From Deltaproteobacteria bacterium (GTDB lineage: Bacteria; Myxococcota_A; UBA796; SXON01): a DNA stretch of 64,000 nucleotides. A program made the position numbers and the translations under genes. Numbering within the stretch: the first letter of the stretch is position 1; every line of letters begins with the position of its first letter. The notes under the pieces were generated by a model. That model was not told the DNA's origin. It worked only from the letters and a program-made list of their open reading frames with translations, and did not search any database. The stretch lies in contig BJHF01000006.1 of the NCBI GenBank assembly GCA_014191855.1, positions 1 through 64,000 on the forward strand. Direction: 5' to 3'. Shown here in pieces: positions 1 to 64,000 of this stretch.

Positions 1-653
1 GTACGCTCGGTCGGCGGATCAAGGCGATGGAGGGGTGGATCGCCTCGGGGGTGCTGCTACAGCCTGACGCGGATGCCGAATATGCCACCGTGATCGACAT
101 TGACCTGGCCGAGATCACTGAGCCGTTGCTCGCTTGCCCGAATGATCCGGACGACATCAAGCCGCTCTCAGCGGTGCAGGGCGACAAGATCGACGAGGTG
201 TTCATCGGGTCGTGCATGACCAACATTGGTCACTTCCGAGCTGCGGCGAAGATTCTGGAAGGCAAAAGCGACATTCCCACGCGCCTCTGGGTTGCGCCGC
301 CTACGCGGATGGACGCGATGCTGCTCAACGAGGAGGGCTACTACGCTGTGCTCGGCAAGAGCGGCGCTCGCATGGAGATGCCCGGTTGTTCCTTGTGCAT
401 GGGAAACCAGGCGCAGGTGAAGAAGGGGTCCACGGCGGTGTCCACGAGCACGCGGAACTTCCCGAACCGGCTTGGGATCGATACGCGAGTGTACCTGAGC
501 AGCGCGGAATTGGCCGCCGTGTGTGCGCTGCTGGGGCGGATTCCCACGAACGAGGAGTATCAGTCGCAGGTGGCGTTGCTCAAGGCGCAGGCGGCGGATG
601 TTTATCGGTATATGAATTTTGATCGGATTGAGGGGTTTTCGGCGGCGAAGTAG
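1..653 (+). CDS. acnB: Aconitate hydratase B, C-terminal part (5' end outside window)
   Basis: This is the last ~216 residues of a bifunctional aconitate hydratase 2 / 2-methylisocitrate dehydratase, the TCA enzyme interconverting citrate and isocitrate. The frame is open from base 3, so the start lies upstream of the window. Recognisable AcnB segments are [15 protein letters not shown] and [12 protein letters not shown], which contain cysteines of the [4Fe-4S] cluster, and the end YRYMNFD, typical of AcnB rather than AcnA. The gene ends 14 nt before a palindromic element at 667-717. It faces the downstream lipoprotein gene convergently. Confidence 0.95.
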
Positions 654-666
654 CGGCGGAATTTGG

Positions 667-717
667 GCGACACCCTGGGCCCGGTGGCTTGGCGGCGGGT
701 GGGTTGCGGGGTATCGC
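667..717 (-). repeat. Dispersed ~51-nt palindromic element, copy 1
   Basis: The arms are GCGACACCC (667-675) and GGGTATCGC (709-717). They pair over 9 bp with one G-U type wobble. On the minus strand the core ACCGGGCC precedes the second arm, which is followed by a C run. It lies in the convergent gap after acnB. Confidence 0.6.
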
Positions 718-743
718 GGGGGAGGGAGAGGCGGAGGAGAGGT

Positions 744-780
744 CCACCACGGAGACACGGAGGCACGGAGAAGAGGGAGG
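744..780. repeat. Short GGAGRCACGGAG-type intergenic repeat
   Basis: A purine-rich run repeats the unit CACGGAG three times with small variations (CACGGAGACACGGAGGCACG and onward). It lies between the end of acnB and the end of the next gene. From memory, similar 'ccacggagacacggaggcacggag' strings recur between genes in many unrelated bacteria. No function is claimed. Confidence 0.4.
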
Positions 781-792
781 GGAGAGGGAGGG

Positions 793-2178
793 TTATTCTG
801 GGGGGGTGGAGCGCCCCTCGGCGTCGTAGCCCCAGCATTCGAGGAAGCCGTCGAGGGTGATCGCGCAGGTGTGGGCGTATTCGGTGCTCACCGCGGCGTA
901 GAGCCGGTCGGGAGGAGAGCGCTCGCCGTAGCCGTTGGCGCCCCAGCAGACGGGGGCGCCGTCGGGGGTGAGGGCGCAGCCGCCTGTGTAGCCGGCGGCG
1001 AAGGACGAGAACACTCCCGGTGGCACGTCTGTGCCGTCGAAGGAGTCTGGGGTGGCGTCCAACCGGCCCGCAGCGTCGAGGGTGTTGCAGCCCGTGTTCC
1101 CGGCGTCTACGGCGACAAAGGGCCCTGGCGCCGACGCGCCGGAGAACCAACCGGTGACATCGCCGCGTATATCCAGCGCGCAGGCGCCCAAGTGCCCTGC
1201 GCTCACCGAAGTGAAGCCCGCGCCCGTCGGAGGTGGATCTCCGTTCGGTACTTTCCCCCAACAGGCAATGGTCCCGTCCGTGGCCAACGCGCAAGCATAG
1301 AAGTTATTGGCGCTCACTTGCGAGTACGTGCCGACCGGCGGCATGGACTCCCCGTCGTCGTTGCGGCCCCAACACTTCAGGGTTCCATCGGCGTGGACGC
1401 CGCAGGAGAAGTAGCCCCCCGATGAAACGTTGGTGAATCGCTCGTCGGTGGGGGTGTCCGTTATCTGGCCGTGGCTGTCGGAGCCCCAGCACGCCACCGT
1501 GCCATTTCCGCGGAGCGCGCAGCTCTGGTAGTCGCCCGCGCTAACCTGCACCCAACGACAATCTGTGGTGATCGAAGCATCGGTGTCATCACAGTCCCGG
1601 CGATCCTCGGTGTAGCCGGCCGGTTGGTCGCAGGCACCGACGGCGTCGAAGACGGTGCCGAGCCCGTCCTGGTCGCTGTCGCCGTACCACTCGGTCTGCC
1701 CGGTAGCGCTGGCGTCGTCGTCGTCCGTGGTGCCGTCGCAGTCTTCGTCGGCGTTCGCCGCGTCACAAAGCTCGGGTGATGCAGGTGATACATCGGCGCG
1801 TGTATCATCACAATCTGCGTTGTTCGTTACGGTTCCGGTCGGCGGCGCGCAGGTGAGCTGCTGGGTGTCGGGGTTCCCGAAGCCGTCCTCGTCCGTATCG
1901 TCGAACCAGGCGTTGCCCGGGTTCACGTCGTTGTCGGCGTCGTCGCAGTCGCCGGGGAGCGCGGCGTAGCCGGCCGGCTGGACGCATTGGGTGACGCTTT
2001 CGGTGTCGACGCCCCAGCCGTCCCCGTCGGCGTCGGGGTACCACGTGGGGATGACGTCGTTTGCGATGGTGTCGTCGCAATCCTCCGGCCGCGAAACCCC
2101 GTCGCCATCCGCATCGAAGCGCGCGGCGAGGTCGGCGTCGGACACGAGGGAGCAGGCGGACAGGGCGAGGAGGAGCAT
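793..2178 (-). CDS. MopE-motif / RCC1-like repeat surface lipoprotein A
   Basis: This is a predicted lipoprotein of 461 residues. The chosen ATG gives MLLLALSAC, with lipobox LSAC. An upstream in-frame start at 2223 would overlap the previous gene by 8 bp, but the DNA before 2178 is conserved upstream of the neighbouring paralogue and looks like promoter. Residues ~15-190 hold Asp-rich MopE-type metal-binding repeats (DADGDGWG, CDDTRADVSPASPELCD). Residues ~215-461 are RCC1-like propeller repeats with recurring SCGV/CALA and CWG units. It is closely related to the gene at 4313-5701, which is almost the same length. The ligand is unknown; it probably sits on the outer cell surface. Confidence 0.8.
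   Translation of the reverse strand: MLLLALSACSLVSDADLAARFDADGDGVSRPEDCDDTIANDVIPTWYPDADGDGWGVDTESVTQCVQPAGYAALPGDCDDADNDVNPGNAWFDDTDEDGFGNPDTQQLTCAPPTGTVTNNADCDDTRADVSPASPELCDAANADEDCDGTTDDDDASATGQTEWYGDSDQDGLGTVFDAVGACDQPAGYTEDRRDCDDTDASITTDCRWVQVSAGDYQSCALRGNGTVACWGSDSHGQITDTPTDERFTNVSSGGYFSCGVHADGTLKCWGRNDDGESMPPVGTYSQVSANNFYACALATDGTIACWGKVPNGDPPPTGAGFTSVSAGHLGACALDIRGDVTGWFSGASAPGPFVAVDAGNTGCNTLDAAGRLDATPDSFDGTDVPPGVFSSFAAGYTGGCALTPDGAPVCWGANGYGERSPPDRLYAAVSTEYAHTCAITLDGFLECWGYDAEGRSTPPE
2078..2159. repeat. 82-bp stretch identical to 3921-4002
   Basis: The 82 bases encoding the mature N-terminus and first Asp-rich loop of lipoprotein A are identical to bases 3921-4002 of the upstream lipoprotein gene. 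The rest of the two genes differs. This indicates recent duplication or gene conversion confined to the N-terminal module. Confidence 0.8.
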
Positions 2179-2215
2179 GACGGGGGCGTATCCGATTTGG
2201 GTCGCGACGGAGTGA

Positions 2216-4030
2216 CTACTCAATCCCCCCGAGGAACAAGTACGCCGAGGACATGCCGATCAGCAGGTCGTCTGAGCCGTCTTCGTCGAGGTCGCCCGGG
2301 TTGCGCGCTTCGCGGGCGTTGATTTGAGCGTCGGTGATCGAGGCCTGGCGATCCGCGACGGTGAGCGTGCCCGAGATGGGCGAGAGGAAGAGGTAGAGGC
2401 CTGACGGAGCTCCCACGACGAGGTCGGTGCGGCCGTCGGCGTCGATGTCGGTGCCGGTGACGCTGGTGCCAACCGTCTGGGTGTCGGTGTCGCCCGCGAT
2501 CAGGGCATCCGCCCAACCGGTTGGAGGGCCGAGGAAAAGCAGTGCGGCGCCCGTGTTGGCACCGGCCCGCCTGTCACCCGATGCGCCGACGACGATGTCG
2601 TCGTAGCCGTCACGGTTGGTGTCGGGGAGGATTTCCAACGCGTCGTACACGCCGTTATTGTTGCCGTCCACCAAACGGGCGTCGGCGTCGTCTTCGAACG
2701 ACTCCCATCCTCGCGGCGCGTGAGTGAATACGACTGGGTAGTAACTTCCGCGCCCGCCGGTGCTCAGGAGGATGTCGTTAAGTCCGTCTCCGTCCACGTC
2801 GCCCTTCCCGCTCGGCACGCCTGGGCCAAACGTCCCGCGGACGCCGTCCGACAGATCCCAGGCAGCGCGGCCGCCGTAGAGCAGGGTGGCCGCGAGGCTG
2901 CCTTGCGCGATCGCGTCCTCGAAGCCGTCGCCGTCGATGTCACCCAGCGCTTCGACCGTGCTTCCGAAATACCAGTCTTCCGATTCTCCAGCGATCGCCG
3001 CCTCGGCTGAACCCGCGTCGATCCTGCCATCAAGCGGCCCGAAGAGCACGGCAACCTCGCCATATCCGCCGTTTGCCCCAGAGGAACCCACAATCAGGTC
3101 GTCCTGGCCGTCGCCGCTGAGATCGGCGATGGCGAGTGCGATGCCGAAACTGCCACCCACCTCGTCGCCTCGTACGATCGCGCTCGCGACGTCGTCGAGG
3201 AATCCGCCAACCGTGGGGGGGACGACGAATACGGCACCACTCGGGGCTTGGCCGGAAGCGCCCTTGGCCTTCGGGGCACCGAGCACCACTTGCAGGGTTC
3301 CGCTGCCGAGCAGATCGCCGCCCGCCAAGGCTTGCCCGATGTAGGGAGAATAATCGCCGACGTCATCCACCGGCGTCCAAACCACATCCGCCAGGTCGAG
3401 TGTCACGTCGCCGTCGAACGCGCAAGTGTTGGCGATCACCCCATCGCAATCATCGTCGATGCGGTTGGAACACACCTCGGGGACGCCTGGGCCGATGGTG
3501 TCGGTCGTGTCGTCGCAGTCGGAGCCGGCGTAGGCGTCGCTGTCGAAGCCGTCGCCATCGGCGTCGTAGTCGCTGGCACCGTCGCAGTTACCGTCGACGC
3601 CATCGTACCAGGCGTCGGTGCCGCCCGGGAAGGCGGCCGGGTCGCTGTCGAGGCAATCCTGACCGTTCGCGATGAACCCCGCTGGTAGCTCACATTGCTG
3701 CACGCCGGCGTCCGCTGCGCCGTAGGTGTCGCCATCGACGTCCGGATACCACCACGTCGCGGGGTTGAGGCCCGGCTCCTGGTCGTCGCAGTCGCCATTC
3801 GCGGCCACGTAGCCGTCGGGTTGCGCACACGCCGGGGTGGAGGCGGTCGCCCCGAATCCGTCGCCGTCGCCGTCCGCGTACCAAACGATCGCCGCCCCCA
3901 ACGCCGCATCCCCGTCATCACAATCCTCCGGCCGCGAAACCCCGTCGCCATCCGCATCGAAGCGCGCGGCGAGGTCGGCGTCGGACACGAGGGAGCAGGC
4001 GGCGAGGGCGAGGAGCGCGGCGGCGAGCAT
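2216..4030 (-). CDS. MopE-motif / FG-GAP propeller lipoprotein
   Basis: This is a predicted 604-residue lipoprotein. The start at 4030 gives MLAAALLALAAC; an alternative start at 4078 adds 16 residues. After the Cys comes SDADLAARFDADGDG, shared with lipoprotein A. Then follow MopE-type Asp/Cys repeats to about residue 190 (CDDTTDTIGPGVPEVCSNRIDDDCDG). The rest is FG-GAP/integrin-alpha-like propeller with blade signatures DLSGDGQDDLIVG, DIDGDGFEDAIA and DLDEDGSDDLLIG. Such proteins bind Ca2+ through these loops and are exported. It stands 37 bp upstream of lipoprotein A on the same strand, so the two may be co-transcribed. Confidence 0.8.
   Translation of the reverse strand: MLAAALLALAACSLVSDADLAARFDADGDGVSRPEDCDDGDAALGAAIVWYADGDGDGFGATASTPACAQPDGYVAANGDCDDQEPGLNPATWWYPDVDGDTYGAADAGVQQCELPAGFIANGQDCLDSDPAAFPGGTDAWYDGVDGNCDGASDYDADGDGFDSDAYAGSDCDDTTDTIGPGVPEVCSNRIDDDCDGVIANTCAFDGDVTLDLADVVWTPVDDVGDYSPYIGQALAGGDLLGSGTLQVVLGAPKAKGASGQAPSGAVFVVPPTVGGFLDDVASAIVRGDEVGGSFGIALAIADLSGDGQDDLIVGSSGANGGYGEVAVLFGPLDGRIDAGSAEAAIAGESEDWYFGSTVEALGDIDGDGFEDAIAQGSLAATLLYGGRAAWDLSDGVRGTFGPGVPSGKGDVDGDGLNDILLSTGGRGSYYPVVFTHAPRGWESFEDDADARLVDGNNNGVYDALEILPDTNRDGYDDIVVGASGDRRAGANTGAALLFLGPPTGWADALIAGDTDTQTVGTSVTGTDIDADGRTDLVVGAPSGLYLFLSPISGTLTVADRQASITDAQINAREARNPGDLDEDGSDDLLIGMSSAYLFLGGIE
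3921..4002. repeat. 82-bp stretch identical to 2078-2159
   Basis: This is the partner of the identical block in the downstream lipoprotein gene. Both copies cover the codons for the start of the mature protein. Confidence 0.8.
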
Positions 4031-4312
4031 TGGGACTGGTATCCGACTTCGGGTCGCGACGGTGCCGGAGCCGACCATGCCCCCGAAAATGTGACTCGGG
4101 CGCGAGCATCCCCCTCCAGGCGAGACACCGAAGGCCGGAGGCGGGGTTTCGGAGGGTCTGGGTGCCCGTCGGCTCGTTCAAAACACGCGTTTGTCCGTTG
4201 GCCACCGCGGGAAGTTTGCCGGCCTCGACCCTGGAGTCGCATGGAGACCAGGACGGTCGCCGCGTTGTCACCCATGGGAGGACATGGTCTGCGCCGACCC
4301 GACCCTGGGCCC
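4031..4312. other. Intergenic region between lipoprotein genes
   Basis: No credible coding frame is seen. The part next to 4030 holds, on the minus strand, the block GTCGCGACC followed ~10 nt later by TCGGATAC. The same block precedes the start at 2178, so it is a candidate promoter. The remainder has a weak hairpin (CCGAA...TTCGG near 4128-4152) but no convincing terminator. Confidence 0.4.
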
Positions 4313-5701
4313 CTACTCCGGCGGCGCGTAAGCCCCGGTCGTGTCGTAGCCCCAGCACTGCAAGCGGCCGTCGGTGTCGATCGCGCAGGTGTGGTCGTTG
4401 CCGGCGCTCACGGCGGTGAAGGTGCCGTCGGGCGCGGTGGCTTGACCGTAGAAGTCGTAGCCCCAACAGGCCAGGGTGTTGTCGTCGCGAAGTCCGCAGG
4501 CGTGGCTCGGGCCGGTGGAAAACGTTGTGTAGGTGCCGGCGGGGACGATGTCCGTGCAGAAGTCAGCGCCTTGCTCCCCGAGGATCTGGCCTTCGCTCGT
4601 GAGCCCGCAGCACGACACGCTGGCCATGTCCGCGAGCTCGACAGGCCCGGCGAGCCCGGTCGCTTGCCCCCAGCCGACTACGGCGCCGTCCGAGGCGAGC
4701 GCGCAGCCGCCGGAGTCGGTCATGGACACGGAGCGAAAGCCGGCGTCTGTCGGAGCGTCCGCCAAGTAGCCGTCGGGATCGCTGCCCCAGCACGCGATCG
4801 CGCCGTCGTCGCGGAGTGCGCAGGCGGCGTTGGTGCCGATGGAGAGCGCGGTGAACGAACCGGCGGGCAGTTCGTCGTCCCAGGCGTCGGCGCCGCCCCA
4901 GCAGGTGAGCGTGCCGTCGGCCAGGATCCCGCAGGCGTGGCTGCCGCCAGCCGCGATGGCGATCATCGGGGCATCGGGAGGTTCATTTTCCCCAAGGTTC
5001 GTGACGCCCCAGCATGCTGCATCGCCGTCCTGCTGCAGCGCACACGAGAAGTAGGCGCCAGCGCTCACCTGGGCCCAGCGGCATTCGGTCGTGATCGCAG
5101 GGTCGGCGTCGTCGCAGTCGCGACGATCTTCGGTGTAGCCGGCGGGTTGGTCGCAGCGGCTCAGGAGGTCGAACACGGTGCCGAGGCCGTCGCTGTCCGC
5201 GTCGGCGTACCAGTCGAGCTGACGGGTCGCGCTGGCGTCGTCGTCGTCGGCCGTGCCGTCGCAGTCTTCGTCGGCGTTGGCGTCGTCGCACAGCTCCGGC
5301 GATGCAGGTGATACATCGGCGCGTGTATCATCACAGTCGGCGTTGTTAGATACAGTATTGCTCGGTGACACACAGGCGTGTTGCTCGGTGGCGGCGTTGC
5401 CGTACTCATCGCCGTCGGCGTCGTCGTACCAGGCGAGGCCCGGGTTCACGTCGTGCTCGTCGTCGTCGCAGTCGCCGGGGAGCGCCGCGTAGCCGGCGGG
5501 CTGAACGCACTGGGTCACGACGCCGGTGTCGGTGCCCCACCCATCGCCGTCGGCGTCGGGGTACCAGCTCGGTACGACGTTCTCCGCGTCGTCGTCGTCG
5601 CAGTCTTCAGGGCGGGGAACGCCGTCGCCGTCGAGGTCGAACCGCGCGGCGAAGTCGGCGTCGGTGACGAGGGCGCAGGCGAGCGCGCCGAGGAGAAGCA
5701 T
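4313..5701 (-). CDS. MopE-motif / RCC1-like repeat surface lipoprotein B
   Basis: This 462-residue lipoprotein is a paralogue of lipoprotein A. The first possible start gives MLLLGALAC, an uncharged signal with the lipidated Cys at about position 9. The mature part begins TDADFAARFDLDGDG. Residues ~15-185 are MopE-type repeats sharing DTRADVSPASPELCD and ANADEDCDG with paralogue A. The remainder is RCC1-like repeats (SCALQQDG, ACGILADG, CWG). A TACAAT hexamer lies 6 nt before the ATG, suggesting a leaderless transcript. Function is unknown; export and metal binding are inferred from the motifs. Confidence 0.8.
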   Translation of the reverse strand: MLLLGALACALVTDADFAARFDLDGDGVPRPEDCDDDDAENVVPSWYPDADGDGWGTDTGVVTQCVQPAGYAALPGDCDDDEHDVNPGLAWYDDADGDEYGNAATEQHACVSPSNTVSNNADCDDTRADVSPASPELCDDANADEDCDGTADDDDASATRQLDWYADADSDGLGTVFDLLSRCDQPAGYTEDRRDCDDADPAITTECRWAQVSAGAYFSCALQQDGDAACWGVTNLGENEPPDAPMIAIAAGGSHACGILADGTLTCWGGADAWDDELPAGSFTALSIGTNAACALRDDGAIACWGSDPDGYLADAPTDAGFRSVSMTDSGGCALASDGAVVGWGQATGLAGPVELADMASVSCCGLTSEGQILGEQGADFCTDIVPAGTYTTFSTGPSHACGLRDDNTLACWGYDFYGQATAPDGTFTAVSAGNDHTCAIDTDGRLQCWGYDTTGAYAPPE

Positions 5702-5707
5702 GCGGGG

Positions 5708-5713
5708 ATTGTA
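5708..5713 (-). promoter_or_regulatory. -10-like hexamer TACAAT next to start codon
   Basis: On the minus strand TACAAT is followed by 6 nt and then the ATG of lipoprotein B. At normal -10 to start-site spacing, transcription would begin at or next to the start codon. No clear -35 is visible. Confidence 0.4.
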
Positions 5714-5771
5714 GCAGAGGGGGAGCGTGGCGGTGGCTGCTGCGGCGCCGGTGCCGGCAACCGAGGTCGCA

Positions 5772-6055
5772 GTACTCCCGCGAGAGGTCGAGGCCGGTTG
5801 ATAGGTTCAACCGGGCTAAGCCTACTCCCGCGAGTAGGTCGAGGCCGGTTGATAGGTTCAACCGGGCTAAGCCTACTCCCGCGAGTAGGTCGAGGCCGGT
5901 TGATAGGTTCAACCGGGCTAAGCCTACTCCCGCGAGTAGGTCGAGGCCGGTTGATAGGTTCAACCGGGCTAAGCCTACTCCCGCGAGTAGGTCGAGGCCG
6001 GTTGATAGGTTCAACCGGGCTAAGCCTACTCCCGCGAGTAGGTCGAGGCCGGTTG
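5772..6055 (+). repeat. 51-bp tandem array, ~5.6 copies
   Basis: Units repeat at exactly 51 bp (CCTACTCCCG at 5821, 5872, 5923, 5974 and 6025). The first unit is 1 bp shorter; the last is cut at 6055. The internal units appear identical. Each unit has two inverted repeats: CCTACTC/GAGTAGG around a 4-nt loop and CCGGTTGA/TCAACCGG around TAGGT. There are no unique spacers, so it is not CRISPR. Unit length and the AACCGGGC core resemble the dispersed palindromic element found elsewhere in the window. Confidence 0.9.
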
Positions 6056-6062
6056 CGACTCG

Positions 6063-6110
6063 CTGGCCCGCAATCGCGCGGCCCGCAATCGCGCGGCCCG
6101 CGGTCGCACG
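6063..6110 (+). repeat. 15-bp tandem repeat, ~3 copies
   Basis: The unit GGCCCGCAATCGCGC occurs twice intact, followed by a diverged third copy (GGCCCGCGGTCGCAC). It lies directly after the 51-bp array in non-coding DNA. Confidence 0.6.
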
Positions 6111-6160
6111 GCGGAGGAACACCGTGAACTCACACGAATCGTCGGCGGTAGCTACACGGG

Positions 6161-6176
6161 ATGTGTCGCGACACAT
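6161..6176. promoter_or_regulatory. Perfect 16-bp palindrome
   Basis: ATGTGTCGCGACACAT reads the same on both strands. It lies in the non-coding gap downstream of the kinase gene and ~460 bp upstream of lipoprotein B. Length and symmetry fit a dimeric-regulator site, but no target promoter is obvious nearby. Confidence 0.35.
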
Positions 6177-6240
6177 TGACTCTGGCGCGTGGTCGGCGCG
6201 TGGTCGGCGCCCGCGCGCCCCGCCGCGCGCCGCCTCCGAC

Positions 6241-7902
6241 CTACCTACACTTCATGAACGAACCGTTGCACTTCACGGTGGCCGCCTGCCCCGCGGCGAG
6301 GGTGATCGTGCCGGCCGCCGTGGGCGCCTGTCCCGCAAAACTCGCTTCGATCGTGTAGGTTCCCGCGGGAAGCTCGCCGGGCGGATAGCGCTTCCCGCCC
6401 GCGACAAGGAACACCGCGTCTGCATCGCCGGCCGCCTTGAACGACGCTGGCCCCGCCGCGGGCGGCGGCGCAGCGACTTCGGCGACCGGGGGCGCCGCGA
6501 CCGGCACGGGCGCTGGCTTCACGGTCGGTGTCGCGACCGGGGGCGCCGCGCCCGCGCCCATCCCAACCCCTGCGCCGGTCGCTCGACCCACAACCGCCTT
6601 GCTCGGCGGCGGCTGGCCCTTCGGCGCCGCTCCCCCGCTCGGTGCCGGCTCCACCTTCGCCACGATCGGCGCGGGGACTTCCGCTGCCGGCGCCGGCGCG
6701 ACCCCCTCGGCCGGCGCGGGCTCCGCCGCTCGGGGCTCCCCTTGGGCCGGCGCCCCCGCCGCAACGTCCTCGCGGAGGGCTCCGTTCTCCCCGCCGGGCG
6801 CAAATGCGCCCGAGCCCCACAGCCCCACCGGCACCCCGATCCCGAGCAGCAGCCCAAAGCCCAGCGCGAAGGTGAGCAACCACCGGCGCGATGCGGAGAA
6901 TCCGGCGGGGGCCGGCCGTGTCGGAGCCTCGATCACCACGGAGGGCCCCCCGGCGGCGAGATCCCCGGGGGCGAAGGTTTCCCCGGAGAGCGGACGGGCA
7001 TCCGGCGGGTCCTCATCGAGGGCGAAGGTCGGCACGGGGAGCGTGGCGCCCGGGATCCGCGGAGCGCCCGCCTCTTCGTCGGCGACGGTGAGCTGCAGGG
7101 CGGCCTCGCGCAGCGCCACGGCGAGGGCGCTCGCGGAAGCGTAACGGTCTCCCTGCGCGTACCGGGTGGCGCGGACAACGATGGCCCGCAGGACCGGATG
7201 CACGTCCCCCAGCAGGCGATCGTGCAGCTCGGAGACGAACAGGTCCCCCGGAAGATCGCCTGTTACGACACCGACGAGCGAGGCGCCGACCGCGTACACG
7301 TCTGTGCGACCGTCGAGCTGGCGTGCGCCCGCGCGCTGCTCCGGCGGCATGTAGCCCCAGGTGCCCATCACCGAGCCCGTGCGCGTCATCGACGGTGCAT
7401 CGTCGGCTTCAACATGCGCGATCCCGAAGTCGGTGACCTTGGGCACGCCCTCGCGCGTGACCAGGATGTTCTGCGGCTTGATGTCGCGGTGGATGACGCC
7501 GGCTTCGTGCGCCACCTGAAGGGCATCGCAAACACACGCGAAGGTTTCGGCGGCCTGGCGCGGCGTAAGTACCCCTTGGCGGCTCACAAGGTCGGAGAGG
7601 CTCCCACCGGAGATGAGCTCCATGACCATGAACAGCGCATCCCCATCCTCACCCACGTCGAACACCGAGGCGATGTTCGGGTGCTGGATGCGCGCCATCG
7701 TGCTCGCTTCGGTCTCAAATCGGCGGCGGATGTTCTGCTTGTCCACCATCGCAGGGTGAAGCACCTTGATCGCGCGATCGACCTTGAGTCGCCGGTCCCA
7801 CACCCGGTACACCGTGGCCATGCCGCCGGCCCCGAGCACCCCCCGCACCTCGTAGCGACCGCCACCCAGGACGCTAGGGTGCTCACCCTCGGTCGTGATC
7901 AC
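6241..7902 (-). CDS. Hanks-type Ser/Thr protein kinase, single-pass membrane
   Basis: This is a 553-residue eukaryotic-type kinase. All catalytic motifs are present: glycine loop GAGGMATVY, Lys in DRAIKVLH, catalytic HRDIKPQN, metal-binding DFG, and APE-region PPEQ. After the kinase domain (~16-280) comes a cytoplasmic linker, one membrane helix near residue 345 (LLTFALGFGLLLGIG), then a long Ala/Pro-rich extracytoplasmic linker. The last ~65 residues form a small PEGA-like beta domain ending VKCNGSFMKCR. The upstream gene ends 6 bp before it, so they are probably co-transcribed. The signal and substrates are unknown. Confidence 0.92.
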   Translation of the reverse strand: MITTEGEHPSVLGGGRYEVRGVLGAGGMATVYRVWDRRLKVDRAIKVLHPAMVDKQNIRRRFETEASTMARIQHPNIASVFDVGEDGDALFMVMELISGGSLSDLVSRQGVLTPRQAAETFACVCDALQVAHEAGVIHRDIKPQNILVTREGVPKVTDFGIAHVEADDAPSMTRTGSVMGTWGYMPPEQRAGARQLDGRTDVYAVGASLVGVVTGDLPGDLFVSELHDRLLGDVHPVLRAIVVRATRYAQGDRYASASALAVALREAALQLTVADEEAGAPRIPGATLPVPTFALDEDPPDARPLSGETFAPGDLAAGGPSVVIEAPTRPAPAGFSASRRWLLTFALGFGLLLGIGVPVGLWGSGAFAPGGENGALREDVAAGAPAQGEPRAAEPAPAEGVAPAPAAEVPAPIVAKVEPAPSGGAAPKGQPPPSKAVVGRATGAGVGMGAGAAPPVATPTVKPAPVPVAAPPVAEVAAPPPAAGPASFKAAGDADAVFLVAGGKRYPPGELPAGTYTIEASFAGQAPTAAGTITLAAGQAATVKCNGSFMKCR

Positions 7903-7908
7903 CCAGCG

Positions 7909-8721
7909 TTACCACGTCACGACGGTGACGGTGCCCAGGCCCACCGCGACCACGCCGACGCCGATCGACGCGTAGGTGAGCGTATTCGCGCGTTCGGCGA
8001 TGGCTGGCAAGTCCGCGTCGGCTGCGGGGTTTTCGAGATCCCAGAATTCGTCGTGCGCGCCGAGCGCGAGGCCGTACAGCACCGCCGAGGCCGCCGCAGC
8101 GCCCCCGGTTCCCGCGAGGAGGCCGGCGCGCAGCCCGGTGCGGGAGACGGCCTTGGGCGGAACGGCCCACGCGGGCAGCGGCTCGCCGGCGCGGAGGAAG
8201 GTGGAAGCCTCGATCTTCCCGACGGCATCGAAGCGCTGCAGGATCACGGAGATCTTGTTGGGGCGGGCGGCGCCGCGCACCCCGTCGACCAGGATCCAGC
8301 CGCCGCTCGACGCCTGCACGGGCTCGAGATCGCCTTCCCCGGCCTGCAACGCCGCTTCGTAGAGGCTCACCAGGGGGTGCCCGGCGGGAGCGACGTCTGC
8401 CGGGATCGCGTAGCCGGGCTCAAGGCGGCGGGCCGCGTGGAACTCCGCAAGCGCGGCGGTGAAGTCGTGGTGCGCGAAGCCATCCATCGCGAGGAGGCGA
8501 TGGAACGAAGCGGCCTGCTTCACCGCGACGGGCTCCCCGAGGCAGGCGAGGGCAGCCGCCGCCTTGTCTTTCGAGGCGGCCAACGCCTCCATATCGATAG
8601 CGGCGAACGCGGCCTCTCCGGCCTGCGCCGCAGTGGCGAAGTCGGCCGCGGTGGTGGCCGCGGGGCACGCCGGCTCGGCTGCGAGCGCGGGGGCGAGGAG
8701 GAGGAGCGCAGGGTGGAGCAC
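7909..8721 (-). CDS. Secreted/membrane protein upstream of the kinase
   Basis: This protein of unknown function is ~270 residues from a GTG at 8721; a longer frame to 8793 exists. The GTG start gives a clean signal peptide (LHPALLLLAPALAAEP). Residues ~20-125 are Ala-rich and helical. Residues ~130-175 look PEGA-like (GGWILVDGVRG). Two C-terminal hydrophobic segments (GLLAGTGGAAAASAVLYGLAL and VGVVAVGLGTVTVV) could anchor it in the membrane. It lies 6 bp upstream of the Ser/Thr kinase, so it may be its envelope-side partner. That role is inferred from position only. Confidence 0.65.
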   Translation of the reverse strand: MLHPALLLLAPALAAEPACPAATTAADFATAAQAGEAAFAAIDMEALAASKDKAAAALACLGEPVAVKQAASFHRLLAMDGFAHHDFTAALAEFHAARRLEPGYAIPADVAPAGHPLVSLYEAALQAGEGDLEPVQASSGGWILVDGVRGAARPNKISVILQRFDAVGKIEASTFLRAGEPLPAWAVPPKAVSRTGLRAGLLAGTGGAAAASAVLYGLALGAHDEFWDLENPAADADLPAIAERANTLTYASIGVGVVAVGLGTVTVVTW

Positions 8722-8818
8722 GGTCGCGACGGGGTTGCCGGATCGTACACCGGGGGCGGGGGTAGAGCAAGCACGGCGGCGCAGCAACCGCAAAAGCGAC
8801 AGACGCCGCGGTGGCGTT

Positions 8819-8871
8819 GCGATGCGCAGTAGGGTCGCTCACGGCCAGGGCGACGGGGCGTGGCGCATCGC
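8819..8871 (+). repeat. Dispersed palindromic element, copy 2
   Basis: The arms GCGATGCGC (8819-8827) and GCGCATCGC (8863-8871) are perfectly complementary over 9 bp and are followed by CC. The core GACGGGGCG precedes the second arm. It lies in a divergent gap, 44 bp before the thioredoxin-rhodanese start. Confidence 0.65.
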
Positions 8872-8914
8872 CCAAACCGTGCATATCCTGCGCCATCACC
8901 CCACTTGGAGTCCG

Positions 8915-9574
8915 ATGCCCGTTACCCACGTTACCACCGACACCTTCACGACTGTTGTCCTTCAAAGCCCCGTTCCGGTGATCATCGACTTCTGGGCGCC
9001 GTGGTGTGGTCCGTGTCGGTCGATCGGGCCCGCGCTGGAGGCGCTCGCGGAGAAGCGGGGGGACACCGTGCGGATCTGCAAGGTGAACGTGGACGAAGAG
9101 CCGGCCTTGGCCCAGGCGTTTCGCGTGCAGAGCATCCCGCTCGTGGTGGGGATGAAGGGCTCGGCGGTCGTGGCGGCCGACGTGGGTTGGAAGGGCGCAC
9201 AGGCGTTGGAGGCGCTGGTGGACCAGACGATCGCGGCCACCCCCCCGGCTGAGGCGGCACCAGCCATCCCGGAGGTGGACGTGCAGGCGTTGCGCGCGGC
9301 GCTTGCGGCAGGCGGCGCAGTGGTGGACGTTCGCGAGCCCCACGAAACGGCGGCGGGCCACGTTCCCGGCGCGATCCTGATCCCGTTGGGGGAGCTGCAC
9401 ACCCGGGTTGCGGAGCTGGGAAAATACAGCGGCAAGGAGCTGTACGTGATCTGCAAGAGCGGCGCTCGCTCGATGAAAGCGGCGGAGTTCCTGGTTACTC
9501 AGGGGTTCAAGCCGGTGAACGTCGCCGGCGGCACGATGGCTTGGATTGGGGCGGGGCTGGCTGTCGAGAGCTGA
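8915..9574 (+). CDS. Thioredoxin-rhodanese fusion protein
   Basis: This 219-residue cytoplasmic two-domain protein starts at an ATG preceded by GGAG at good spacing. Residues 1-108 form a thioredoxin fold with active site WAPWCGPC and the conserved cis-Pro region SIPLVV. Residues ~120-219 form a rhodanese domain with DVREPHETAAGHVPGA and active-site loop VICKSGARS carrying the catalytic Cys. The domains suggest persulfide or thiol transfer with on-board reduction. The exact substrate is not known. It is a single gene with no operon partner. Confidence 0.88.
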   Translation: MPVTHVTTDTFTTVVLQSPVPVIIDFWAPWCGPCRSIGPALEALAEKRGDTVRICKVNVDEEPALAQAFRVQSIPLVVGMKGSAVVAADVGWKGAQALEALVDQTIAATPPAEAAPAIPEVDVQALRAALAAGGAVVDVREPHETAAGHVPGAILIPLGELHTRVAELGKYSGKELYVICKSGARSMKAAEFLVTQGFKPVNVAGGTMAWIGAGLAVES

Positions 9575-9590
9575 GTTGGGGAGGTTGGGG

Positions 9591-9641
9591 GCGATGCCAT
9601 AGGCCCGGTAACTTGGTTGGGATGGGGTGGCGGAGCATCGC
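9591..9641 (-). repeat. Dispersed palindromic element, copy 3
   Basis: The arms GCGATGC (9591-9597) and GCATCGC (9635-9641) pair perfectly. On the minus strand the core ACCGGGCC precedes the arm GGCATCGC and a C run. It sits in the convergent gap between the thioredoxin-rhodanese and GMC genes. Confidence 0.65.
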
Positions 9642-9649
9642 GGTGGCCC

Positions 9650-11089
9650 CTACCCCAAAAACTCTCCCACATTCCGCCTCGCGATCGCCAAAACCGTTCC
9701 CTGCGGATTCACGGCGGGGCTCGCCGGGAACAACGAGGCGTCGTTGACATAAAGGTTCTCGACGCCGCGGAGCTTTCCGAAGGAGTCCGTGGCGGTGGTC
9801 GCTTCGTCCTCGCCCATCGGCGCCGAGGAAAACAGGTGGATTGTCGACACCGGCATTTTTCCCTGGGGGAGCGCCTTGCACAGCGCCTCCAGGTCGTTGG
9901 CCGAGCGGATTCCCGGCCCGCCCTCCACCGGGCTGCTCAGCTCCTCGGCCCCTGCGGCGAACAACAGTTGGCCAAGCCGAAGCAGGCCTTCGCCGAGGCG
10001 ATCGAGGTCGGCCTGGGTGAGCGGCAAACGAATGAACGGCTCGCCGACGAGCGGCAAGTCGCGGATCTTGCCCTTGCCAGTGCCCACCGCCGCCACGTAG
10101 AAAATCCCCGTGCGGCGCCAGTCGCGAAGGCGTTGTTTCTTGTCGCCCAACTCCGCCCCCATCCACAACGCAAGGTGCGGGATGGAGCTGTAGGAGCAGC
10201 CGAGGGTCAGTCCCGGCTTGAATTGGTCAACTTGTTCGGTGGGCACCCCCCACGCCAGATCGTTGAATGGCTCCTTGAACCTCGCCGTGATGCGGATCAT
10301 CGGGTGCAATTGCAGCGTGTCGCCCACGTTGTGGGTGAAGCCGGCCCGCCGCAACAGGCGCGGCGTTTGCACCGCCCCCGCACAAACGAACACGGACTTC
10401 GCGCGCAGCTCGATGCGCTCGTGGCGCGCGCCTCCCTCCGTCGTTTCCGCGACCGCGCCAAGCACCCGCTTGCCCTCGCGCAGCAGCTTCACCACGCGGG
10501 TGTTTGGCATGAGCCGCGCGCCCGCCCGCATCGCGCGGGGGATGAGCGTAACCGTCATGGACTGCCGACCGGTGAGCAATCCCGTTTGTGGAGCCTCGGC
10601 GGGGTAACTCCAGAAGCGGGCGATCTCGCGCGTAGACCAGCCCATCGACCCCGCGCCGCGCTTCAAGAGATCGCAAGCCGGGCCGTTGCCGCCGGGGACG
10701 AGGTTCACGTTGCAATCGCGCTCGACGGCCTCGAAGTGGGGCCAGAGTTGTTCGGGTTCGAAACCACGAATGCGCGTTTGAGTCTGCCACTCGCGCAGGG
10801 TTTTTTCGAGCGGCCTGTGGTAGAGCGCCGCGTTGATCTCGCTGCCGCCGCCGACGCAGCGGCCCTCCAGGTAGGTGATGCTCGTGCCGCCAAAGGTTAC
10901 GTTCAAGCCGGCGTTACGGTACTTCTGATCCATCTCGGCGAGCGAGAAGCTCGGCGCCGAGTCGATCGGATGGTGGGCGCCCTCTTCGAGCACGAGCACG
11001 TCCCGCCCCGCTTCCGCCGCCAAACACGCCGTCATGGCCCCGCCGGGGCCGGAGCCGATCACCAGCACGTCGCAGTCGATGCGCTTCAC
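9650..11089 (-). CDS. GMC-family FAD oxidoreductase 1
   Basis: This 479-residue FAD-dependent oxidoreductase has dinucleotide-binding loop GSGPGGAMTA at residues ~11-20. The FAD attachment region is CVGGGSEINAALYHR. The C-terminal substrate region includes HLFSSAPMG and NDASLFPASPAVNPQGT, as in GMC enzymes (cholesterol oxidase, gluconate dehydrogenase large subunit). The start overlaps by 4 bp the end of a small gene of gluconate-2-dehydrogenase subunit 3 type, so the two probably form a complex. The natural alcohol or sugar substrate cannot be read from sequence. A paralogous pair lies at 56882-59946. Confidence 0.85.
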   Translation of the reverse strand: MKRIDCDVLVIGSGPGGAMTACLAAEAGRDVLVLEEGAHHPIDSAPSFSLAEMDQKYRNAGLNVTFGGTSITYLEGRCVGGGSEINAALYHRPLEKTLREWQTQTRIRGFEPEQLWPHFEAVERDCNVNLVPGGNGPACDLLKRGAGSMGWSTREIARFWSYPAEAPQTGLLTGRQSMTVTLIPRAMRAGARLMPNTRVVKLLREGKRVLGAVAETTEGGARHERIELRAKSVFVCAGAVQTPRLLRRAGFTHNVGDTLQLHPMIRITARFKEPFNDLAWGVPTEQVDQFKPGLTLGCSYSSIPHLALWMGAELGDKKQRLRDWRRTGIFYVAAVGTGKGKIRDLPLVGEPFIRLPLTQADLDRLGEGLLRLGQLLFAAGAEELSSPVEGGPGIRSANDLEALCKALPQGKMPVSTIHLFSSAPMGEDEATTATDSFGKLRGVENLYVNDASLFPASPAVNPQGTVLAIARRNVGEFLG

Positions 11090-11505
11090 TCGACACCCTC
11101 GCCGAGCACGACGTGCAGCAGGTGGTGCTCCTCCAGCGCGGACCAGAAGATGAACGGCGCCATCTTATCGTAGAACGTGGTGAAGTTCTTGAGCGGCCCG
11201 AGTGGGAGCGCGCGGATCCGGGCCAGGGCCTTGCGACGTTTGGCGAGCGAGAGCTGGGTGAACGACGCGCCGTCGGTCGCGCGGGTGGAGCGGTCAAAGA
11301 GCAGCGTGAGCGCGACCATGCCGGCGGCGAAGTGTTTGGGCATGCCGAGCAGCCGATGTTCGAGCACAGAGGCGGTTTCGGGCAGAAGCGGCACGTCGTC
11401 CAGATGGTCCCGACCGAGCTCTTCGGCAACTTCGGCCTCGGCGATCGCCCGAACCACCGGGGAGAGGCGGGCGCGAAGGGCGGGCGGCAGCGTGGGGCTG
11501 AGCAC
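11086..11505 (-). CDS. Small subunit for GMC oxidoreductase (gluconate 2-DH subunit 3-like)
   Basis: This ~139-residue protein starts at GTG 11505; a TTG at 11520 is an alternative. The helical sequence (VVRAIAEAEVAEEL, FAAGMVALTLLFDRST, LSLAKRRKALARIRAL, FYDKMAPFIFW) resembles the subunit-3 family that accompanies GMC dehydrogenases. The C-terminal part of the 56882-58462 product shows the same pattern. Unlike classical subunit 3 it has no Tat or Sec signal. The stop overlaps the GMC start by 4 bp. Confidence 0.6.
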   Translation of the reverse strand: MLSPTLPPALRARLSPVVRAIAEAEVAEELGRDHLDDVPLLPETASVLEHRLLGMPKHFAAGMVALTLLFDRSTRATDGASFTQLSLAKRRKALARIRALPLGPLKNFTTFYDKMAPFIFWSALEEHHLLHVVLGEGVE

Positions 11506-11571
11506 GCTGCGGGATATCAAGTTGGCACGCCGGTTGCATACCCGGCTAACGTGCACCCCGGAGCGCACCTC

Positions 11572-13149
11572 ATGATCCACTTCGCCCTCGCCCTGTTGCC
11601 CAGCCCCGCCTACGCCTGCGGCGGCATGTTCTGTGACGCCGTGGTCCCCGTGGATCAGGCGGCCGAACGCATCGTTTTCACCTTCGACGGCCCCGATGTG
11701 GTGACCGAGGTGCAAATCACCTACCAGGGGCAGGACGACGACTTCGCGTGGGTGGTACCCGTGCCCGAGGAGCCGGAGCTGTTCGCCTCGAACGATGCGC
11801 TGTTCACGCAGATGGCGAACAGCACGGTGCCGACGTACACGTTGCAGAGCGACAGCACCGGCGGCGGGAGTCTGGGGTGTGCCCAGGACATGAACCTCTC
11901 GGCGTCGAAGGACTCGGCGGGAGGCTTTGAAGACGGCGACGGCGTTTCGGTCGTGTCCGAGGGGACCGTCGGCCCCTACGACACCGTCGTATTACAGGCG
12001 GAGAACGCCGATACGCTCATCACCTGGCTGCAGGAGCAGGGCTACAACCTGCCCGACGAGGTGGAGCTGGTGGTGGAGCCCTACGTCGCATCGGGTCAGT
12101 ACTTCGTGGCGTTGAAGCTCTCGTCGGACAAGGACACCGGCGATCTCGCGCCGCTCGGCATGCGGTATGCGGCCACGGCGGCCTCGATCCCGATCCAGCT
12201 CACCTCGATCGCGACCATCCCCGACCTCCCGATCGAGGTGTTCGTGATCGGCGAGTCGCGGGCGGTGCCGGACAACTATCTGCACGTTCAGCTCAACGAA
12301 GCGGCGATCAATTGGTATGGCGGCGGGAACAACGCGAGGGCCCTGGTGGCTCGCGCCGCCGACGAGGCGGGCGGGCAGGCGTTCGCAACGGAGTTCTCGG
12401 GTTCGACGGACATCATGGCCAACCAGCTCTGGTTCGACGGAATGGTGGACGTCACCTACCTCGCGGGGCTCACGGACCCGATCTCCTGGGTGGAGTCCAT
12501 CGTGTTCTCGGGCATCCCCGCGAGCTCGCAGCTCAACGCCCTGCTCACCGACTTCGTGCCTCCGCCGAGCGGCGTGGACGACGTGACATTTTTGTCGTGC
12601 CCCTCCTGCTACTCGGGCCAGGTGAGCGCGCCGGACTTCGATCCGGTCGTCGCAACCGAAGCCTTCCGCGTGGAGATCGTGGAGGTGCTCCACGACCAGC
12701 AGAAGCGCATCGACGCGGCGGGGCACCTCACCCGCATGATCACCACGATGGACGCTGAGGAGATGACGGCGGACCCGATCTTCGTGTTGAACGCCGACAT
12801 CGAGCAGGACGTGTCGCAGAGCCACATCGCGATCGACCACACCCGCAACGCGTTCTTCAGCGGCGACGTGCAGGCGCGCACGCTGGAGTTGGCCGACGGC
12901 CGCGAGTACAAGTTCTCCGACCCCCAGGACACCAACTCCATGGACGCCGTGGAGCTACCCGTGGCGCTGATCATCGAGGATCTGAGCGCCACGGGTGAGG
13001 GTACAATCGTGTTCGACGGGCGGGAGGACGCGAAGGCGGACGCGGTGGCGTTCTCGGGTGGGTGTGCTTCGGAAGCGGCGGACAGCGGCGCGATCGTGGC
13101 GCCGGTGCTGCTGTTGTTGGCTGGGGCGCTTCGGCGGCGGCGCGGGTGA
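11572..13149 (+). CDS. DUF2330-family secreted protein with C-terminal sorting tail
   Basis: This 525-residue exported protein begins MIHFALALLPSPAYACGGMFC, typical of DUF2330, where a short signal is followed by CGGxFC. The domain (residues ~15-350) has AAERIVFTFDGPDVVTEVQI, the family's WVVPVP motif, and SNDALFTQM. The end is a hydrophobic helix plus arginines (VAPVLLLLAGALRRRRG), a MYXO-CTERM/PEP-CTERM-like membrane-retention signal. The ATG at 11572 was chosen because the signal follows it and GGAG precedes it. The function of DUF2330 proteins is unknown. The next gene starts within the stop codon. Confidence 0.82.
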   Translation: MIHFALALLPSPAYACGGMFCDAVVPVDQAAERIVFTFDGPDVVTEVQITYQGQDDDFAWVVPVPEEPELFASNDALFTQMANSTVPTYTLQSDSTGGGSLGCAQDMNLSASKDSAGGFEDGDGVSVVSEGTVGPYDTVVLQAENADTLITWLQEQGYNLPDEVELVVEPYVASGQYFVALKLSSDKDTGDLAPLGMRYAATAASIPIQLTSIATIPDLPIEVFVIGESRAVPDNYLHVQLNEAAINWYGGGNNARALVARAADEAGGQAFATEFSGSTDIMANQLWFDGMVDVTYLAGLTDPISWVESIVFSGIPASSQLNALLTDFVPPPSGVDDVTFLSCPSCYSGQVSAPDFDPVVATEAFRVEIVEVLHDQQKRIDAAGHLTRMITTMDAEEMTADPIFVLNADIEQDVSQSHIAIDHTRNAFFSGDVQARTLELADGREYKFSDPQDTNSMDAVELPVALIIEDLSATGEGTIVFDGREDAKADAVAFSGGCASEAADSGAIVAPVLLLLAGALRRRRG

Positions 13150-13619
13150 TCTTCCTCCTCGCGTGTGCCGCCGAGCCGGACGGCCCCCCGTGTGAGGTTT
13201 CCGGGGATCCCGGCTTGGAAGTCGCGCCCGCGGAGGTGGACTTCGGAGCGTTCGTCGAGGGCGATCCGCTGGACTACGGCGTTCCCCCCCAGGGCGGCGC
13301 GCTGTACTCGCCGTTCCACGCCCGCGTTCATGGCGTGAGCAACCTCGACGAGGGGGCGATGATCGTCCTCACCGGCACCGATCCGGCCGATGGCAGTGAA
13401 ATCGCCGAGACTGAGTACGCGCTGCGGCTGGTGTGCGCGAACGTGGGCGAGAGCGCGGGCCAGTGGCTCGGAACCGACTTGCACCTGCGTTTTGGCGAGT
13501 GGACGATCGAGGAGCTGGTGGGCCGCGCGATGGCCCTGGAGCTTCGGATCGCCAACCTCGATGGCGACACGGTGTCGGCGGCGCTGGAAGGGGTGCTGAC
13601 CCCACTCGAAACGGGCTAA
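13146..13619 (+). CDS. Small lipoprotein coupled to the DUF2330 gene
   Basis: This 157-residue protein has a GTG start that overlaps the upstream TGA (GTGA), indicating translational coupling. The leader is only MIFLLAC, with a lipobox Cys at position 7. The mature part contains CEVSGDPGLEV and a possible domain with TDLHLRFGEWTIEELVG. No family recognised. Translation with the DUF2330 protein suggests a shared envelope function. Confidence 0.6.
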   Translation: MIFLLACAAEPDGPPCEVSGDPGLEVAPAEVDFGAFVEGDPLDYGVPPQGGALYSPFHARVHGVSNLDEGAMIVLTGTDPADGSEIAETEYALRLVCANVGESAGQWLGTDLHLRFGEWTIEELVGRAMALELRIANLDGDTVSAALEGVLTPLETG

Positions 13620-13631
13620 CCGCCGGGGCTC

Positions 13632-14540
13632 GTGAGCCCGCCCTCCCTTCCGCTTCGCGCCGTCGTTGCCCTGCTCCTGGTGCAGTTGCTCTTCGGCTTG
13701 CATCCCGTCGCCGCCAAGCTGGCGTTTCCTGCCTTTGGGCCGGGCGGTGTGTCCCTGGCGCGGGTGGTCGGGGCGGCGCTCGTGTTCCAGGCCGTACGGG
13801 TGGCGCGCCGGGAGCCGGGGCTGCCGTGGCGGGTACATGGGCGCGTGCTGGTGGCGGCGTTGTTCGGTGTGGTGGCGAACCAGCTCCTCTTCGTGTACGG
13901 CCTCGCGCGCACCACGGCAACGCACGCGGCGCTGTTGATCGTGATGGTGCCGGTGGTGGCGCTGATCGTGGCGATCCTGGCGGGGCGCGAGCGATTCTCG
14001 CCACACCGCGCCCTTGGCATCGTGGTTGCCCTGGCCGGGGCGGCACTGGTCGTCACGGGGCGCGGGGCGCTGAGCGGGGGCGAGGGGGTCGGCGACGCGA
14101 TGGTGCTCGGGAACGCGATTTGTTACGGTATCTACTTGGTCCTGGGGCGAGACCTGCTGGTGACGATCCCGCCGTGGACCCTGGCCGCGACGCTGTTCAC
14201 CTGGGCCATCCCGTTCGTGCTCCTGGTAACGGGTGTGCCGATGCCGGTAAGCCCAACGCCGCTTGCTTGGGCCGCGTTGGCTTCGGTGGTGCTTGGCTCG
14301 ACGGTGGGTACGTACCTGCTCAACCTGCTTGCCCTGCGCTCCGTGCCGGCGAGTGTCGTCGCGGTGTTTGTTTGTCTGCAGCCCATCGTGGCGGCGTTGC
14401 TCGCGATCCCGCTGCTCGATGAAACGCTGGATGCCCGCACGTTATGGGCCGGCGTCGTAACCGTGGTGGGGATGTTGGTGGCCACGCGGGGGGCGCCGGA
14501 GGCGAGCCGGCAGGGGGACCGGCCCGTACACGGGACGTAG
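13632..14540 (+). CDS. EamA/DMT-family transporter
   Basis: This 302-residue inner-membrane protein has about ten hydrophobic helices arranged as two EamA repeats (residues ~10-140 and ~155-285). Typical segments are LLFGLHPVAAKLAF at the start of repeat 1 and GNAICYGIYLVLGRDL at the start of repeat 2. The family exports metabolites or amino acids in the drug/metabolite transporter superfamily. The substrate is not predictable. The start is GTG, 12 bp after the preceding gene. Confidence 0.85.
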   Translation: MSPPSLPLRAVVALLLVQLLFGLHPVAAKLAFPAFGPGGVSLARVVGAALVFQAVRVARREPGLPWRVHGRVLVAALFGVVANQLLFVYGLARTTATHAALLIVMVPVVALIVAILAGRERFSPHRALGIVVALAGAALVVTGRGALSGGEGVGDAMVLGNAICYGIYLVLGRDLLVTIPPWTLAATLFTWAIPFVLLVTGVPMPVSPTPLAWAALASVVLGSTVGTYLLNLLALRSVPASVVAVFVCLQPIVAALLAIPLLDETLDARTLWAGVVTVVGMLVATRGAPEASRQGDRPVHGT

Positions 14541-14590
14541 AGGCGGGGGACCGCGGCCATTGGGAGGGCCGAACGATTCCTGTCGTCCGC

Positions 14591-17104
14591 TCACCAACGC
14601 CGACGAGATTGCCGGCGACGTAGAACTGCACTCAGTAGCACGCCCACCCCGAGCGCCGACGCGCTGCTCGACCCGGACGCGCACCCGCAATCGGGCCCCG
14701 GAAGATCCGCGGTGTCGCCTGGTGGCGTGCGCCCCTCGCCGTCCTCTGCCGTATCGGCCGTGTCCACCGTATCGGACGTGTCCGCGGTGTCGCCCGAATC
14801 CACCGGTTCACCGCCTTCGCCGTCGCAGTCTTGATCGATTCCATCGCCGGCTGGGTCTGGGGCGCCGGGGAACACGGTATCGTCCCCATCGTTGCAGGCG
14901 GCGCTGTCCGCGACGTGCCCTGTGGGTTGGTTGCACGACACGACCCGCTCGTTCGCATCCCCGTAGTTGTCATGGTCGTCGTCGTCGTACCACTCCATCG
15001 CGCCGACCGCGGTGTCGGGATCGGTAACGCCGTCGCAGTCGTTGTCGACGCCGTCGCAAACCTCGGTATTGCCAGGCCAACTCAGCGGCTCGGCGTCGTC
15101 GCAGTCGTCGGCCGAGTCGACGTAGCCGAGCGGGGCCTCGCACGCGGTGACGAAGCTGCCGGAATCGCCGTGCGTGTCGGCGTCGCTGTCCGCATACCAG
15201 GTGAGCGCGTCGAGCGCGTCGGCGTTGTCGATCGTGCCATCGCAATCATTGTCCACGGCATCGCACACCTCGGGTGCGCCGGCCCATGCGAGCGCCTCCG
15301 CGTCGTTACAGTCGTTCGCGTTGTCCACATAGTCGGTCGGTGCCGTGCAAGAAACGATGCCGAACAACGGGTTTCCGTAGCCGTCCGCGTCTTCGTCGGT
15401 GTACCAGATCGGTGCGTCCACGGCGCTGTCGTTGTCCACCGTGCCGTCGCAGTCGTTGTCGACCCCGTCGCACCGCTCGGTCGCCCCCATGTAGGCAAGC
15501 GGCTCGGAGTCGTCGCAATCGTCGGTGTTTGCAACGTAGCCGGCGGGGCGGGCGCAGGCGTAGGCCACGGCCGTGGGGTCCCCGTAGCCATCGCCGTCGG
15601 CGTCGAGGTACCACACGGCCGCGTCGGCCGCGCTGTCGTTGTCTACCATGCCGTCGCAGTCGTTATCCGAGCCGTCGCACACTTCGGGGGCGCCGGTCCA
15701 GGCGAGGGCATCGGCGTCATTGCAGTCGCCGGTATTCTCCACGTAGCCGGCGGGTAGGGAGCACGCGGTGGTGGTGGTGCCGCCATCGCCCTGGGTGTCC
15801 CCATCCGCGTCTGCGTACCATGTGAGCGCGTCTGCTGCGTCGTCGTTATCGGCCACGCCGTCGCAATCATTGTCGGCGCCGTCACACACCTCGATTGCGC
15901 CGAGGTGGGCAAGCGGATCGGCGTCATCACAATCATCGAAGCTCGTGACATAGCCGGCAGGTTGGGCGCAGGCCGTCGTGAACGCCGTTGGGTCTCCGTA
16001 CGCGTCCCCGTCGGCATCTGCGTACCAGATCGCGGCGTCCGCGGCGTCATCATTGTCGATGGTTCCGTCGCAATCGTTGTCCACGCCGTCGCAAAGCTCG
16101 GTCGCGCCAGTCCAACTGAGCGGCTCGGTGTCCTTGCAGTCGTCGTCGTTCGCGACGTAGCCGGCGGGCTGGTCGCACGCGACAATCGCGTCGACCGGGT
16201 CGCCATACGTGTCCAGGTCGAGGTCTGCGTACCACGTCCAAGCACCGACGGCGTCGTCATTGTCCACGGTGCCGTCGCAATCATTGTCAACGCCGTCGCA
16301 CAGCTCAGTCGCGCCAGGGTTCACGCCGCCATCGGTGTCGTCACAATCGTCAGCTGGGCCGTATCCGTCCGCGTCGACATCGTAGCCGGCGCCCTGGCCC
16401 CACGAAACCCAGTCAAAAACGTTGGTGGCCAACAAGCTGTCGTCGTAGGTCGTGAGGCGACTGTTGTCCCACATATTGATGTCGCCCAATACCACCACTC
16501 GCCCATTTCCCGCCTCGTTCACCCAGATGAACGTGCCGGTGCTCGTGCTCGCGACCGCCTCACCTTCCGTGGTGAACGTCACGTCTCCCGCGCTCGCCAC
16601 CTTGAGTTGGGACAGGCCGGCGGTGACCGCGTGGGTGGAAAACGTGGTGATCGAGGTGTCCACCCCGTACGTCGTGCCCGTGGTCACACCCCAGATCGCG
16701 GGGATCTCGTTCACGTTCTCAGGCCAGGCCGAGCTGTTGTCCCCGATGATCACCACCCCGCCGCCATCTTCCACGAAGGCCTCGAGAATCGTCGCCTCGG
16801 CGGTGGTGTACGCGGTGTTGTAGGCGGAGGTGACGGGGAGGACGATCACCCCGACGTTCGAGAGGCTGAGCGTGTCGATCCCAGCCGTCGTGACCGTTAC
16901 GGCGTAGCCCTCCGTCGCGAGCTGGGCGACGATCTGGGAGAACTTGTCGGTGGTGGTGTAGCGGCTGGCGGTGCCGTGCGTCTCGTCCCAGAGCACCGTG
17001 GTGTAGTCCCGCGCGGCGGCCGTGGTGGGCGCGCTCAGGAGCAGGATCGCGAGGGCGGGGCGGAACACCGCGGAGCGGAACATCAACGACCGTGAAGCGC
17101 CCAT
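14591..17104 (-). CDS. Large MopE-repeat protein with GATase-like N-domain and MYXO-CTERM tail
   Basis: This is an exported protein of ~837 residues. After the signal peptide (FRPALAILLLSAPTTAAA), residues ~35-240 resemble a DUF4350/GATase1-like Rossmann domain (YTTVLWDETHG, GGGVVIIGD). Then come seven tandem ~68-residue MopE-type metal-binding repeats, each with CDGVDNDCDG and a WYADADGD loop, plus a final partial repeat. A Ser/Thr/Asp linker (DTADTSDTVDTADTAED) leads to a C-terminal DCGC, hydrophobic helix and RRRQSRRRW end, which fits a MYXO-CTERM anchor. Related repeats bind Ca/Cu in MopE. Its role is unknown. Confidence 0.82.
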   Translation of the reverse strand: MGASRSLMFRSAVFRPALAILLLSAPTTAAARDYTTVLWDETHGTASRYTTTDKFSQIVAQLATEGYAVTVTTAGIDTLSLSNVGVIVLPVTSAYNTAYTTAEATILEAFVEDGGGVVIIGDNSSAWPENVNEIPAIWGVTTGTTYGVDTSITTFSTHAVTAGLSQLKVASAGDVTFTTEGEAVASTSTGTFIWVNEAGNGRVVVLGDINMWDNSRLTTYDDSLLATNVFDWVSWGQGAGYDVDADGYGPADDCDDTDGGVNPGATELCDGVDNDCDGTVDNDDAVGAWTWYADLDLDTYGDPVDAIVACDQPAGYVANDDDCKDTEPLSWTGATELCDGVDNDCDGTIDNDDAADAAIWYADADGDAYGDPTAFTTACAQPAGYVTSFDDCDDADPLAHLGAIEVCDGADNDCDGVADNDDAADALTWYADADGDTQGDGGTTTTACSLPAGYVENTGDCNDADALAWTGAPEVCDGSDNDCDGMVDNDSAADAAVWYLDADGDGYGDPTAVAYACARPAGYVANTDDCDDSEPLAYMGATERCDGVDNDCDGTVDNDSAVDAPIWYTDEDADGYGNPLFGIVSCTAPTDYVDNANDCNDAEALAWAGAPEVCDAVDNDCDGTIDNADALDALTWYADSDADTHGDSGSFVTACEAPLGYVDSADDCDDAEPLSWPGNTEVCDGVDNDCDGVTDPDTAVGAMEWYDDDDHDNYGDANERVVSCNQPTGHVADSAACNDGDDTVFPGAPDPAGDGIDQDCDGEGGEPVDSGDTADTSDTVDTADTAEDGEGRTPPGDTADLPGPDCGCASGSSSASALGVGVLLSAVLRRRQSRRRW

Positions 17105-17133
17105 GACATAGCCGAAGTTAGGGCGCAGGCGCC

Positions 17134-18117
17134 ATGTCGCCGAACCCGTCGTTGCCCGTCGAGCCCGCCCGAGTCCCCCGTCACCCGCCGGATCGGAGCG
17201 GGGGAGGGCCGCCGTCGGTGCTGGATGAAACACTGCTTTTGGCTTGCGAGGCGAGCGAGGCGGCGTCGATCGCGGCAGCCTTGCCCTTCGGCGTGCGCTT
17301 CCTGCTGCGCCCCGAGATCACCCCCGTTCAGCGCGCATTCCTCGATCTGCGCGGCTACCTCGTGTTCGACCGGGTGGCCGCCGACGCGGAGGTGGACACC
17401 ATCCTCGCCGAGGTGGACCGCGTCGAGGCGGAGCTGCTTCGCGAGGGCAAGCAGAAGATCAACGGCGTGCCCCTGTGGTTCGGCCCCGACCCGGATGGCC
17501 ACGAGTACCTCTACCGCATGGGCTTCTCCAGCGTGTACAGCCCGTTCCTCTCGAGCTTCGTGCGGGATGCGCGCTTCGAGCCGATCCGCCGCCTGATCGG
17601 CGACGACGCCCGCATCGGCGACCGCGAAAAGGACGGCGTGGTGTTCAACCGCTACATGAACGCCGCGAACAGCCTGCGGCCCAACCTGGCGTGGCACACC
17701 GACGCCTTGCGGGATGTGTTCTACAATTGGCGGATGCCGGGCCCGATGCTGAACGTGGGCCTGCACTTCGACCGGATCCGGCCGGAAGACGGCGGGCTGC
17801 GGGTGTTGCCGGGCACGCATACGCAGAGCGCCTGGTCCACGCTGTTCTCCAAGATTCATTTTGTCACCCAGGCGCCCGACCCCCGCGAGGTGATGGTGGA
17901 AACCTGGCCGGGCGACCTCACGGTACACGACGGGCGGATGTGGCACAAGGTAGACACCAGCCCGAAGCAGGGGTGGGCCTCGCTACGTCGCAGCATGTAC
18001 GTGCCTTATGTGCGGGACGCTGTATTGGAGAAGTCCGAGAACAGCCCCACCCCAATGTATTTGCGGCTCTTCGATGCGATTGTGCGGTGGAAGGCGCGGC
18101 GGGCGCGGGGGAGGTAG
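17134..18117 (+). CDS. Phytanoyl-CoA dioxygenase (PhyH)-family Fe(II)/2-oxoglutarate enzyme
   Basis: This 327-residue predicted non-haem iron oxygenase has its Fe(II) triad as WHTD (His and Asp) and a distal His in VHDGRMWHKV. An Arg follows (LRRSMYVPY) that could bind 2-oxoglutarate. GGLRVLPGTHTQS is the typical PhyH loop. The first ~60 residues are a Pro-rich extension. Family members hydroxylate lipids, amino acids or natural products; the substrate is not predictable. It is divergent from the MopE-repeat gene, with 29 bp between the starts. Confidence 0.82.
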   Translation: MSPNPSLPVEPARVPRHPPDRSGGGPPSVLDETLLLACEASEAASIAAALPFGVRFLLRPEITPVQRAFLDLRGYLVFDRVAADAEVDTILAEVDRVEAELLREGKQKINGVPLWFGPDPDGHEYLYRMGFSSVYSPFLSSFVRDARFEPIRRLIGDDARIGDREKDGVVFNRYMNAANSLRPNLAWHTDALRDVFYNWRMPGPMLNVGLHFDRIRPEDGGLRVLPGTHTQSAWSTLFSKIHFVTQAPDPREVMVETWPGDLTVHDGRMWHKVDTSPKQGWASLRRSMYVPYVRDAVLEKSENSPTPMYLRLFDAIVRWKARRARGR

Positions 18118-18155
18118 ATTTTTTCGATCGGCCTCTGCCATCGCCCATCTCCCCG

Positions 18156-19028
18156 TCACCCGCCACAATCGTACACAAACTCCTTCCACGCGCTGTCCGT
18201 TTCTTCCCCTTCGTACTGCTCGTAGTGCATCGAGGTAATCCGCCAGGCGTCGTCATACCCGTATCGGATGGTGCCGCTATATTCCAGGGCGCCATCACTC
18301 CAGTGCACGTAGGCACCGGAGAGCACGTGGGCGGAGGTGTCGTAGGTGTAGTCGTACCGCCAGTCGAGGCTTCCGTCCGCCTCTTCGTCGGTATCGATCC
18401 GACGCTGGAAGGGGTATTGGTCGAAGGTGACGTCGCGTGTGGAGTCGATGGAACCGTTCGCGCCCTCGTCGTAGTCGCCCAGACGCATGAGGTCGCCGTC
18501 GTCCGTCGCCCAACGGTAACTCCAGGTGGAGTACAGCACCTCCCCGGCCCAGGTTTCGTAACCTTCGACGTAGCCATCGTCGTCGTAAACGTACAGGCTC
18601 ACCCAGTCGGTTACGCCGTCGGCGTCGTCATCGGACTCCACACGTACGACGTGCCCGCCCTCGTTGGTGTAGGTGGAGAGGCGGTCGTCCGTGCCGTCTG
18701 CGTTGCGGTCTTCAGCCCAGGTGAGCAGCAGCTCGTCGGCATCGCGGGTGGCTCGCCAGGAATCGTCGATGCGGCCGTCGGCGTCGTCGTCGCTCTCGCC
18801 AGCGATGGCGTAGCCAGCGTCGTTGGCCCAGGTCGTGGTGATGTAGGAAACGCTCTCGTGGTAGTGATAGGTCTCGACCTTCTGGCAATCTGCATAGGGG
18901 GCGTAGATCTGGTCGGCGATGTCGAGCAGGGCGGTGTCTGCGCTGGTGTCGCTCGCCGTGTCGTCCACCTCGGGGGCGACCGTCCCGGCCGGCGTGGAAG
19001 CGGCGCAACCGACGAGGAAAAGGAACAT
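18156..19028 (-). CDS. Asp-rich lipoprotein of unknown function
   Basis: This ~290-residue lipoprotein begins MFLFLVGC (lipobox LVGC) from the ATG at 19028. A longer frame starts at 19064 but would run through a good promoter (TTGACG, 17 bp, CACACT). After an Asp/Thr/Ser linker (DDTASDTSADT) the protein has repeated Tyr/Asp units of ~25-30 residues (ESDDDADGRIDDSW, ESDDDADGVTDWV, YDEGANGSIDS, DTDEEADGSLDWRYDY) resembling YD/RHS-like beta repeats with Ca-binding-type loops. No family recognised with certainty. Confidence 0.72.
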   Translation of the reverse strand: MFLFLVGCAASTPAGTVAPEVDDTASDTSADTALLDIADQIYAPYADCQKVETYHYHESVSYITTTWANDAGYAIAGESDDDADGRIDDSWRATRDADELLLTWAEDRNADGTDDRLSTYTNEGGHVVRVESDDDADGVTDWVSLYVYDDDGYVEGYETWAGEVLYSTWSYRWATDDGDLMRLGDYDEGANGSIDSTRDVTFDQYPFQRRIDTDEEADGSLDWRYDYTYDTSAHVLSGAYVHWSDGALEYSGTIRYGYDDAWRITSMHYEQYEGEETDSAWKEFVYDCGG

Positions 19029-19035
19029 GCAGGGG

Positions 19036-19064
19036 AGTGTGCGCGCGGAGCGGCGGTGCGTCAA
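19036..19064 (-). promoter_or_regulatory. Sigma70-type promoter directly before a start codon
   Basis: On the minus strand the -35 TTGACG (19064-19059) is separated by 17 bp from a -10 CACACT (19041-19036). The ATG of the lipoprotein gene follows 7 nt later, so the mRNA is probably leaderless. This supports 19028 as the start. Confidence 0.55.
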
Positions 19065-19086
19065 GGGGGCCGTTCGGGCTGACCCG

Positions 19087-19542
19087 TCAGAACGCCCACC
19101 CCACGTTGGTGTGTGCGGCCGGGGCTAGTCCATGCACGCCGTACTCCAGCACGCCGTAGTCAAAATAGGAGACGCCGAGGCCGCCCGAGAGCACAAGCCC
19201 CGGGCCGACGATGCCCGTGAAGCCGACGAGGGCGCTGGTGTAACCCCCGAGGTTCGTCGCTGTGTTTGGCACGTTCGTGGAGAGGCTCGCGAGCACGCCG
19301 CGCACCATCACCCACCCGCCGGCCGGTGCCGTGCCCCAAAAGAACCCACGAACCCCCGCCTCCACGCCGACGCCAACATAGGGCCCATTTGCGCCTTCCA
19401 GGATGCCGTCGAAACACTTGACGCTCGGGCCGAGGTAGAGCGAGAAGTGGTGCCCGAGCGTGTGCTCGACTTGCACGTGTGCGAAGCCGATTGCGAGCGT
19501 GAGCGGATCGACGGTGACGGTCCAGTGGAGATCGGGGGTCAT
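19087..19542 (-). CDS. Barrel-like membrane protein at the end of the menaquinone operon
   Basis: This 151-residue protein has an ATG that overlaps the ubiA stop (ATGA). The amphipathic beta pattern, Gly-rich strands (GPYVGVGVEAGVRGFFWG, GLVLSGGLGVSYFDYG) and terminal Phe (NVGWAF) suggest a small outer-membrane barrel, perhaps DUF3575-like. No signal peptide is apparent, so either the start is wrong or it does not follow the normal route. It is the last gene of the operon; a link to quinones is only positional. Confidence 0.6.
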   Translation of the reverse strand: MTPDLHWTVTVDPLTLAIGFAHVQVEHTLGHHFSLYLGPSVKCFDGILEGANGPYVGVGVEAGVRGFFWGTAPAGGWVMVRGVLASLSTNVPNTATNLGGYTSALVGFTGIVGPGLVLSGGLGVSYFDYGVLEYGVHGLAPAAHTNVGWAF

Positions 19543-20387
19543 GGCAGCGCGGCGAACACGGCGACGAAGAAGGCCAGGGAGATGTACCCGTTCAGGTCGA
19601 AGAAGGCTTTGTCGATCTTGGAGAGATCGCCCGGCTTCACGAGGTGGTGCTCGTAGGCGAGTACGGCAGCGATAGCGACGACGCCCACCCAGTAGGGCCA
19701 CCGGAGCGGCTCGACGAAGGGCACCGCCGCAAGCGCCAGCACCGTCAGGATGTGCAGCAGCGAGCTGACATTCATCGCCATGCCCTGGCCGAGGGCAGCG
19801 GGGATGCTGCGCAGGCCGGCGCCTCTGTCGAACTCCTCGTCCTGCAAGGAATAGAGAATATCGAAGCCGGCGACCCAGGTGGCGACCGCGAAGGCGAGGA
19901 TCAACGGTGTTGCCGCGATGCCGCCGGTGATGGCGATCCACGCCGCGATCGGGGCCAACCCAAGCGCGACACCGAGCCACAAATGCACGAGAGAGGTGAA
20001 CCGCTTTCCGAGGCTGTAGCCGCACACGATGAGCAGGGCGACGGGGGACAGCCAGCCACACAAGGGGTGGAGAATGGCTGCGGCCGCCACGAAGATCGCC
20101 GCCGCCGCCGCCGTGAACATGACCGCTGCGGCGAGCGGGATCTGCCCGCTCGGGATCTCCCGAATCGCCGTGCGCGGGTTCTTCGCGTCGATGTGGCGGT
20201 CTACGATCCGATTGAAGCCCATCGCTGCCGAGCGCGCGGTGACCATGCAGAGCACGATCAACGCCCACTGTTGCCAGGTGGTGTCGTGCGTTTGCGCAGC
20301 CAGCAGGCCCGAGGCGAGCGCGAAGGGCATGGCGAAGATCGAGTGGGAGAACTTGATCATGCGGCCGAAGGCGAGGAGGTGGTTCAT
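19539..20387 (-). CDS. mqnP: UbiA-family prenyltransferase, probably MqnP
   Basis: This 282-residue inner-membrane prenyltransferase has eight or nine hydrophobic helices. Prenyl-diphosphate-binding Asp motif 1 is [17 protein letters not shown]; the second is [12 protein letters not shown]. It closely follows the UbiA/MqnP type that attaches a polyprenyl chain to hydroxybenzoate or 1,4-dihydroxy-6-naphthoate. It sits in a futalosine-pathway operon with mqnE and mqnA, so the naphthoate substrate (MqnP) is favoured. Its ATG overlaps the upstream stop and its stop overlaps the next ATG. Confidence 0.85.
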
Positions 20388-21223
20388 GGGTTGCCGGCCT
20401 CTCCGAGGTACGACCAGGCGTCGTCAATGAGGCAGCGGTCCCATCGGTCGGCGGGGACTTGAGGGAAGGCCTCGCGCAGGAGGGCGACGTCGTTGCGGAC
20501 ATCGAGATCGAGGCACGAGGAGAGGGAGTCGGTGCCGACGAGCACGCGCACCTCGCGCTCGAGCATCGCCGGCACGTTGGGGAGACGGCCGGTGATATGC
20601 AGGTTACTACGGGGACATACGCAGATGGTGGCGCCGCGCTCGGCGATCAGCTCCAGGTCGGCCGGCTCGGTGAGCGTGCAGTGGACGAGCAGCGCGTTGG
20701 GCCCGAGCACGCCGAGGGAGTCGAGCCAACGGACGGGGGTCAGGCCGGGCGGCGTCCACGCGGAAAGGTCGCGGCCGAAGGCGCGGAGGTGGTCGGGCCA
20801 GGGGCCGGAGCCATCGCGCAGGAAGTCGCGTTCGGCCTGATCTTCATCGAGGTGGATCGACCAGCGCCGACCGCTCCGCGCGACGGTCTGGATGGTCTGG
20901 GGGTGCGTGCTGTAGGGGGCGTGCGGCGTTCCGTTGGGGAGATCGTCGGCGAGATTGGGCGAGTTGAAGCCGTAGACCTCGTGGAGGGCCAAGCCGGCGA
21001 GGCCCGCCGCTTCCATCGCGGCCTGCCCGACATTGAGGTTGCTGATGTCGATGACCGCGGTGGTACCGTTCGCGGCGAGGGTCCGAGCGTTGGCCAAGGC
21101 AACTTCCGCGCTGGACGGGCCCCCGGCGCGCCACGCGCTGATCCACGCGGGCAGGCCGATCCCGCGCGGGGTTACCGTGTCGGGGATCTCCAGGTGCACG
21201 TGGGCGTTTACGATGCCGCGCAT
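20384..21223 (-). CDS. mqnX: Amidohydrolase, probable aminodeoxyfutalosine deaminase
   Basis: This 279-residue metallo-dependent hydrolase has the metal ligands of the ATZ/TRZ amidohydrolase group: NAHVHLE (HxH), His in SIHLDED, His in LVHCTLTE and Asp in [17 protein letters not shown] is typical of deaminases of this group. At ~280 residues it is shorter than most (400+). Its place between mqnA and mqnP suggests it deaminates 6-amino-6-deoxyfutalosine to futalosine. It starts 4 bp after the mqnA-fusion stop. The symbol rests on context as well as motifs. Confidence 0.72.
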
Positions 21224-21227
21224 GGGC

Positions 21228-23009
21228 TCAGAAGCGGGCGTAGCGCCCGGCGGTTCCCGGTGCCGGATCGAGGATGGGCGTGAGCGTGGTCCAGTCGAGG
21301 TCGCGACGCATCGGCGCGAACCCCGCCACGCGGAGGTGGTGCTCCACCTCCTCCGGGTCGGTCGTCCAGCTCAGGCCGGGCGCGGCGACGATGTGCTCGT
21401 CCACAAGGATGGGGCCGAGGTCGTCGGCGCCGGCGAACAGCGCGGTTTGCGCCGCTCCGAGGCCGACGGTGGGCCACCAGGCGGTGATGTGCGGGACGTT
21501 GTCGAGCACGAGGCGCGCGACGGCGATGAACCGGAGCCACGCCTGCGCCGAGTCATCCGCGCCGGGCGTACCCGACAGCGAAGTCCACGCGCTAAATGCG
21601 GAGAAGCCGGGGCGACCGGTCGCGAGCTCCTCGTCCTGAAAGGCGCGAAGGTCGAAGAGGTGGTCGATGCGCTGGTCGCGACGCTCGCCCAGGCCAAGGG
21701 TGAGGGTGGCCGGGCCGCGGAGACCGGCGGCGCCCGCGAGGCGGTGCATGGCCTGCCATACCGGACGGGCGGCGGCCCCGGTGCGCGTGGGCGCTCCACC
21801 GAACCCGTCGAGGCCGGCCGCGACGAGCCGCGCCATCGCGGCCTCGGGCGTGGTGTTCGCCGCCAAGGCGAGGCCCACGAGATCATCGGCACCAAGCCCG
21901 GTTACGGCGAGGCCGTACTCCGCGTGCAGTCGCTGGATCGCGGCTTCGCACGAGGCGAGCGTGTGGGGCTCGGCCACGCCCGGCTGCAGGATCGCGGCGA
22001 CCGCCTTGGCGGCGACGAGGGCGGACGCCCGTTCATCGAGGTTGGAGAGGGTGAGGTTGCCCGCCATCAAGTACGTGACGTGGCTTCGGGGTTCGCGGGC
22101 GCGCCGGCGCTCGTCGGCGGCGGCGCACAGCTCGGGAGTAGGCGCCGATTGGCAGAGCGCGTGGGCGTCGTCGCGGGTGAGCCGATCCCCAGCCGCGGCT
22201 CGGGACAAGACCGTATCCATCGAGGCGCGCGGCAAGGAGCGCGGCGGCGCGTACAGGCTCAGCTCGCCGGGCCCGAGCAGGCCGGACGCCTGGCCGAGGG
22301 CTACGAATCGTCGCAGGCCCATGAGCGCCCGATCATCAAGGTCATACCGGATGTGTTGGGTGAGGTAGGTGCGCTCGGCCTCGGGGGCGCTGGCGCGCTC
22401 GGGCAGCCCCATCGCGCCGGCGCGCCGCAGGCCGTCGATGGCCGCGACGGGGAGGTCGGGGCGCCCCGCCCACACGGCGAACACGAACGGCAGGCCGGTC
22501 CAGTCCTTCCACGCGCGCCCGAGGTCGATGCGGGTGGTGAGGCGATCCGGCAGGTTCCGGGCGGCATCGCCGATGACCACAGCGCCAGTGCGACCCTGCG
22601 CGTGGAAGGCGCCCGTGCCCGCATCGACCGCCCGCACGGGGAGGTCGGCCCGGTTCAACGGCCCACGAAGCAGGATCTGGGCGAGGATGACGCTGGTGCG
22701 CGACTCGCCGTCGAGCACCACCTCGTCCCACTCCTCAAGCGGGCGCTCGCCGACGAGCAACACGCTGTCCACATCGCCGTCGCTGCCGATGCAGAACCCC
22801 GGCACGATCCGCCACTTCGCGCCATTGTCGAACAAGGAGGCCACGGGCACAAGGCCCACGTCGGCTTCACCCCGGTTGAGCATGCGGGCAGCCGCGCTGG
22901 GCACGCACGGGCGCACGTCGAACAGGGCCGGGTCGAGGTGGCGGGTAAGCGGCCAGGCGTTGGTATAGCCGACACACGCGACGCGGATCCTGGTTTGGGT
23001 CGGGTTCAT
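21228..23009 (-). CDS. mqnA: MqnA chorismate dehydratase fused to a cysteine-less MqnC-like domain
   Basis: This is a 593-residue fusion. Residues ~8-252 are MqnA (VACVGYTNAWPL, GEADVGLVPVASL, SRTSVILAQILL, LPFVFAVWAGR), which dehydrates chorismate to 3-[(1-carboxyvinyl)oxy]benzoate. Residues ~264-593 align along their whole length with the radical SAM enzyme MqnC (LRAFQDEELATG, VLDNVPHITAWWPTVGLGAAQTALFAGADDLG). The cluster motif CxxxCxxC after the conserved Asn is replaced by Asp325, Ser329 and Val332. The SxPGGGAE loop is also lost. The frame is intact, so this is a retained pseudo-enzyme domain rather than decay. The ATG is 1 bp from the mqnE stop. Confidence 0.88.
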   Translation of the reverse strand: MNPTQTRIRVACVGYTNAWPLTRHLDPALFDVRPCVPSAAARMLNRGEADVGLVPVASLFDNGAKWRIVPGFCIGSDGDVDSVLLVGERPLEEWDEVVLDGESRTSVILAQILLRGPLNRADLPVRAVDAGTGAFHAQGRTGAVVIGDAARNLPDRLTTRIDLGRAWKDWTGLPFVFAVWAGRPDLPVAAIDGLRRAGAMGLPERASAPEAERTYLTQHIRYDLDDRALMGLRRFVALGQASGLLGPGELSLYAPPRSLPRASMDTVLSRAAAGDRLTRDDAHALCQSAPTPELCAAADERRRAREPRSHVTYLMAGNLTLSNLDERASALVAAKAVAAILQPGVAEPHTLASCEAAIQRLHAEYGLAVTGLGADDLVGLALAANTTPEAAMARLVAAGLDGFGGAPTRTGAAARPVWQAMHRLAGAAGLRGPATLTLGLGERRDQRIDHLFDLRAFQDEELATGRPGFSAFSAWTSLSGTPGADDSAQAWLRFIAVARLVLDNVPHITAWWPTVGLGAAQTALFAGADDLGPILVDEHIVAAPGLSWTTDPEEVEHHLRVAGFAPMRRDLDWTTLTPILDPAPGTAGRYARF

Positions 23010-23010
23010 G

Positions 23011-24130
<1,120 letters not shown>

Positions 24131-24141
<11 letters not shown>

Positions 24142-24715
24142 TTTCTACTCCGAGCCCGCTCCATCGGCGGAAGAGTTCGTTATCGATGCCCAGGCGATCC
24201 AGCGCCCGGGCCACGACGTGATCCACAAGATCCTGCACGGACTTGGGTTGGTGGTAGAACCCGGGGGAAGCCGGCATCACGACCGCGCCGGCCTCTGCCA
24301 ATTGGGTGAGGTTCCGCAGGTGGATCACCGAGAGCGGCGTTTCCCGGACCACGAGCACCAGCGGGCGGCGCTCCTTGAGCATCACGTCGGCGGCGCGGCC
24401 CACCAGGTCGGTGTTGAGCCCGTGCGCGATCCGGGCGGCGGAGCCGGACGAGCAGGGGATGACCATCATCCCATCGACCCTCGCGCTACCCGAAGCGAAG
24501 GGCGCCGTGAAGTCGCCCGGGTTCCACAGCTTGAAGCCGTAGTTTTCGGGGTCCGTTCCGATCTCGTGGTTCCAGACCAGGCGCCCGGTCTTGGTGAAGA
24601 CGACGTCTGCCTCGATCGTGGTGTGCTCCCGCAGGAATTCCAGGGTGCGGGCGGCGTAGGCGGCACCCGAGGCTCCGGTGATGCCGACGACGATGCGCTT
24701 GATGGGGCCGCTCAC
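24131..24715 (-). CDS. ubiX: Flavin prenyltransferase UbiX
   Basis: This 194-residue protein makes prenylated FMN for a UbiD-type decarboxylase. Motifs are IVVGITGASGAAYAART at the start, IPCSSGSAARIAHG, LKERRPLVLVVRETPLS and MPASPGFYHQP. The GTG at 24715 places the N-terminus right before the flavin-binding loop. In the futalosine route it would serve decarboxylation of the prenylated naphthoate. No ubiD-like partner is in this window. A 20-bp direct repeat at 24712-24751 separates it from ubiE. Confidence 0.93.
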
Positions 24716-24751
24716 AGCGCCTTCCCGACGATCACAGCGCCTTCCGGGCGA
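24712..24751. repeat. 20-bp direct duplication at the ubiE-ubiX junction
   Basis: Two adjacent 20-bp units both begin TCACAGCGCCTTCC (24712-24731 and 24732-24751). One carries the ubiE stop, the other the ubiX GTG together with a second TGA. Without the duplication the genes would overlap as GTGA. Confidence 0.75.
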
Positions 24752-25454
24752 TGACGATGCTCGCGACGGGCGGGAACAGCTCGCGGCCGGTGACCTCGGC
24801 GAACCCGGAGTTGCGGCACATGGTTTGGAAGCCCTCGCGGTCGGTCCACGCGGCCATGCTGTCGGCCAGGTAGCGGTAGGCGCTTGCATCCCCGGCCACG
24901 AGCCCGCCGACGAGCGGGAGCATGACGCGGTTGTAGGTGCCGGCGAGGAACCGGGCGAACCACGTGGTCGGCCTGAAGAAGTCGACGACCACGAACACGC
25001 CCCCTGGCCGGAGCACGCGGAACGTCTCGGCGACCGCGCGCTCCGGCTCCGGCACATTGCGGACACCGAAGCCGGCGACGGCAGCGTTGAAGCCGCTGTC
25101 TTGCAGCGGCATCTCGCGCGCATCCGCGCATACGATCCGGGCGTTCGGGGCCTTGTGTCGGCCGCGGTCGAGCATCTCCTGGCAGAAGTCGAGCGCGGTG
25201 AGGGAGCGGGCACGATCCTTGAGCATCCCGGAGAAGTCCATGGTGCCGGCGCAGAGATCGAGCACATCTCCATCGGCGGTGGGGCCCAGCTCGCGGATGG
25301 CGATATTGCGCCAGGCGCGATCAATCCCGAGAGACATCAGGGCGTTGGCCCGATCGTATCCGGTGGCGATGCGGGCAAACATGTCGCGGACGGCGGGGGC
25401 GCGGGTGGGATCGCCCGCAACGGGAACGAGCGGGGCCTCCGGTGCGGGCGTCAT
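24732..25454 (-). CDS. ubiE: Demethylmenaquinone methyltransferase
   Basis: This 240-residue class I SAM methyltransferase is the UbiE/MenG type that performs the last C-methylation of menaquinone. Motifs are MFARIATGYDRANALMSLG near the N-terminus, SAM loop VLDLCAGTMDF, ALDFCQEML, GFGVRNVPEPERAV and VLRPGGVFVVVDF. Its ATG overlaps the stop of the polyprenyl synthase gene by 4 bp. In a menaquinone operon, menG would be an equally good symbol. Confidence 0.93.
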   Translation of the reverse strand: MTPAPEAPLVPVAGDPTRAPAVRDMFARIATGYDRANALMSLGIDRAWRNIAIRELGPTADGDVLDLCAGTMDFSGMLKDRARSLTALDFCQEMLDRGRHKAPNARIVCADAREMPLQDSGFNAAVAGFGVRNVPEPERAVAETFRVLRPGGVFVVVDFFRPTTWFARFLAGTYNRVMLPLVGGLVAGDASAYRYLADSMAAWTDREGFQTMCRNSGFAEVTGRELFPPVASIVIARKAL

Positions 25455-26524
25455 GTCGCCCGGTCCACGAGGTAGGAGCCGAGGATAGCGAGGGAGTCGC
25501 GGTCGGGGCCGGGGGGGAGCGCGTTGAGGGAGGCGAGGGCGGCCTTCACCCGAGCGCGGGCTTCGTTGAGCGCGGCTTCGAGGGCGCCAGAAGCGCGGAT
25601 CTCGGCGACGAGCGCGGGTAGCTCGGCCGGCGTGGGGGCCCGGGCTTCGAGGCGGGCACGGAGCCCAGGGATGCGGAGCATGGCGTGCACGAGGGGCAAG
25701 GTGAGCTTCCGCTCCCGCAGGTCGGCCCCGGCGAGCTTGCCGGTGCCCTCGGCATAATCCAGCACATCATCCGTGATCTGGAAGGCGACCCCGACACCAC
25801 GGCCGAAGCGGGCGAGCGCATCGGCTGCCGCGTCGTCCCCGGCGGCGTAGGCACCTGCCGCAGCGGACCAGGCGATCAGCGCGGCCGACTTCTTGTCGAC
25901 CATCTCGAGGTAGTGTTCGAGCGTGGTGTGGAGGTTGCCGGCGCGCTGCAATTGGAGAACTTCACCCTCGGCCATCGCGGTGACGGCCCGGGCGAGCTCG
26001 GTGACGGCGCGGTGGCCGCCCGCCTCGGCGGCGAGGAGCACCGCGCGAGCCAGGCAGAAGTCCCCCGTGAGGATCGTGGCCGCGTTTCCGTAAACGATGT
26101 GCGCGGCGGGGCGGTTGCGACGCAGCTCGGCCCCGTCCACCACGTCGTCGTGGAGGAGCGAGCCGAGGTGGATCAGCTCCCCCACGCACATGAGGCCAGA
26201 AAGATCACCGCAAAAGCCGACAACGCCCGCGCCGAGCACGGTGAGCATGGGGCGGAGGCGCTTGCCGCCCGCGTCCACGAGGTAGCGACCGACCGCCTCC
26301 ACGACATCGACATCGCTGCCCACCAGCGCGCGGAGACGAGCTTCACCCTCACGAATGGTCGGGGCGATGCGGGCGAACACCACCTCTGGGCCGCCGATGG
26401 CGACGCGCGGGAGGGGCCCGGCGAGGCCCTCGGGCTCCGTGCGGCGTACGACCGCGGCGACAAGCGTGGAGCCGCCAGGTGGCAGCGTGCCGGGGTCTAC
26501 GGCGCTTCGGGGTTCCGGGTCCAT
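25451..26524 (-). CDS. Long-chain polyprenyl diphosphate synthase
   Basis: This 357-residue trans-prenyl transferase provides the quinone side chain. The first Asp-rich motif is LLHDDVVDGAELRRNRPA; the second is QITDDVLDYAEG. GGKRLRPML is the usual IPP-binding segment. The ATG at 26524 was chosen because GGAGG lies 5 nt before it; a GTG at 26551 is also in frame. It is the first gene of the eight-gene menaquinone operon. An 18-bp inverted repeat lies 31 bp upstream. Chain length is not predictable here. Confidence 0.92.
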   Translation of the reverse strand: MDPEPRSAVDPGTLPPGGSTLVAAVVRRTEPEGLAGPLPRVAIGGPEVVFARIAPTIREGEARLRALVGSDVDVVEAVGRYLVDAGGKRLRPMLTVLGAGVVGFCGDLSGLMCVGELIHLGSLLHDDVVDGAELRRNRPAAHIVYGNAATILTGDFCLARAVLLAAEAGGHRAVTELARAVTAMAEGEVLQLQRAGNLHTTLEHYLEMVDKKSAALIAWSAAAGAYAAGDDAAADALARFGRGVGVAFQITDDVLDYAEGTGKLAGADLRERKLTLPLVHAMLRIPGLRARLEARAPTPAELPALVAEIRASGALEAALNEARARVKAALASLNALPPGPDRDSLAILGSYLVDRAT

Positions 26525-26554
26525 CGAATCCTCCGCCACTGGTCGCTTCACACA

Positions 26555-26572
26555 TTTCAGTGTTAACTGAAA
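26555..26572. promoter_or_regulatory. Operator-like inverted repeat between divergent genes
   Basis: TTTCAGT-GTTA-ACTGAAA is a perfect 7-bp inverted repeat with a 4-bp spacer. It is A+T-rich against G+C-rich surroundings. It sits 31 bp before the polyprenyl synthase ATG and 21 bp before the chosen start of the divergent GbsR/MarR-like regulator, so it could control both. Confidence 0.6.
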
Positions 26573-26592
26573 CGGGTGAGGTCTGCCAGCCC

Positions 26593-27198
26593 GTGACGCC
26601 GTTGCTCGACGCTGAACCCGCGCCCACCAGCCCCGAGCCGCCGGGCGCGGGGCTGCGCGACCAGGCGGCGAGGGATCGGGCGATTCTCCTGGTGGCCGAG
26701 GCCATCGGCGAGATCATCGGCTTCTGGAACTTCAAGCCCTCGATGGGTCGGGTGTGGACCGTGTTGTACCTCTCGGCCGACCCGCTGGACGCGGAGCAGA
26801 TCGAGGCGCGCACCGGGCTGAGCTCCGGCATGGTGAGCACCACGCTCAACGAGCTGTTGCAGTGGGGCGTCATACGGAAACATCCGGCGCCCGGCGAGCG
26901 GCGGCGGCTGTTCGTGGCCGAAACGGACGTGTGGATGCTCGTGGCCCGCGTGTTTCGCGAGCGAGAATTGCGGATGGTCGGCCGGGCGATCGAGCAGCTT
27001 GAAGCGGCGCTGGTGATCCTCGACGCAGACGGGCGGGGCGCCAGCCCCGGCGCCATGCACCAGAGCCGATTTCTGCACACGCGGGTGACGCGGATCCTCG
27101 AGTTGGCGCGCACCGGCCAGAAGCTGATCGATCGGTTCAGCCGCACCGGGAGCGCGAACCTTCGGCCGTTGAGGGATGTTCTGGCCGCCGCGCGATGA
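26593..27198 (+). CDS. GbsR/MarR-like transcriptional regulator
   Basis: This ~201-residue DNA-binding protein starts at GTG 26593; an earlier GTG at 26560 lies inside the palindrome. A winged-helix is visible: GFWNFKPSMGRVWTVLYLS, DAEQIEARTGLSSGMVSTTLNELLQWGVI and the wing PAPGERRRLFVAE. This is the GbsR-type arrangement. The C-terminal part is helical (dimerisation). Divergent placement over an operator-like palindrome suggests it controls itself and the menaquinone operon; the ligand is unknown. Confidence 0.8.
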   Translation: MTPLLDAEPAPTSPEPPGAGLRDQAARDRAILLVAEAIGEIIGFWNFKPSMGRVWTVLYLSADPLDAEQIEARTGLSSGMVSTTLNELLQWGVIRKHPAPGERRRLFVAETDVWMLVARVFRERELRMVGRAIEQLEAALVILDADGRGASPGAMHQSRFLHTRVTRILELARTGQKLIDRFSRTGSANLRPLRDVLAAAR

Positions 27199-27240
27199 GC
27201 CCTATCTCGTCTGACCACGGGACCTGGCCGCGCTCATCGC
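27192..27240 (+). repeat. Dispersed palindromic element, copy 4
   Basis: The arms GCGATGAGC (27192-27200) and GCTCATCGC (27232-27240) are perfectly complementary over 9 bp, and CCCC follows. The core is GGGACCTGGCCGC. The first arm contains the TGA stop of the regulator gene. Confidence 0.7.
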
Positions 27241-27268
27241 CCCATTCCTCCCCGGGTTACCCGGGCAG

Positions 27269-28645
27269 ATGCTGCTCTCGCTGATTGGTTGTGCGTCCAT
27301 TGAGTGCGGGGCCGGCACCGCGGAGCAGGCGGGCGTGTGCCGGCCGGTCGAGGCGGGGGCGGACACCGGGGCGGACTCGGGCACCGCGGACTCGGGGGAC
27401 TCCGCGGACACGGCTGACGGCGACGTGGGACCGCTTGAGGTGTACCTGCTCGCCGGGCAGTCCAACATGGACGGGTATGCGTTTTATCCGGGGCTCCCGC
27501 CGAGCGACCAGGTGGCGGACCCGCGGGTGCCGCTGTATTGGTCGGGCTGGGGTGAGTTTCGCGACTTGCAGCCCGCGAGCTACGGGGGAGCGGCTTATGT
27601 TGGCCCCGAGGTTACGCTTGGGCGGTCGCTTGCGGATGCGGGGCGGCGCGTAGTGCTGGTGAAACATGCGGTTGGCGGGACGGATCTGGCCAACTTCTGG
27701 TATCCGGGGTCGGTTCCCGGGGATTTTACGGCGGGCGAGGGCTTCGTGGTGCTGATGGACTCGGTGGAGGCGGCCACGGAGGCGCTCGACGCGGCTGGCG
27801 AGCCGTGGGTGTGGGGCGGCTTCGTTTGGATGCAAGGCGAGTCCGACGCGCTTGATTTGTCCATGGCCCACGCCTACGAAGAGAACCTCGTGGGGCTGCT
27901 GGCCGCGGTAAGAGAGATCACGGACACTCCCGAACTTCCCGCGACCATCGGCATGATTTCGACAGAATCTGCGTGGACGTATTCGGGGATCGTGCGGGAC
28001 GCGGAGATCGCGGTGGGCGAGGCGGACCCCAATGTGAGGATCGTGGAGACGGACGACCTGCCGCGCAACGTGCTGGACGTCTACCACTATGACAGCGTCA
28101 GCAATCGGGTGCTGGGCCAGCGATTTGCGAGCGCCATTCTGAGCGGTGCCGATGTCGGCCCCGGGGCCGACGCGCCGGTTGCGGCGTTCACGCTCGGCGC
28201 AGGGCGGGCGGACTACGACTTCACGGGCACCTGTGGGTGGGAATTCACGACGGAAGTACCCATCGGGGTGACCGATCTCGGCGCGTATGGGAGCAGCTAT
28301 CTGACGGTGTCGGTGGATGTGGGGTTGTGGGATGCCGCGGGCAACCTCCGCGTTCGGGCGAACGTGCCTTCGTGGTACGACGCCCCCGCGGTGTGGCGCG
28401 GGTCCGTGTGGTACGTCGCGATCGATCCGGTCGTGTTGGAGCCTGGCACCTACCGGTTGGGGATGGTGTCCTGGACCGGCGACGCAGACCGCTACCTCAA
28501 CGACGCCACGGGCACCTACGCGAGCGGTATCGGGTATTCCGCGGCCGTGTACGCTGAAGGATACTGGCTCACCTACCCGAGCACCTCATTTGAGTCGGCG
28601 ACGATGAGCTTCCTGGGGCCGGACTTCTTGTTTGTGCCGGGGTAG
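27269..28645 (+). CDS. Secreted SASA/SGNH-type carbohydrate esterase lipoprotein
   Basis: This 458-residue lipoprotein begins MLLSLIGC, the earliest start in the frame. After an Asp/Thr/Ser linker (DTGADSGTADSGDSADTAD), residues ~55-295 form a sialate-O-acetylesterase-like domain: block I LLAGQSNMDG with nucleophile Ser, WMQGESDA, and catalytic His/Asp region DVYHYDSVSN. The C-terminal ~150 residues are beta-rich and probably bind or add a sandwich domain. It likely removes acetyl groups from glycans outside the cell; the substrate is unknown. Confidence 0.78.
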   Translation: MLLSLIGCASIECGAGTAEQAGVCRPVEAGADTGADSGTADSGDSADTADGDVGPLEVYLLAGQSNMDGYAFYPGLPPSDQVADPRVPLYWSGWGEFRDLQPASYGGAAYVGPEVTLGRSLADAGRRVVLVKHAVGGTDLANFWYPGSVPGDFTAGEGFVVLMDSVEAATEALDAAGEPWVWGGFVWMQGESDALDLSMAHAYEENLVGLLAAVREITDTPELPATIGMISTESAWTYSGIVRDAEIAVGEADPNVRIVETDDLPRNVLDVYHYDSVSNRVLGQRFASAILSGADVGPGADAPVAAFTLGAGRADYDFTGTCGWEFTTEVPIGVTDLGAYGSSYLTVSVDVGLWDAAGNLRVRANVPSWYDAPAVWRGSVWYVAIDPVVLEPGTYRLGMVSWTGDADRYLNDATGTYASGIGYSAAVYAEGYWLTYPSTSFESATMSFLGPDFLFVPG

Positions 28646-28653
28646 GGGCGCGC

Positions 28654-29814
28654 CTACAGCTCCGGCATCACAAACGGCACCGCCCCCGCCCGGATCAGGA
28701 TCGCCTGGTCGTTGCCCGAAGCGGCGCTTTGGCCGCCGATCCACACGCTCTCGCCGTCGGTGACGACCTCGTGGGCGGAGAACGGGCCGCCTTCGGTCCA
28801 GATCAGCTCGTCGAGCAGCGTGCCGTCGGCGGTGGCGAAGCGCAGGAGCACCAATTCGTCGCCGTGGGTGCCCGCCACCACCATGCTATCGCCATCCAAC
28901 ACAATGGCGCGGGCGATGTCGGCGCCTTCGTCGCCCCAGTCGGCTTTCCATCGAGGTTTTCCATCGAGGTCGGTAGACCACACCTCGATTTGGGTCTGCG
29001 CCCCGACGACCTCCGGGCCGACTGCGTACAGCGCCTCCCCGTCACCGGCGAGGCCGTAGCCGTCCTCCTGGTTGGTGTCGTCATCGAGGTCTTCTTGCCA
29101 GAGCCGGCTGCCGTCCGTCGTGGAGTAAGCGGCCACCACGCCCTGGCCGCCCACGGCGTAGGTGACGCCGTCCCGGTTGCCGGTGATCCACACCCGGTCG
29201 TCGTCGCACACGTTTTGGCCGTTGGCTTCGTCCCAAGCAGGCCCCGCTGTGTCCGCGACCACCCAGTCGAGGGTGCCGCCCGAGGAGATCCGCCCGATCA
29301 TCGGGTCGTTGTTCGTGGCGCTGCTGCCCCAGCCGGTCCAGCCGGTGAAGACCAGGTCCCCGCCGACGACGCACAGGCCATCCACTTCCTCGTAGCCACC
29401 GCCGCTTGGGTCGTCGGTCCACGACCAGTCGAGGGCTCCATCCTCGATGTTGAAGGCCAGCAGCAACGCATCCGCGTCGGTCATCCCGTTGCTCGTGTAG
29501 GAGGCGCCGCCGACGTAGACCCGCTCCCCTTCTACGTGGGCCACGTACACCATCTGCGACCAGGAATCGCCGAACGTGGTTGTCCAGCCTACCTCTCCGG
29601 CTGGTCCAACGCGGCGAGCCACCGCATCGGGGAGGGGGTTGGACTCAATGGCGACGGCGATCACCTCGCTCTCCCCGAGGATATCCAGCGCCCAGAGCTC
29701 ATCCGAGCCCGTGCCGCCCCACGTGAGCATCCAATGGTCGGCGTCGCCGGTGAGCGTGCCCGTGTCTTGAGGGGTGGGGCAGGCGGTGAGGAGGATGGCG
29801 AGGAGCGGGCGCAT
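28654..29814 (-). CDS. PQQ-like beta-propeller lipoprotein
   Basis: This ~386-residue lipoprotein begins MRPLLAILLTAC. The start at 29814 gives a proper signal and has TACACT 8 nt upstream. The body consists of ~45-residue repeats with W/G-rich strands (TWGGTGSDELWALD, LAFNIEDGALDWSW, VAAYSTTDGSRLWQED, WSTDLDGKPRWKADWGDEG), typical of a PQQ-type/Kelch-like propeller. No cofactor residues are evident. It is probably a structural or binding surface protein. Confidence 0.72.
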   Translation of the reverse strand: MRPLLAILLTACPTPQDTGTLTGDADHWMLTWGGTGSDELWALDILGESEVIAVAIESNPLPDAVARRVGPAGEVGWTTTFGDSWSQMVYVAHVEGERVYVGGASYTSNGMTDADALLLAFNIEDGALDWSWTDDPSGGGYEEVDGLCVVGGDLVFTGWTGWGSSATNNDPMIGRISSGGTLDWVVADTAGPAWDEANGQNVCDDDRVWITGNRDGVTYAVGGQGVVAAYSTTDGSRLWQEDLDDDTNQEDGYGLAGDGEALYAVGPEVVGAQTQIEVWSTDLDGKPRWKADWGDEGADIARAIVLDGDSMVVAGTHGDELVLLRFATADGTLLDELIWTEGGPFSAHEVVTDGESVWIGGQSAASGNDQAILIRAGAVPFVMPEL

Positions 29815-29842
29815 GATGGGGAAGTGTAGCTGGGAAGGGGGC

Positions 29843-30403
29843 TCATTGGCGTTGACCATGCTCCTCCGCCAGCTTCGCCACCAGCACATGGTCGCGCCAC
29901 TCCCCCGCGATCTTGACCAGCTTCAGGGCGAAGCCCTCGCGGCGGAAGCCCGCCTTCTCGGCCACGCGTAGGCTGGCGAGGTTCTCCGGCATGATCCCCG
30001 CAGAAACGCGGTGGAGAGCCAGGCCCTCAGGCGCGAAGGCGAGGTCGAGCAGCGCGGTGAGCGCCTCGGTCATCACGCCCTGTCCGGCGAAGTCGATGTG
30101 CACGGACCAGCCCGCGGTGGCGCCCATCGTCGCGCTGCGGACGATCTCGTTGAGGTTCACGAAGGCGGCGATCCGACCGTCGGCGGCGAGGGCGACGCCC
30201 TTGAAGGAGGTGCCCGCCTCGTGCGCGGCGAGCTGCCGATCGAAGCGCATCGCCAGGTCGACGCCGGGCTCGGCGAGCGGCATGAACGGGGCGTGGAGGG
30301 GGAGGCTGCGCGCGAGGGCGTCGATCCACGCGGGGCGGTCGGTGGGGCGGAGGCCGCGTACACGCAGGCGGGGGGTGACGATCTCCAGGGGGATCTGGCT
30401 CAT
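29843..30403 (-). CDS. GNAT acetyltransferase, RimJ/RimL type
   Basis: This 186-residue N-acetyltransferase has the order of the RimJ/RimL group: LEIVTPRLRVRGLRPTD at the start, GWSVHIDFAGQGVMTEAL as the acetyl-CoA loop (Q/RxxGxG variant GQGVMT), LHRVSAGIMPENLASLRVAEKAGF, and a basic C-terminus. Members acetylate protein N-termini or small amines; the target is not predictable. It stands alone, divergent from the gene at 30562. Confidence 0.85.
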   Translation of the reverse strand: MSQIPLEIVTPRLRVRGLRPTDRPAWIDALARSLPLHAPFMPLAEPGVDLAMRFDRQLAAHEAGTSFKGVALAADGRIAAFVNLNEIVRSATMGATAGWSVHIDFAGQGVMTEALTALLDLAFAPEGLALHRVSAGIMPENLASLRVAEKAGFRREGFALKLVKIAGEWRDHVLVAKLAEEHGQRQ

Positions 30404-30448
30404 GGATGGCGAGTTTAGCCTACGGAAGGGGGGGCTCGCGGCGGCGCC

Positions 30449-30498
30449 GCGAAGCGCGGCGAGGGGGCCTGACGATGGGACCGGGCCGCGCGCTTCGC
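30449..30498 (+). repeat. Dispersed palindromic element, copy 5
   Basis: The arms GCGAAGCGCG (30449-30458) and CGCGCTTCGC (30489-30498) pair perfectly over 10 bp, and CC follows. The core GGGACCGGGCCGCGC is shared exactly with copy 8. It lies in a divergent gap (30404-30561). Confidence 0.7.
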
Positions 30499-30561
30499 CC
30501 AGATGGGGTTCAAATGAAATGGCACCGTCCTGACCCCTAGGCTCGGGATAAGCTGGCCGCC

Positions 30562-31389
30562 ATGTGGACCGTGATCGTGCTGAGCGCCTGTACTGAGGAC
30601 ACGCGCGGGGTGTCGGGCGTGGTGCAGGACATCTGGGGCAAGGGCGTGCCCGAGGCCACGGTCGTGGTGGAAGGGCTGATGGAACGCCACTATACCGACG
30701 ACAAGGGGCGGTTTGAGCTTGAGCTGCCGGCCGACCAGCTCGTGATGCATGTGGAAGACGACGGCAGCGGCGCCCCGGTGGACCCGCTGCTCGTTGGGCC
30801 GTCCGGAATCCGCGTTCTGGTGGGCAAGGAAGGGTTCATCAAGCAGATGGACCTCGCGAAAGAAGTGCCGGAGGAAGAAGACTTCGCGAAGGTGGAGTTC
30901 AATCTTTACCCGGAGCCCGAGGGGGCCGGGTTCTACGCGGTCGGCGCCTCATCGTATGTGCAGCTCAACCAGCAGCGCATCCAGATGGTCGGGACGGACC
31001 TCGCGCACTACTCGGGGATCCAGGACATTCCTGAAGAAGCGCTGCCGGTGGGGCCGGTGAAGCTGGTGTTTACCACGCGGCTGCGCACCAGCGAGATCGC
31101 GCAGATGAACCTGCACCTCAGCAAGCTGGAGTTCGTGAACAAAGGCAAGGTGAAGGGGCTGTTTGGCGTGGAGAACGACACCATCAACCTCTGGGTCGCC
31201 AAGGACGACGTGCCGTTCGACATCGTGGGCTTCGATACCCGGGAGGACTACCTCATCACCTCCCGCGAGCCGCTGACTGCGGGAATGTACGCATTCCACG
31301 CCCACGACATTCTGCACGAAGATGACGAGCGCGTGCTGTATTCGCTCCCGAAGGAGCAGCAGGTGGCGTTCCCCTTCGAGGTTCGGTAG
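30562..31389 (+). CDS. Lipoprotein with carboxypeptidase-regulatory-like domain
   Basis: This 275-residue lipoprotein begins MWTVIVLSAC, the first start in the frame, with TAAGCT 7 nt before the ATG. Residues ~15-95 resemble a CarboxypepD_reg/SpaA-like beta-sandwich (GVSGVVQDIWGKGVPEATVVVEG, TDDKGRFELELP). The rest is a beta-rich region of unknown type. It is probably anchored in the envelope. No enzymatic motif seen. Confidence 0.7.
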   Translation: MWTVIVLSACTEDTRGVSGVVQDIWGKGVPEATVVVEGLMERHYTDDKGRFELELPADQLVMHVEDDGSGAPVDPLLVGPSGIRVLVGKEGFIKQMDLAKEVPEEEDFAKVEFNLYPEPEGAGFYAVGASSYVQLNQQRIQMVGTDLAHYSGIQDIPEEALPVGPVKLVFTTRLRTSEIAQMNLHLSKLEFVNKGKVKGLFGVENDTINLWVAKDDVPFDIVGFDTREDYLITSREPLTAGMYAFHAHDILHEDDERVLYSLPKEQQVAFPFEVR

Positions 31390-31410
31390 GCGCCGAAAGG
31401 TAGGCTTGGC

Positions 31411-32511
31411 TTACCAGTACGCGTGGTCGAGGGTGACCCGGTAGCTGTCGCAATCGGAGCCCGCGGGGAGCCTGGATACGGTGGTGCCTGTGGCGCCTGG
31501 AGTGATGTCGGCGAGCTTGGCGACGAAGTTGTCTTCACCGCAGTGAATGCCGACGATCGCCTCGGAGACCGTGCGATCGGCGCGGTTGTCGGCGATCACC
31601 TCCACCTCCACGCGCTCGTCGGGCCACACCTTCGCGGTGGCGCGGACCTTGAGCCAGGGGCCGATGTCCACGATGCGGTCCTGCCGGCCTTCGCGCGCCT
31701 GGAATACGACCTCCTTTCGGACGGTGTCCACCGTGACGAGGAACTGGCCGGAGACGTTGAGTCCGAGGAGCCCCGCGGTGCGCTCGTCGGCGCACTCTTC
31801 ACACACGCCGATGGTGACGCCGTCGACCGGGAGCCCACCGACCCAGACGCGGGGAATGAGCACCAGTTTTGCGCTGCGTTCGCCGTTCGCCGTGCGGAGG
31901 GAGAGCTCGGGCGCATCGGACGGGATCTGGACGCCGAGGCTGGCCAGGGAGCGGCGGTTGAGCGTCGTGACCGTGGCGCCCGTGTCGAACAGCATCGTCA
32001 GCTCGGTTTCGCCAAATTGCACGGGAACGGCGAGGCTATGACCCTGACCCTCGTAGGGCAGCGCCACCTGATCGGAGGAGAGGGCGGTTGCGACCGGGGT
32101 ACACGGTTCGGCGGCGCGCTCGGCGGCGGGAGGGGGGAGGGCACCATCGGACTCGGGGAGGCTCAGCTCGCGGCCGAAACGGGCGGCGCGGGCGGTGGCG
32201 TCGGGGCCGCCGACGGCAAACATCACGGCGAAGCCTGACCCGATCGCGTCGTGCAGCTCGCCCGGAAAATACCCGGGCAACGCGGCGAGCAGGCAGGCCG
32301 GCCACAACCACACCGCGGCGGCTACCGACCAGAGCCTACGGCCAAACGCGAGGTGGAGGCCGGCGATCGGCAGGGCGACGACCAGCGTGGCGCTCAACGC
32401 GATCTGCGCTGGGGGGAGCGCGCGGAGCACGCCGAGCCCCACCATCGCGGCCAGCGCGAGCGCGGCCGGCACCAGGCCGGCGAGCAGCACGAGGGTGGCC
32501 ACCTGCTTCAC
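31411..32511 (-). CDS. Membrane retropepsin-like aspartic protease
   Basis: This 366-residue protein has about three N-terminal membrane helices (residues ~5-90) followed by a periplasmic clan AA aspartic protease domain (~150-280). The active-site motif is TMLFDTGATVTTLN; the second conserved element is AGLLGLNVSGQFLVTVD. A Cys pair (GVCEECADE) lies in the flap region. The C-terminal ~80 residues look like a beta-sandwich. Such single-domain proteases act as homodimers. Target proteins are unknown. Confidence 0.78.
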   Translation of the reverse strand: MKQVATLVLLAGLVPAALALAAMVGLGVLRALPPAQIALSATLVVALPIAGLHLAFGRRLWSVAAAVWLWPACLLAALPGYFPGELHDAIGSGFAVMFAVGGPDATARAARFGRELSLPESDGALPPPAAERAAEPCTPVATALSSDQVALPYEGQGHSLAVPVQFGETELTMLFDTGATVTTLNRRSLASLGVQIPSDAPELSLRTANGERSAKLVLIPRVWVGGLPVDGVTIGVCEECADERTAGLLGLNVSGQFLVTVDTVRKEVVFQAREGRQDRIVDIGPWLKVRATAKVWPDERVEVEVIADNRADRTVSEAIVGIHCGEDNFVAKLADITPGATGTTVSRLPAGSDCDSYRVTLDHAYW

Positions 32512-32590
32512 CCGGGAGGCTTAGCCCGGCGGCGCGCGATGGGGGTTCGCGGGGCGCGCGGCGGGCCGTAAGCGGGTTAGCCGCCGGGTC
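32512..32590. other. Short divergent promoter region with inverted repeat
   Basis: Only 79 bp separate the protease and exonuclease starts. GGCTTAGCCCG near the protease end and CGGGTTAGCC near the exonuclease end are imperfect complements. GGGCTAAGCC also occurs in the 51-bp array units, so this may be a degenerate relative of that family. This is weak evidence. Confidence 0.25.
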
Positions 32591-33160
32591 ATGGCTGAGA
32601 CCCGCGCCACCTATTTCTGCATTGACATCGAGTGCTCGGGCCCCGTGCCGGCGCTCTACGACATGATCTCCCTGGGCGCCGTGGCGGTGGCGCCCGACGC
32701 GGAGGGCAACCTAAGGATCGGCGCTGACTTCTACGTTGAGATGAAGCCGGAGGGCCCGAAGGTGGACGCCGGCGCGATGAAGGTCAACGGGCTGGACATC
32801 GAGGCGCTGCGTCGCGACGGTACGCCTCGCCGGGAGGCGCTGCTGGCGCTCACGGCGTGGACGAAGGCCAACACCCGGAAGGGTACCAAGCCGGTGTTCG
32901 TGGGGCACAACGCGCCGTTTGACTGGTCGTTCGTGGCCTGGTGTTACGCGGCGGAGGAGCTTCCGAATCCGTACGGGTACAAGGCGCTCGACACCAAGGC
33001 GCTCGCGACGGGCCGGCTCAACCTGCACTGGTTCGACAGCAACAAGGAGGTGCTCGCGGAGCGGCTCGGGTTGCCGGTTGAGAACATGACGCTGAAGCAT
33101 CGCGCGGATTACGACGCCCGGTACCAGGCCGAATTGCTCATCAAGCTGTTGGAGTCGTAG
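32591..33160 (+). CDS. DEDDh 3'-5' exonuclease
   Basis: This 189-residue exonuclease of the DnaQ/RNase T fold has three Exo motifs: CIDIECSGP (DxE), VGHNAPFDWSF (NxxxD) and KHRADYDARYQ (HxxxD). Length is close to RNase T or oligoribonuclease, but it lacks other domains, so the nucleic acid substrate is open. It ends 3 bp before purF. Confidence 0.85.
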   Translation: MAETRATYFCIDIECSGPVPALYDMISLGAVAVAPDAEGNLRIGADFYVEMKPEGPKVDAGAMKVNGLDIEALRRDGTPRREALLALTAWTKANTRKGTKPVFVGHNAPFDWSFVAWCYAAEELPNPYGYKALDTKALATGRLNLHWFDSNKEVLAERLGLPVENMTLKHRADYDARYQAELLIKLLES

Positions 33161-33163
33161 TCC

Positions 33164-34576
33164 ATGTGCGGATTCGTTGGGCTCATCGGCATCGAGAACG
33201 CGGCAGCCGCCGTGGCACAATCGCTCCAGGCGCTGCAACATCGTGGGCAAGACGCCTGCGGAATCGGCACCACCCATCAGGGTCGCGTGCACCTGTACAA
33301 AGACCTCGGCATGGTCACCGCCGTGTTCGGGATGGCGGCGCTCGCGGGCCTCCCCGGGCGCGCGGCGATCGGGCACGTGCGGTATCCGACGGTGGGCGCT
33401 GGTGTTCGGGAGGATGCACAACCCTTTCACACGCGCCGGCCGGGCGTGCTCATGGCGCACAACGGCAACGTGACCAACGTGCCGCAGCTTGAGGCGTGGT
33501 TGGCGCGGCGGGGCATCCGGGTGCAGTCGCAATGCGACGTTGAGCCCATCATGCTCGTGTTCGCGGAGGGGCTGCGAGGGGGCGGCGGCATCGAGCACGT
33601 CAAAGACGCCGTGCGTGACGTATTTGAGCAGGTTCGCGGTGCGTATACCTGTACGGCGCTCGTGGAGTTGGAGGGGAAGGACACCCTTGTTGCGTTCCGC
33701 GACCCCTTTGGGGTGCGCCCCGGCGTGTACGGTCGGAACGGGGACGGCGCTTGGTGCGTCGCGAGTGAGTCGGTGGCGCTCGATGCGCTGGGCTTCGAGG
33801 TGGTGGGCGAGATCCCGCCCGGCTCGGTGATGTTGTTCCGCCCGGGGGAGCAGCCGCGGATTGAGTCGGTTCGCCCCCCGCAACCGCACCGTTGCATGTT
33901 CGAGCGCATCTACTTCGCGCGGCCGGACAGCAAGATGGAAGATGGTCGCATCTTTCAGGTGCGCTGGGATCTCGGCGTGCGCCTCGGCGAGGAGTGGCGG
34001 GCCCGCGGGATTGAGGCGGACGTGGTGGTGCCGGTTCCCGACACGTCGCGACCGGCCGCGCAGGCGATGGCGGAGACGCTCGGACTGCCGTTCCGCGAAG
34101 GCTTCATCAAGAACCGATATAGTGGCCGCACCTTCATCATGCCCGACCAGCAGACCCGCCAGTCCGCCTTGCGCCTCAAGCTCAACCCGATCCCCGAGAT
34201 CATGGAGGGGAAGCGGGTGATCCTGGTGGATGACAGCGTGGTTCGTGGCACCACCGTGAAGCGCCTCGCCGAGCTCGTGCGCTCGGTGAAGCCGGCCGAG
34301 GTGCACCTCGCGATCTTCTCGCCCCCGGTGATGAACCCGTGTTTTTACGGGATCGACATGCCGTCGAAAGATGAGCTCGTGGCCGCCAAGGTGAAGCCCG
34401 CTGACTGGGCGAAGACGTTTGGCGTGGACAGCGTGACCTTCCTCAGCGTGGAGGGGCTGCGCGCGACCGCGAAGACGCCGGCGTGCATGGCCTGTTTTGA
34501 CGGGCAGTACCCGATCCCCGTGAGCGCGCACGAGGTGGCCGCGATCGTGGCAGACCGACGGGGGGGCGCTGGGTGA
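33164..34576 (+). CDS. purF: Amidophosphoribosyltransferase
   Basis: This 470-residue enzyme carries out the first committed step of purine synthesis, PRPP + glutamine to phosphoribosylamine. It begins MCGFVGLIG, so Cys2 is the N-terminal nucleophile and no propeptide is removed. Glutaminase residues are in LQHRGQDACGIG, AHNGNVTN and RDPFGVRPG. The PRPP-binding loop is VILVDDSVVRGTT. Cysteines in the C-terminal half (PACMACF) may bind an Fe-S cluster as in Bacillus-type PurF. The next gene starts inside its stop codon. Confidence 0.96.
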   Translation: MCGFVGLIGIENAAAAVAQSLQALQHRGQDACGIGTTHQGRVHLYKDLGMVTAVFGMAALAGLPGRAAIGHVRYPTVGAGVREDAQPFHTRRPGVLMAHNGNVTNVPQLEAWLARRGIRVQSQCDVEPIMLVFAEGLRGGGGIEHVKDAVRDVFEQVRGAYTCTALVELEGKDTLVAFRDPFGVRPGVYGRNGDGAWCVASESVALDALGFEVVGEIPPGSVMLFRPGEQPRIESVRPPQPHRCMFERIYFARPDSKMEDGRIFQVRWDLGVRLGEEWRARGIEADVVVPVPDTSRPAAQAMAETLGLPFREGFIKNRYSGRTFIMPDQQTRQSALRLKLNPIPEIMEGKRVILVDDSVVRGTTVKRLAELVRSVKPAEVHLAIFSPPVMNPCFYGIDMPSKDELVAAKVKPADWAKTFGVDSVTFLSVEGLRATAKTPACMACFDGQYPIPVSAHEVAAIVADRRGGAG

Positions 34577-35448
34577 AGATCGACCCGACCCGCGCGGCCC
34601 ACTTTCTCCACGAGAGAGCGGCGCTTGACCCGGTGTTGGCGGTGCCGATCGAGGCGCCACGGGCGCTGTCGTGGCGGCCCGGGAAAGAAGTGCTGTTGGT
34701 GGCGGCGGCGAGCGGGGCGGTAACCTCGGTAGAGCCTTCATTTGGGGCGCGGTTGTTGTTCGCTGGACCGCCCGAGCCGGTGCAGCTCGCGGCGAGCGGC
34801 GAGCGGGTGGCGATCCTCACGGCGACGGGAGCTGTGGAGGTGTGGACGCTGGGCGATAGGGAGGCGACGTGGCGCATAGAAAGCGGCCTGACCGGCGACT
34901 CCGGGCTGCGCTTCTGGTCGGGCGGCGTCGCGGTGATCGGGGATGCCTCCGGGGGGCGGCGGGTGCGCGTTTATTCCGGGCCGAAGCTCGTTCAGGACGT
35001 GCGAGGCGTGCCAGACGGCGTTGCGCTTGGCACCTCGCTCGCTGGGGAGCTGCAGTTGGCGCGCAGCATCGAGGCGGGCCTCGTTGTTGTGCCCTTCGGA
35101 GCCCCGTTGCCGGCAGGTACGGCGACCGGACACCAGCTCCGGTTCACGCCGGGTGGGCACGTGCTCGGCGTGGCGATCGGTGGGGCGACGCTGTGGACCG
35201 GCGCTTCGCCCCACAACGTGCGCTTGCTGGACACGTCGTGCGCCGCCCTCTGTGCTGATGGAAAGAGCGTCGCGCTGGGCACGCGTGGGGGCATCGTGGC
35301 GCTCTCCGACATGGCGGCCTCGCCCGCCGCCCGCGCCCACCCGCCCCGGGTGAACGCCCATGAAACCTCGGTGCGCGCGATGTCCTTCTCCACGCGCGGG
35401 CGATGGCTCGCCACGGTGGCCGAGAACTGCCGGCTCTGGTCGTACTGA
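34573..35448 (+). CDS. WD40-like propeller protein coupled to purF
   Basis: This 291-residue protein starts at GTG, overlapping the purF TGA (GTGA). No signal peptide. It is composed of weak ~40-residue WD40-like blades (PRALSWRPGKEVLLVAAASG, HQLRFTPGGHVLGVAIGG, TSVRAMSFSTRGRWLATVA...LWSY). It is a cytoplasmic propeller, probably a protein-binding scaffold. It is followed by the pseudokinase gene 21 bp later, so the two may work together. Confidence 0.72.
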   Translation: MKIDPTRAAHFLHERAALDPVLAVPIEAPRALSWRPGKEVLLVAAASGAVTSVEPSFGARLLFAGPPEPVQLAASGERVAILTATGAVEVWTLGDREATWRIESGLTGDSGLRFWSGGVAVIGDASGGRRVRVYSGPKLVQDVRGVPDGVALGTSLAGELQLARSIEAGLVVVPFGAPLPAGTATGHQLRFTPGGHVLGVAIGGATLWTGASPHNVRLLDTSCAALCADGKSVALGTRGGIVALSDMAASPAARAHPPRVNAHETSVRAMSFSTRGRWLATVAENCRLWSY

Positions 35449-35469
35449 CCGGTTACGCCGGCGTTACCG

Positions 35470-37266
35470 ATGTCAGGATTCCACTACACCCGTGAGGCCG
35501 GGGAGCTCGGCCAGGTGCTCGCGCGGGAGGGGGCCGCGCCCGGAACCGGCCTGGAAGCGCTCTTGGAGCGGGGGCGGCCGCCCTTGCGCGCGGCCCTGGA
35601 GATCAGCGCCGCGATCGCCGATATCCTGTGCATCGCCGAGGAAGATCGGTTGATCCACGGCGACCTGCGCCCCGCCTTCGTGAAGGTGGATGAGCTCGGG
35701 AGCGTGTCGGTGGAGGGGTGGGGCGTGGCGCGGAAGCGTACGTTGGCGCCGGAGGGGCGCACAGATGTCGCGACGGCGGACATGTATGGGCTCGGCATGG
35801 TGCTTCACAGTGTGCTGAGCGAATCGGCGTTTGGGGAGCCGCCCAATGATCCCGACGAGCACGACGACGCGGTGATCGAGCGGGTGCTTGCGATGGACCT
35901 GCGCGCCGCTGGTGGTCGGCGCTGGGTGGAGGATGTGCGTAAGTTCCTCTGCAAGATCCTGGCGTGGACGCCCGATGATCGGCCGTTGCCGCTCGATGCG
36001 GCGAACGTGCTCGCCTCGGTGGCGGGGCAGGTGCCGGGGGATGGGTTGGTGGCGTGGGCGGCCGGGCTGGGTCGCCAGGCGGAGCCGGCGATGCAGCCGA
36101 TCGAACAGGAGGTGCTCGCCGGCCCATCGAGCTTGTCGGCCCCGATGGCGAAGGGCGGCGTGCGCCAGGCGCCTTCGAGCAAGGGGGAGAGCACTTCGTT
36201 CTGGAGTCGCGAGAAGATCGCGCAGATGCTGGCGGAGGAGGACGACGAACCCTTCGAGCCCGCCCCGCCGAAAAAACACGTGCCTACGCCCGTATTCGCC
36301 CGAGAGTCGCTCGCGCCGCCCTCGCCGATGGTCACGCCTCCGCCCGTGGCCCCGCCCATCGTACAGGCGCCCCCGCCGCCGATGATCACTCGCGCGCCGC
36401 CGCAACCGCCGGAGCCGCCGCCGGTGCTGCGCGCCGCGCCGCCGGAGCCGCCGCGCCCTACGCCGGTCCGGCACACCAGCGAGCCCGCGCGCCCCGCCGC
36501 GCCGGCCCCGCGTGCGCCGATCACCTATGCCCAGCCGGTCGAAGACGACCCGTTCGCCGACCCGCCACCCAAGAAGGGCGGGAGCGGCATGATGATCGCC
36601 GGCGTCGTGATCGTGTTGTTGATCCTCGTTTGTGGCGGGATCGCGGCGCTCGGCGGCGGGTACTGGTTCATGGGAACGGGAACGGACGTGGAGGCCGTGG
36701 AGATCGCGCCTGCCGAGGGGAAGGCGGAAGAACCCAAGGTCGAAGCGCCCAAGGTGGAAGGGGAGGAGCCAGCCGCGTCCGGCGGCGCCGACCCTGCGCC
36801 CGCCGCCCCCGCCGCCCCCGTGCCGGTGGCACCTGCGGCGCCGGTTGCGCCTGCCCCCAAGGCCGTGGCTCCGGCCCCAAAGCCGGCCACGCCCGCGCCG
36901 TCTTCGTCATCTACCTCCACCAAGACCACGCCCGCTCCCTCGACCAAGACGACGACGACCAAGGCTCCAGCCACGCCCGCGCCGGTGAAGACGCCGGCAC
37001 CGACCAAAACCAAGGCCGAACCCGTCGCTGCTCCCGCCTCCGGCCCGTTCACGGTGAAGTTCAGCGTGCCCGGCAAAGAGGGCAAGGTGCAATGCGGCGA
37101 CGGGCAGGTGGCGGAGTTCGTGGGAGGTACGACCATGAGCTTCGATGGCGTGACGACCTGCCGTGTGAAGGTGGAGAAGGAGAAGAAGCAGGGGGTGATC
37201 CAGGTGGATCACGGCGGCACCATCGTGTGCAACGACTTCGGGAGCAGCCTGGCTTGCGGCGGTTGA
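35470..37266 (+). CDS. Membrane-anchored pseudokinase with extracytoplasmic C-domain
   Basis: This 598-residue protein has residues ~1-210 that match the C-lobe of Hanks kinases but lack an ATP-binding N-lobe, glycine loop and Lys. The catalytic HRD is HGD (LIHGDLRPAFVKV) and DFG is EGWG. It is therefore unlikely to phosphorylate. A Pro-rich segment (~270-355) leads to one membrane helix (MMIAGVVIVLLILVCGGIA, ~380) and a long Ala/Pro/Thr/Lys linker. A ~75-residue terminal domain ends IVCNDFGSSLACGG, echoing the tail of the active kinase at 6241-7902. It may be a decoy or signal-reading scaffold. Confidence 0.78.
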   Translation: MSGFHYTREAGELGQVLAREGAAPGTGLEALLERGRPPLRAALEISAAIADILCIAEEDRLIHGDLRPAFVKVDELGSVSVEGWGVARKRTLAPEGRTDVATADMYGLGMVLHSVLSESAFGEPPNDPDEHDDAVIERVLAMDLRAAGGRRWVEDVRKFLCKILAWTPDDRPLPLDAANVLASVAGQVPGDGLVAWAAGLGRQAEPAMQPIEQEVLAGPSSLSAPMAKGGVRQAPSSKGESTSFWSREKIAQMLAEEDDEPFEPAPPKKHVPTPVFARESLAPPSPMVTPPPVAPPIVQAPPPPMITRAPPQPPEPPPVLRAAPPEPPRPTPVRHTSEPARPAAPAPRAPITYAQPVEDDPFADPPPKKGGSGMMIAGVVIVLLILVCGGIAALGGGYWFMGTGTDVEAVEIAPAEGKAEEPKVEAPKVEGEEPAASGGADPAPAAPAAPVPVAPAAPVAPAPKAVAPAPKPATPAPSSSSTSTKTTPAPSTKTTTTKAPATPAPVKTPAPTKTKAEPVAAPASGPFTVKFSVPGKEGKVQCGDGQVAEFVGGTTMSFDGVTTCRVKVEKEKKQGVIQVDHGGTIVCNDFGSSLACGG

Positions 37267-37284
37267 CGTGAGCGGCGGAGCCCA

Positions 37285-38064
37285 ATGAGTCGCGACCTGG
37301 AGATGCTGCTCGGCGCGGGCGCGGAGGCGGCCCGCCGGGCCGGAGCGCTGCTGCGGGGCCGGCCGGCTTCGGTGCGGCACAAAGGCGCGATCGACCTGGT
37401 GACGGAGATCGACCTCGCGAGCGAGGCCTGCATCCGCGAAGCCCTCGCGCCGCTGGGAATCCCCGTTCAAGGCGAAGAAGAGGGCGGCGTCGCGGAGGGG
37501 ACGCGGTGGGTGGTCGATCCGCTCGACGGCACCACGAACTTTGTGCACGGGTACCCGTTCTACTGCGTGAGCATCGCGTTGGTGGAGGGAGAAACCCCGG
37601 TTGTCGGCGTGATCTACGACCCGGTGCGCGATCACCTGTACGGAGGGGCGTCCGGCCTTGGCGCCCATCGGAACGGCGAACGCCTCGAGGTTTCGGGGTG
37701 CCGGACGATCGGTGAGGCGCTCTGCGTAACGGGGTTCCCGTATGATCGTCGTGAGCGTGCCCAGGTGTACCTGGCGTACGTGGAGCGGATGATTCGACAG
37801 TCGCAAGGCCTGCGGCGGAGCGGAAGCGCGGCGATGGACATGGCGACCATCGCCGCCGGCCAGGTGGACGTGTTTTGGGAATTCGGACTCAAAGCCTGGG
37901 ATACGGCAGCCGGGCAGCTACTCGTGTCCGAAGCGGGCGGAGTCGTTTCGCGCCTCTCCGGTGCCCCTCACATCCCGGGGGCGCCCGAGGTGCTGGCGAC
38001 GAACCCCTGGCTGCACGAGGCGATGGTCGCCCTCTTCGCCGATCTCGCTTCGGCGGGGGACTGA
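37285..38064 (+). CDS. suhB: Inositol monophosphatase family protein
   Basis: This 259-residue Mg2+-dependent sugar phosphatase has metal-binding motifs EEEGG, WVVDPLDGTTNFVHG and WDTAAGQLLVSEAGG, the standard IMPase set. LVTEIDLASE is the N-terminal family segment. It acts on inositol-1-phosphate or related phosphates; some relatives (SuhB) also act in rRNA transcription. It lies 28 bp upstream of the Hsp70 gene. The symbol reflects family only. Confidence 0.88.
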   Translation: MSRDLEMLLGAGAEAARRAGALLRGRPASVRHKGAIDLVTEIDLASEACIREALAPLGIPVQGEEEGGVAEGTRWVVDPLDGTTNFVHGYPFYCVSIALVEGETPVVGVIYDPVRDHLYGGASGLGAHRNGERLEVSGCRTIGEALCVTGFPYDRRERAQVYLAYVERMIRQSQGLRRSGSAAMDMATIAAGQVDVFWEFGLKAWDTAAGQLLVSEAGGVVSRLSGAPHIPGAPEVLATNPWLHEAMVALFADLASAGD

Positions 38065-38092
38065 GGGCGGCGGCCGGGATATCGGCGTGGGC

Positions 38093-39655
38093 ATGGGCGT
38101 GGCCGTCGGCATCGATCTCGGGACAAGCAACTCCTGCGTAGCCGCGATGCGGGACGGTGAACCGGTCGTATTCGCGGATCAGGAGGGCCGGCGCACCCAG
38201 CCCTCGATCGTTGCCTTCGGGTATGGCAAGAGCACCGTGGTGGGGTGGCGGGCCAAGCGGCAGTTGATGTATGCGCCCGAGAGCACCGTCGTGAGCGCGA
38301 AGCGGCTGATCGGGCGGCGGCCGGGCTCCGAGGAAGTGGAGCGGATGAAGTCCCAGAGCGCCTTCGGCATCACGACGGGCGAACAGGGGGATTTGCGGAT
38401 TCGCGTCCAGGGAAAGCTGTTTTCGCCGGCCGAGATCAGCGCCCATGTGCTGGTGCACATGAAGAGGATCGCGGAGGCGGCGCTCGGCGAAACGGTGGAC
38501 AAGGCGGTGATCACCGTCCCGGCCTACTTCAACGACAACCAGCGGCAGGCCACGCGGGACGCCGCCACGATCGCCGGGTTGGAGTGCCTGCGCATCCTCA
38601 ACGAGCCAACCGCGGCGGCGCTCGCCTATGGTTTCAAGCAGGGCAAGCGCCAACACATCGCGGTGTACGATCTTGGTGGTGGCACCTTCGACATCTCCAT
38701 CCTTCGCATCGACGACGACTTCTTCGAGGTCATCGCGACCGCGGGAGACACGTTCCTCGGCGGGGACGATTTCGACTACTGCGCCGCAGACGAGTTCATG
38801 CGCCTCTTTTGCCAGCAATCCGGGCTCGATGTGAGCGAGAACCGCACGGTGCGGATGAAGCTGCGCGAGGCCGCAGAGCGCGCCAAGGTGGCGCTCTCTA
38901 CCGGGGAGGCCGTGGAGGTGAGCGTGCCGACGCTCTACCGTTCCCCCGAGGGCAAGGAGTACGACTTCGCCACCACGCTCGACCGCTTCACCTACGCACA
39001 GTGGGTGATGCCCCTGGTTCAACGCACGTTTGACGTTTGCGAGGACGCGCTGAAGTCGGCCAACATGGGCCCGCGGCAGATCGACCACGTGCTCCTTGTC
39101 GGCGGCATGACCCGCTACCCGCTGATCCGCGACTCGGTGCAGGGCTTCTTCCAGAAGGCGCCGAACGCGAGCGTGAACCCCGACGAGGTGGTGGCGATCG
39201 GCGCCGCGATCCAGGCGCACAACCTGACGAATGAGGAGGAGACGGCGAGCTCCGTGCTGCTCGACGTTACGCCGCAGTCGTTGGGTGTGCGTACCGTCGG
39301 CGGCTTCTGCGAGACCATCATCCCCCGCAACACGGCGATCCCTACTGAGTCTACCAAGGTGTTCCACACCGCGTTTGAGGACCAGAGTGAGGTTCGAATC
39401 TCCGTTTTCCAGGGCGAGAGCCGGATGGCAGAGGACAACGAGCTGCTCGGCGAGTTCGTGCTCGACGGCCTACCGGCGCGGCAGCGCGGCCAGGTGCGGG
39501 TGCGCGTGACCTTCGAGATCGACAACGACGGGATCGTGCACGTTCGCGCGGTGGACAGCGTGCTGGGGCAGGAGCGGGCCATTCGCATCGAAGCGCGATC
39601 TGGCCTCTCGGTCGCCGAGGTGCAGACCGCGCGGTTTGACGACATCGACTTCTAG
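38093..39655 (+). CDS. Hsp70/DnaK-family chaperone lacking the lid
   Basis: This 520-residue Hsp70 has complete nucleotide-domain motifs: VGIDLGTSNSCVA, NEPTAAALAYGF, YDLGGGTFDIS and VLLVGGMTRYP. A substrate-binding beta domain follows (SLGVRTVGGF, IIPRNTAIPT, QGESRMAEDN). It ends ~100 residues earlier than DnaK, without the alpha-helical lid or EEVD-type tail. The J-domain gene follows 13 bp later. This is probably a specialised chaperone pair, distinct from the housekeeping dnaKJ. Confidence 0.88.
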   Translation: MGVAVGIDLGTSNSCVAAMRDGEPVVFADQEGRRTQPSIVAFGYGKSTVVGWRAKRQLMYAPESTVVSAKRLIGRRPGSEEVERMKSQSAFGITTGEQGDLRIRVQGKLFSPAEISAHVLVHMKRIAEAALGETVDKAVITVPAYFNDNQRQATRDAATIAGLECLRILNEPTAAALAYGFKQGKRQHIAVYDLGGGTFDISILRIDDDFFEVIATAGDTFLGGDDFDYCAADEFMRLFCQQSGLDVSENRTVRMKLREAAERAKVALSTGEAVEVSVPTLYRSPEGKEYDFATTLDRFTYAQWVMPLVQRTFDVCEDALKSANMGPRQIDHVLLVGGMTRYPLIRDSVQGFFQKAPNASVNPDEVVAIGAAIQAHNLTNEEETASSVLLDVTPQSLGVRTVGGFCETIIPRNTAIPTESTKVFHTAFEDQSEVRISVFQGESRMAEDNELLGEFVLDGLPARQRGQVRVRVTFEIDNDGIVHVRAVDSVLGQERAIRIEARSGLSVAEVQTARFDDIDF

Positions 39656-39668
39656 CCAGGAGTAAACT

Positions 39669-40250
39669 GTGACGATGGATCCCCGGCTTCGCATCCGCTA
39701 CGAGATCGAGACGATGCACGAGCTGCTCGCCGAGCTCGACTACTACCAATTGCTCCAGGTGAAAGCCGCATGTCCGCAGGCGGACATCGACGCGGCGTTT
39801 CGCGTGGAGGGTCGCCGTCTGCACCCCGACCGGGTGAGCGCAGGCGCACCGCCAGAGTTTCGCACCGTCGCAAACACCGTGTTCAAGGCGGTGAATGATG
39901 CGTATCGGGTGTTGAGGGATCCGGACGGGCGCACCCACTACGACAACGAGCTGCGCGCGGGGCGGCTGCGGATGGATCAGGAAGCGCGCAAGGCGGCCGA
40001 GGCCGAGGCCGCGGCGCGAAACGACCCGAACAAGGCCGCGAGGACCGAGAAGGGCGGGAAGTTCTGGAAGCTCGCGCTGCAGGGCTTCGCGGACAAAGAC
40101 TTCAACGGCGCCGCCATGAACATCCAATTCGCGCTCTCCTTCGAGCCCGACAACGAAGTGTTCAAGGAGTGGCTGGTGAAGGTGAACGTGGCGAAGGAAG
40201 AGATCAAGAAAGAGAAGGCCACGCACAACGCCTACAAGATCCGTATCTGA
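39669..40250 (+). CDS. J-domain protein partnered with the lid-less Hsp70
   Basis: This 193-residue protein starts at GTG 39669, with an in-frame ATG two codons later. Residues ~25-95 form a J-domain with DYYQLLQVKAACPQADIDAAF, the essential HPD in RLHPDRVS, and AVNDAYRVLRDPDGRTHYD. It has no zinc fingers or C-terminal DnaJ domains. The C-terminal half is charged and helical, with a TPR-like element (FADKDFNGAAMNIQFALSFEP). Adjacent to the Hsp70, it should stimulate its ATPase. Confidence 0.87.
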   Translation: MTMDPRLRIRYEIETMHELLAELDYYQLLQVKAACPQADIDAAFRVEGRRLHPDRVSAGAPPEFRTVANTVFKAVNDAYRVLRDPDGRTHYDNELRAGRLRMDQEARKAAEAEAAARNDPNKAARTEKGGKFWKLALQGFADKDFNGAAMNIQFALSFEPDNEVFKEWLVKVNVAKEEIKKEKATHNAYKIRI

Positions 40251-40256
40251 GCACCG

Positions 40257-40655
40257 GTGTTGCTCCGTGCGCCAGCGGCTGTCGGCGATGTGCTCGACCG
40301 AATCACGATCCTGGCGCACAAGCTCACCAAAGTGCGCGGGGATCCGGCAGAAAACGTGCGTCGAGAGCTTGAGGCGCTCGAGGCGGTATGGGCGGAAACG
40401 GGTCTCGGCGATCCCCGGCTCGCACCCGAGTATCGTTCGTTAGACGAGGTGAATCGTGGCCTGTGGGCCGTCGAGGACCGGCTGCGGACGTACGAAGCTG
40501 CAGGCGACTTCGGGGCGGCGTTCGTGGCGGACGCGCGCAGCGTTTACCGGCTCAATGACCGGCGCGCGGCGTTGAAGCGCGCTGTAAACCTGCGTTGTGG
40601 CAGTACGCTCGTCGAAGAAAAGGTGCACCCCGGTTACGGAGGCGGCCATGCCTGA
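40257..40655 (+). CDS. Small protein, DUF6165-like
   Basis: This 132-residue protein has a GTG start 6 bp after the J-protein stop. It is strongly helical, with [31 protein letters not shown] and [15 protein letters not shown]. The pattern 'GELLDKITILEIKL...RREL' matches what I recall of DUF6165. No known function. Its end overlaps the moaC start by 8 bp, so it may belong to the chaperone/moaC transcript. Confidence 0.6.
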
Positions 40656-41118
40656 GCTTACGCACCTCTCCCCAGCCGGAGACGCCCGCATGGTGGAGGT
40701 CGGTGAGAAGGCCGTTTCGCGGCGGGAAGCCGTGGCGGAGGGCTTCGTGCGGATGTCGGCCGAGGCGCTCGCCGCGGTGGTGGAGCGCCGGGCCAAGAAG
40801 GGGGATGTCCTGTTGATCGCGCAGATCGCAGGGATCTCGGCGGCGAAGCGGACGGGCGAGCTCATCCCGCTGTGTCACCCGCTCGGGCTTGACGGGGTGG
40901 ACGTGGGACTTTCGGTGGTGGCCGGGGGCGTGCGGATCGAGGCCTCGGCCCGTTGCACCGGGAAGACGGGCGTGGAGATGGAGGCGTTGACCGCCGTGAG
41001 CGTGGCGGCGCTCACCGTGTACGACATGCTCAAGGCGGTGGACAAGGCGATGCGGATCGAGGGGATCCGCCTGCTGAAGAAGTCTGGCGGGCGCTCGGGC
41101 GAGTGGGTGGCGCCGTGA
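40648..41118 (+). CDS. moaC: Cyclic pyranopterin monophosphate synthase
   Basis: This 156-residue MoaC catalyses the second step of molybdenum cofactor synthesis, turning the MoaA product into cPMP. Family motifs are [66 protein letters not shown] and [12 protein letters not shown]. The ATG at 40648 gives the normal length; a longer frame begins at 40597. No other moa gene is visible. The next gene starts within its stop (GTGA). Confidence 0.95.
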
Positions 41119-41657
41119 TCGTGCTGCTCGCCTTGTTGGGCTGCGCCGCCTGCGCGGACCCGGAGCCCGTGGATTCGGCGCAGGGTACGCCCGGAACCGT
41201 CCCCTGCGACTTGTGTTCGGCCCTGTGTTATGAAACGTACACGGTCGCGACCGAGGACGCGCATGTGTCCGGTGACGTGGTGTACGCCGACGAGCCGCCA
41301 ACCTCCGGAAATCACAGTGCGTGCTGGGCCGAGTGGGGCGTGCACGCCGAGCAGGTTGCCGCGGAGAACTGGGTGCACAACCTGGAGCACGGGGGCGTCG
41401 TGTTCCTGTACGACTGCCCGAGCGACAGTTGCCCCGAGGAGAAGGCCGAGTTTGTGTCGTATGTCGAGTCGTTGCCGGCGGGCACGGCGCTGCTCTCGCC
41501 CTATGAGCCGGCGGAGCTGCCGTTCACGGTGGTTTCGTGGGAGCACGAGCTTGAATTGGGCTGCTTCGACCTCGCCGCGATCCAGGCGTTCTACACGGCG
41601 CACGTGGGGAGGGCCCCGGAGCAGAGCACGTCGGGGCCTGGCGCGAGCTGCATGTAG
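41115..41657 (+). CDS. DUF3105-family lipoprotein
   Basis: This 180-residue lipoprotein has a GTG start overlapping the moaC TGA. The leader is [10 protein letters not shown]. The mature protein has several Cys (CDLCSALC) and the DUF3105 signature [17 protein letters not shown] followed by [18 protein letters not shown], whose His residues may bind metal. The function of the family is unknown. Co-translation with moaC is probably incidental. Confidence 0.78.
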
Positions 41658-41687
41658 GGTGGGCAGACACGGGGGGCCTCCCCTACA
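41653..41687. terminator. Hairpin spanning two convergent stop codons
   Basis: TGTAGGG (41653-41659) and CCCTACA (41681-41687) are perfect 7-bp complements around a G+C-rich loop. They contain the TAG stops of the genes ending at 41657 and 41683. There is no T tract, so termination is only plausible. Confidence 0.35.
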
Positions 41688-42396
41688 AATCCGCTTCCTT
41701 CGTCCCCGATCCTGGCGTTTCCACCACGTCGATGGTTCCGAAGGAGCGGGGCTCCGGCACGGTTTTCGCGCGCGTTTCCATCACGCCCCCGAAGAACGAG
41801 AGCTGTGAGCTGAGCAACACGCCGTTCTCATCAACGACGAACTCCGCGTGGCCGCCCTCGCCATCCACCACGTACCGGGTGCCCGCGAGCGACTTGCCCG
41901 CCACCTTCACGGTCGTCGATTCCCCGGCTTTCAGCTCGCCTTCCACGATGGCCCCCGTCTCCGCAACGAGCACGCCTACGTGGCCGGTGCCGCCGAGGAG
42001 CCGGGTGCGCCCGGGGTCGAACAAGTCGAGCGTGGTGAACGTGACCTGCGTCGGCTTGAGCGCGGCTTCATGCACCCCCTCCGTGTCGGCCCGTACGAGC
42101 TGCCAGCCGCCATTCGGCGCTTGAATGCCCTGAACCTCTGAAACCTCCGCGCCAACCTGGAGCGAGGTGGTGAAGTTGGCCCCGCGCGGGCTCGACTGGC
42201 CCGACTGCCGGCAGCTCACCTCGCCGATCGGCGCCGACGCCTTGGTGACGACGCTCAGCACGCGCCGCTCGCCATCGTCCCGCTGGAGGAAACGCACGGT
42301 CACGGTGCGATCGCCCACGTCCTTCCCCGCGAGGTACACGTCGTAGGACATCGTGGACTCGTCGGCGGAGGCCAGCGTGGCCAGGAGCAACAGCAT
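41683..42396 (-). CDS. Secreted protein of unknown function (DUF6134/DUF3108-like)
   Basis: This ~237-residue exported protein has the ATG at 42396, giving signal peptide MLLLLATLASADES. The mature sequence is all-beta, with YDVYLAGKDVGDRTVTV at the start, as in proteins measuring thio-ester or lipid-like ligands (DUF3108/DUF6134). The resemblance is weak. TAGGGT lies 7 nt before the ATG. It is divergent from the radical SAM gene with 42 bp between starts. Confidence 0.62.
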   Translation of the reverse strand: MLLLLATLASADESTMSYDVYLAGKDVGDRTVTVRFLQRDDGERRVLSVVTKASAPIGEVSCRQSGQSSPRGANFTTSLQVGAEVSEVQGIQAPNGGWQLVRADTEGVHEAALKPTQVTFTTLDLFDPGRTRLLGGTGHVGVLVAETGAIVEGELKAGESTTVKVAGKSLAGTRYVVDGEGGHAEFVVDENGVLLSSQLSFFGGVMETRAKTVPEPRSFGTIDVVETPGSGTKEADL

Positions 42397-42438
42397 CGCG
42401 GCGACCCTAACCCGTGAGACACCGGTTACCCGCTCGCC

Positions 42439-43908
42439 GTGACTCCGCGCGCCCTTCGTGACTCGTTGACCTCGCTCCGGGCGAAGGAGCGGGGCGTCGC
42501 GCTGCCGCGTGGTCGCGACCGGGTGGCAATGGCCTACCCTTCGCCGTACCGCGCCGGGATGTCCTCGCTCGGGTATCAGTGGATCTGCACGATCCTCGCC
42601 GAGGCCGGATTTGGCGTTGAACGTGTATTTTTGCCCGATGACGTGCCCGCCTGGCGATCGGCGAAGCTGGCGCCGCTCTCCATGGAGTCCCACACCCCCC
42701 TGGGGCAGTTCCCAGTGATCGCGGTGTCCGTGGCCTACGAGCTGGAACTGGCGGGCCTCGTGGAGCTGCTTCGGTTGGCGGGGGTGCCGCCGCTGCGTCG
42801 CGACCGAGGGCCGGGGCATCCGAAGATCCTCATCGGCGGCCCGCTTACGTTCTCGAACCCCCTCCCGTGCGCGCCGTTCGCGGATGCGATGTTGTTCGGG
42901 GAGGCCGAGGACGTGGTGGTCCCTGCGATCGCGGGCTTCTTCGACACGGGCTCCTTCGAGCACGTCGCGGGGCTCGCGGGCGGGTGGGTGCCGGAAACGG
43001 GCGCGCAGGCCGTGGTCGTGGCGAAGGCGGACGACACGCTGCTGCCGGCTCGCTCCAGATTATGGACGCCTGAGGCTGAGCTTACGAACATGTTCCTCCT
43101 TGAAGGGGAGCGCGGCTGCCACCGGGCGTGCACCTTCTGCGTGATGCGTCGCAGCACGAACGGCGGGATGCGGCTGGTGACACCGGATCGCCTGATGGAG
43201 TTGATCCCCGCGGAGGCCGAGCGCGTGGGCCTCGTGGGCGCCGCGATCAGCGATCATCCCCAGCTCGTGGGCCTTTTGGAGCGGATCGTGGAGAGCGGGC
43301 GCGGCGTGGGCATCTCTTCGCTCCGGGCCGATCGGGTGGCGCTGAAGCCGGAGATCCCGCGGCTGCTGCGCCTCGGAGGGTACTCGACGCTGACGGTGGC
43401 GAGCGACGCGGCGAGTCAGCGCCTGCGCCGACAACTGAGCAAGGGCACCACCGAGGCGCACCTGCTCGCGTGCGCGGAAGCGGCGAAGGAACACCACTAT
43501 CGCGTGCTCAAGGTGTACATGATGCTCGGCGTGCCCGGGGAGACCGACGAGGACCTGGACGAGCTGGTCGAATTCACCCGAAAGCTCGCCGCGATTCATC
43601 CGGTCGCGCTCGGCATCGCGCCCTTCGTCCCCAAGTTCAACACCCCGCTGGACCGTCAGCCCTTCGCAGGGATCAAAGTAGTGGAGTCGCGGCTGGAGCG
43701 ACTGCGGGCGGGGCTCAAGGGGGTGCGCGCGGAGGTGCGTCCCACCTCGGCGCGCTGGGCCTGGGTTGAGTACCGACTCGCCCAGGGTGGGCCGCTGGCC
43801 GGGGAAGCGGTGATGCGGGCGGTGGACGAAGGCGGCACCTTCGCGGCCTGGAAGCGGGCGCTGGGGGAGGCGGGGGACGAGGACGCGGGGCGGGGAGCGG
43901 TGGCGTAG
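42439..43908 (+). CDS. Radical SAM protein with B12-binding-like N-domain
   Basis: This 489-residue protein has residues ~20-190 that resemble the cobalamin-binding Rossmann domain found before radical SAM cores (YPSPYRAGMSSLGYQWI, VIAVSVAYELELAGLVELL), though I do not see a clear DxHxxG. The radical SAM cluster is GERGCHRACTFCVMRR (CxxxCxxC), then VKVYMMLGVPGETDEDLDEL. It is similar to B12-dependent methyltransferases and TIGR03960-type proteins; the substrate is unknown. The start is GTG with no operon partner. Confidence 0.82.
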   Translation: MTPRALRDSLTSLRAKERGVALPRGRDRVAMAYPSPYRAGMSSLGYQWICTILAEAGFGVERVFLPDDVPAWRSAKLAPLSMESHTPLGQFPVIAVSVAYELELAGLVELLRLAGVPPLRRDRGPGHPKILIGGPLTFSNPLPCAPFADAMLFGEAEDVVVPAIAGFFDTGSFEHVAGLAGGWVPETGAQAVVVAKADDTLLPARSRLWTPEAELTNMFLLEGERGCHRACTFCVMRRSTNGGMRLVTPDRLMELIPAEAERVGLVGAAISDHPQLVGLLERIVESGRGVGISSLRADRVALKPEIPRLLRLGGYSTLTVASDAASQRLRRQLSKGTTEAHLLACAEAAKEHHYRVLKVYMMLGVPGETDEDLDELVEFTRKLAAIHPVALGIAPFVPKFNTPLDRQPFAGIKVVESRLERLRAGLKGVRAEVRPTSARWAWVEYRLAQGGPLAGEAVMRAVDEGGTFAAWKRALGEAGDEDAGRGAVA

Positions 43909-43934
43909 CGGGGAGCTCGTCCGGGCGGGGCGGC

Positions 43935-43988
43935 GCGATCCGCCGCAACCATCGCATCAGTAAAGGCAACGAGCGATTCGCGGATCGC
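43935..43988 (+). repeat. Dispersed palindromic element, copy 6 (divergent core)
   Basis: The arms GCGATCCGC (43935-43943) and GCGGATCGC (43980-43988) are perfect 9-bp complements and are followed by CC. The loop lacks the ACCGGGCC core, so it is the most diverged copy. It lies in the convergent gap between the radical SAM and OsmC genes. Confidence 0.5.
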
Positions 43989-43992
43989 CCGT

Positions 43993-44391
43993 CTACCCCC
44001 GTTCAACCGTCAACGTCGACTCGGGCAAGACTTGCAGGGTGCCCCAGGCCGGGCAGGTGAGCACAGCCGCTTCGATGCGGGGCAGCATCGCTTCAGGCAC
44101 ATCGGCCGGCACGGTTACCATGATGTGGATGTTACCGAGCCTTCGGCGTCCCTCCTTGGCTTTCTCGGCGTGCACCTTCACCACGATCCCCTCGGTGGGC
44201 AGGCGTCGCGCCGTGAGGAACGCCGCCGCATAGTAGTGGGCGCAGGCGCCGACCGAGGCCGCCATCACGTCCAGCGGCGAAGGGCCGAGGTTTTGGCCGC
44301 CATACTCCGCCGGCTGGTCGAACCGCAGCTCGTGGCCGGCGATGGTGGTGCGGCAGGCGACGCCCCCGGCGCTTTCAATCGTGAATTCCAT
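43993..44391 (-). CDS. OsmC-family protein
   Basis: This 132-residue OsmC/Ohr-type protein has typical segments: FDQPAEYGGQNLGPSPLDVMAASVGACAHYYAA (first Cys), EGIVVKVHAEKA, and AAVLTCPAWGTLQV (second Cys). The two cysteines are those used for peroxide reduction in the family. An SD-like GGAGG precedes the ATG. Next to a rhodanese and an ArsR regulator, a role in sulfur or peroxide stress is likely. Confidence 0.88.
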   Translation of the reverse strand: MEFTIESAGGVACRTTIAGHELRFDQPAEYGGQNLGPSPLDVMAASVGACAHYYAAAFLTARRLPTEGIVVKVHAEKAKEGRRRLGNIHIMVTVPADVPEAMLPRIEAAVLTCPAWGTLQVLPESTLTVERG

Positions 44392-44425
44392 TGGAACCTC
44401 CTGTAGGGTTGGCGGAGCGCGAGGG

Positions 44426-44773
44426 CTACCAGCGGCTCATCGCGCCGAGGTCGGCGACGGCGGAGAAGCCGAACTTTCGGAGCGTTCCGGCGGCAGACGC
44501 GCTGCGCATGCCGCTTGCGCAGTACACGACAACCCCGGCTTCTTTGGTGCCCATTTCGCCTGCCCGCCGGTCGATCTGGTCCACCGGGATGTTCACGGCG
44601 CCGGGGATGTGGCCGCCGGCGAACTCGCCGGGGCTGCGAACGTCGACAAGGCGGGCGCCCTTGGCCACGAGCGCGTGGGCCTCGTCGGGCGAGGTTTTTC
44701 CGAGAAGTCCACGGAGCATGAAGAAGCCTATGATGAGCATGGCCGCGAGTTGGAGCCAGTTCTGGGGAGTCAT
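44426..44773 (-). CDS. Membrane-anchored rhodanese
   Basis: This 115-residue protein has an N-terminal membrane helix (WLQLAAMLIIGFFMLRGLL) and a single rhodanese domain: RLVDVRSPGEFAGGHIPGAVNIP, with catalytic Cys in VVYCASGMRSA. The ATG overlaps the stop of the upstream ArsR gene (ATGA), so it is probably under that regulator. It is likely a sulfurtransferase acting on thiosulfate, sulfide or persulfides at the membrane. Confidence 0.87.
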   Translation of the reverse strand: MTPQNWLQLAAMLIIGFFMLRGLLGKTSPDEAHALVAKGARLVDVRSPGEFAGGHIPGAVNIPVDQIDRRAGEMGTKEAGVVVYCASGMRSASAAGTLRKFGFSAVADLGAMSRW

Positions 44774-45081
44774 GAGCCCTCGGAGGGGGGGGCTTGGAGA
44801 ACGGAGATGAGCGCCGCGAGCGAAGGGTTCGTGACGCGGTACACCCGCTTGCGACCCTCGACGGTGCAGGAAACGACGCCGGCCTCCCGCAGGATCGCGA
44901 GGTGGCGGCTCACGAAGGGCTGGGGCAAGCCGAGACATTCGGCCATGGGATCGACGCAGCAAGCCGCGTCGAGCAAACCGCACACGATCCGGAGCCGCAC
45001 GGGGTGCGCCAGGGCGGCGAGCAGGTCGGCGCCGCGTTGGAGCTGGGGCGGGGTGAGGCGTTCGGCGCTGTTGGATGTCAC
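44770..45081 (-). CDS. ArsR-family winged-helix repressor
   Basis: This 103-residue protein starts at GTG 45081. HTH region: LLAALAHPVRLRIVCGLL, PQPFVSRHLAILREAGVV, and wing VEGRKRVYRV. Cysteines in DAACCVDPMAECLG lie where ArsR/SmtB proteins place sensing cysteines (ELCVCDL motif), so metal, arsenic or persulfide sensing is possible. A palindrome covers its own start region. It is co-transcribed with a rhodanese, which favours sulfur control. Confidence 0.85.
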   Translation of the reverse strand: MTSNSAERLTPPQLQRGADLLAALAHPVRLRIVCGLLDAACCVDPMAECLGLPQPFVSRHLAILREAGVVSCTVEGRKRVYRVTNPSLAALISVLQAPPSEGS

Positions 45082-45100
45082 ATGCGATATATAAGATGTG
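45079..45100. promoter_or_regulatory. ArsR-type operator/promoter overlapping the start codon
   Basis: CACAT and ATGTG form a symmetric pair around a central ATATAT (45079-45100). On the minus strand TATATA serves as a -10 with a TTGCCC -35 17 bp upstream. The GTG start follows 6 nt after the -10, so the mRNA would be leaderless and autorepressed. Confidence 0.55.
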
Positions 45101-45184
45101 TGGATGGCCCGGGCAAGGGCGATCCGTCACACCTGCCGATCCGGAACCGGTTGGAGCTCCGCCGCGCCGCGGGTATCGTGGGCC

Positions 45185-46219
45185 GTGCTCTCCCTCCTGG
45201 TCACGATTGCGCTGGCTCGCGGCGCGGTGCCGACGCTGGCGTTGCCGCCTGGGGAGTGCGTTTCGGACTGGGAAGAGGCGTTGGACGCGGCCGGGCTCGA
45301 AGTCGGGGTTGGCGGGGTGTATGTGGAGACCGGCGCCGTGTGGCGACTCCGGTATGCCGCGGCCGGTGGGGAGCGAACGGCCTCGGTGCCGGCGCCGAAA
45401 ACCGAGTCCGGCCGTGAGCAGGTGGCGATCGTTGCAGCGAGCTTGATGCGCGGTGGTCGCGTGAGCGGGTCGATCACGTCGCCGCCGCCAGCCGCGCGTG
45501 CTCAGCCGACCCGAACGGCGTTGCCACGACGGGTGGCGAGCGTTCCGGTGCTGCCGCCGGTTCCGGCTGCGCCCCTGGTGGCCCCCGCCGTTGCGCCGGA
45601 GCCCGCGCCTCTCGCGGCGACTCCCGAGCCGGCGACGGTGGAGCCGCCGGCCTCGCCCCCCCCCGATCGGACCGAGCTCCCGGTGGTCGCGACTGAGCCG
45701 CCGCCATCCCCGGTCGCGACCACTCTCGCACGGGTTCCGATCGCCAATCCGCGGCTGCGGTTCGACGTGGGCGTTGGCGCCGTTGGCGGGATTCGGCCGG
45801 GTCTGGGCTTGCTTCCTGGCGACGCCCTCTCCGTGCGTGTATCGCGAGGGCCGGTTTGGCTTGAGGCGGCGGGCGCAACCTATTCACCGACGGTGTTCGA
45901 GCTGGGCTCGCTCGGGCTCGCCACGCTGTCGGCTCGTGCAGGAGCCAGCGCAGAGCCGTTCGACGGGTGGACGTTTCGGGGGGGCGCGGGCGTGGTTGCG
46001 CAGCGGTGGTCCGTCGCCGACCTGGACGGTACCCATGTTGCCCCAGGTGTCGGACTCGAGCTGCTGTTGGGCGTAGATCGTCGGCTTTGGCGCGCGGTGT
46101 CGGCAGAGGTCACCGCGGTCGGCGCCTGGGATGCGCAAGGCATTCAGATCGACGCCCTCCCCTCGGCGCCTTCGCGACTGTCGGGCGGTTTGGTCGTCGG
46201 CCTGCGGGTGGGCAGATGA
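45185..46219 (+). CDS. Outer-membrane barrel-like protein with Pro-rich linker
   Basis: This ~344-residue protein starts at GTG 45185, chosen because a signal peptide follows (LSLLVTIALARGAVP); the open frame extends to 45098. Residues ~20-95 form a small N-domain (GECVSDWEEALDAAG). Residues ~100-190 are a Pro/Ala-rich linker. Residues ~190-344 show alternating beta strands typical of a small outer-membrane barrel (FDVGVGAVGGIRPGLGLL, GVGLELLLGVDRRLW). Its stop overlaps the next start (ATGA), so it pairs with the FG-GAP lipoprotein. Confidence 0.68.
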   Translation: MLSLLVTIALARGAVPTLALPPGECVSDWEEALDAAGLEVGVGGVYVETGAVWRLRYAAAGGERTASVPAPKTESGREQVAIVAASLMRGGRVSGSITSPPPAARAQPTRTALPRRVASVPVLPPVPAAPLVAPAVAPEPAPLAATPEPATVEPPASPPPDRTELPVVATEPPPSPVATTLARVPIANPRLRFDVGVGAVGGIRPGLGLLPGDALSVRVSRGPVWLEAAGATYSPTVFELGSLGLATLSARAGASAEPFDGWTFRGGAGVVAQRWSVADLDGTHVAPGVGLELLLGVDRRLWRAVSAEVTAVGAWDAQGIQIDALPSAPSRLSGGLVVGLRVGR

Positions 46220-47565
46220 TTGCGCTTCTGTTGTTTGTGGCTTGCGATGACATTCAGGTGCGCCTGGAGTTGGATGAGGCGGCGATCCTGCCTGTTGAGG
46301 GGGGCGAACCCGTGCAATTCCCGGACTCCGCCGAGCCGTATGGCGACTCCGGCGGCGAGCTCGGGGAGGACAGCGGAGGGGCCCTCGACGACACCGCCCT
46401 ACCGCCGGTCGATACCTCGGAGCCGCTCGACGAGGCGATCCTCCAGTTTTCGTGGTCCGCCCGGCAACCCACGCGCCTGCGCTCCGTCAACGACGCGGTC
46501 GCGGGCCAGTTGCTCTGGATGGATGTGACCGCGGATGCCAACCCAGATCTGATCTACCTGAGTTGCTCCTCGGGCGGCCGGCTGCAGGAGCTCACGATCT
46601 GGCCGGGCTCGGGTTCAGGCCTAGGCCCGGCGGCGAGCCGGCTCGTTGAGTCTTGCTATCTCCAGGTGATCGGCGGTGACTTCACGGGCGATGGCCACCC
46701 GGATCTACTGGCGAGCACGGGCTCCGCGATCCACGTGCTGACAGGGAATGGGAACGGGTTTGATCGCGAAGAAGTGTTGGATCAGGGGCGCGACTTCAGC
46801 CTGTTGGGCGCAGCGGATCTCACGGGGGACGGCGCGCCGGAGGCGATCGCAGGTGCGGCTGGAGAGACGGCGGCAATCCGTGTCTACGGGGCGAACGGAC
46901 AAGGTGTCGTTACGACGATTGGGGCCGTGGAGGGCGGGCTGGGCGTGACTGTTCCGGTCGGCGCCGCTCCGCTCATGCTCGCCGGCGCCGCGCATGCCGT
47001 GGCCATCCTCGCCGAGTCCCGGCCCGACATCGCGACAACGCGGGTTGTGGAGTGGGACGCAGGGCTCCGGGCCCCCGTGCTGCGCGAGCTCGACGTGGTG
47101 CGCAACGGCGGGCCGGGCAGCCAGATCACCGCAGCCTACGGGGAGGATCTGGACGGAGACGGCGAGTCGGAGCTGGTGACCACGGGCGCCACCGGGCTGT
47201 TTGTGTGGAACCCGGTACGCTCGGCCGTTCGTGAGGTTCGAGGTGGCGACCCCGTGCAGGAGGTGGTGACCGGGTTGGTGTCCGTGGATCTCGAGGGGGA
47301 CGGCGCGCGGGATGCCTTGGAGGTGCTGGTTCACGCGGTTGACGCCACGCACAGCGAGCTGCACTTGCAGCCGAGCATGGCGCGGCAGGGCGCCCTGGTG
47401 CTTGCGGAGCCGGTGATCACCCTCATGGCTCCCGGCGGCCCGGGCTGGCTTGGGGGGGTGGTGGCGGGCGAGATCGACGACGACGCGTGCGCCGACGCCG
47501 TGGTGCTCGACGCGAACCTCGACCCGTGGCTCATGCTTGGGCTTTGTCGTCCCGCGGCGCCGTGA
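46216..47565 (+). CDS. FG-GAP propeller lipoprotein 1
   Basis: This 449-residue lipoprotein begins MIALLLFVAC. An Asp/Gly/Ser linker (DSGGELGEDSGGALDDT) precedes a propeller with blades GGDFTGDGHPDLLA, AADLTGDGAPEAIAG, GEDLDGDGESELVTTG and VDLEGDGARDALEV, each with a Ca-binding DxDGDG-type loop. It is translationally coupled to the barrel-like protein upstream. It is probably surface-exposed; the ligand is unknown. Confidence 0.8.
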   Translation: MIALLLFVACDDIQVRLELDEAAILPVEGGEPVQFPDSAEPYGDSGGELGEDSGGALDDTALPPVDTSEPLDEAILQFSWSARQPTRLRSVNDAVAGQLLWMDVTADANPDLIYLSCSSGGRLQELTIWPGSGSGLGPAASRLVESCYLQVIGGDFTGDGHPDLLASTGSAIHVLTGNGNGFDREEVLDQGRDFSLLGAADLTGDGAPEAIAGAAGETAAIRVYGANGQGVVTTIGAVEGGLGVTVPVGAAPLMLAGAAHAVAILAESRPDIATTRVVEWDAGLRAPVLRELDVVRNGGPGSQITAAYGEDLDGDGESELVTTGATGLFVWNPVRSAVREVRGGDPVQEVVTGLVSVDLEGDGARDALEVLVHAVDATHSELHLQPSMARQGALVLAEPVITLMAPGGPGWLGGVVAGEIDDDACADAVVLDANLDPWLMLGLCRPAAP

Positions 47566-47627
47566 CGCTTCAGCAGAAACTTCGCGTGCGGGTGATCGGT
47601 TTGCAGGGTCGGCGCCAAGGAGGGGTA

Positions 47628-47647
47628 CGGAAGCCGTCGGGCTTCCG
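47628..47647 (+). terminator. Strong hairpin between FG-GAP genes
   Basis: CGGAAGCC and GGCTTCCG form a perfect 8-bp stem with loop GTCG. The stem can be extended outward with GGGG/CCCC. It lies between the stop at 47565 and the start at 47671. No T tract follows, so it could be a terminator, an attenuator or an mRNA-stability hairpin. Confidence 0.4.
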
Positions 47648-47670
47648 CATCCCCACCCCTGGAGCCCCCG

Positions 47671-49041
47671 ATGAACCTGATTCTTCTCCTTTCCGTGCAA
47701 GCCTGCAGCGTGGTTGAGATCGACCTGCATGGGTGCCATGGCAAGCAGCCGTGCGGTCCGGACGACGTCGACACCGCGGATAGCGCCGATGCCGATGCCG
47801 ACGCGGATGCCGACGCGGATGCCGATGCGGATGCCGACGGCGACGCGGACAGCGACGCCGACACGGACGCAGATACCGACGTGGACACCGCCGCCGGGGC
47901 GACGTGGTCTCCGGGCTCGCCCGAGGCGATCATCGAGTCCACCGCGACGCGCTACACCACCGGCGTGTGGTTCGTCGACATGACCGGCGATGGGGTGGAC
48001 GACCTCGTGACGAGCAGCGTCGAATACGACGGGCGCGGCCAGAGCCTGCTGACGCTTGCAACCTTCCCGAGCCGCGGAAACGGTCGATTCGATGCGCCCT
48101 TCGAGACCAAAAGCGCAGCCACCGGCTTCTACTCCGCCCCGGTGCTCGTTGACCTCGACGACGACGGCCAGATGGATATCGTCGCCGTACGCTCCGAGGG
48201 TGTTTCCCTGTTCACGGGGAACCACAACGGCTTCTCCGCCGAAGTGAACTGGGACACCGGGCGGAAGTTCTACGCCCAGAGCCTCGGCGTCGCGGATTTG
48301 GATGGCGACGGGGTGAGCGAGGTGGTCGTGCTGGGCTACGACTACCGCACGGCCTACGGCGGGATGCGCCTGCTTGGACGCGATGATTCCGGCGCTCTCG
48401 GCTTCACCCTTCAGAGCTACGCGATGAGCAGCTTCGCCTACTCGATGATCGCCGTGGACTTCGATGGCGACGGCCGCCAGGCGGCGCTCTTCGGGGACTT
48501 CACGAGCGGCTACGGCTACGACTACTCCGTGGAGGTGTACGACAGTTGGGGCACGGAGTACCTCACCTTCTCCGGTGCCTACACCACGCGGTTCAGCAAC
48601 GACGGCACCATGTTCGGGTTTGGCTCAGACGTGAACGGCGACGGGCTGGACGAGCTCATCTCCCAGGGGATCGACGGCCTCCAGATGTTCGATCCCGAGG
48701 TTGGCCATGCCGAGTTCCTGCGCATGAACGACTTTGAGAACTACCCCACGGGCGCCATCGGCTACGATCTGGACGGCAACGGCGAGACGGACGCGCTGGA
48801 GAGCCTCTACCACTACGAAACGACCGATTTCTCCTCCAGCTACGGTCAGCGCCTCTCGTGGAATCTGCAGGACGGCAGCGCGTTCTCCGCCTCCGAGCAC
48901 GCGGACTTCGAGCTCATGCCCGGTTCCTGGGGCGCGGCTACGCTGGCGGCCGGCGACGTGAACGCGGACGGCTGTGGTGACGTCGCCTTCATCGACGGCT
49001 ACGGCGCGGTTCAACTCTCCTTTGGCAATTGCGGAGGCTGA
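47671..49041 (+). CDS. FG-GAP propeller lipoprotein 2
   Basis: This 456-residue lipoprotein begins MNLILLLSVQAC, the first start in the frame. It is followed by a striking Asp-Ala dipeptide run (residues ~39-73) and then a propeller: DMTGDGVDDLVTS, DLDDDGQMDIVAV, DLDGDGVSEVVVLG, DVNGDGLDELIS and DVNADGCGDVAFI. Metal-binding loops suggest Ca2+-stabilised blades. The ECF sigma factor gene starts 8 bp after its end, so the three genes may form one transcript. Confidence 0.8.
   Translation: MNLILLLSVQACSVVEIDLHGCHGKQPCGPDDVDTADSADADADADADADADADADGDADSDADTDADTDVDTAAGATWSPGSPEAIIESTATRYTTGVWFVDMTGDGVDDLVTSSVEYDGRGQSLLTLATFPSRGNGRFDAPFETKSAATGFYSAPVLVDLDDDGQMDIVAVRSEGVSLFTGNHNGFSAEVNWDTGRKFYAQSLGVADLDGDGVSEVVVLGYDYRTAYGGMRLLGRDDSGALGFTLQSYAMSSFAYSMIAVDFDGDGRQAALFGDFTSGYGYDYSVEVYDSWGTEYLTFSGAYTTRFSNDGTMFGFGSDVNGDGLDELISQGIDGLQMFDPEVGHAEFLRMNDFENYPTGAIGYDLDGNGETDALESLYHYETTDFSSSYGQRLSWNLQDGSAFSASEHADFELMPGSWGAATLAAGDVNADGCGDVAFIDGYGAVQLSFGNCGG
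47785..47890 (+). repeat. Low-complexity GCC-GAT/GAC repeat coding for Asp-Ala dipeptides
   Basis: A 6-bp based repeat (GCCGAT/GCGGAC variants) encodes alternating Ala-Asp, grading into Asp-Ser and Asp-Thr pairs. It forms a highly acidic linker behind the lipid anchor. Confidence 0.8.
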
Positions 49042-49048
49042 TCGCGCC

Positions 49049-49576
49049 GTGCGCTCCGACCGCGATGCCATCTTCGAACGGCTCGTGCCGCTGGTGACGG
49101 GGTGGTGCATCCGCCTTGGCGCCGGCGGCATCGACGCCGAGGCCGCGGCTTCGGATGCGCTGTTGGTGATCCTGCGCCGGCTCGACGACGTCGAAGCCGG
49201 CGCGCCCGTTGAGGCCTTCGCCTGGGGGGTGGCGACCCGGGTGGTGAAGGAGCACCGCAGAAAGGTGTGGTGGCGTCGCTGGATCCCGGGGATTTCCATG
49301 GAACGACCTTCGGGTTCGCCGATGGACAGCCCGGAGAAGCGGGAGCGGGTTCGGCTCGTTTACGCGGCCCTCGGCGCGCTCTCCGAAGGGCACCGCGAGG
49401 TGATCGTCCTGATGGATCTTGAGGAGCGCGCCGCTTCGGAGGTGGCGGGCCTCCTCGGTGTTCCCGAGGGCACCGTGCGCAGCCGGCTGCGCCTCGCCCG
49501 CGTGGCGTTTCGAATCGAAGCCGAGCGTGTCGGCCTCGGCGTGGTACATCTTCAGGAGGAAGGCGACGATGCCTGA
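49049..49576 (+). CDS. ECF-type RNA polymerase sigma factor
   Basis: This 175-residue sigma factor has region 2 spanning ~5-70 (AIFERLVPLVTGWCIRLGAG, SDALLVILRRLDDV, AFAWGVATRVVKEHRRK). Region 4 spans ~105-160 (ALSEGHREVIVLMDLEERAASEVAGLLGVPEGTVRSRLRLAR). The GTG start was chosen for an upstream GGAGG and normal length. It is immediately followed, with an 8-bp overlap, by a FecR-like membrane protein, the usual sigma/anti-sigma pairing. Confidence 0.88.
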   Translation: MRSDRDAIFERLVPLVTGWCIRLGAGGIDAEAAASDALLVILRRLDDVEAGAPVEAFAWGVATRVVKEHRRKVWWRRWIPGISMERPSGSPMDSPEKRERVRLVYAALGALSEGHREVIVLMDLEERAASEVAGLLGVPEGTVRSRLRLARVAFRIEAERVGLGVVHLQEEGDDA

Positions 49577-50468
49577 CTACAACGAATTGATCTCGGAGGC
49601 GCGGGCGGCCTCCACGCCCGACGAGGCCGCGGTGGCGCGGGTCGCGGCGGACGTGCGGCGTCGCTCGGCCCAGCGAGCCGCCACGCGATGGATCCTCCCT
49701 GCGGCTGGCGTCGGATTGTCATTGGCCGCAGCGGCCTTTTTCTTCCTCCGGCCACCCGTGGAGGTAAGCGCCGAGCTCGGCGCAGCGGCCCCGGCGGCGC
49801 TGGGTGCGAACGTCCGGGTCACAGCCGCCGGCGAGGGAGCGGTGGTCGGCACGGAGCAGGCCATGGTGGTCTCGTGGCGGCGGGGCACGCTCTCGGTGGA
49901 GGTGGAGCCGAACCAGGGTGTTTCGCTGCAGGTGAAGACCGACGAGGCGGATGTTTGGGTGGTTGGCACGGGCTTCGATGTCGACCGTGGCCCGCTCGGA
50001 ACCACCGTTTCGGTCCGCCACGGTCGGGTGCGGGTGGTGTGCGCGAGGGGCGGGGAGAGCTTCCTCGAGGCTGGCGCTTCCCGGGTGTGCCTCCCAACCA
50101 CCTCCGCGGGGGTGCTCCGCCGGGTGCTCTCGGTTCAGGGAACGGCCTCGCCAACGGTGCTTTTGGACGAGGTTGACTCGGCGTTGGCGCTCGACGACGT
50201 AGACGGCGTGGTAGCGGCGGAGCTGCTCGCCCTACGGGTTGAAACCCTCGTCGCGAGCGGTCGAGGGGCGGAGGCCGCCGCCGCGGCGGAGACCGCGCTC
50301 GCCCACCCGAGCGTGACCCGTGCGGAAGAACTACACCGGATGGCGGCGCATCTTCGGCTGGAGGCGGGCGACTGCGAAGGGGCGAGGCCGCATGTGGAGG
50401 CGCTCACGGCGTTGGGGCGGCTGGGGGACGAGGCGGTGGCTTGGGAGGCGTGCGCGGGGGGGCGGTAG
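49569..50468 (+). CDS. FecR-like anti-sigma / regulator protein
   Basis: This 299-residue protein has a cytoplasmic N-terminus (~1-40), one membrane helix (LPAAGVGLSLAAAAFFFLR) and a periplasmic FecR domain: TLSVEVEPNQGVSLQVKTDEADVWVVGTGFDVDRG and TVSVRHGRVRVVC. A C-terminal helical TPR-like region follows (ALRVETLVASGRGAEAAAAAETALAH). It overlaps the sigma gene by 8 bp, so it should restrain that sigma factor in response to an envelope signal. Confidence 0.83.
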   Translation: MPDYNELISEARAASTPDEAAVARVAADVRRRSAQRAATRWILPAAGVGLSLAAAAFFFLRPPVEVSAELGAAAPAALGANVRVTAAGEGAVVGTEQAMVVSWRRGTLSVEVEPNQGVSLQVKTDEADVWVVGTGFDVDRGPLGTTVSVRHGRVRVVCARGGESFLEAGASRVCLPTTSAGVLRRVLSVQGTASPTVLLDEVDSALALDDVDGVVAAELLALRVETLVASGRGAEAAAAAETALAHPSVTRAEELHRMAAHLRLEAGDCEGARPHVEALTALGRLGDEAVAWEACAGGR

Positions 50469-50592
50469 GGGGCGGGGGCGGCCGGCCGACCAGCCGATCA
50501 GCAGCACGTCGCACACGGACGGATCGTGTCCCATCCATCCGTTTGGCGCGTACGTGTTGACTGAATTCCGTCGCCTCGGACGGACGCTTGGC

Positions 50593-52380
50593 TCAGCCCA
50601 GCGCCTCTACCTCACCCTCGAACGCCTCCACATCCCGCACCACGCCCGCCATCGCGCGGCGCCACGTCGCCACATCGCCCAGGTCCAAGCCGAGCTCTTC
50701 CTTGGCGATGGTCTCCGCGTCGTCGTCGCCGGTGCGGGCGAGCAGCCGGCGGTAGGCGGCTTCGGCGGCAGCGCCCTGGGGGCGGAAGGCTTCGTACACG
50801 AGGTTCGCGAACAAGAAGCCGAAGATGTACGGGTAGTTGTAGAACGCGAGCCCTGGGATGTAGAAGTGCAGCTTGTGGGCCCAGAAGAGGTCGTCCACTC
50901 CGGCCAGCTCGCCGCTGAACCACTCGGTGAAGATGCGGTCGGTCGCCGCCGAGAGCGCTTCCACCTCGAGCGGCCCCTTGCGTCGCATCACATACAGCTC
51001 GCGCTCCAGCTCGAAGCGCGCGGCGACATTGCACAAGAAGGCGGTCGCGTCCTGCAGAGAGTTGTCGAGGATGCGGAGCCGCGTGCCCGGCGTCGTGGCC
51101 TGCGCGCGGGTCGCTTCGCGCACCAGCGCTTCGGCGAAGGTGCTCGCCGTCTCCGCGAGCGTCATTGGAAGCCGGCGTTGCGCGACCGGATTCCCGAAGA
51201 GCACTTCGGCGTGGAAGGCGTGACCGAGCTCATGGGCGAGCGTCCCCGCCGCCTTGTCGTTGGCGCACCAGGTCATGAAGATGCGGGTTTCGTGGCGTGC
51301 CGGCACGTCGGTGCAGAAGCCGCCGGCGCGCTTCCCCGGGCGATCCTCCACCTCGATCCAGCGGTTCGTGAGCGCGCGCGTGGCGAACTCGGCCATGCCG
51401 GGGGCGAACTCCCCGAACTGGCGAACGATCACCTCCTGGGCGGCTTCGTAGGTCACGCCGGGGCCATCCTCGCCGAGCGGCGCGAAAACGTCGTGCCACT
51501 CCAGCTTCTCCAGCTTCATGGCCCGTGCTTTGGCGCGGAAGTAGCGTTGCATCACCGGCCGGGCCTCCCGGCACGCCTCCATGATCGCGGTGAGCGTCGT
51601 GCGCGCGATCCGAGCTTGAACCAGGGGTTCATCCAGCTCGTCCAGCCCGCGGCGGTCGTTGAGCGTCTGCCGCGTGCCGGTGATGTGCGTGAGCGCCGTC
51701 GCGCACCGCTTGGCGATCGTCGTCCAGCCGGCCCGTACCGCGGTGAACGCCGCCTGCCGCACTTCCCGCTTCGGGTCCCAATAGAGCTGCGCAGCCTGCC
51801 CAGCGGAGAGCGTTTCGGGGCCATTCCCTCGGTCCAACGTAACCTTCAGCGAGCCGGCCTCCACGTCATAGAGCTGGCCCCAGGCGCTGATGCCGTCCTG
51901 AGCGAGCGCGGCGAGCAGCGACTCCTCCTTCTCGGAGAGCCGGAGCCGGCCCTGCTTCCGGTCGCTGAGGAGCATGTTGCGCATGTGGGCGATGCTCGGC
52001 TCGGCGAGCAAGGCCTCGAACGCGGCCTGGGGCATCGTCCCCATCCGGTCCTTCGGCGTCACCCACCCGCGGGCCGCCAGCCCGCCCAGCGTGGACATCC
52101 GAGCTTCGGCGCGGATCGCAGCCTCCCCCTGCGAGTCGGCCGCGGCGTGGCAGCCGGTAAAGGAGAACAGGGTGTCGATACGCGGAGAGATCCGCTCGAG
52201 ATCAAGGAGCAAGCCGGCGAACGGGGCCGGCTCGGGAATGGCGGGCAGCGCCTCGGACCGAGCCGCGAGCGCGAGCAGGTCTGCGGAGAGCGCGGCGTAT
52301 TCGGCCTCGAACGCCGCGCCGCCGGGGCCGCCGGGGAGGATCGACTCAAGGTCCCACGTGAGGGAGGGGGCGAGAGACAT
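50593..52380 (-). CDS. pepF: Oligoendopeptidase F (M3 family)
   Basis: This 595-residue cytoplasmic zinc peptidase has active site LAHELGHAFHAEV (HExxH), with the third ligand Glu in the downstream helix LPMTLAETASTFAE. LTWDLESILPGGPGG near the start, YFRAKARAMKLEKLEWHDVFAP and PGLAFYNYPYIFGFLFA near the end are typical of the PepF/M3B group. It cleaves oligopeptides. It is in tandem with speA, 4 bp apart. Confidence 0.94.
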   Translation of the reverse strand: MSLAPSLTWDLESILPGGPGGAAFEAEYAALSADLLALAARSEALPAIPEPAPFAGLLLDLERISPRIDTLFSFTGCHAAADSQGEAAIRAEARMSTLGGLAARGWVTPKDRMGTMPQAAFEALLAEPSIAHMRNMLLSDRKQGRLRLSEKEESLLAALAQDGISAWGQLYDVEAGSLKVTLDRGNGPETLSAGQAAQLYWDPKREVRQAAFTAVRAGWTTIAKRCATALTHITGTRQTLNDRRGLDELDEPLVQARIARTTLTAIMEACREARPVMQRYFRAKARAMKLEKLEWHDVFAPLGEDGPGVTYEAAQEVIVRQFGEFAPGMAEFATRALTNRWIEVEDRPGKRAGGFCTDVPARHETRIFMTWCANDKAAGTLAHELGHAFHAEVLFGNPVAQRRLPMTLAETASTFAEALVREATRAQATTPGTRLRILDNSLQDATAFLCNVAARFELERELYVMRRKGPLEVEALSAATDRIFTEWFSGELAGVDDLFWAHKLHFYIPGLAFYNYPYIFGFLFANLVYEAFRPQGAAAEAAYRRLLARTGDDDAETIAKEELGLDLGDVATWRRAMAGVVRDVEAFEGEVEALG

Positions 52381-52384
52381 GGGT

Positions 52385-54283
<1,899 letters not shown>

Positions 54284-54328
54284 GCCTGCTCCCGGGGCGG
54301 CACGCGCTATCGCGGTGGGGGGGTGGGG

Positions 54329-54380
54329 GCGATGCCGGCGGCCCGATCGCCTTCCTCAGGCGGGCGTCGCCTGGCATCGC
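54329..54380 (-). repeat. Dispersed palindromic element, copy 7
   Basis: The arms GCGATGCC (54329-54336) and GGCATCGC (54373-54380) pair perfectly over 8 bp. On the minus strand the inside reads CGCCTGAGGAAGGCGATCGG before the second arm and a C run. CGCCTGAGGAAGG is also in copy 8. It sits upstream of speA and just after the zinc-ribbon gene. Confidence 0.7.
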
Positions 54381-54390
54381 AACGTCACGG

Positions 54391-54822
54391 TCAGTAGCTT
54401 TCCAAGCCCGCGCGGATTCGCGCCCACCGCTGGCTCGCGTCGCGCTGCCGCTCCCGGTCCAGCCGCGCTTCGTCGGTGAGCTTGATCGCCAGCCGCTCGC
54501 GGCCGTCGCCGGCCTCGAAGGCGAGGATCCGGTCGAGCTCGCCCGCGTCCAGCCACACCCCATGCGCGTTGCAGTGGTCGAGGGTCACGCCCGAGATGCG
54601 CTCGTACGCCTTCCGATTCATGAGCGTCGTGCACCGTGGGCAGGGGAGGTAGCGAACGGCGGGCTCCGGGCGCGCGGCGGGAACGGCGCCTTGGGGTGGC
54701 GCGGCCTCGATCGCTGCCTCCAGCTCGCCGCGGTCGAACCACACGCCGCCGCACTGATCGCAGAGGTCTACGCCGGCTTCGGCGCGGAGGGGGAGGCGGC
54801 AGCGGGGGCAGGAGGGTGGCAT
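54391..54822 (-). CDS. Double zinc-ribbon (zf-TFIIB-like) protein
   Basis: This 143-residue protein has two related zinc-ribbon units: CPRCRLPLRAEAGVDLCDQCGGVWFDRGEL (residues ~5-34) and CPRCTTLMNRKAYERISGVTLDHCNAHGVWLDAGEL (~62-97). In the second the fourth ligand may be His (CNAH). The C-terminus is a charged helix. The pattern C-x2-C...C-x2-C-GGxWxDxGEL is the zf-TFIIB family of unknown function. TATCCT lies 7 nt before the ATG. Confidence 0.83.
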   Translation of the reverse strand: MPPSCPRCRLPLRAEAGVDLCDQCGGVWFDRGELEAAIEAAPPQGAVPAARPEPAVRYLPCPRCTTLMNRKAYERISGVTLDHCNAHGVWLDAGELDRILAFEAGDGRERLAIKLTDEARLDRERQRDASQRWARIRAGLESY

Positions 54823-54906
54823 GGCGGGGAGGATACCGCAACGCCATCGCGGCGCGATGCTTCGTGTCTCACGGATGACGGGAAGCCCCGTACCGAAGGA
54901 TGACGT

Positions 54907-56778
54907 TCACCGCGACTCGCTCGTTTGCGGCCGCACCTGCGGCGGCCCCGGCATCGAGAACGACAACGACGGCGGGCGCGACGCCTGGACGGGCAGCGTG
55001 GGCCCCCCGTGCTGGAGCTCGCGCGGCCACGTGAACGCCGTGAAGCTTGCTTCGGTCGCGCCGGTCCAGCGCCCCATGTCCCACGCCTGGGCGCGGGCGC
55101 CGGTGGCCGCCGGATCGCCGAAGAGCGCGTCGAACACGGCGTTGTAGGCCTTGGGCACCTCGGGGTAGCGACCGGGGAAGTATTCGCGGTTGAGGCTGAT
55201 GGTGCGAACGTCCTGATCGAGCAGCGCCTGGAGGTCGGCGGCTTCGAAGCGGAACACGCCTTCGGTGAGCTGCGCGCGCTCGAGGCGGCGGCACGCCGCG
55301 AGGAAGCTGTTGGAATCCACGAATTCATCCCAGCCCGGCGGGCGCACCCGCTCCACCCAGAGCGCATGCCCGCCGAGCAGCGCCTTGTGGTGCTGTAGAC
55401 TGTAGATGAGCGGCGCCTGGGACGCGGCCAGATCGGGCGTGAGCGGCGGTTCGATCAGCACCTTTCCCGGCAACGCGCCGACCGCTTCGTAGAACTCCGC
55501 CGGCACCGCGGCTTTGGAGAACAAGGCGTGGTACGGCGCACCTGCCAGCTCCAACTGCGCGGGAATCGAGAGCGCAAGCAGCACCGCGCCGACGGTGTGG
55601 CGTCGCGACAGGGTGGCCTCCGCGTCGCCCGAACCTCCCTCGCCGACGTCCCGCCGCGGGTCGAGCGCCCGCGCCGCAAGCGTGATCCAAACGAGGTTGA
55701 GCACCACGACGTGGCGGTAGGGCCACCAGAAGCGGCGAAGCGGGCCGGCGAGGCCGTAGATCCACTCGTAGGGACCATGCGGGAACAACGGCCCGGCCAT
55801 GAGCAGCATGAACAGCAGGGCCACCGCCGCGAGGCTCAGGCCTAGCCGGTCCGGCCGACGCCAGAGCGCCACGAAGCCAAGGATCGCGGTGGAGATCGGG
55901 AGAGCGCGCCCGGCGTGCCTCCCCCCATGAACCATGAAGGGCACCGTGTCGGGCTGGAAGAAGCCGGTGCTCGACCACGGCCAACAACTGTCGCCGACCG
56001 TTTCCGGATGGGGGAACACGCTGGCCTCCCCGGTTCCCGGGATGTCGCCCCAGTGGATCGCGAACACGGTCAGGATCGGCGCGATGAGCGCCAGATACGA
56101 CACGGCGAAGAGGAGTAACTGCCGCCACAGCGTCCATGATCGCAGCTCCCGACCCCGACCCGCCAGCAAGACGGCACCCGCGATCACCGCGAAGAACCCG
56201 TAGTACCAGTATAAAATCGATGTCGCCGCGAGGAGGGCGGCGCTCGTGAGCGCCCGACCGAGCGTGGGCCGATCCAGCAGGCGCAGCCAACTCGCTAGGA
56301 AGAACGCGAGGAAGCCGAAGTCGGCCTGGGAGAAGCGGCCGGCGCCGAGCTCCTGGCTCGCGTAAACCGTCATCGCTGCGGTCGGGGCCGCGGCGAGGCT
56401 CGCCGCTCGCGACGCTCCGGCCGCTCGGGCGAGCGCCCAGCCCCCCAGGCCATTGAGCGTGAGGATGGTCAGCGTGTGGGCGGTGGAGGCCTGCGGCCAG
56501 CCCAGCAACACGTGCCAGGGCAGGTACAGGAAGCCGTCGCTGCCGTTACCGGCGAGCCAGGGGGCATCTCCGATCGGCCAGTAATAACGGTCGTTATGGA
56601 CGAGGCTCTGGCCGTGGGTGAGCTGCTCGGCCACCCACACGAGCAGCCAGTGGTTGCCGAGACAGTCGGGGTGCACCCAGCCGCACACGATGCTGTCGCT
56701 TGGCGAGAGCGCCACCGGCGCGATGACCAGGAGCGCGCCGGCGAGGGAGAGGGCAATGGCGGCGAGCGTCCAACGCAC
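54907..56778 (-). CDS. Polytopic membrane protein, glycosyltransferase-like
   Basis: This 623-residue integral membrane protein has about ten hydrophobic segments in its first ~430 residues and a soluble C-terminal part. The first loop carries VHPDCLGNHWLLVWV and NDRYYWPIGDAPWLAGNGSDG, the usual position of catalytic Asp/Glu in GT-C glycosyltransferases. I do not see a definite family signature. The C-terminal domain (~430-623) is mixed alpha/beta. It possibly transfers sugars from lipid carriers; this is a low-certainty guess. Confidence 0.6.
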   Translation of the reverse strand: MRWTLAAIALSLAGALLVIAPVALSPSDSIVCGWVHPDCLGNHWLLVWVAEQLTHGQSLVHNDRYYWPIGDAPWLAGNGSDGFLYLPWHVLLGWPQASTAHTLTILTLNGLGGWALARAAGASRAASLAAAPTAAMTVYASQELGAGRFSQADFGFLAFFLASWLRLLDRPTLGRALTSAALLAATSILYWYYGFFAVIAGAVLLAGRGRELRSWTLWRQLLLFAVSYLALIAPILTVFAIHWGDIPGTGEASVFPHPETVGDSCWPWSSTGFFQPDTVPFMVHGGRHAGRALPISTAILGFVALWRRPDRLGLSLAAVALLFMLLMAGPLFPHGPYEWIYGLAGPLRRFWWPYRHVVVLNLVWITLAARALDPRRDVGEGGSGDAEATLSRRHTVGAVLLALSIPAQLELAGAPYHALFSKAAVPAEFYEAVGALPGKVLIEPPLTPDLAASQAPLIYSLQHHKALLGGHALWVERVRPPGWDEFVDSNSFLAACRRLERAQLTEGVFRFEAADLQALLDQDVRTISLNREYFPGRYPEVPKAYNAVFDALFGDPAATGARAQAWDMGRWTGATEASFTAFTWPRELQHGGPTLPVQASRPPSLSFSMPGPPQVRPQTSESR

Positions 56779-56800
56779 GCGAGAGCGTATGCCGGGCGCT

Positions 56801-56852
56801 GCGAGGGGCCCCTACCCGCGCCTGAGGAAGGGGACCGGGCCGCGCCCCTCGC
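56801..56852 (+). repeat. Dispersed palindromic element, copy 8
   Basis: The arms GCGAGGGGC (56801-56809) and GCCCCTCGC (56844-56852) are perfect 9-bp complements. The inside contains GCGCCTGAGGAAGG and the core GGACCGGGCCGC. It lies between divergent genes, so it cannot act as a simple 3' terminator. Confidence 0.7.
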
Positions 56853-56881
56853 CCCCTTCGTTTCGTGCTAGACGCACGGCG

Positions 56882-58462
56882 ATGGCCTCGTTCGCCGCAG
56901 CGTTTGCTTCCGTCCCGAGGCTGGGGCTGATCGAGGGGCCGACGCCGCTGGTTCCTGCGCCGGAGCTAGCGGCGCAGCTAGGGGTCGCGACGCTCCACCT
57001 CAAGCGCGACGACCTGTTTCCTGAGCTTCACGGCGGAACGAAGGTGCGGAAGCTCGATGTGCTCCTCGCCGAGGATGCCTTCCGGCACGCCAAGGCCTGG
57101 GTGGTGGCGGGTGCGGTCGGCTCGGGGCAGGTGGCCGCGGTCGTGGCGGCTGGAAAACAGCAAAGTCGCCCGGTGCACGCCCACCTGTTCCGCACCCCGC
57201 TCGGCGAACACAGTGCGGAGAACCTTGCGTTCACGGCATCGTGGGCGGCGTCGGTGACCGCTTACCGCAACCAGGTTGATCTCGCGGTGCGCGCGCCGCG
57301 CGTCGTGCTCGCGCTGCCGATGGCGTCCGGCATCGTGGTGCCGATCGGCGCAACGTCGCCCCGCTCGATGCTCGGGTGTGTGCTCGCGGGGATGGAGCTC
57401 GCCGAGCAGCTTCAGGCTGCCGATGGCCCTCCGGCCGATGCGGTGTACCTGCCGTGTGGGTCTGGCGGCACCGCTGCGGGCCTTGCGGTCGGCCTCGCGC
57501 TCGCCGGCATCGACATCCCCGTTCGCGCGGTAATGGTGGTGGACCGGTTCTTTTCACCCGACATGCGGCTCTGGCGTCTGGTTCGCCAGGCGGAGCTGGA
57601 GGTGCGGCGGCTGGGGCTCACCCCCCGACCGTGCAAGCTGGAGTTGAGGCGAGGGTTCGTCGGGCCCGGGTATGCGCAGCCGACACCGGCGGCGTTGAAG
57701 GGGGCGGCGAACCTGCTGGAATTGGGCATCGCGGGTGAGGCGGTCTACACCGGGAAGGCGCTGGCGGGGCTCGCCGCCGACGCTGCCGCGGGCCTCACGC
57801 GGAACCCGGTGTTCTGGGTAACCGTGCGAAGGCCGGGCCTCGAACCTCAGGAAGGCTGGTTGGAACGGCTGCCTCCGGGACTCGCCGCCCTCGCCCGGGC
57901 GTCGGGGTCGGTGTCTCCGCCCCCGGCCACCCGTCGCAACCTGCTGCTCGGCTTCGCGGCTGCTGCCACTCTTGTCGGAGCGGCCCGGCTCACCGGTTAC
58001 GACGGCCCCGGGGGCGAGGTGCTGTCGTCCTGGGAGCTCGCGGTTGTGCGGGCCGCCGGCGAGGCGCTCTTGCCGAACATCTCCGCCGCCGGATTGGATG
58101 CGCTACCGGGTCGCGTCGATCGATACCTGCTCAGCTTCCCGACCTCGCTGCGCGTGGAGGTGCACGCGCTGTTTTTCGCCGTGGAGCAGAGCCTGCCCTT
58201 TGCAGTCGGATTCCATCGCTTCACCGCCTTGTCCCCCGCGGATCGGCTGCTCGCCCTGGAACGCATCGCCGCGCTGGGCGGCCCGGGCCTGCTCATCGCG
58301 CGCTCCATCCGCGACCTCGTGCTACTCGCCTGGTATCAGGCGCCAGAAGCGTGGCCCGACATCGGGTACGAGGGGCCGATGGTGAGCGCGGCGTCGCGAC
58401 CCTCGGTGTATGACGCGCTCAAGGCGCCGGTCGGCTGGGTCCCGTTCTCGGAGGCGCCGTGA
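56882..58462 (+). CDS. PLP fold-II enzyme fused to a GMC small-subunit domain
   Basis: This is a 526-residue single frame. Residues 1-~335 resemble D-cysteine desulfhydrase/ACC deaminase (LHLKRDDLF, PLP Lys in GGTKVRKLDVLLAED, LPCGSGGTAAGLAVG), but the QSNH loop is replaced by GSGQV. Residues ~345-526 resemble gluconate-2-dehydrogenase subunit 3 (ELAVVRAAGEALLP, ADRLLALERIAAL). Between them is a Tat-like signal, RRNLLLGFAAAATLVGAA. An internal GTG at 57911 would start just before it. The 58459 GMC gene overlaps its stop, so the small-subunit part belongs to that enzyme. Confidence 0.7.
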   Translation: MASFAAAFASVPRLGLIEGPTPLVPAPELAAQLGVATLHLKRDDLFPELHGGTKVRKLDVLLAEDAFRHAKAWVVAGAVGSGQVAAVVAAGKQQSRPVHAHLFRTPLGEHSAENLAFTASWAASVTAYRNQVDLAVRAPRVVLALPMASGIVVPIGATSPRSMLGCVLAGMELAEQLQAADGPPADAVYLPCGSGGTAAGLAVGLALAGIDIPVRAVMVVDRFFSPDMRLWRLVRQAELEVRRLGLTPRPCKLELRRGFVGPGYAQPTPAALKGAANLLELGIAGEAVYTGKALAGLAADAAAGLTRNPVFWVTVRRPGLEPQEGWLERLPPGLAALARASGSVSPPPATRRNLLLGFAAAATLVGAARLTGYDGPGGEVLSSWELAVVRAAGEALLPNISAAGLDALPGRVDRYLLSFPTSLRVEVHALFFAVEQSLPFAVGFHRFTALSPADRLLALERIAALGGPGLLIARSIRDLVLLAWYQAPEAWPDIGYEGPMVSAASRPSVYDALKAPVGWVPFSEAP

Positions 58463-59946
58463 TCATCTCCGCCGCCGACCTTACGGTGAGCACGATCAAG
58501 GCTGATCTTTGCGTGATCGGGACCGGTCCTGGCGGCTCCATGGTCGCGATGGTGGCCGCGGAGGCGGGGCTCAGGGTCGTGGCGCTCGAAGCCGGGGCGT
58601 TGGTGACCCCGGGCGAGATGAACCAGCGCGAAGCAGACATGTTTCCGCGATTGTTGTGGGATGCTGGCGGTCGCACGACGATGGACAAGGCCATCCGCAT
58701 CCATCAGGGGCATGGCGTGGGCGGCTCCGCGCTTCACAACCTGAACCTGTGCAAGCGGATCCCGGCTTCGATCCAGGCGCGTTGGCGAGCGGATCGGGGG
58801 GATGGCCCGCCGTGGGAGGCGCTCTACGACGAGGTGGAGGCGCTGTTGGAGGTGAAGGACGTTGACTCGGGAATGGTGAACCGGCACAACCAGCTCCTCG
58901 CGGCTGGTGCGGCGGCCCTGGGCTGGGAGCACGGCCTCCTCCGCCACAACCGCACGGGCTGCATCGGGAGCGGCTACTGCGAGGTGGGCTGCGCCTTCGA
59001 CGCCAAGAACAACGCGCTGAAAATGCTGGTTCCCCGCGCAGTCAAGGCCGGGGCGGCCATCGTGGCGCTCGCGCAGGCCGTGCGCATCGACCACTCCGGC
59101 GGGCGGGTGCGCGGTGTGGACGCGGTGCGGCTCGACCCGCACACGCGGCAGCCCGTCGGAACGCTCCGGATCGACGCGCCGCTGGTGTGCGTGTCGGCCT
59201 CGGCGACGGGAACACCGGCGTTGCTCCTTCGCTCCAGGGTGCCGGACCCCTCCGAAACCACCGGAAACTCCCTTCGGATCCACCCCGCCGTCGTGGCCGC
59301 AGGCGAGTTCGCGGAGGCGGTGCATGCCTGGCGCGGGGTGCCGCAGTCGGTGGAGTGTACGGAATTCCTGAAGCTGGACGACGAGGATGGGCCGCGCACC
59401 TGGATCGTGCCGGCGTTCGCGCACCCGGTCGGCGTCGCAACCCTGGTGCCGGGCCTGGGCGAGGCGCACCGCGCCGTGATGCGGCACTACCCCCATCTCG
59501 GCGCCTTGACCGCCATGATTCACGATCAAACGCGAGGCACGGTGCGCCCGCGCGGCGATCTTGGCGTGGCCATCGACTATGTGCCGGAAGCGGAGGATCG
59601 CGCGGAGCTTCGCCGCGGGCTCGCCGCCGCCGTACGCCTGCTGTTTGCCGCTGGCGCGACCCGCGTTTTGGTGCCCGCCGGGGGCGCCATCGAGTTGTCG
59701 CGACCCGATGAAGTAGCGACAAAGTTATCGGTAGACGCCGATCTCTCTGCCGTACACCCCATGGCCAGCGTGCCGATGGGTGTGGACCCCAAGACCGCCG
59801 CCGTCGGCCCTACGGGGAAGCACCACCACCTCGACGGACTCTGGCTTTCCGACGCCTCGCTGTTCCCCACGTCTATCGGCGTTCCGCCCCAGCTCTCAGT
59901 GTACGCGCTTGGTCTGCACGTCGGGCGGCAGCTCGTCGAGGCCTGA
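58459..59946 (+). CDS. GMC-family FAD oxidoreductase 2
   Basis: This 495-residue GMC oxidoreductase has a GTG start overlapping the upstream TGA. The FAD loop is GTGPGGSMVAMVAAEAG, followed by HQGHGVGGSALHN. A Cys-rich segment CIGSGYCEVGCAFDAKNN is typical of bacterial GMC dehydrogenases and sometimes covers FAD. The catalytic region is HPMASVPMG, and the end is DASLFPTSIGVPPQLS. It is paralogous to the gene at 9650-11089. Its partner is the small-subunit domain encoded just upstream. Its end overlaps a convergent gene by 51 bp. Confidence 0.85.
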   Translation: MIISAADLTVSTIKADLCVIGTGPGGSMVAMVAAEAGLRVVALEAGALVTPGEMNQREADMFPRLLWDAGGRTTMDKAIRIHQGHGVGGSALHNLNLCKRIPASIQARWRADRGDGPPWEALYDEVEALLEVKDVDSGMVNRHNQLLAAGAAALGWEHGLLRHNRTGCIGSGYCEVGCAFDAKNNALKMLVPRAVKAGAAIVALAQAVRIDHSGGRVRGVDAVRLDPHTRQPVGTLRIDAPLVCVSASATGTPALLLRSRVPDPSETTGNSLRIHPAVVAAGEFAEAVHAWRGVPQSVECTEFLKLDDEDGPRTWIVPAFAHPVGVATLVPGLGEAHRAVMRHYPHLGALTAMIHDQTRGTVRPRGDLGVAIDYVPEAEDRAELRRGLAAAVRLLFAAGATRVLVPAGGAIELSRPDEVATKLSVDADLSAVHPMASVPMGVDPKTAAVGPTGKHHHLDGLWLSDASLFPTSIGVPPQLSVYALGLHVGRQLVEA

Positions 59947-60630
59947 CGGGATGACCTCCATCGCACGTCGCGACACGGTCCCGGAGTTCGCCTGCAAGAA
60001 GTTCCGGGCCTCCCGCAGCTCTCCGATCACATTGGCGCCAAAGAACCGCTTGTGATGCTTGGGGTACACGATGCCCTCGCGCGTTTCGAAGTGCCGCAGC
60101 GGGCACCACGACGACTCGATCTGCTCCAGGCACATCTCCAACGCCAAGGCCGAGTTTTTCCAGAGGCGCAGGACGGCGCGCGCCGCCGGGGGGTGCTGGC
60201 TGGCATAGCGCCCTCGCTCAAGCAGCGCGGCGCCTTGCGCGAGCGAGAAGCGCTGCATCCCCAAACATTGCGAGATCACAAGGTTGTACAAGCCACGGAT
60301 GGTGTAGAGGTCGAAGGTAGCCCACAGCGGCGCGGTGACGACAGCGCAGACAGCGGCCACCGCCCACCGCTGCGCGCCCTGCTCGGGCTTCTGGGCCGCG
60401 AGGTGGTCGAGCTGGGTGTTGAGCATCGTGCAGAGCCCGTTGGCATAGCCGCAGAACTGGCAATTCAGTCGGTCGAGCCAGAACAGGTTGGCGATGCGGC
60501 CTCGGTCCATGAACACGTGGTCGGCCCACCGCACTGGCGGAAGGCGGAACACCGGCGTGAGCACCACCTGCATCAGCAAGACGACGATCGTGAGGTTCAG
60601 CACGATGAACGAGGGGATGCTCAAGTACAT
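59896..60630 (-). CDS. Membrane protein with NCxFCxYANG motif, unknown function
   Basis: This 244-residue protein starts at ATG 60630, followed by a membrane helix (FIVLNLTIVVLLMQVVLT). Then come DRLNCQFCGYANGL and, further on, a second membrane helix (AVAAVCAVVTAPLWATFDLY) and SSWCPLRHFE. The pairing of NCxYCxYANG with a later WCPxxH recurs in an uncharacterised bacterial family; these Cys/His could bind metal. The last 51 bp overlap the convergent GMC gene. The region up to 60746 holds no other gene. Confidence 0.65.
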   Translation of the reverse strand: MYLSIPSFIVLNLTIVVLLMQVVLTPVFRLPPVRWADHVFMDRGRIANLFWLDRLNCQFCGYANGLCTMLNTQLDHLAAQKPEQGAQRWAVAAVCAVVTAPLWATFDLYTIRGLYNLVISQCLGMQRFSLAQGAALLERGRYASQHPPAARAVLRLWKNSALALEMCLEQIESSWCPLRHFETREGIVYPKHHKRFFGANVIGELREARNFLQANSGTVSRRAMEVIPSGLDELPPDVQTKRVH

Positions 60631-60746
60631 GGTGCCGCCGCCGACGATGCAACGTAGCCACCCGTGCGTGCGCACCTGAGCAATGCTGATTGAAACCAGC
60701 GTAGAACGCGGGGCGGCCGGGGTCACCTGGGGGGTGTAGCTTGTTT

Positions 60747-60983
60747 CTACAATGCCCGATGTGATCCGTCGCAGAAGGGCGGGTTCTTCGTCTGCTTGCA
60801 CTGGCACAAGTACACGGTCTTGGCCTCGGTGAGCTCGAACTTCCGCGGGCCAAGTCCAGAGCCCTTGTGGGCGCCGGTGCACAGGGGCTGCGGGTCGGCC
60901 TTGCCGCACGCGCACCAGAAGTAGGTGCCGGCCTCCAAGCTGAGTGCGGCAGGGACGGTGGCGGCGACGACGGGCGTGGACAT
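60747..60983 (-). CDS. CDGSH-type iron-sulfur protein
   Basis: This 78-residue protein has two CDGSH-like motifs: CACGKADPQPLCTGAH and CQCKQTKNPPFCDGSH. Each provides three Cys and one His for a [2Fe-2S] cluster, as in the tandem mitoNEET/MiNT family. The start was chosen at 60983 (MSTPVVAATV); longer frames run into unrelated sequence. It is probably a small cytoplasmic redox or cluster-transfer protein. Confidence 0.88.
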   Translation of the reverse strand: MSTPVVAATVPAALSLEAGTYFWCACGKADPQPLCTGAHKGSGLGPRKFELTEAKTVYLCQCKQTKNPPFCDGSHRAL

Positions 60984-61027
60984 TCGGCTTCCAGGGTGGG
61001 CGGGCAAGCTACCACGTGCGCCCAACG

Positions 61028-62479
61028 TTATTGTTGCGCTCCGGGCAACGGTTCCGTGCTCGAATCCCCCTCGCCGAGCATCGCGGCCACGAAGCGTTTG
61101 CCCGTCTCCTTGTACCCTTCGCCGCTGAGGTGGATGAGGTCGCCGGCGGCCAGCCTCGGCTCGGCGCCGAAGTACCACCGCAGCATGGAGCCTGGCCCCC
61201 CCATCGCGGCCTGGAGATCCCAGGTCGCACAACCGAACTCGGGGCCAACTTCGCGCTGAACACGCGCCACCCATTCGGTGGGCGACCAGATGGCGTAGAC
61301 CGAGCCCTTCACCTTCTTGCCGCGATCGCTCGGCCCGATGAGCACGCAGGCCGCGTTCGGGGTGAGGCTGCGCATCCGGGCGAGGCTGGACCGGAGCGAC
61401 GCCGCGTAGGTGTCGGGCGTGAGGCTTTTGTCGTTCGCTTCGTTGGTGCCATAGGCCAGCACCACCAGATCAGGAGGTTTGCGGTCGAGGAACGGGGCCA
61501 TCAGCTCCGGATCCCACTTCTGCCAGCTCGACGCCGTTCGTCCGGTCACCCCCATCGCATCCACGACGATGCCCGATGCATCCCGCTCCATCCACACGCC
61601 GTACACGCGCACGTTCCCATCGGCGGAAACGGTCAGGCGATGCGGTCCGTCCACGGTTTGCAGCACCGCGAGGCCGGGGCCCGTGGAGCCTTCCGCGGAA
61701 ACGTCCACGCTGGGGCCATCGTCCACCTTCAGGTGCAGCGTCCCGGCGCCGGGCTCCCGCAGATACGCTACTTCGAAGCGGCTTATCAGGTGGCCCTGCG
61801 GGTTTGTTTTGGTGGTCTGCACCCAACCAAAAGCATCCTTGCGCGGCGACACGTCGAAGCCGGCGGGGCCGTAGCGGCCATCCTCCCGCCCGTCGCGACG
61901 CTCCACGAAGTCGCTGACCCACGTGCCGCCCGCGCAAAGGTTGGCGTCGCTGGCGCGATACCCCTTCCAGGGCGGGCCCGGCATTACGAACCCGTGCCCG
62001 GCGTCTCCGAAACGATCCTGCAGGATGCGACGAACGCTGCCAGTCAGGAACTCGCCCGCGACGTGGCTCGCGCCCCAGAAGGACAGGCGGGTCTGCCCCT
62101 TTCCAGCGGCGGCCCGCATGAACACGTCGCGAATCCGGGCGATATCTGCAGGTTTTCCGCGTAGCGGCTCCAGTGGAACAGCCGCAACGTCGTAGGGCGT
62201 ATCCAACTGAAGGCGGCTGCGGTCGGGGCCAACGATGCTGGGGTTCTTCGCCTTCGCGTCCGTGTCCAGGGTGGGCATCTTCGCGGGCGCGGGGGTGTCG
62301 ACGGACGCAGAAGTTGGTGTCAGGGGTGGGCCATCTTCCTGCACTTTTGCGCGGGGGGCCGTCACCGTGGCGGTTGTGCTGCACTCGTCGGCTGGCGGGC
62401 CCAGCGTGGCCGGGACGTGGAACACCTGCACCCAGGTGGGCTCGGCGGCGGCGGCGAGCGAGATCAGGAGCGGAATCAT
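61028..62479 (-). CDS. Secreted SGNH/GDSL hydrolase 1
   Basis: This 483-residue exported protein begins MIPLLISLAAAAEPTW. After a Pro/Thr-rich stretch (~30-90), the SGNH core has LSFWGASHVAGEFLTGSVRR (Ser nucleophile replaces GDS with GAS), LVVLAYGTNEAND (block III GxN), and DLIHLSGEGYKE (catalytic Asp-His). A beta insert lies at ~200-300. It resembles the periplasmic acetyl-esterase/acetyltransferase proteins that modify exopolysaccharide. Its ATG overlaps the stop of the next gene upstream, a paralogue. Confidence 0.8.
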   Translation of the reverse strand: MIPLLISLAAAAEPTWVQVFHVPATLGPPADECSTTATVTAPRAKVQEDGPPLTPTSASVDTPAPAKMPTLDTDAKAKNPSIVGPDRSRLQLDTPYDVAAVPLEPLRGKPADIARIRDVFMRAAAGKGQTRLSFWGASHVAGEFLTGSVRRILQDRFGDAGHGFVMPGPPWKGYRASDANLCAGGTWVSDFVERRDGREDGRYGPAGFDVSPRKDAFGWVQTTKTNPQGHLISRFEVAYLREPGAGTLHLKVDDGPSVDVSAEGSTGPGLAVLQTVDGPHRLTVSADGNVRVYGVWMERDASGIVVDAMGVTGRTASSWQKWDPELMAPFLDRKPPDLVVLAYGTNEANDKSLTPDTYAASLRSSLARMRSLTPNAACVLIGPSDRGKKVKGSVYAIWSPTEWVARVQREVGPEFGCATWDLQAAMGGPGSMLRWYFGAEPRLAAGDLIHLSGEGYKETGKRFVAAMLGEGDSSTEPLPGAQQ

Positions 62480-64000
62480 GGTGCGGGCTCCGGGATCGGC
62501 AGAACCTCGCCGCGAGGGGGCTCCGCTGGCGTAGGCGGCGCGGCGTCCGGGCCACCCGTCGCCACCCAATCGTCGTAGCCAGCCTCGATCGCATCGGCGA
62601 GACCTTGCCCCACGAGGTCCTGACCTGCGGCGCTGAGGTGGAGCAGGTCTGTCCACGCGAGGGGCGGCTTCCGTTTGCCCCAGGCCACGATGGCGCCCTC
62701 TCCGCCCATCGCCTCGAAGGCGTTCCAGAACGCACACCCGGCCTCAGCCGCCACTTTTTGTTGAACAGCGACCTGCCGCTTCACCGCGGGCTTCGTCATT
62801 GGCGTACCCCCTTCGCGCGTGCCCTGGTCGAGCGGCGTCACGATGAGGCAGCCGGCGTTGGGGGCGCCCGACCGCAGGAGATCAACGGCGGCGCGGTAGT
62901 ACGGGGCATATTCGTGACCGTCGCCGCGCTGCAACACGGGGATCCCCAGCTCGTTCCCGCCAAGCTGGATGACGATGAGCTCGGGGCGGCGCCTCTCCAC
63001 TTGCGAGGCCAGGTGGGCCTTGTTGAAGTAGTTGAACGACCGGCTGCCAACGCCGACGACGCCGAGCGCATCCCACACCACGCCTGGGCCCGCCGTCTCC
63101 ATGACCACCCCGTAAAATGGTACCGGACCGCCGGAGGCGCCAAACGCGATCTTGGAGTATCCCTCTCCTACATCCGAGACTAGCCGGGTGTCCGCCCGAG
63201 CGTCGGCGTCGGCGGCGGCGCCCCCGACCGATGCCCCGTCGAGGTTTGCCCAGAAGGCGCCATGGCCCGGCCCAACCTGGTACCACAGCTCGAAGTGGGT
63301 GAGCGTCCCCGACGAGATCTTCGCCCCCTTGGCCCCGGTAATCGTGAGCGACCCGTCGGGCGGCGCGGTGCTCACCACGCCGCCGTAGCCATAGCGCCCA
63401 TTCCCGCCGCCGAGCAGGATGGACTTGGTCTCCCACTCCCCGGTTCGCTTCGTGCCGAGGTCCGGACGAGCGCTCCAGCGAGGATCGAGGCCGGCATCCA
63501 CCCATCCGGGGCCGCCGTCGCCAAAGCGGGCCTGGAGGCGGCGGCGCACGGTGCCGGTGATGCCGTCGGCCGCGATGGTGGAGTCGCCATAGTGGGCGGC
63601 CCGGGCGAGGCCGGTGCCGCGCGAAAGGGCTTGGTAGAAAGGGATCATGCCGCGGTGGTCGGCGTCGATCAGCGGGGTGGGGACGGCGGGGGCGCGGGTG
63701 GGTAGGGAGGTCGGCGCGGCGGCGCTCGGGGCCGCGGTCGCCACGGGGTCCGCGGGAGCAGCGTCACCCGGGTTGGAGGGGCCTACCGCGGCCTCTTGCG
63801 TGGGGACCGCTTCCGGTTCGGGCTCGACCTCCGCCGCCACGACGAGCCCGGTACGTTCATCCTCGACGACGCGCGGCGTGCCTTTGGGAGCGAGCACGCG
63901 CCACAGCGGCGGGGGGCTCCCGCTTCGCCACGGGGCGGCCTCGGCCACGACGAGGAGCAGCGGCGGAGGTTCGATGTACCCTTCTTCGGCGCGGCGTTTC
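62476..64000 (-). CDS. SGNH/GDSL hydrolase 2 (5' end outside window)
   Basis: The frame is open to the right edge, so the N-terminus is missing; 508 codons are visible. The core has ARAAHYGDSTIAADGITGTVRRRLQARFGD (block I GDS), LIVIQLGGNELGIP (block III) and DLLHLSAAGQDLVG (Asp-His). A Pro/Ala-rich low-complexity stretch precedes the core. It is organised like its downstream neighbour and translationally coupled to it (ATGA). The pair probably modifies acyl groups on a surface polymer. Confidence 0.78.
   Translation of the reverse strand, partial: KRRAEEGYIEPPPLLLVVAEAAPWRSGSPPPLWRVLAPKGTPRVVEDERTGLVVAAEVEPEPEAVPTQEAAVGPSNPGDAAPADPVATAAPSAAAPTSLPTRAPAVPTPLIDADHRGMIPFYQALSRGTGLARAAHYGDSTIAADGITGTVRRRLQARFGDGGPGWVDAGLDPRWSARPDLGTKRTGEWETKSILLGGGNGRYGYGGVVSTAPPDGSLTITGAKGAKISSGTLTHFELWYQVGPGHGAFWANLDGASVGGAAADADARADTRLVSDVGEGYSKIAFGASGGPVPFYGVVMETAGPGVVWDALGVVGVGSRSFNYFNKAHLASQVERRRPELIVIQLGGNELGIPVLQRGDGHEYAPYYRAAVDLLRSGAPNAGCLIVTPLDQGTREGGTPMTKPAVKRQVAVQQKVAAEAGCAFWNAFEAMGGEGAIVAWGKRKPPLAWTDLLHLSAAGQDLVGQGLADAIEAGYDDWVATGGPDAAPPTPAEPPRGEVLPIPEPAP

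Follow-up and report, generated by a model that had tools for sequence, protein, structure and literature searches.

Pseudoenzyme domains and the displacement of one gene by another are known kinds of evolutionary outcome. Displacements of quinone-pathway genes have been predicted by inferring replacement from complementary gene distribution, as we do here; in the accessible part of that source (PMC4746308) they involve alternative enzymes at other steps, whereas at the locus described below the replacement would be an MqnC-like protein that has diverged, and MqnA would still carry the displaced domain. Two mqnC paralogues in one genome are described in the accessible part of PMC3937554, and one of them, SCO4494, names the MqnE model used in this work. 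Where fusions are mentioned in the available portions of five papers (PMC3914697, PMC4746308, PMC13386864, PMC3937554 and PMC4763440), they are never of MqnA with MqnC, and among the literature titles searched, which cover few subscription journals, none concerned an MqnA–MqnC fusion or a degenerate MqnC.

Here we describe a gene of this kind in a 64,000-nucleotide stretch of Myxococcota DNA (contig BJHF01000006.1, positions 1–64,000; hereafter the window). Its closest known counterparts are the intact MqnA–MqnC fusions of Myxococcota, which have the same domain order, the same operon position after MqnE and homology over the whole length. The intact fusions have retained both CxxxCxxC and PGGGAE and score above or close to the cut-off of the MqnC model, whereas the cluster loop of the window's fusion is deleted.

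The fusion gene and its operon

The fusion gene (21231–23009, minus strand; 593 residues, stop codon at 21228–21230) is an unbroken frame, as originally claimed, and begins at 23009, one base past the mqnE stop codon. It sits within what looks like a menaquinone operon. Genes that are close or overlapping, all on the minus strand, encode in order a polyprenyl diphosphate synthase-like protein (25451–26551; TIGR02748 180.5 bits, under cut-off), a MenG/UbiE methyltransferase (24732–25454; TIGR01934 203.4 bits, cut-off 158.35), a UbiX family flavin prenyltransferase (24131–24727; TIGR00421 203.8 bits, cut-off 108.9), the aminofutalosine synthase MqnE (23011–24141; TIGR03700 506.7 bits, cut-off 434.55), the fusion, an amidohydrolase that is possibly an aminofutalosine deaminase (20384–21223; NF006269 64.5 bits, far under the cut-off of 320) and a UbiA-type prenyltransferase, a candidate MqnP (19539–20387; TIGR01475 279.8 bits, cut-off 180.8). 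MqnE has a complete CxxxCxxC, in agreement with the original prediction. The co-expression of the fusion with mqnE that was also asserted is suggested by gene order only. The UbiA-type prenyltransferase scores 257–271 bits on the MqnP models, under their cut-offs. At 279 residues, the amidohydrolase covers no more than a portion of the aminofutalosine deaminase model (408 positions) and is a candidate for a divergent or short deaminase. A possible regulator (26479–27198, plus strand; weak CudC match, 40.9 bits, cut-off 218) reads away from the operon start, and an 880-residue frame with many CDGVDNDCDG-type repeats lies at 14591–17233 (minus strand).

Residues 1–255 (22245–23009) are MqnA, a predicted chorismate dehydratase. 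They match PF02621 with 130.6 bits against a cut-off of 26, the nearest solved structures in a structure search are MqnA enzymes, and residues including N17 and S103–S106 are invariant across our alignment with the intact fusions (alignment A1). A second PF02621 gene in the same genome, on contig C78, is presumably MqnD; the C78 stretch received no NCBIfam name at E ≤ 1e-5.

The rest of the protein is composed of a linker and the N-terminal helices of the former MqnC (residues 256–310; 22080–22244; delimited by alignment A1) and a degenerate MqnC barrel (residues 311–575; 21285–22079). The best NCBIfam match of this C-terminal part is the MqnC model TIGR03699, with 136 bits over residues 328–574 (model positions 81–340 of 342), followed by the MqnE model TIGR03700 with 85.7 bits. 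Its best-kept part, the CofH_C segment (residues 486–573; 21291–21554), matches PF19288 with 67.1 bits, over the cut-off of 27. The kinship to MqnC that had been proposed is thus borne out by profile search. Descent from MqnE was considered and is ruled out by the higher score on the MqnC model together with the presence of an intact MqnC at the same place in relatives. The domain is like MqnC in its best family match and in the CofH_C segment; it is unlike MqnC in falling well short of the TIGR03699 cut-off (428.1 bits), in lacking both the cysteines and PGGGAE, and in giving no PF04055 Radical_SAM match at E ≤ 0.1 anywhere in the fusion protein.

Intact fusions in related genomes

We searched 63 genomes of the order to which the window belongs with the TIGR03699 and PF02621 profiles. 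PF02621 was present in 49 and a readable MqnA locus in 48; the remaining genome, G055, showed MqnE and one MqnD-like PF02621 match only. An intact fused MqnC, with both CxxxCxxC and PGGGAE, was found in 12 of the 48 (TIGR03699 430–469 bits, all over cut-off): 10 are from other genera of the window's family, and the others are G033 and G036. Fusions with intact cysteines also occur in other Myxococcota records, for example Polyangiaceae and Labilithrix, with the motif CTTSCRFC. In Gemmatimonadota, Planctomycetota and Actinomycetota, mqnA and mqnC are mostly separate frames among the loci listed; in one Gemmatimonadota locus (L100), an MqnC match lies inside an 802-residue frame. The search of related genomes thus returned intact forms in sister genera and other Myxococcota, and the gutted form in congeners of the window's organism. 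Given the intact fusions, the MqnA–MqnC fusion itself is nothing special; the gutting of its MqnC domain is.

Other arrangements were noted in the same survey. In family f4, 9 of 9 genomes with MqnA encode it in a single stop-free frame together with MqnE, the two being connected by a linker of 12–30 residues (L040, 631–4527, minus strand; also L030, L036, L037, L042, L043, L046, L047 and L048). The L040 frame, from G033, has 1299 residues and is a triple fusion of MqnE, MqnA and intact MqnC. Downstream of its intact fusion, G036 carries a further, incomplete copy of the C-terminal half of MqnC that lacks the cysteines (L053, 6570–7472, plus strand; TIGR03699 positions 192–342, 184 bits). Two loci, L055 and L072, bear Klebsiella pneumoniae in their public titles, yet match the uncultured order; these labels look wrong.

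Deletion of the cluster loop

The original prediction read the cluster site as three substitutions, with Asp325, Ser329 and Val332 in place of the cysteines. That reading came from a gapless alignment and is ruled out: the whole 27-residue block carrying CxxxCxxC is deleted, at about residues 323–325 (22035–22043). The distance from N318 to Q342 is 24 residues in the window's fusion against 51 in 12 of 12 intact fused relatives (alignment A1). The PGGGAE loop is lost through another shortening, of about 11 residues, which leaves a remnant at residues 403–416 (21762–21803; alignment A1), so that the original statement on the SxPGGGAE loop stands. The domain had also been called full-length; it is MqnC-derived along its length, with these two segments, at the Cys loop and around PGGGAE, gone. 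As judged from the missing cysteines, the missing PGGGAE loop and the failure to match Radical_SAM, the MqnC-derived domain cannot be a radical SAM enzyme, which supports the proposal that a catalytically dead MqnC is carried on MqnA.

The same shortening, of 27–28 residues, is found in all eight full-length fusions of the genus, the window's own included, in stop-free frames: the spacing is 24 in seven and 23 in one, and the three Cys columns are gaps in all eight. These congeners are separately assembled species whose fusions are 72–82% identical to that of the window. That the genomes are drafts is what could be said for an assembly or sequencing artefact or a chance frame; recurrence in eight separately assembled species, with no stops in the frames, excludes chance or sequencing error and leaves such an origin with a negligible probability.

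An AlphaFold2 model of the fusion, built from a 20-row alignment, has a mean pLDDT of 89.1 and a pTM of 0.58, the relative placement of the two domains being unsure. In the model, helices are found at 264–305, and strand 310–320 passes directly into helix 321–333, with a barrel-like domain still predicted to form. Averaged in blocks of 10 over residues 311–575, pLDDT is mostly 80–98, and lower at 471–490 and 531–550. The gutted domain is therefore predicted as a confident barrel-like fold. In a Foldseek search, the second half of the model resembled Pedobacter heparinus MqnE (PDB 6xi9 and 6xig; TM by target 0.69–0.70), which has 20% identity over the aligned part and, unlike the gutted domain, is an active radical SAM enzyme. 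A fusion from family f5 (L066, apparently the same gene as that of G029, judged by gene length, score and place) was modelled as well; its mean pLDDT is 83.4, with weaker stretches inside the domain.

A separate MqnC-like protein

We considered whether the genome is without another MqnC and can rule this out. A separate MqnC-like gene with an intact cluster motif, CVARCDYC, is encoded on contig C93. We name the family of this unlinked protein MqnC2. The best NCBIfam match of the C93 protein is TIGR03699 with 298.8 bits, under cut-off, and MqnE is next with 211. MqnC2 copies carry CVARCDYC or CVAKCDYC in 36 of 36 genomes and score 265–303 bits on TIGR03699 (206 for one cut-off copy) against the cut-off of 428. 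At 19 positions that discriminate MqnC from MqnE, MqnC2 has the MqnC residue at 8, the MqnE residue at 1 and neither at 10. Since true CofH reaches 310 bits on TIGR03699, that score alone cannot name MqnC2, and its naming as MqnC is weakened a little. A third apparent MqnC in G051 (C470), also a strong TIGR03699 match, was rejected: it is CofH (433.7 bits, cut-off 374.1).

Among 10 frames in five MqnC2 loci, 6 of which had a Pfam match, none was a quinone gene. Among 377 sampled genomes of the phylum, G277 is the only one outside the order with MqnC2, at 63% identity; in a search of plasmids, 73 of 73 records matched at below 60% identity. G047 (L146 and L150) and G028 (L152 and L160) have two MqnC2 copies each.

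A rewired cyclisation step, one of the roles suggested originally for the dead domain, is unnecessary because the same genome encodes this separate protein. From its distribution, MqnC2 is most likely the working cyclase of dehypoxanthine futalosine.

Complementary distribution of fused MqnC and MqnC2

Within the order, none of the 12 genomes that have an intact fused MqnC carries MqnC2, whereas all 36 with MqnA but no intact fused MqnC do, the window's genome among them. Because the 12 genomes are 79–95% complete, loss of MqnC2 to draft gaps in all of them is unlikely. The 36 comprise 33 without CxxxCxxC after MqnA; G013, which keeps CLAGCSFC and has PGAGAE in place of PGGGAE (N318–Q342 equivalent spacing of 46); and G010 and G051, whose tails are uninformative because the contig ends directly after MqnA, leaving 34 informative genomes. 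G041 and G057 also run into a contig end, but past the Cys region. Outside the order, the fused domain of G277 keeps CTARCTFC and has lost PGGGAE, and it matches TIGR03699 only to position 299 (313.4 bits, under cut-off), whereas another member of its family, G288, carries an intact fusion and gave no MqnC2-like match at the identity of the G277 copy (63%).

In a midpoint-rooted tree of 101 of 245 radical SAM segments, MqnC2 is one clade (SH-aLRT 100) with a long stem of 2.44 changes per column. The placement of the degenerate fused copies, which lie on very long branches, was not used. The G277 MqnC2 falls inside a 14-row group (SH-aLRT 99) in which all other rows are from family f3, and the G013 copy groups with two f4 copies (SH-aLRT 97), apart from the window's genus. 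This nesting points to movement of MqnC2 between lineages by transfer.

The number of events was examined on an rpoB tree. A search of 60 genomes yielded rpoB in 37 (G013, G012 and G014 are among those without it); 35 are in the tree (G030 and G034 were left out) and 29 have a state. The states need four changes, with three independent pairs on starred, well-supported branches and four on all branches. A sign test on the three pairs gives p 0.25; because both traits coincide in every genome used, the pairs count events and do not test association.

From this distribution, we consider it very probable that MqnC2 replaced the fused MqnC, which then decayed. The opposite order of events would make the gutted fusion and MqnC2 ancestral in the order, with the 12 intact copies regained by transfer. 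MqnC2-bearing genomes are indeed the majority (36 of 48), and MqnC2 itself seems to have moved between lineages; against this, the order's intact fused copies adjoin in the midpoint-rooted tree, apart from other Myxococcota copies, and we regard such a regain as improbable.

Remains of the decayed domain

If the fused domain lost its catalytic role, the question is what has happened to the remainder. Mean pN/pS across the eight congeners is lowest in MqnE (0.171), followed by MqnA (0.216), MqnC2 (0.245) and residues 481–575 (0.253); residues 311–575 reach 0.361 and the linker 0.643. With synonymous sites close to saturation (pS about 0.55), these values are rough. Of 265 domain positions, 122 are invariant, 49 of these ancestral and 46 newly fixed.

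We then surveyed the 36 non-intact tails with an HMM built from the 12 intact fused domains. At a lenient threshold, positions 241–340 were found in 69–86% of the tails and positions 21–60 in 69–78%, against 13–20% for positions 61–100 and 28–33% for positions 101–200. In these per-genome counts, some weak matches reach only 2–12 bits, related genomes are entered separately and the two cut tails count as absent. Counted by genus (19 with non-intact copies) at i-E of 0.5 and 0.001, respectively, the N-terminal helices were found in 17 and 15 and the C-terminal segment in 16 and 15, against 3 and 3 for the Cys loop and 4 and 4 for the core; in one of the three genomes scored for the Cys loop, G005, the match consists solely of sequence flanking the deletion. 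The missing core cannot be put down to detectability, because the information of the HMM is similar along the domain (0.49 bits per position for 1–60, 0.66 for 61–100, 0.63 for 101–200 and 0.64 for 241–340). The N- and C-terminal parts are kept in all four families with decayed copies. Contig-cut copies aside, the tails range from 119 to 352 residues. G007 and G008, of the window's genus, have lost most of the domain and keep about 125 residues after MqnA, in which a weak match to the C-terminal segment (8 and 9 bits) is all that can be recognised; the greater part of the shell is therefore dispensable.

These data bear on whether the shell does anything at all. The takeover could have happened as described and the fused domain be a functionless relic on its way out. 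This would account for the variable length of the decayed tails, for the loss of most of the domain in G007 and G008, for a linker pN/pS of 0.64 and for a domain that evolves faster than MqnA. It sits less well with a domain pN/pS of 0.36, with the 122 invariant positions among congeners, with the confident predicted fold and with the retention of similar segments in four families, and we hold it to be unlikely, although the strongest of the alternatives.

Less likely still, in our estimation, would be a pseudoenzyme with an active part in the pathway, channelling or regulating it through binding of an intermediate by the gutted domain or through docking of MqnC2 or MqnE. Strict co-occurrence with MqnC2, the 46 newly fixed positions in the genus and the operon neighbourhood of mqnE are all consistent with such a part. 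However, MqnC2 is retained in G007 and G008, where the domain is nearly gone, and the core, the presumed seat of SAM and substrate, is the part most often lost; we consider this reading doubtful.

A structural role of the shell, as suggested by purifying selection and the confident model, remains our best guess. That it supports MqnA in particular is a proposal to which we give about an even chance.

Discussion

We propose that the gene descends from a bifunctional MqnA–MqnC fusion, and that the radical SAM step that cyclises dehypoxanthine futalosine passed to MqnC2, a divergent protein encoded elsewhere in the genome. The arrival of MqnC2 would have come before the decay of the fused MqnC. 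Once released from catalysis, the fused domain would have lost its cluster loop and its PGGGAE loop, while purifying selection would have continued to act on the N-terminal helices, on a fold resembling a barrel and, most of all, on the CofH_C segment. The protein would now act as MqnA only, and the gutted domain may support MqnA through folding, solubility or oligomer contacts. Taken as a whole, this account of takeover, gutting and a remaining shell that most likely supports MqnA seems to us probable.

The gutting seems to have occurred more than once, sparing similar outer parts each time. We tentatively suggest, at somewhat less than even likelihood, that this was convergent gutting after takeover by a nearly order-bound family, with the shell being a non-catalytic module that is needed by MqnA or that docks MqnC2.

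The genomes can be arranged as a series, from the intact fusion, through copies in which the cysteines are kept and PGGGAE is altered (G013, and G277 outside the order) and those in which the Cys loop is deleted (the window's genus), to copies in which the domain is mostly gone (G007 and G008). This natural series bears on how a fused catalytic domain dies after its replacement arrives, and on which part survives. What is new is a replicated series of fused-domain gutting in the menaquinone pathway, tied to a new MqnC-like family. The case further indicates a divergent MqnC-like family whose members fall short of the curated MqnC model's cut-off; annotation relying on that threshold would list these genomes as MqnC-less. 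If the convergent reading is true, the series would show nature repeatedly turning a bifunctional enzyme into one that carries its own chaperone.
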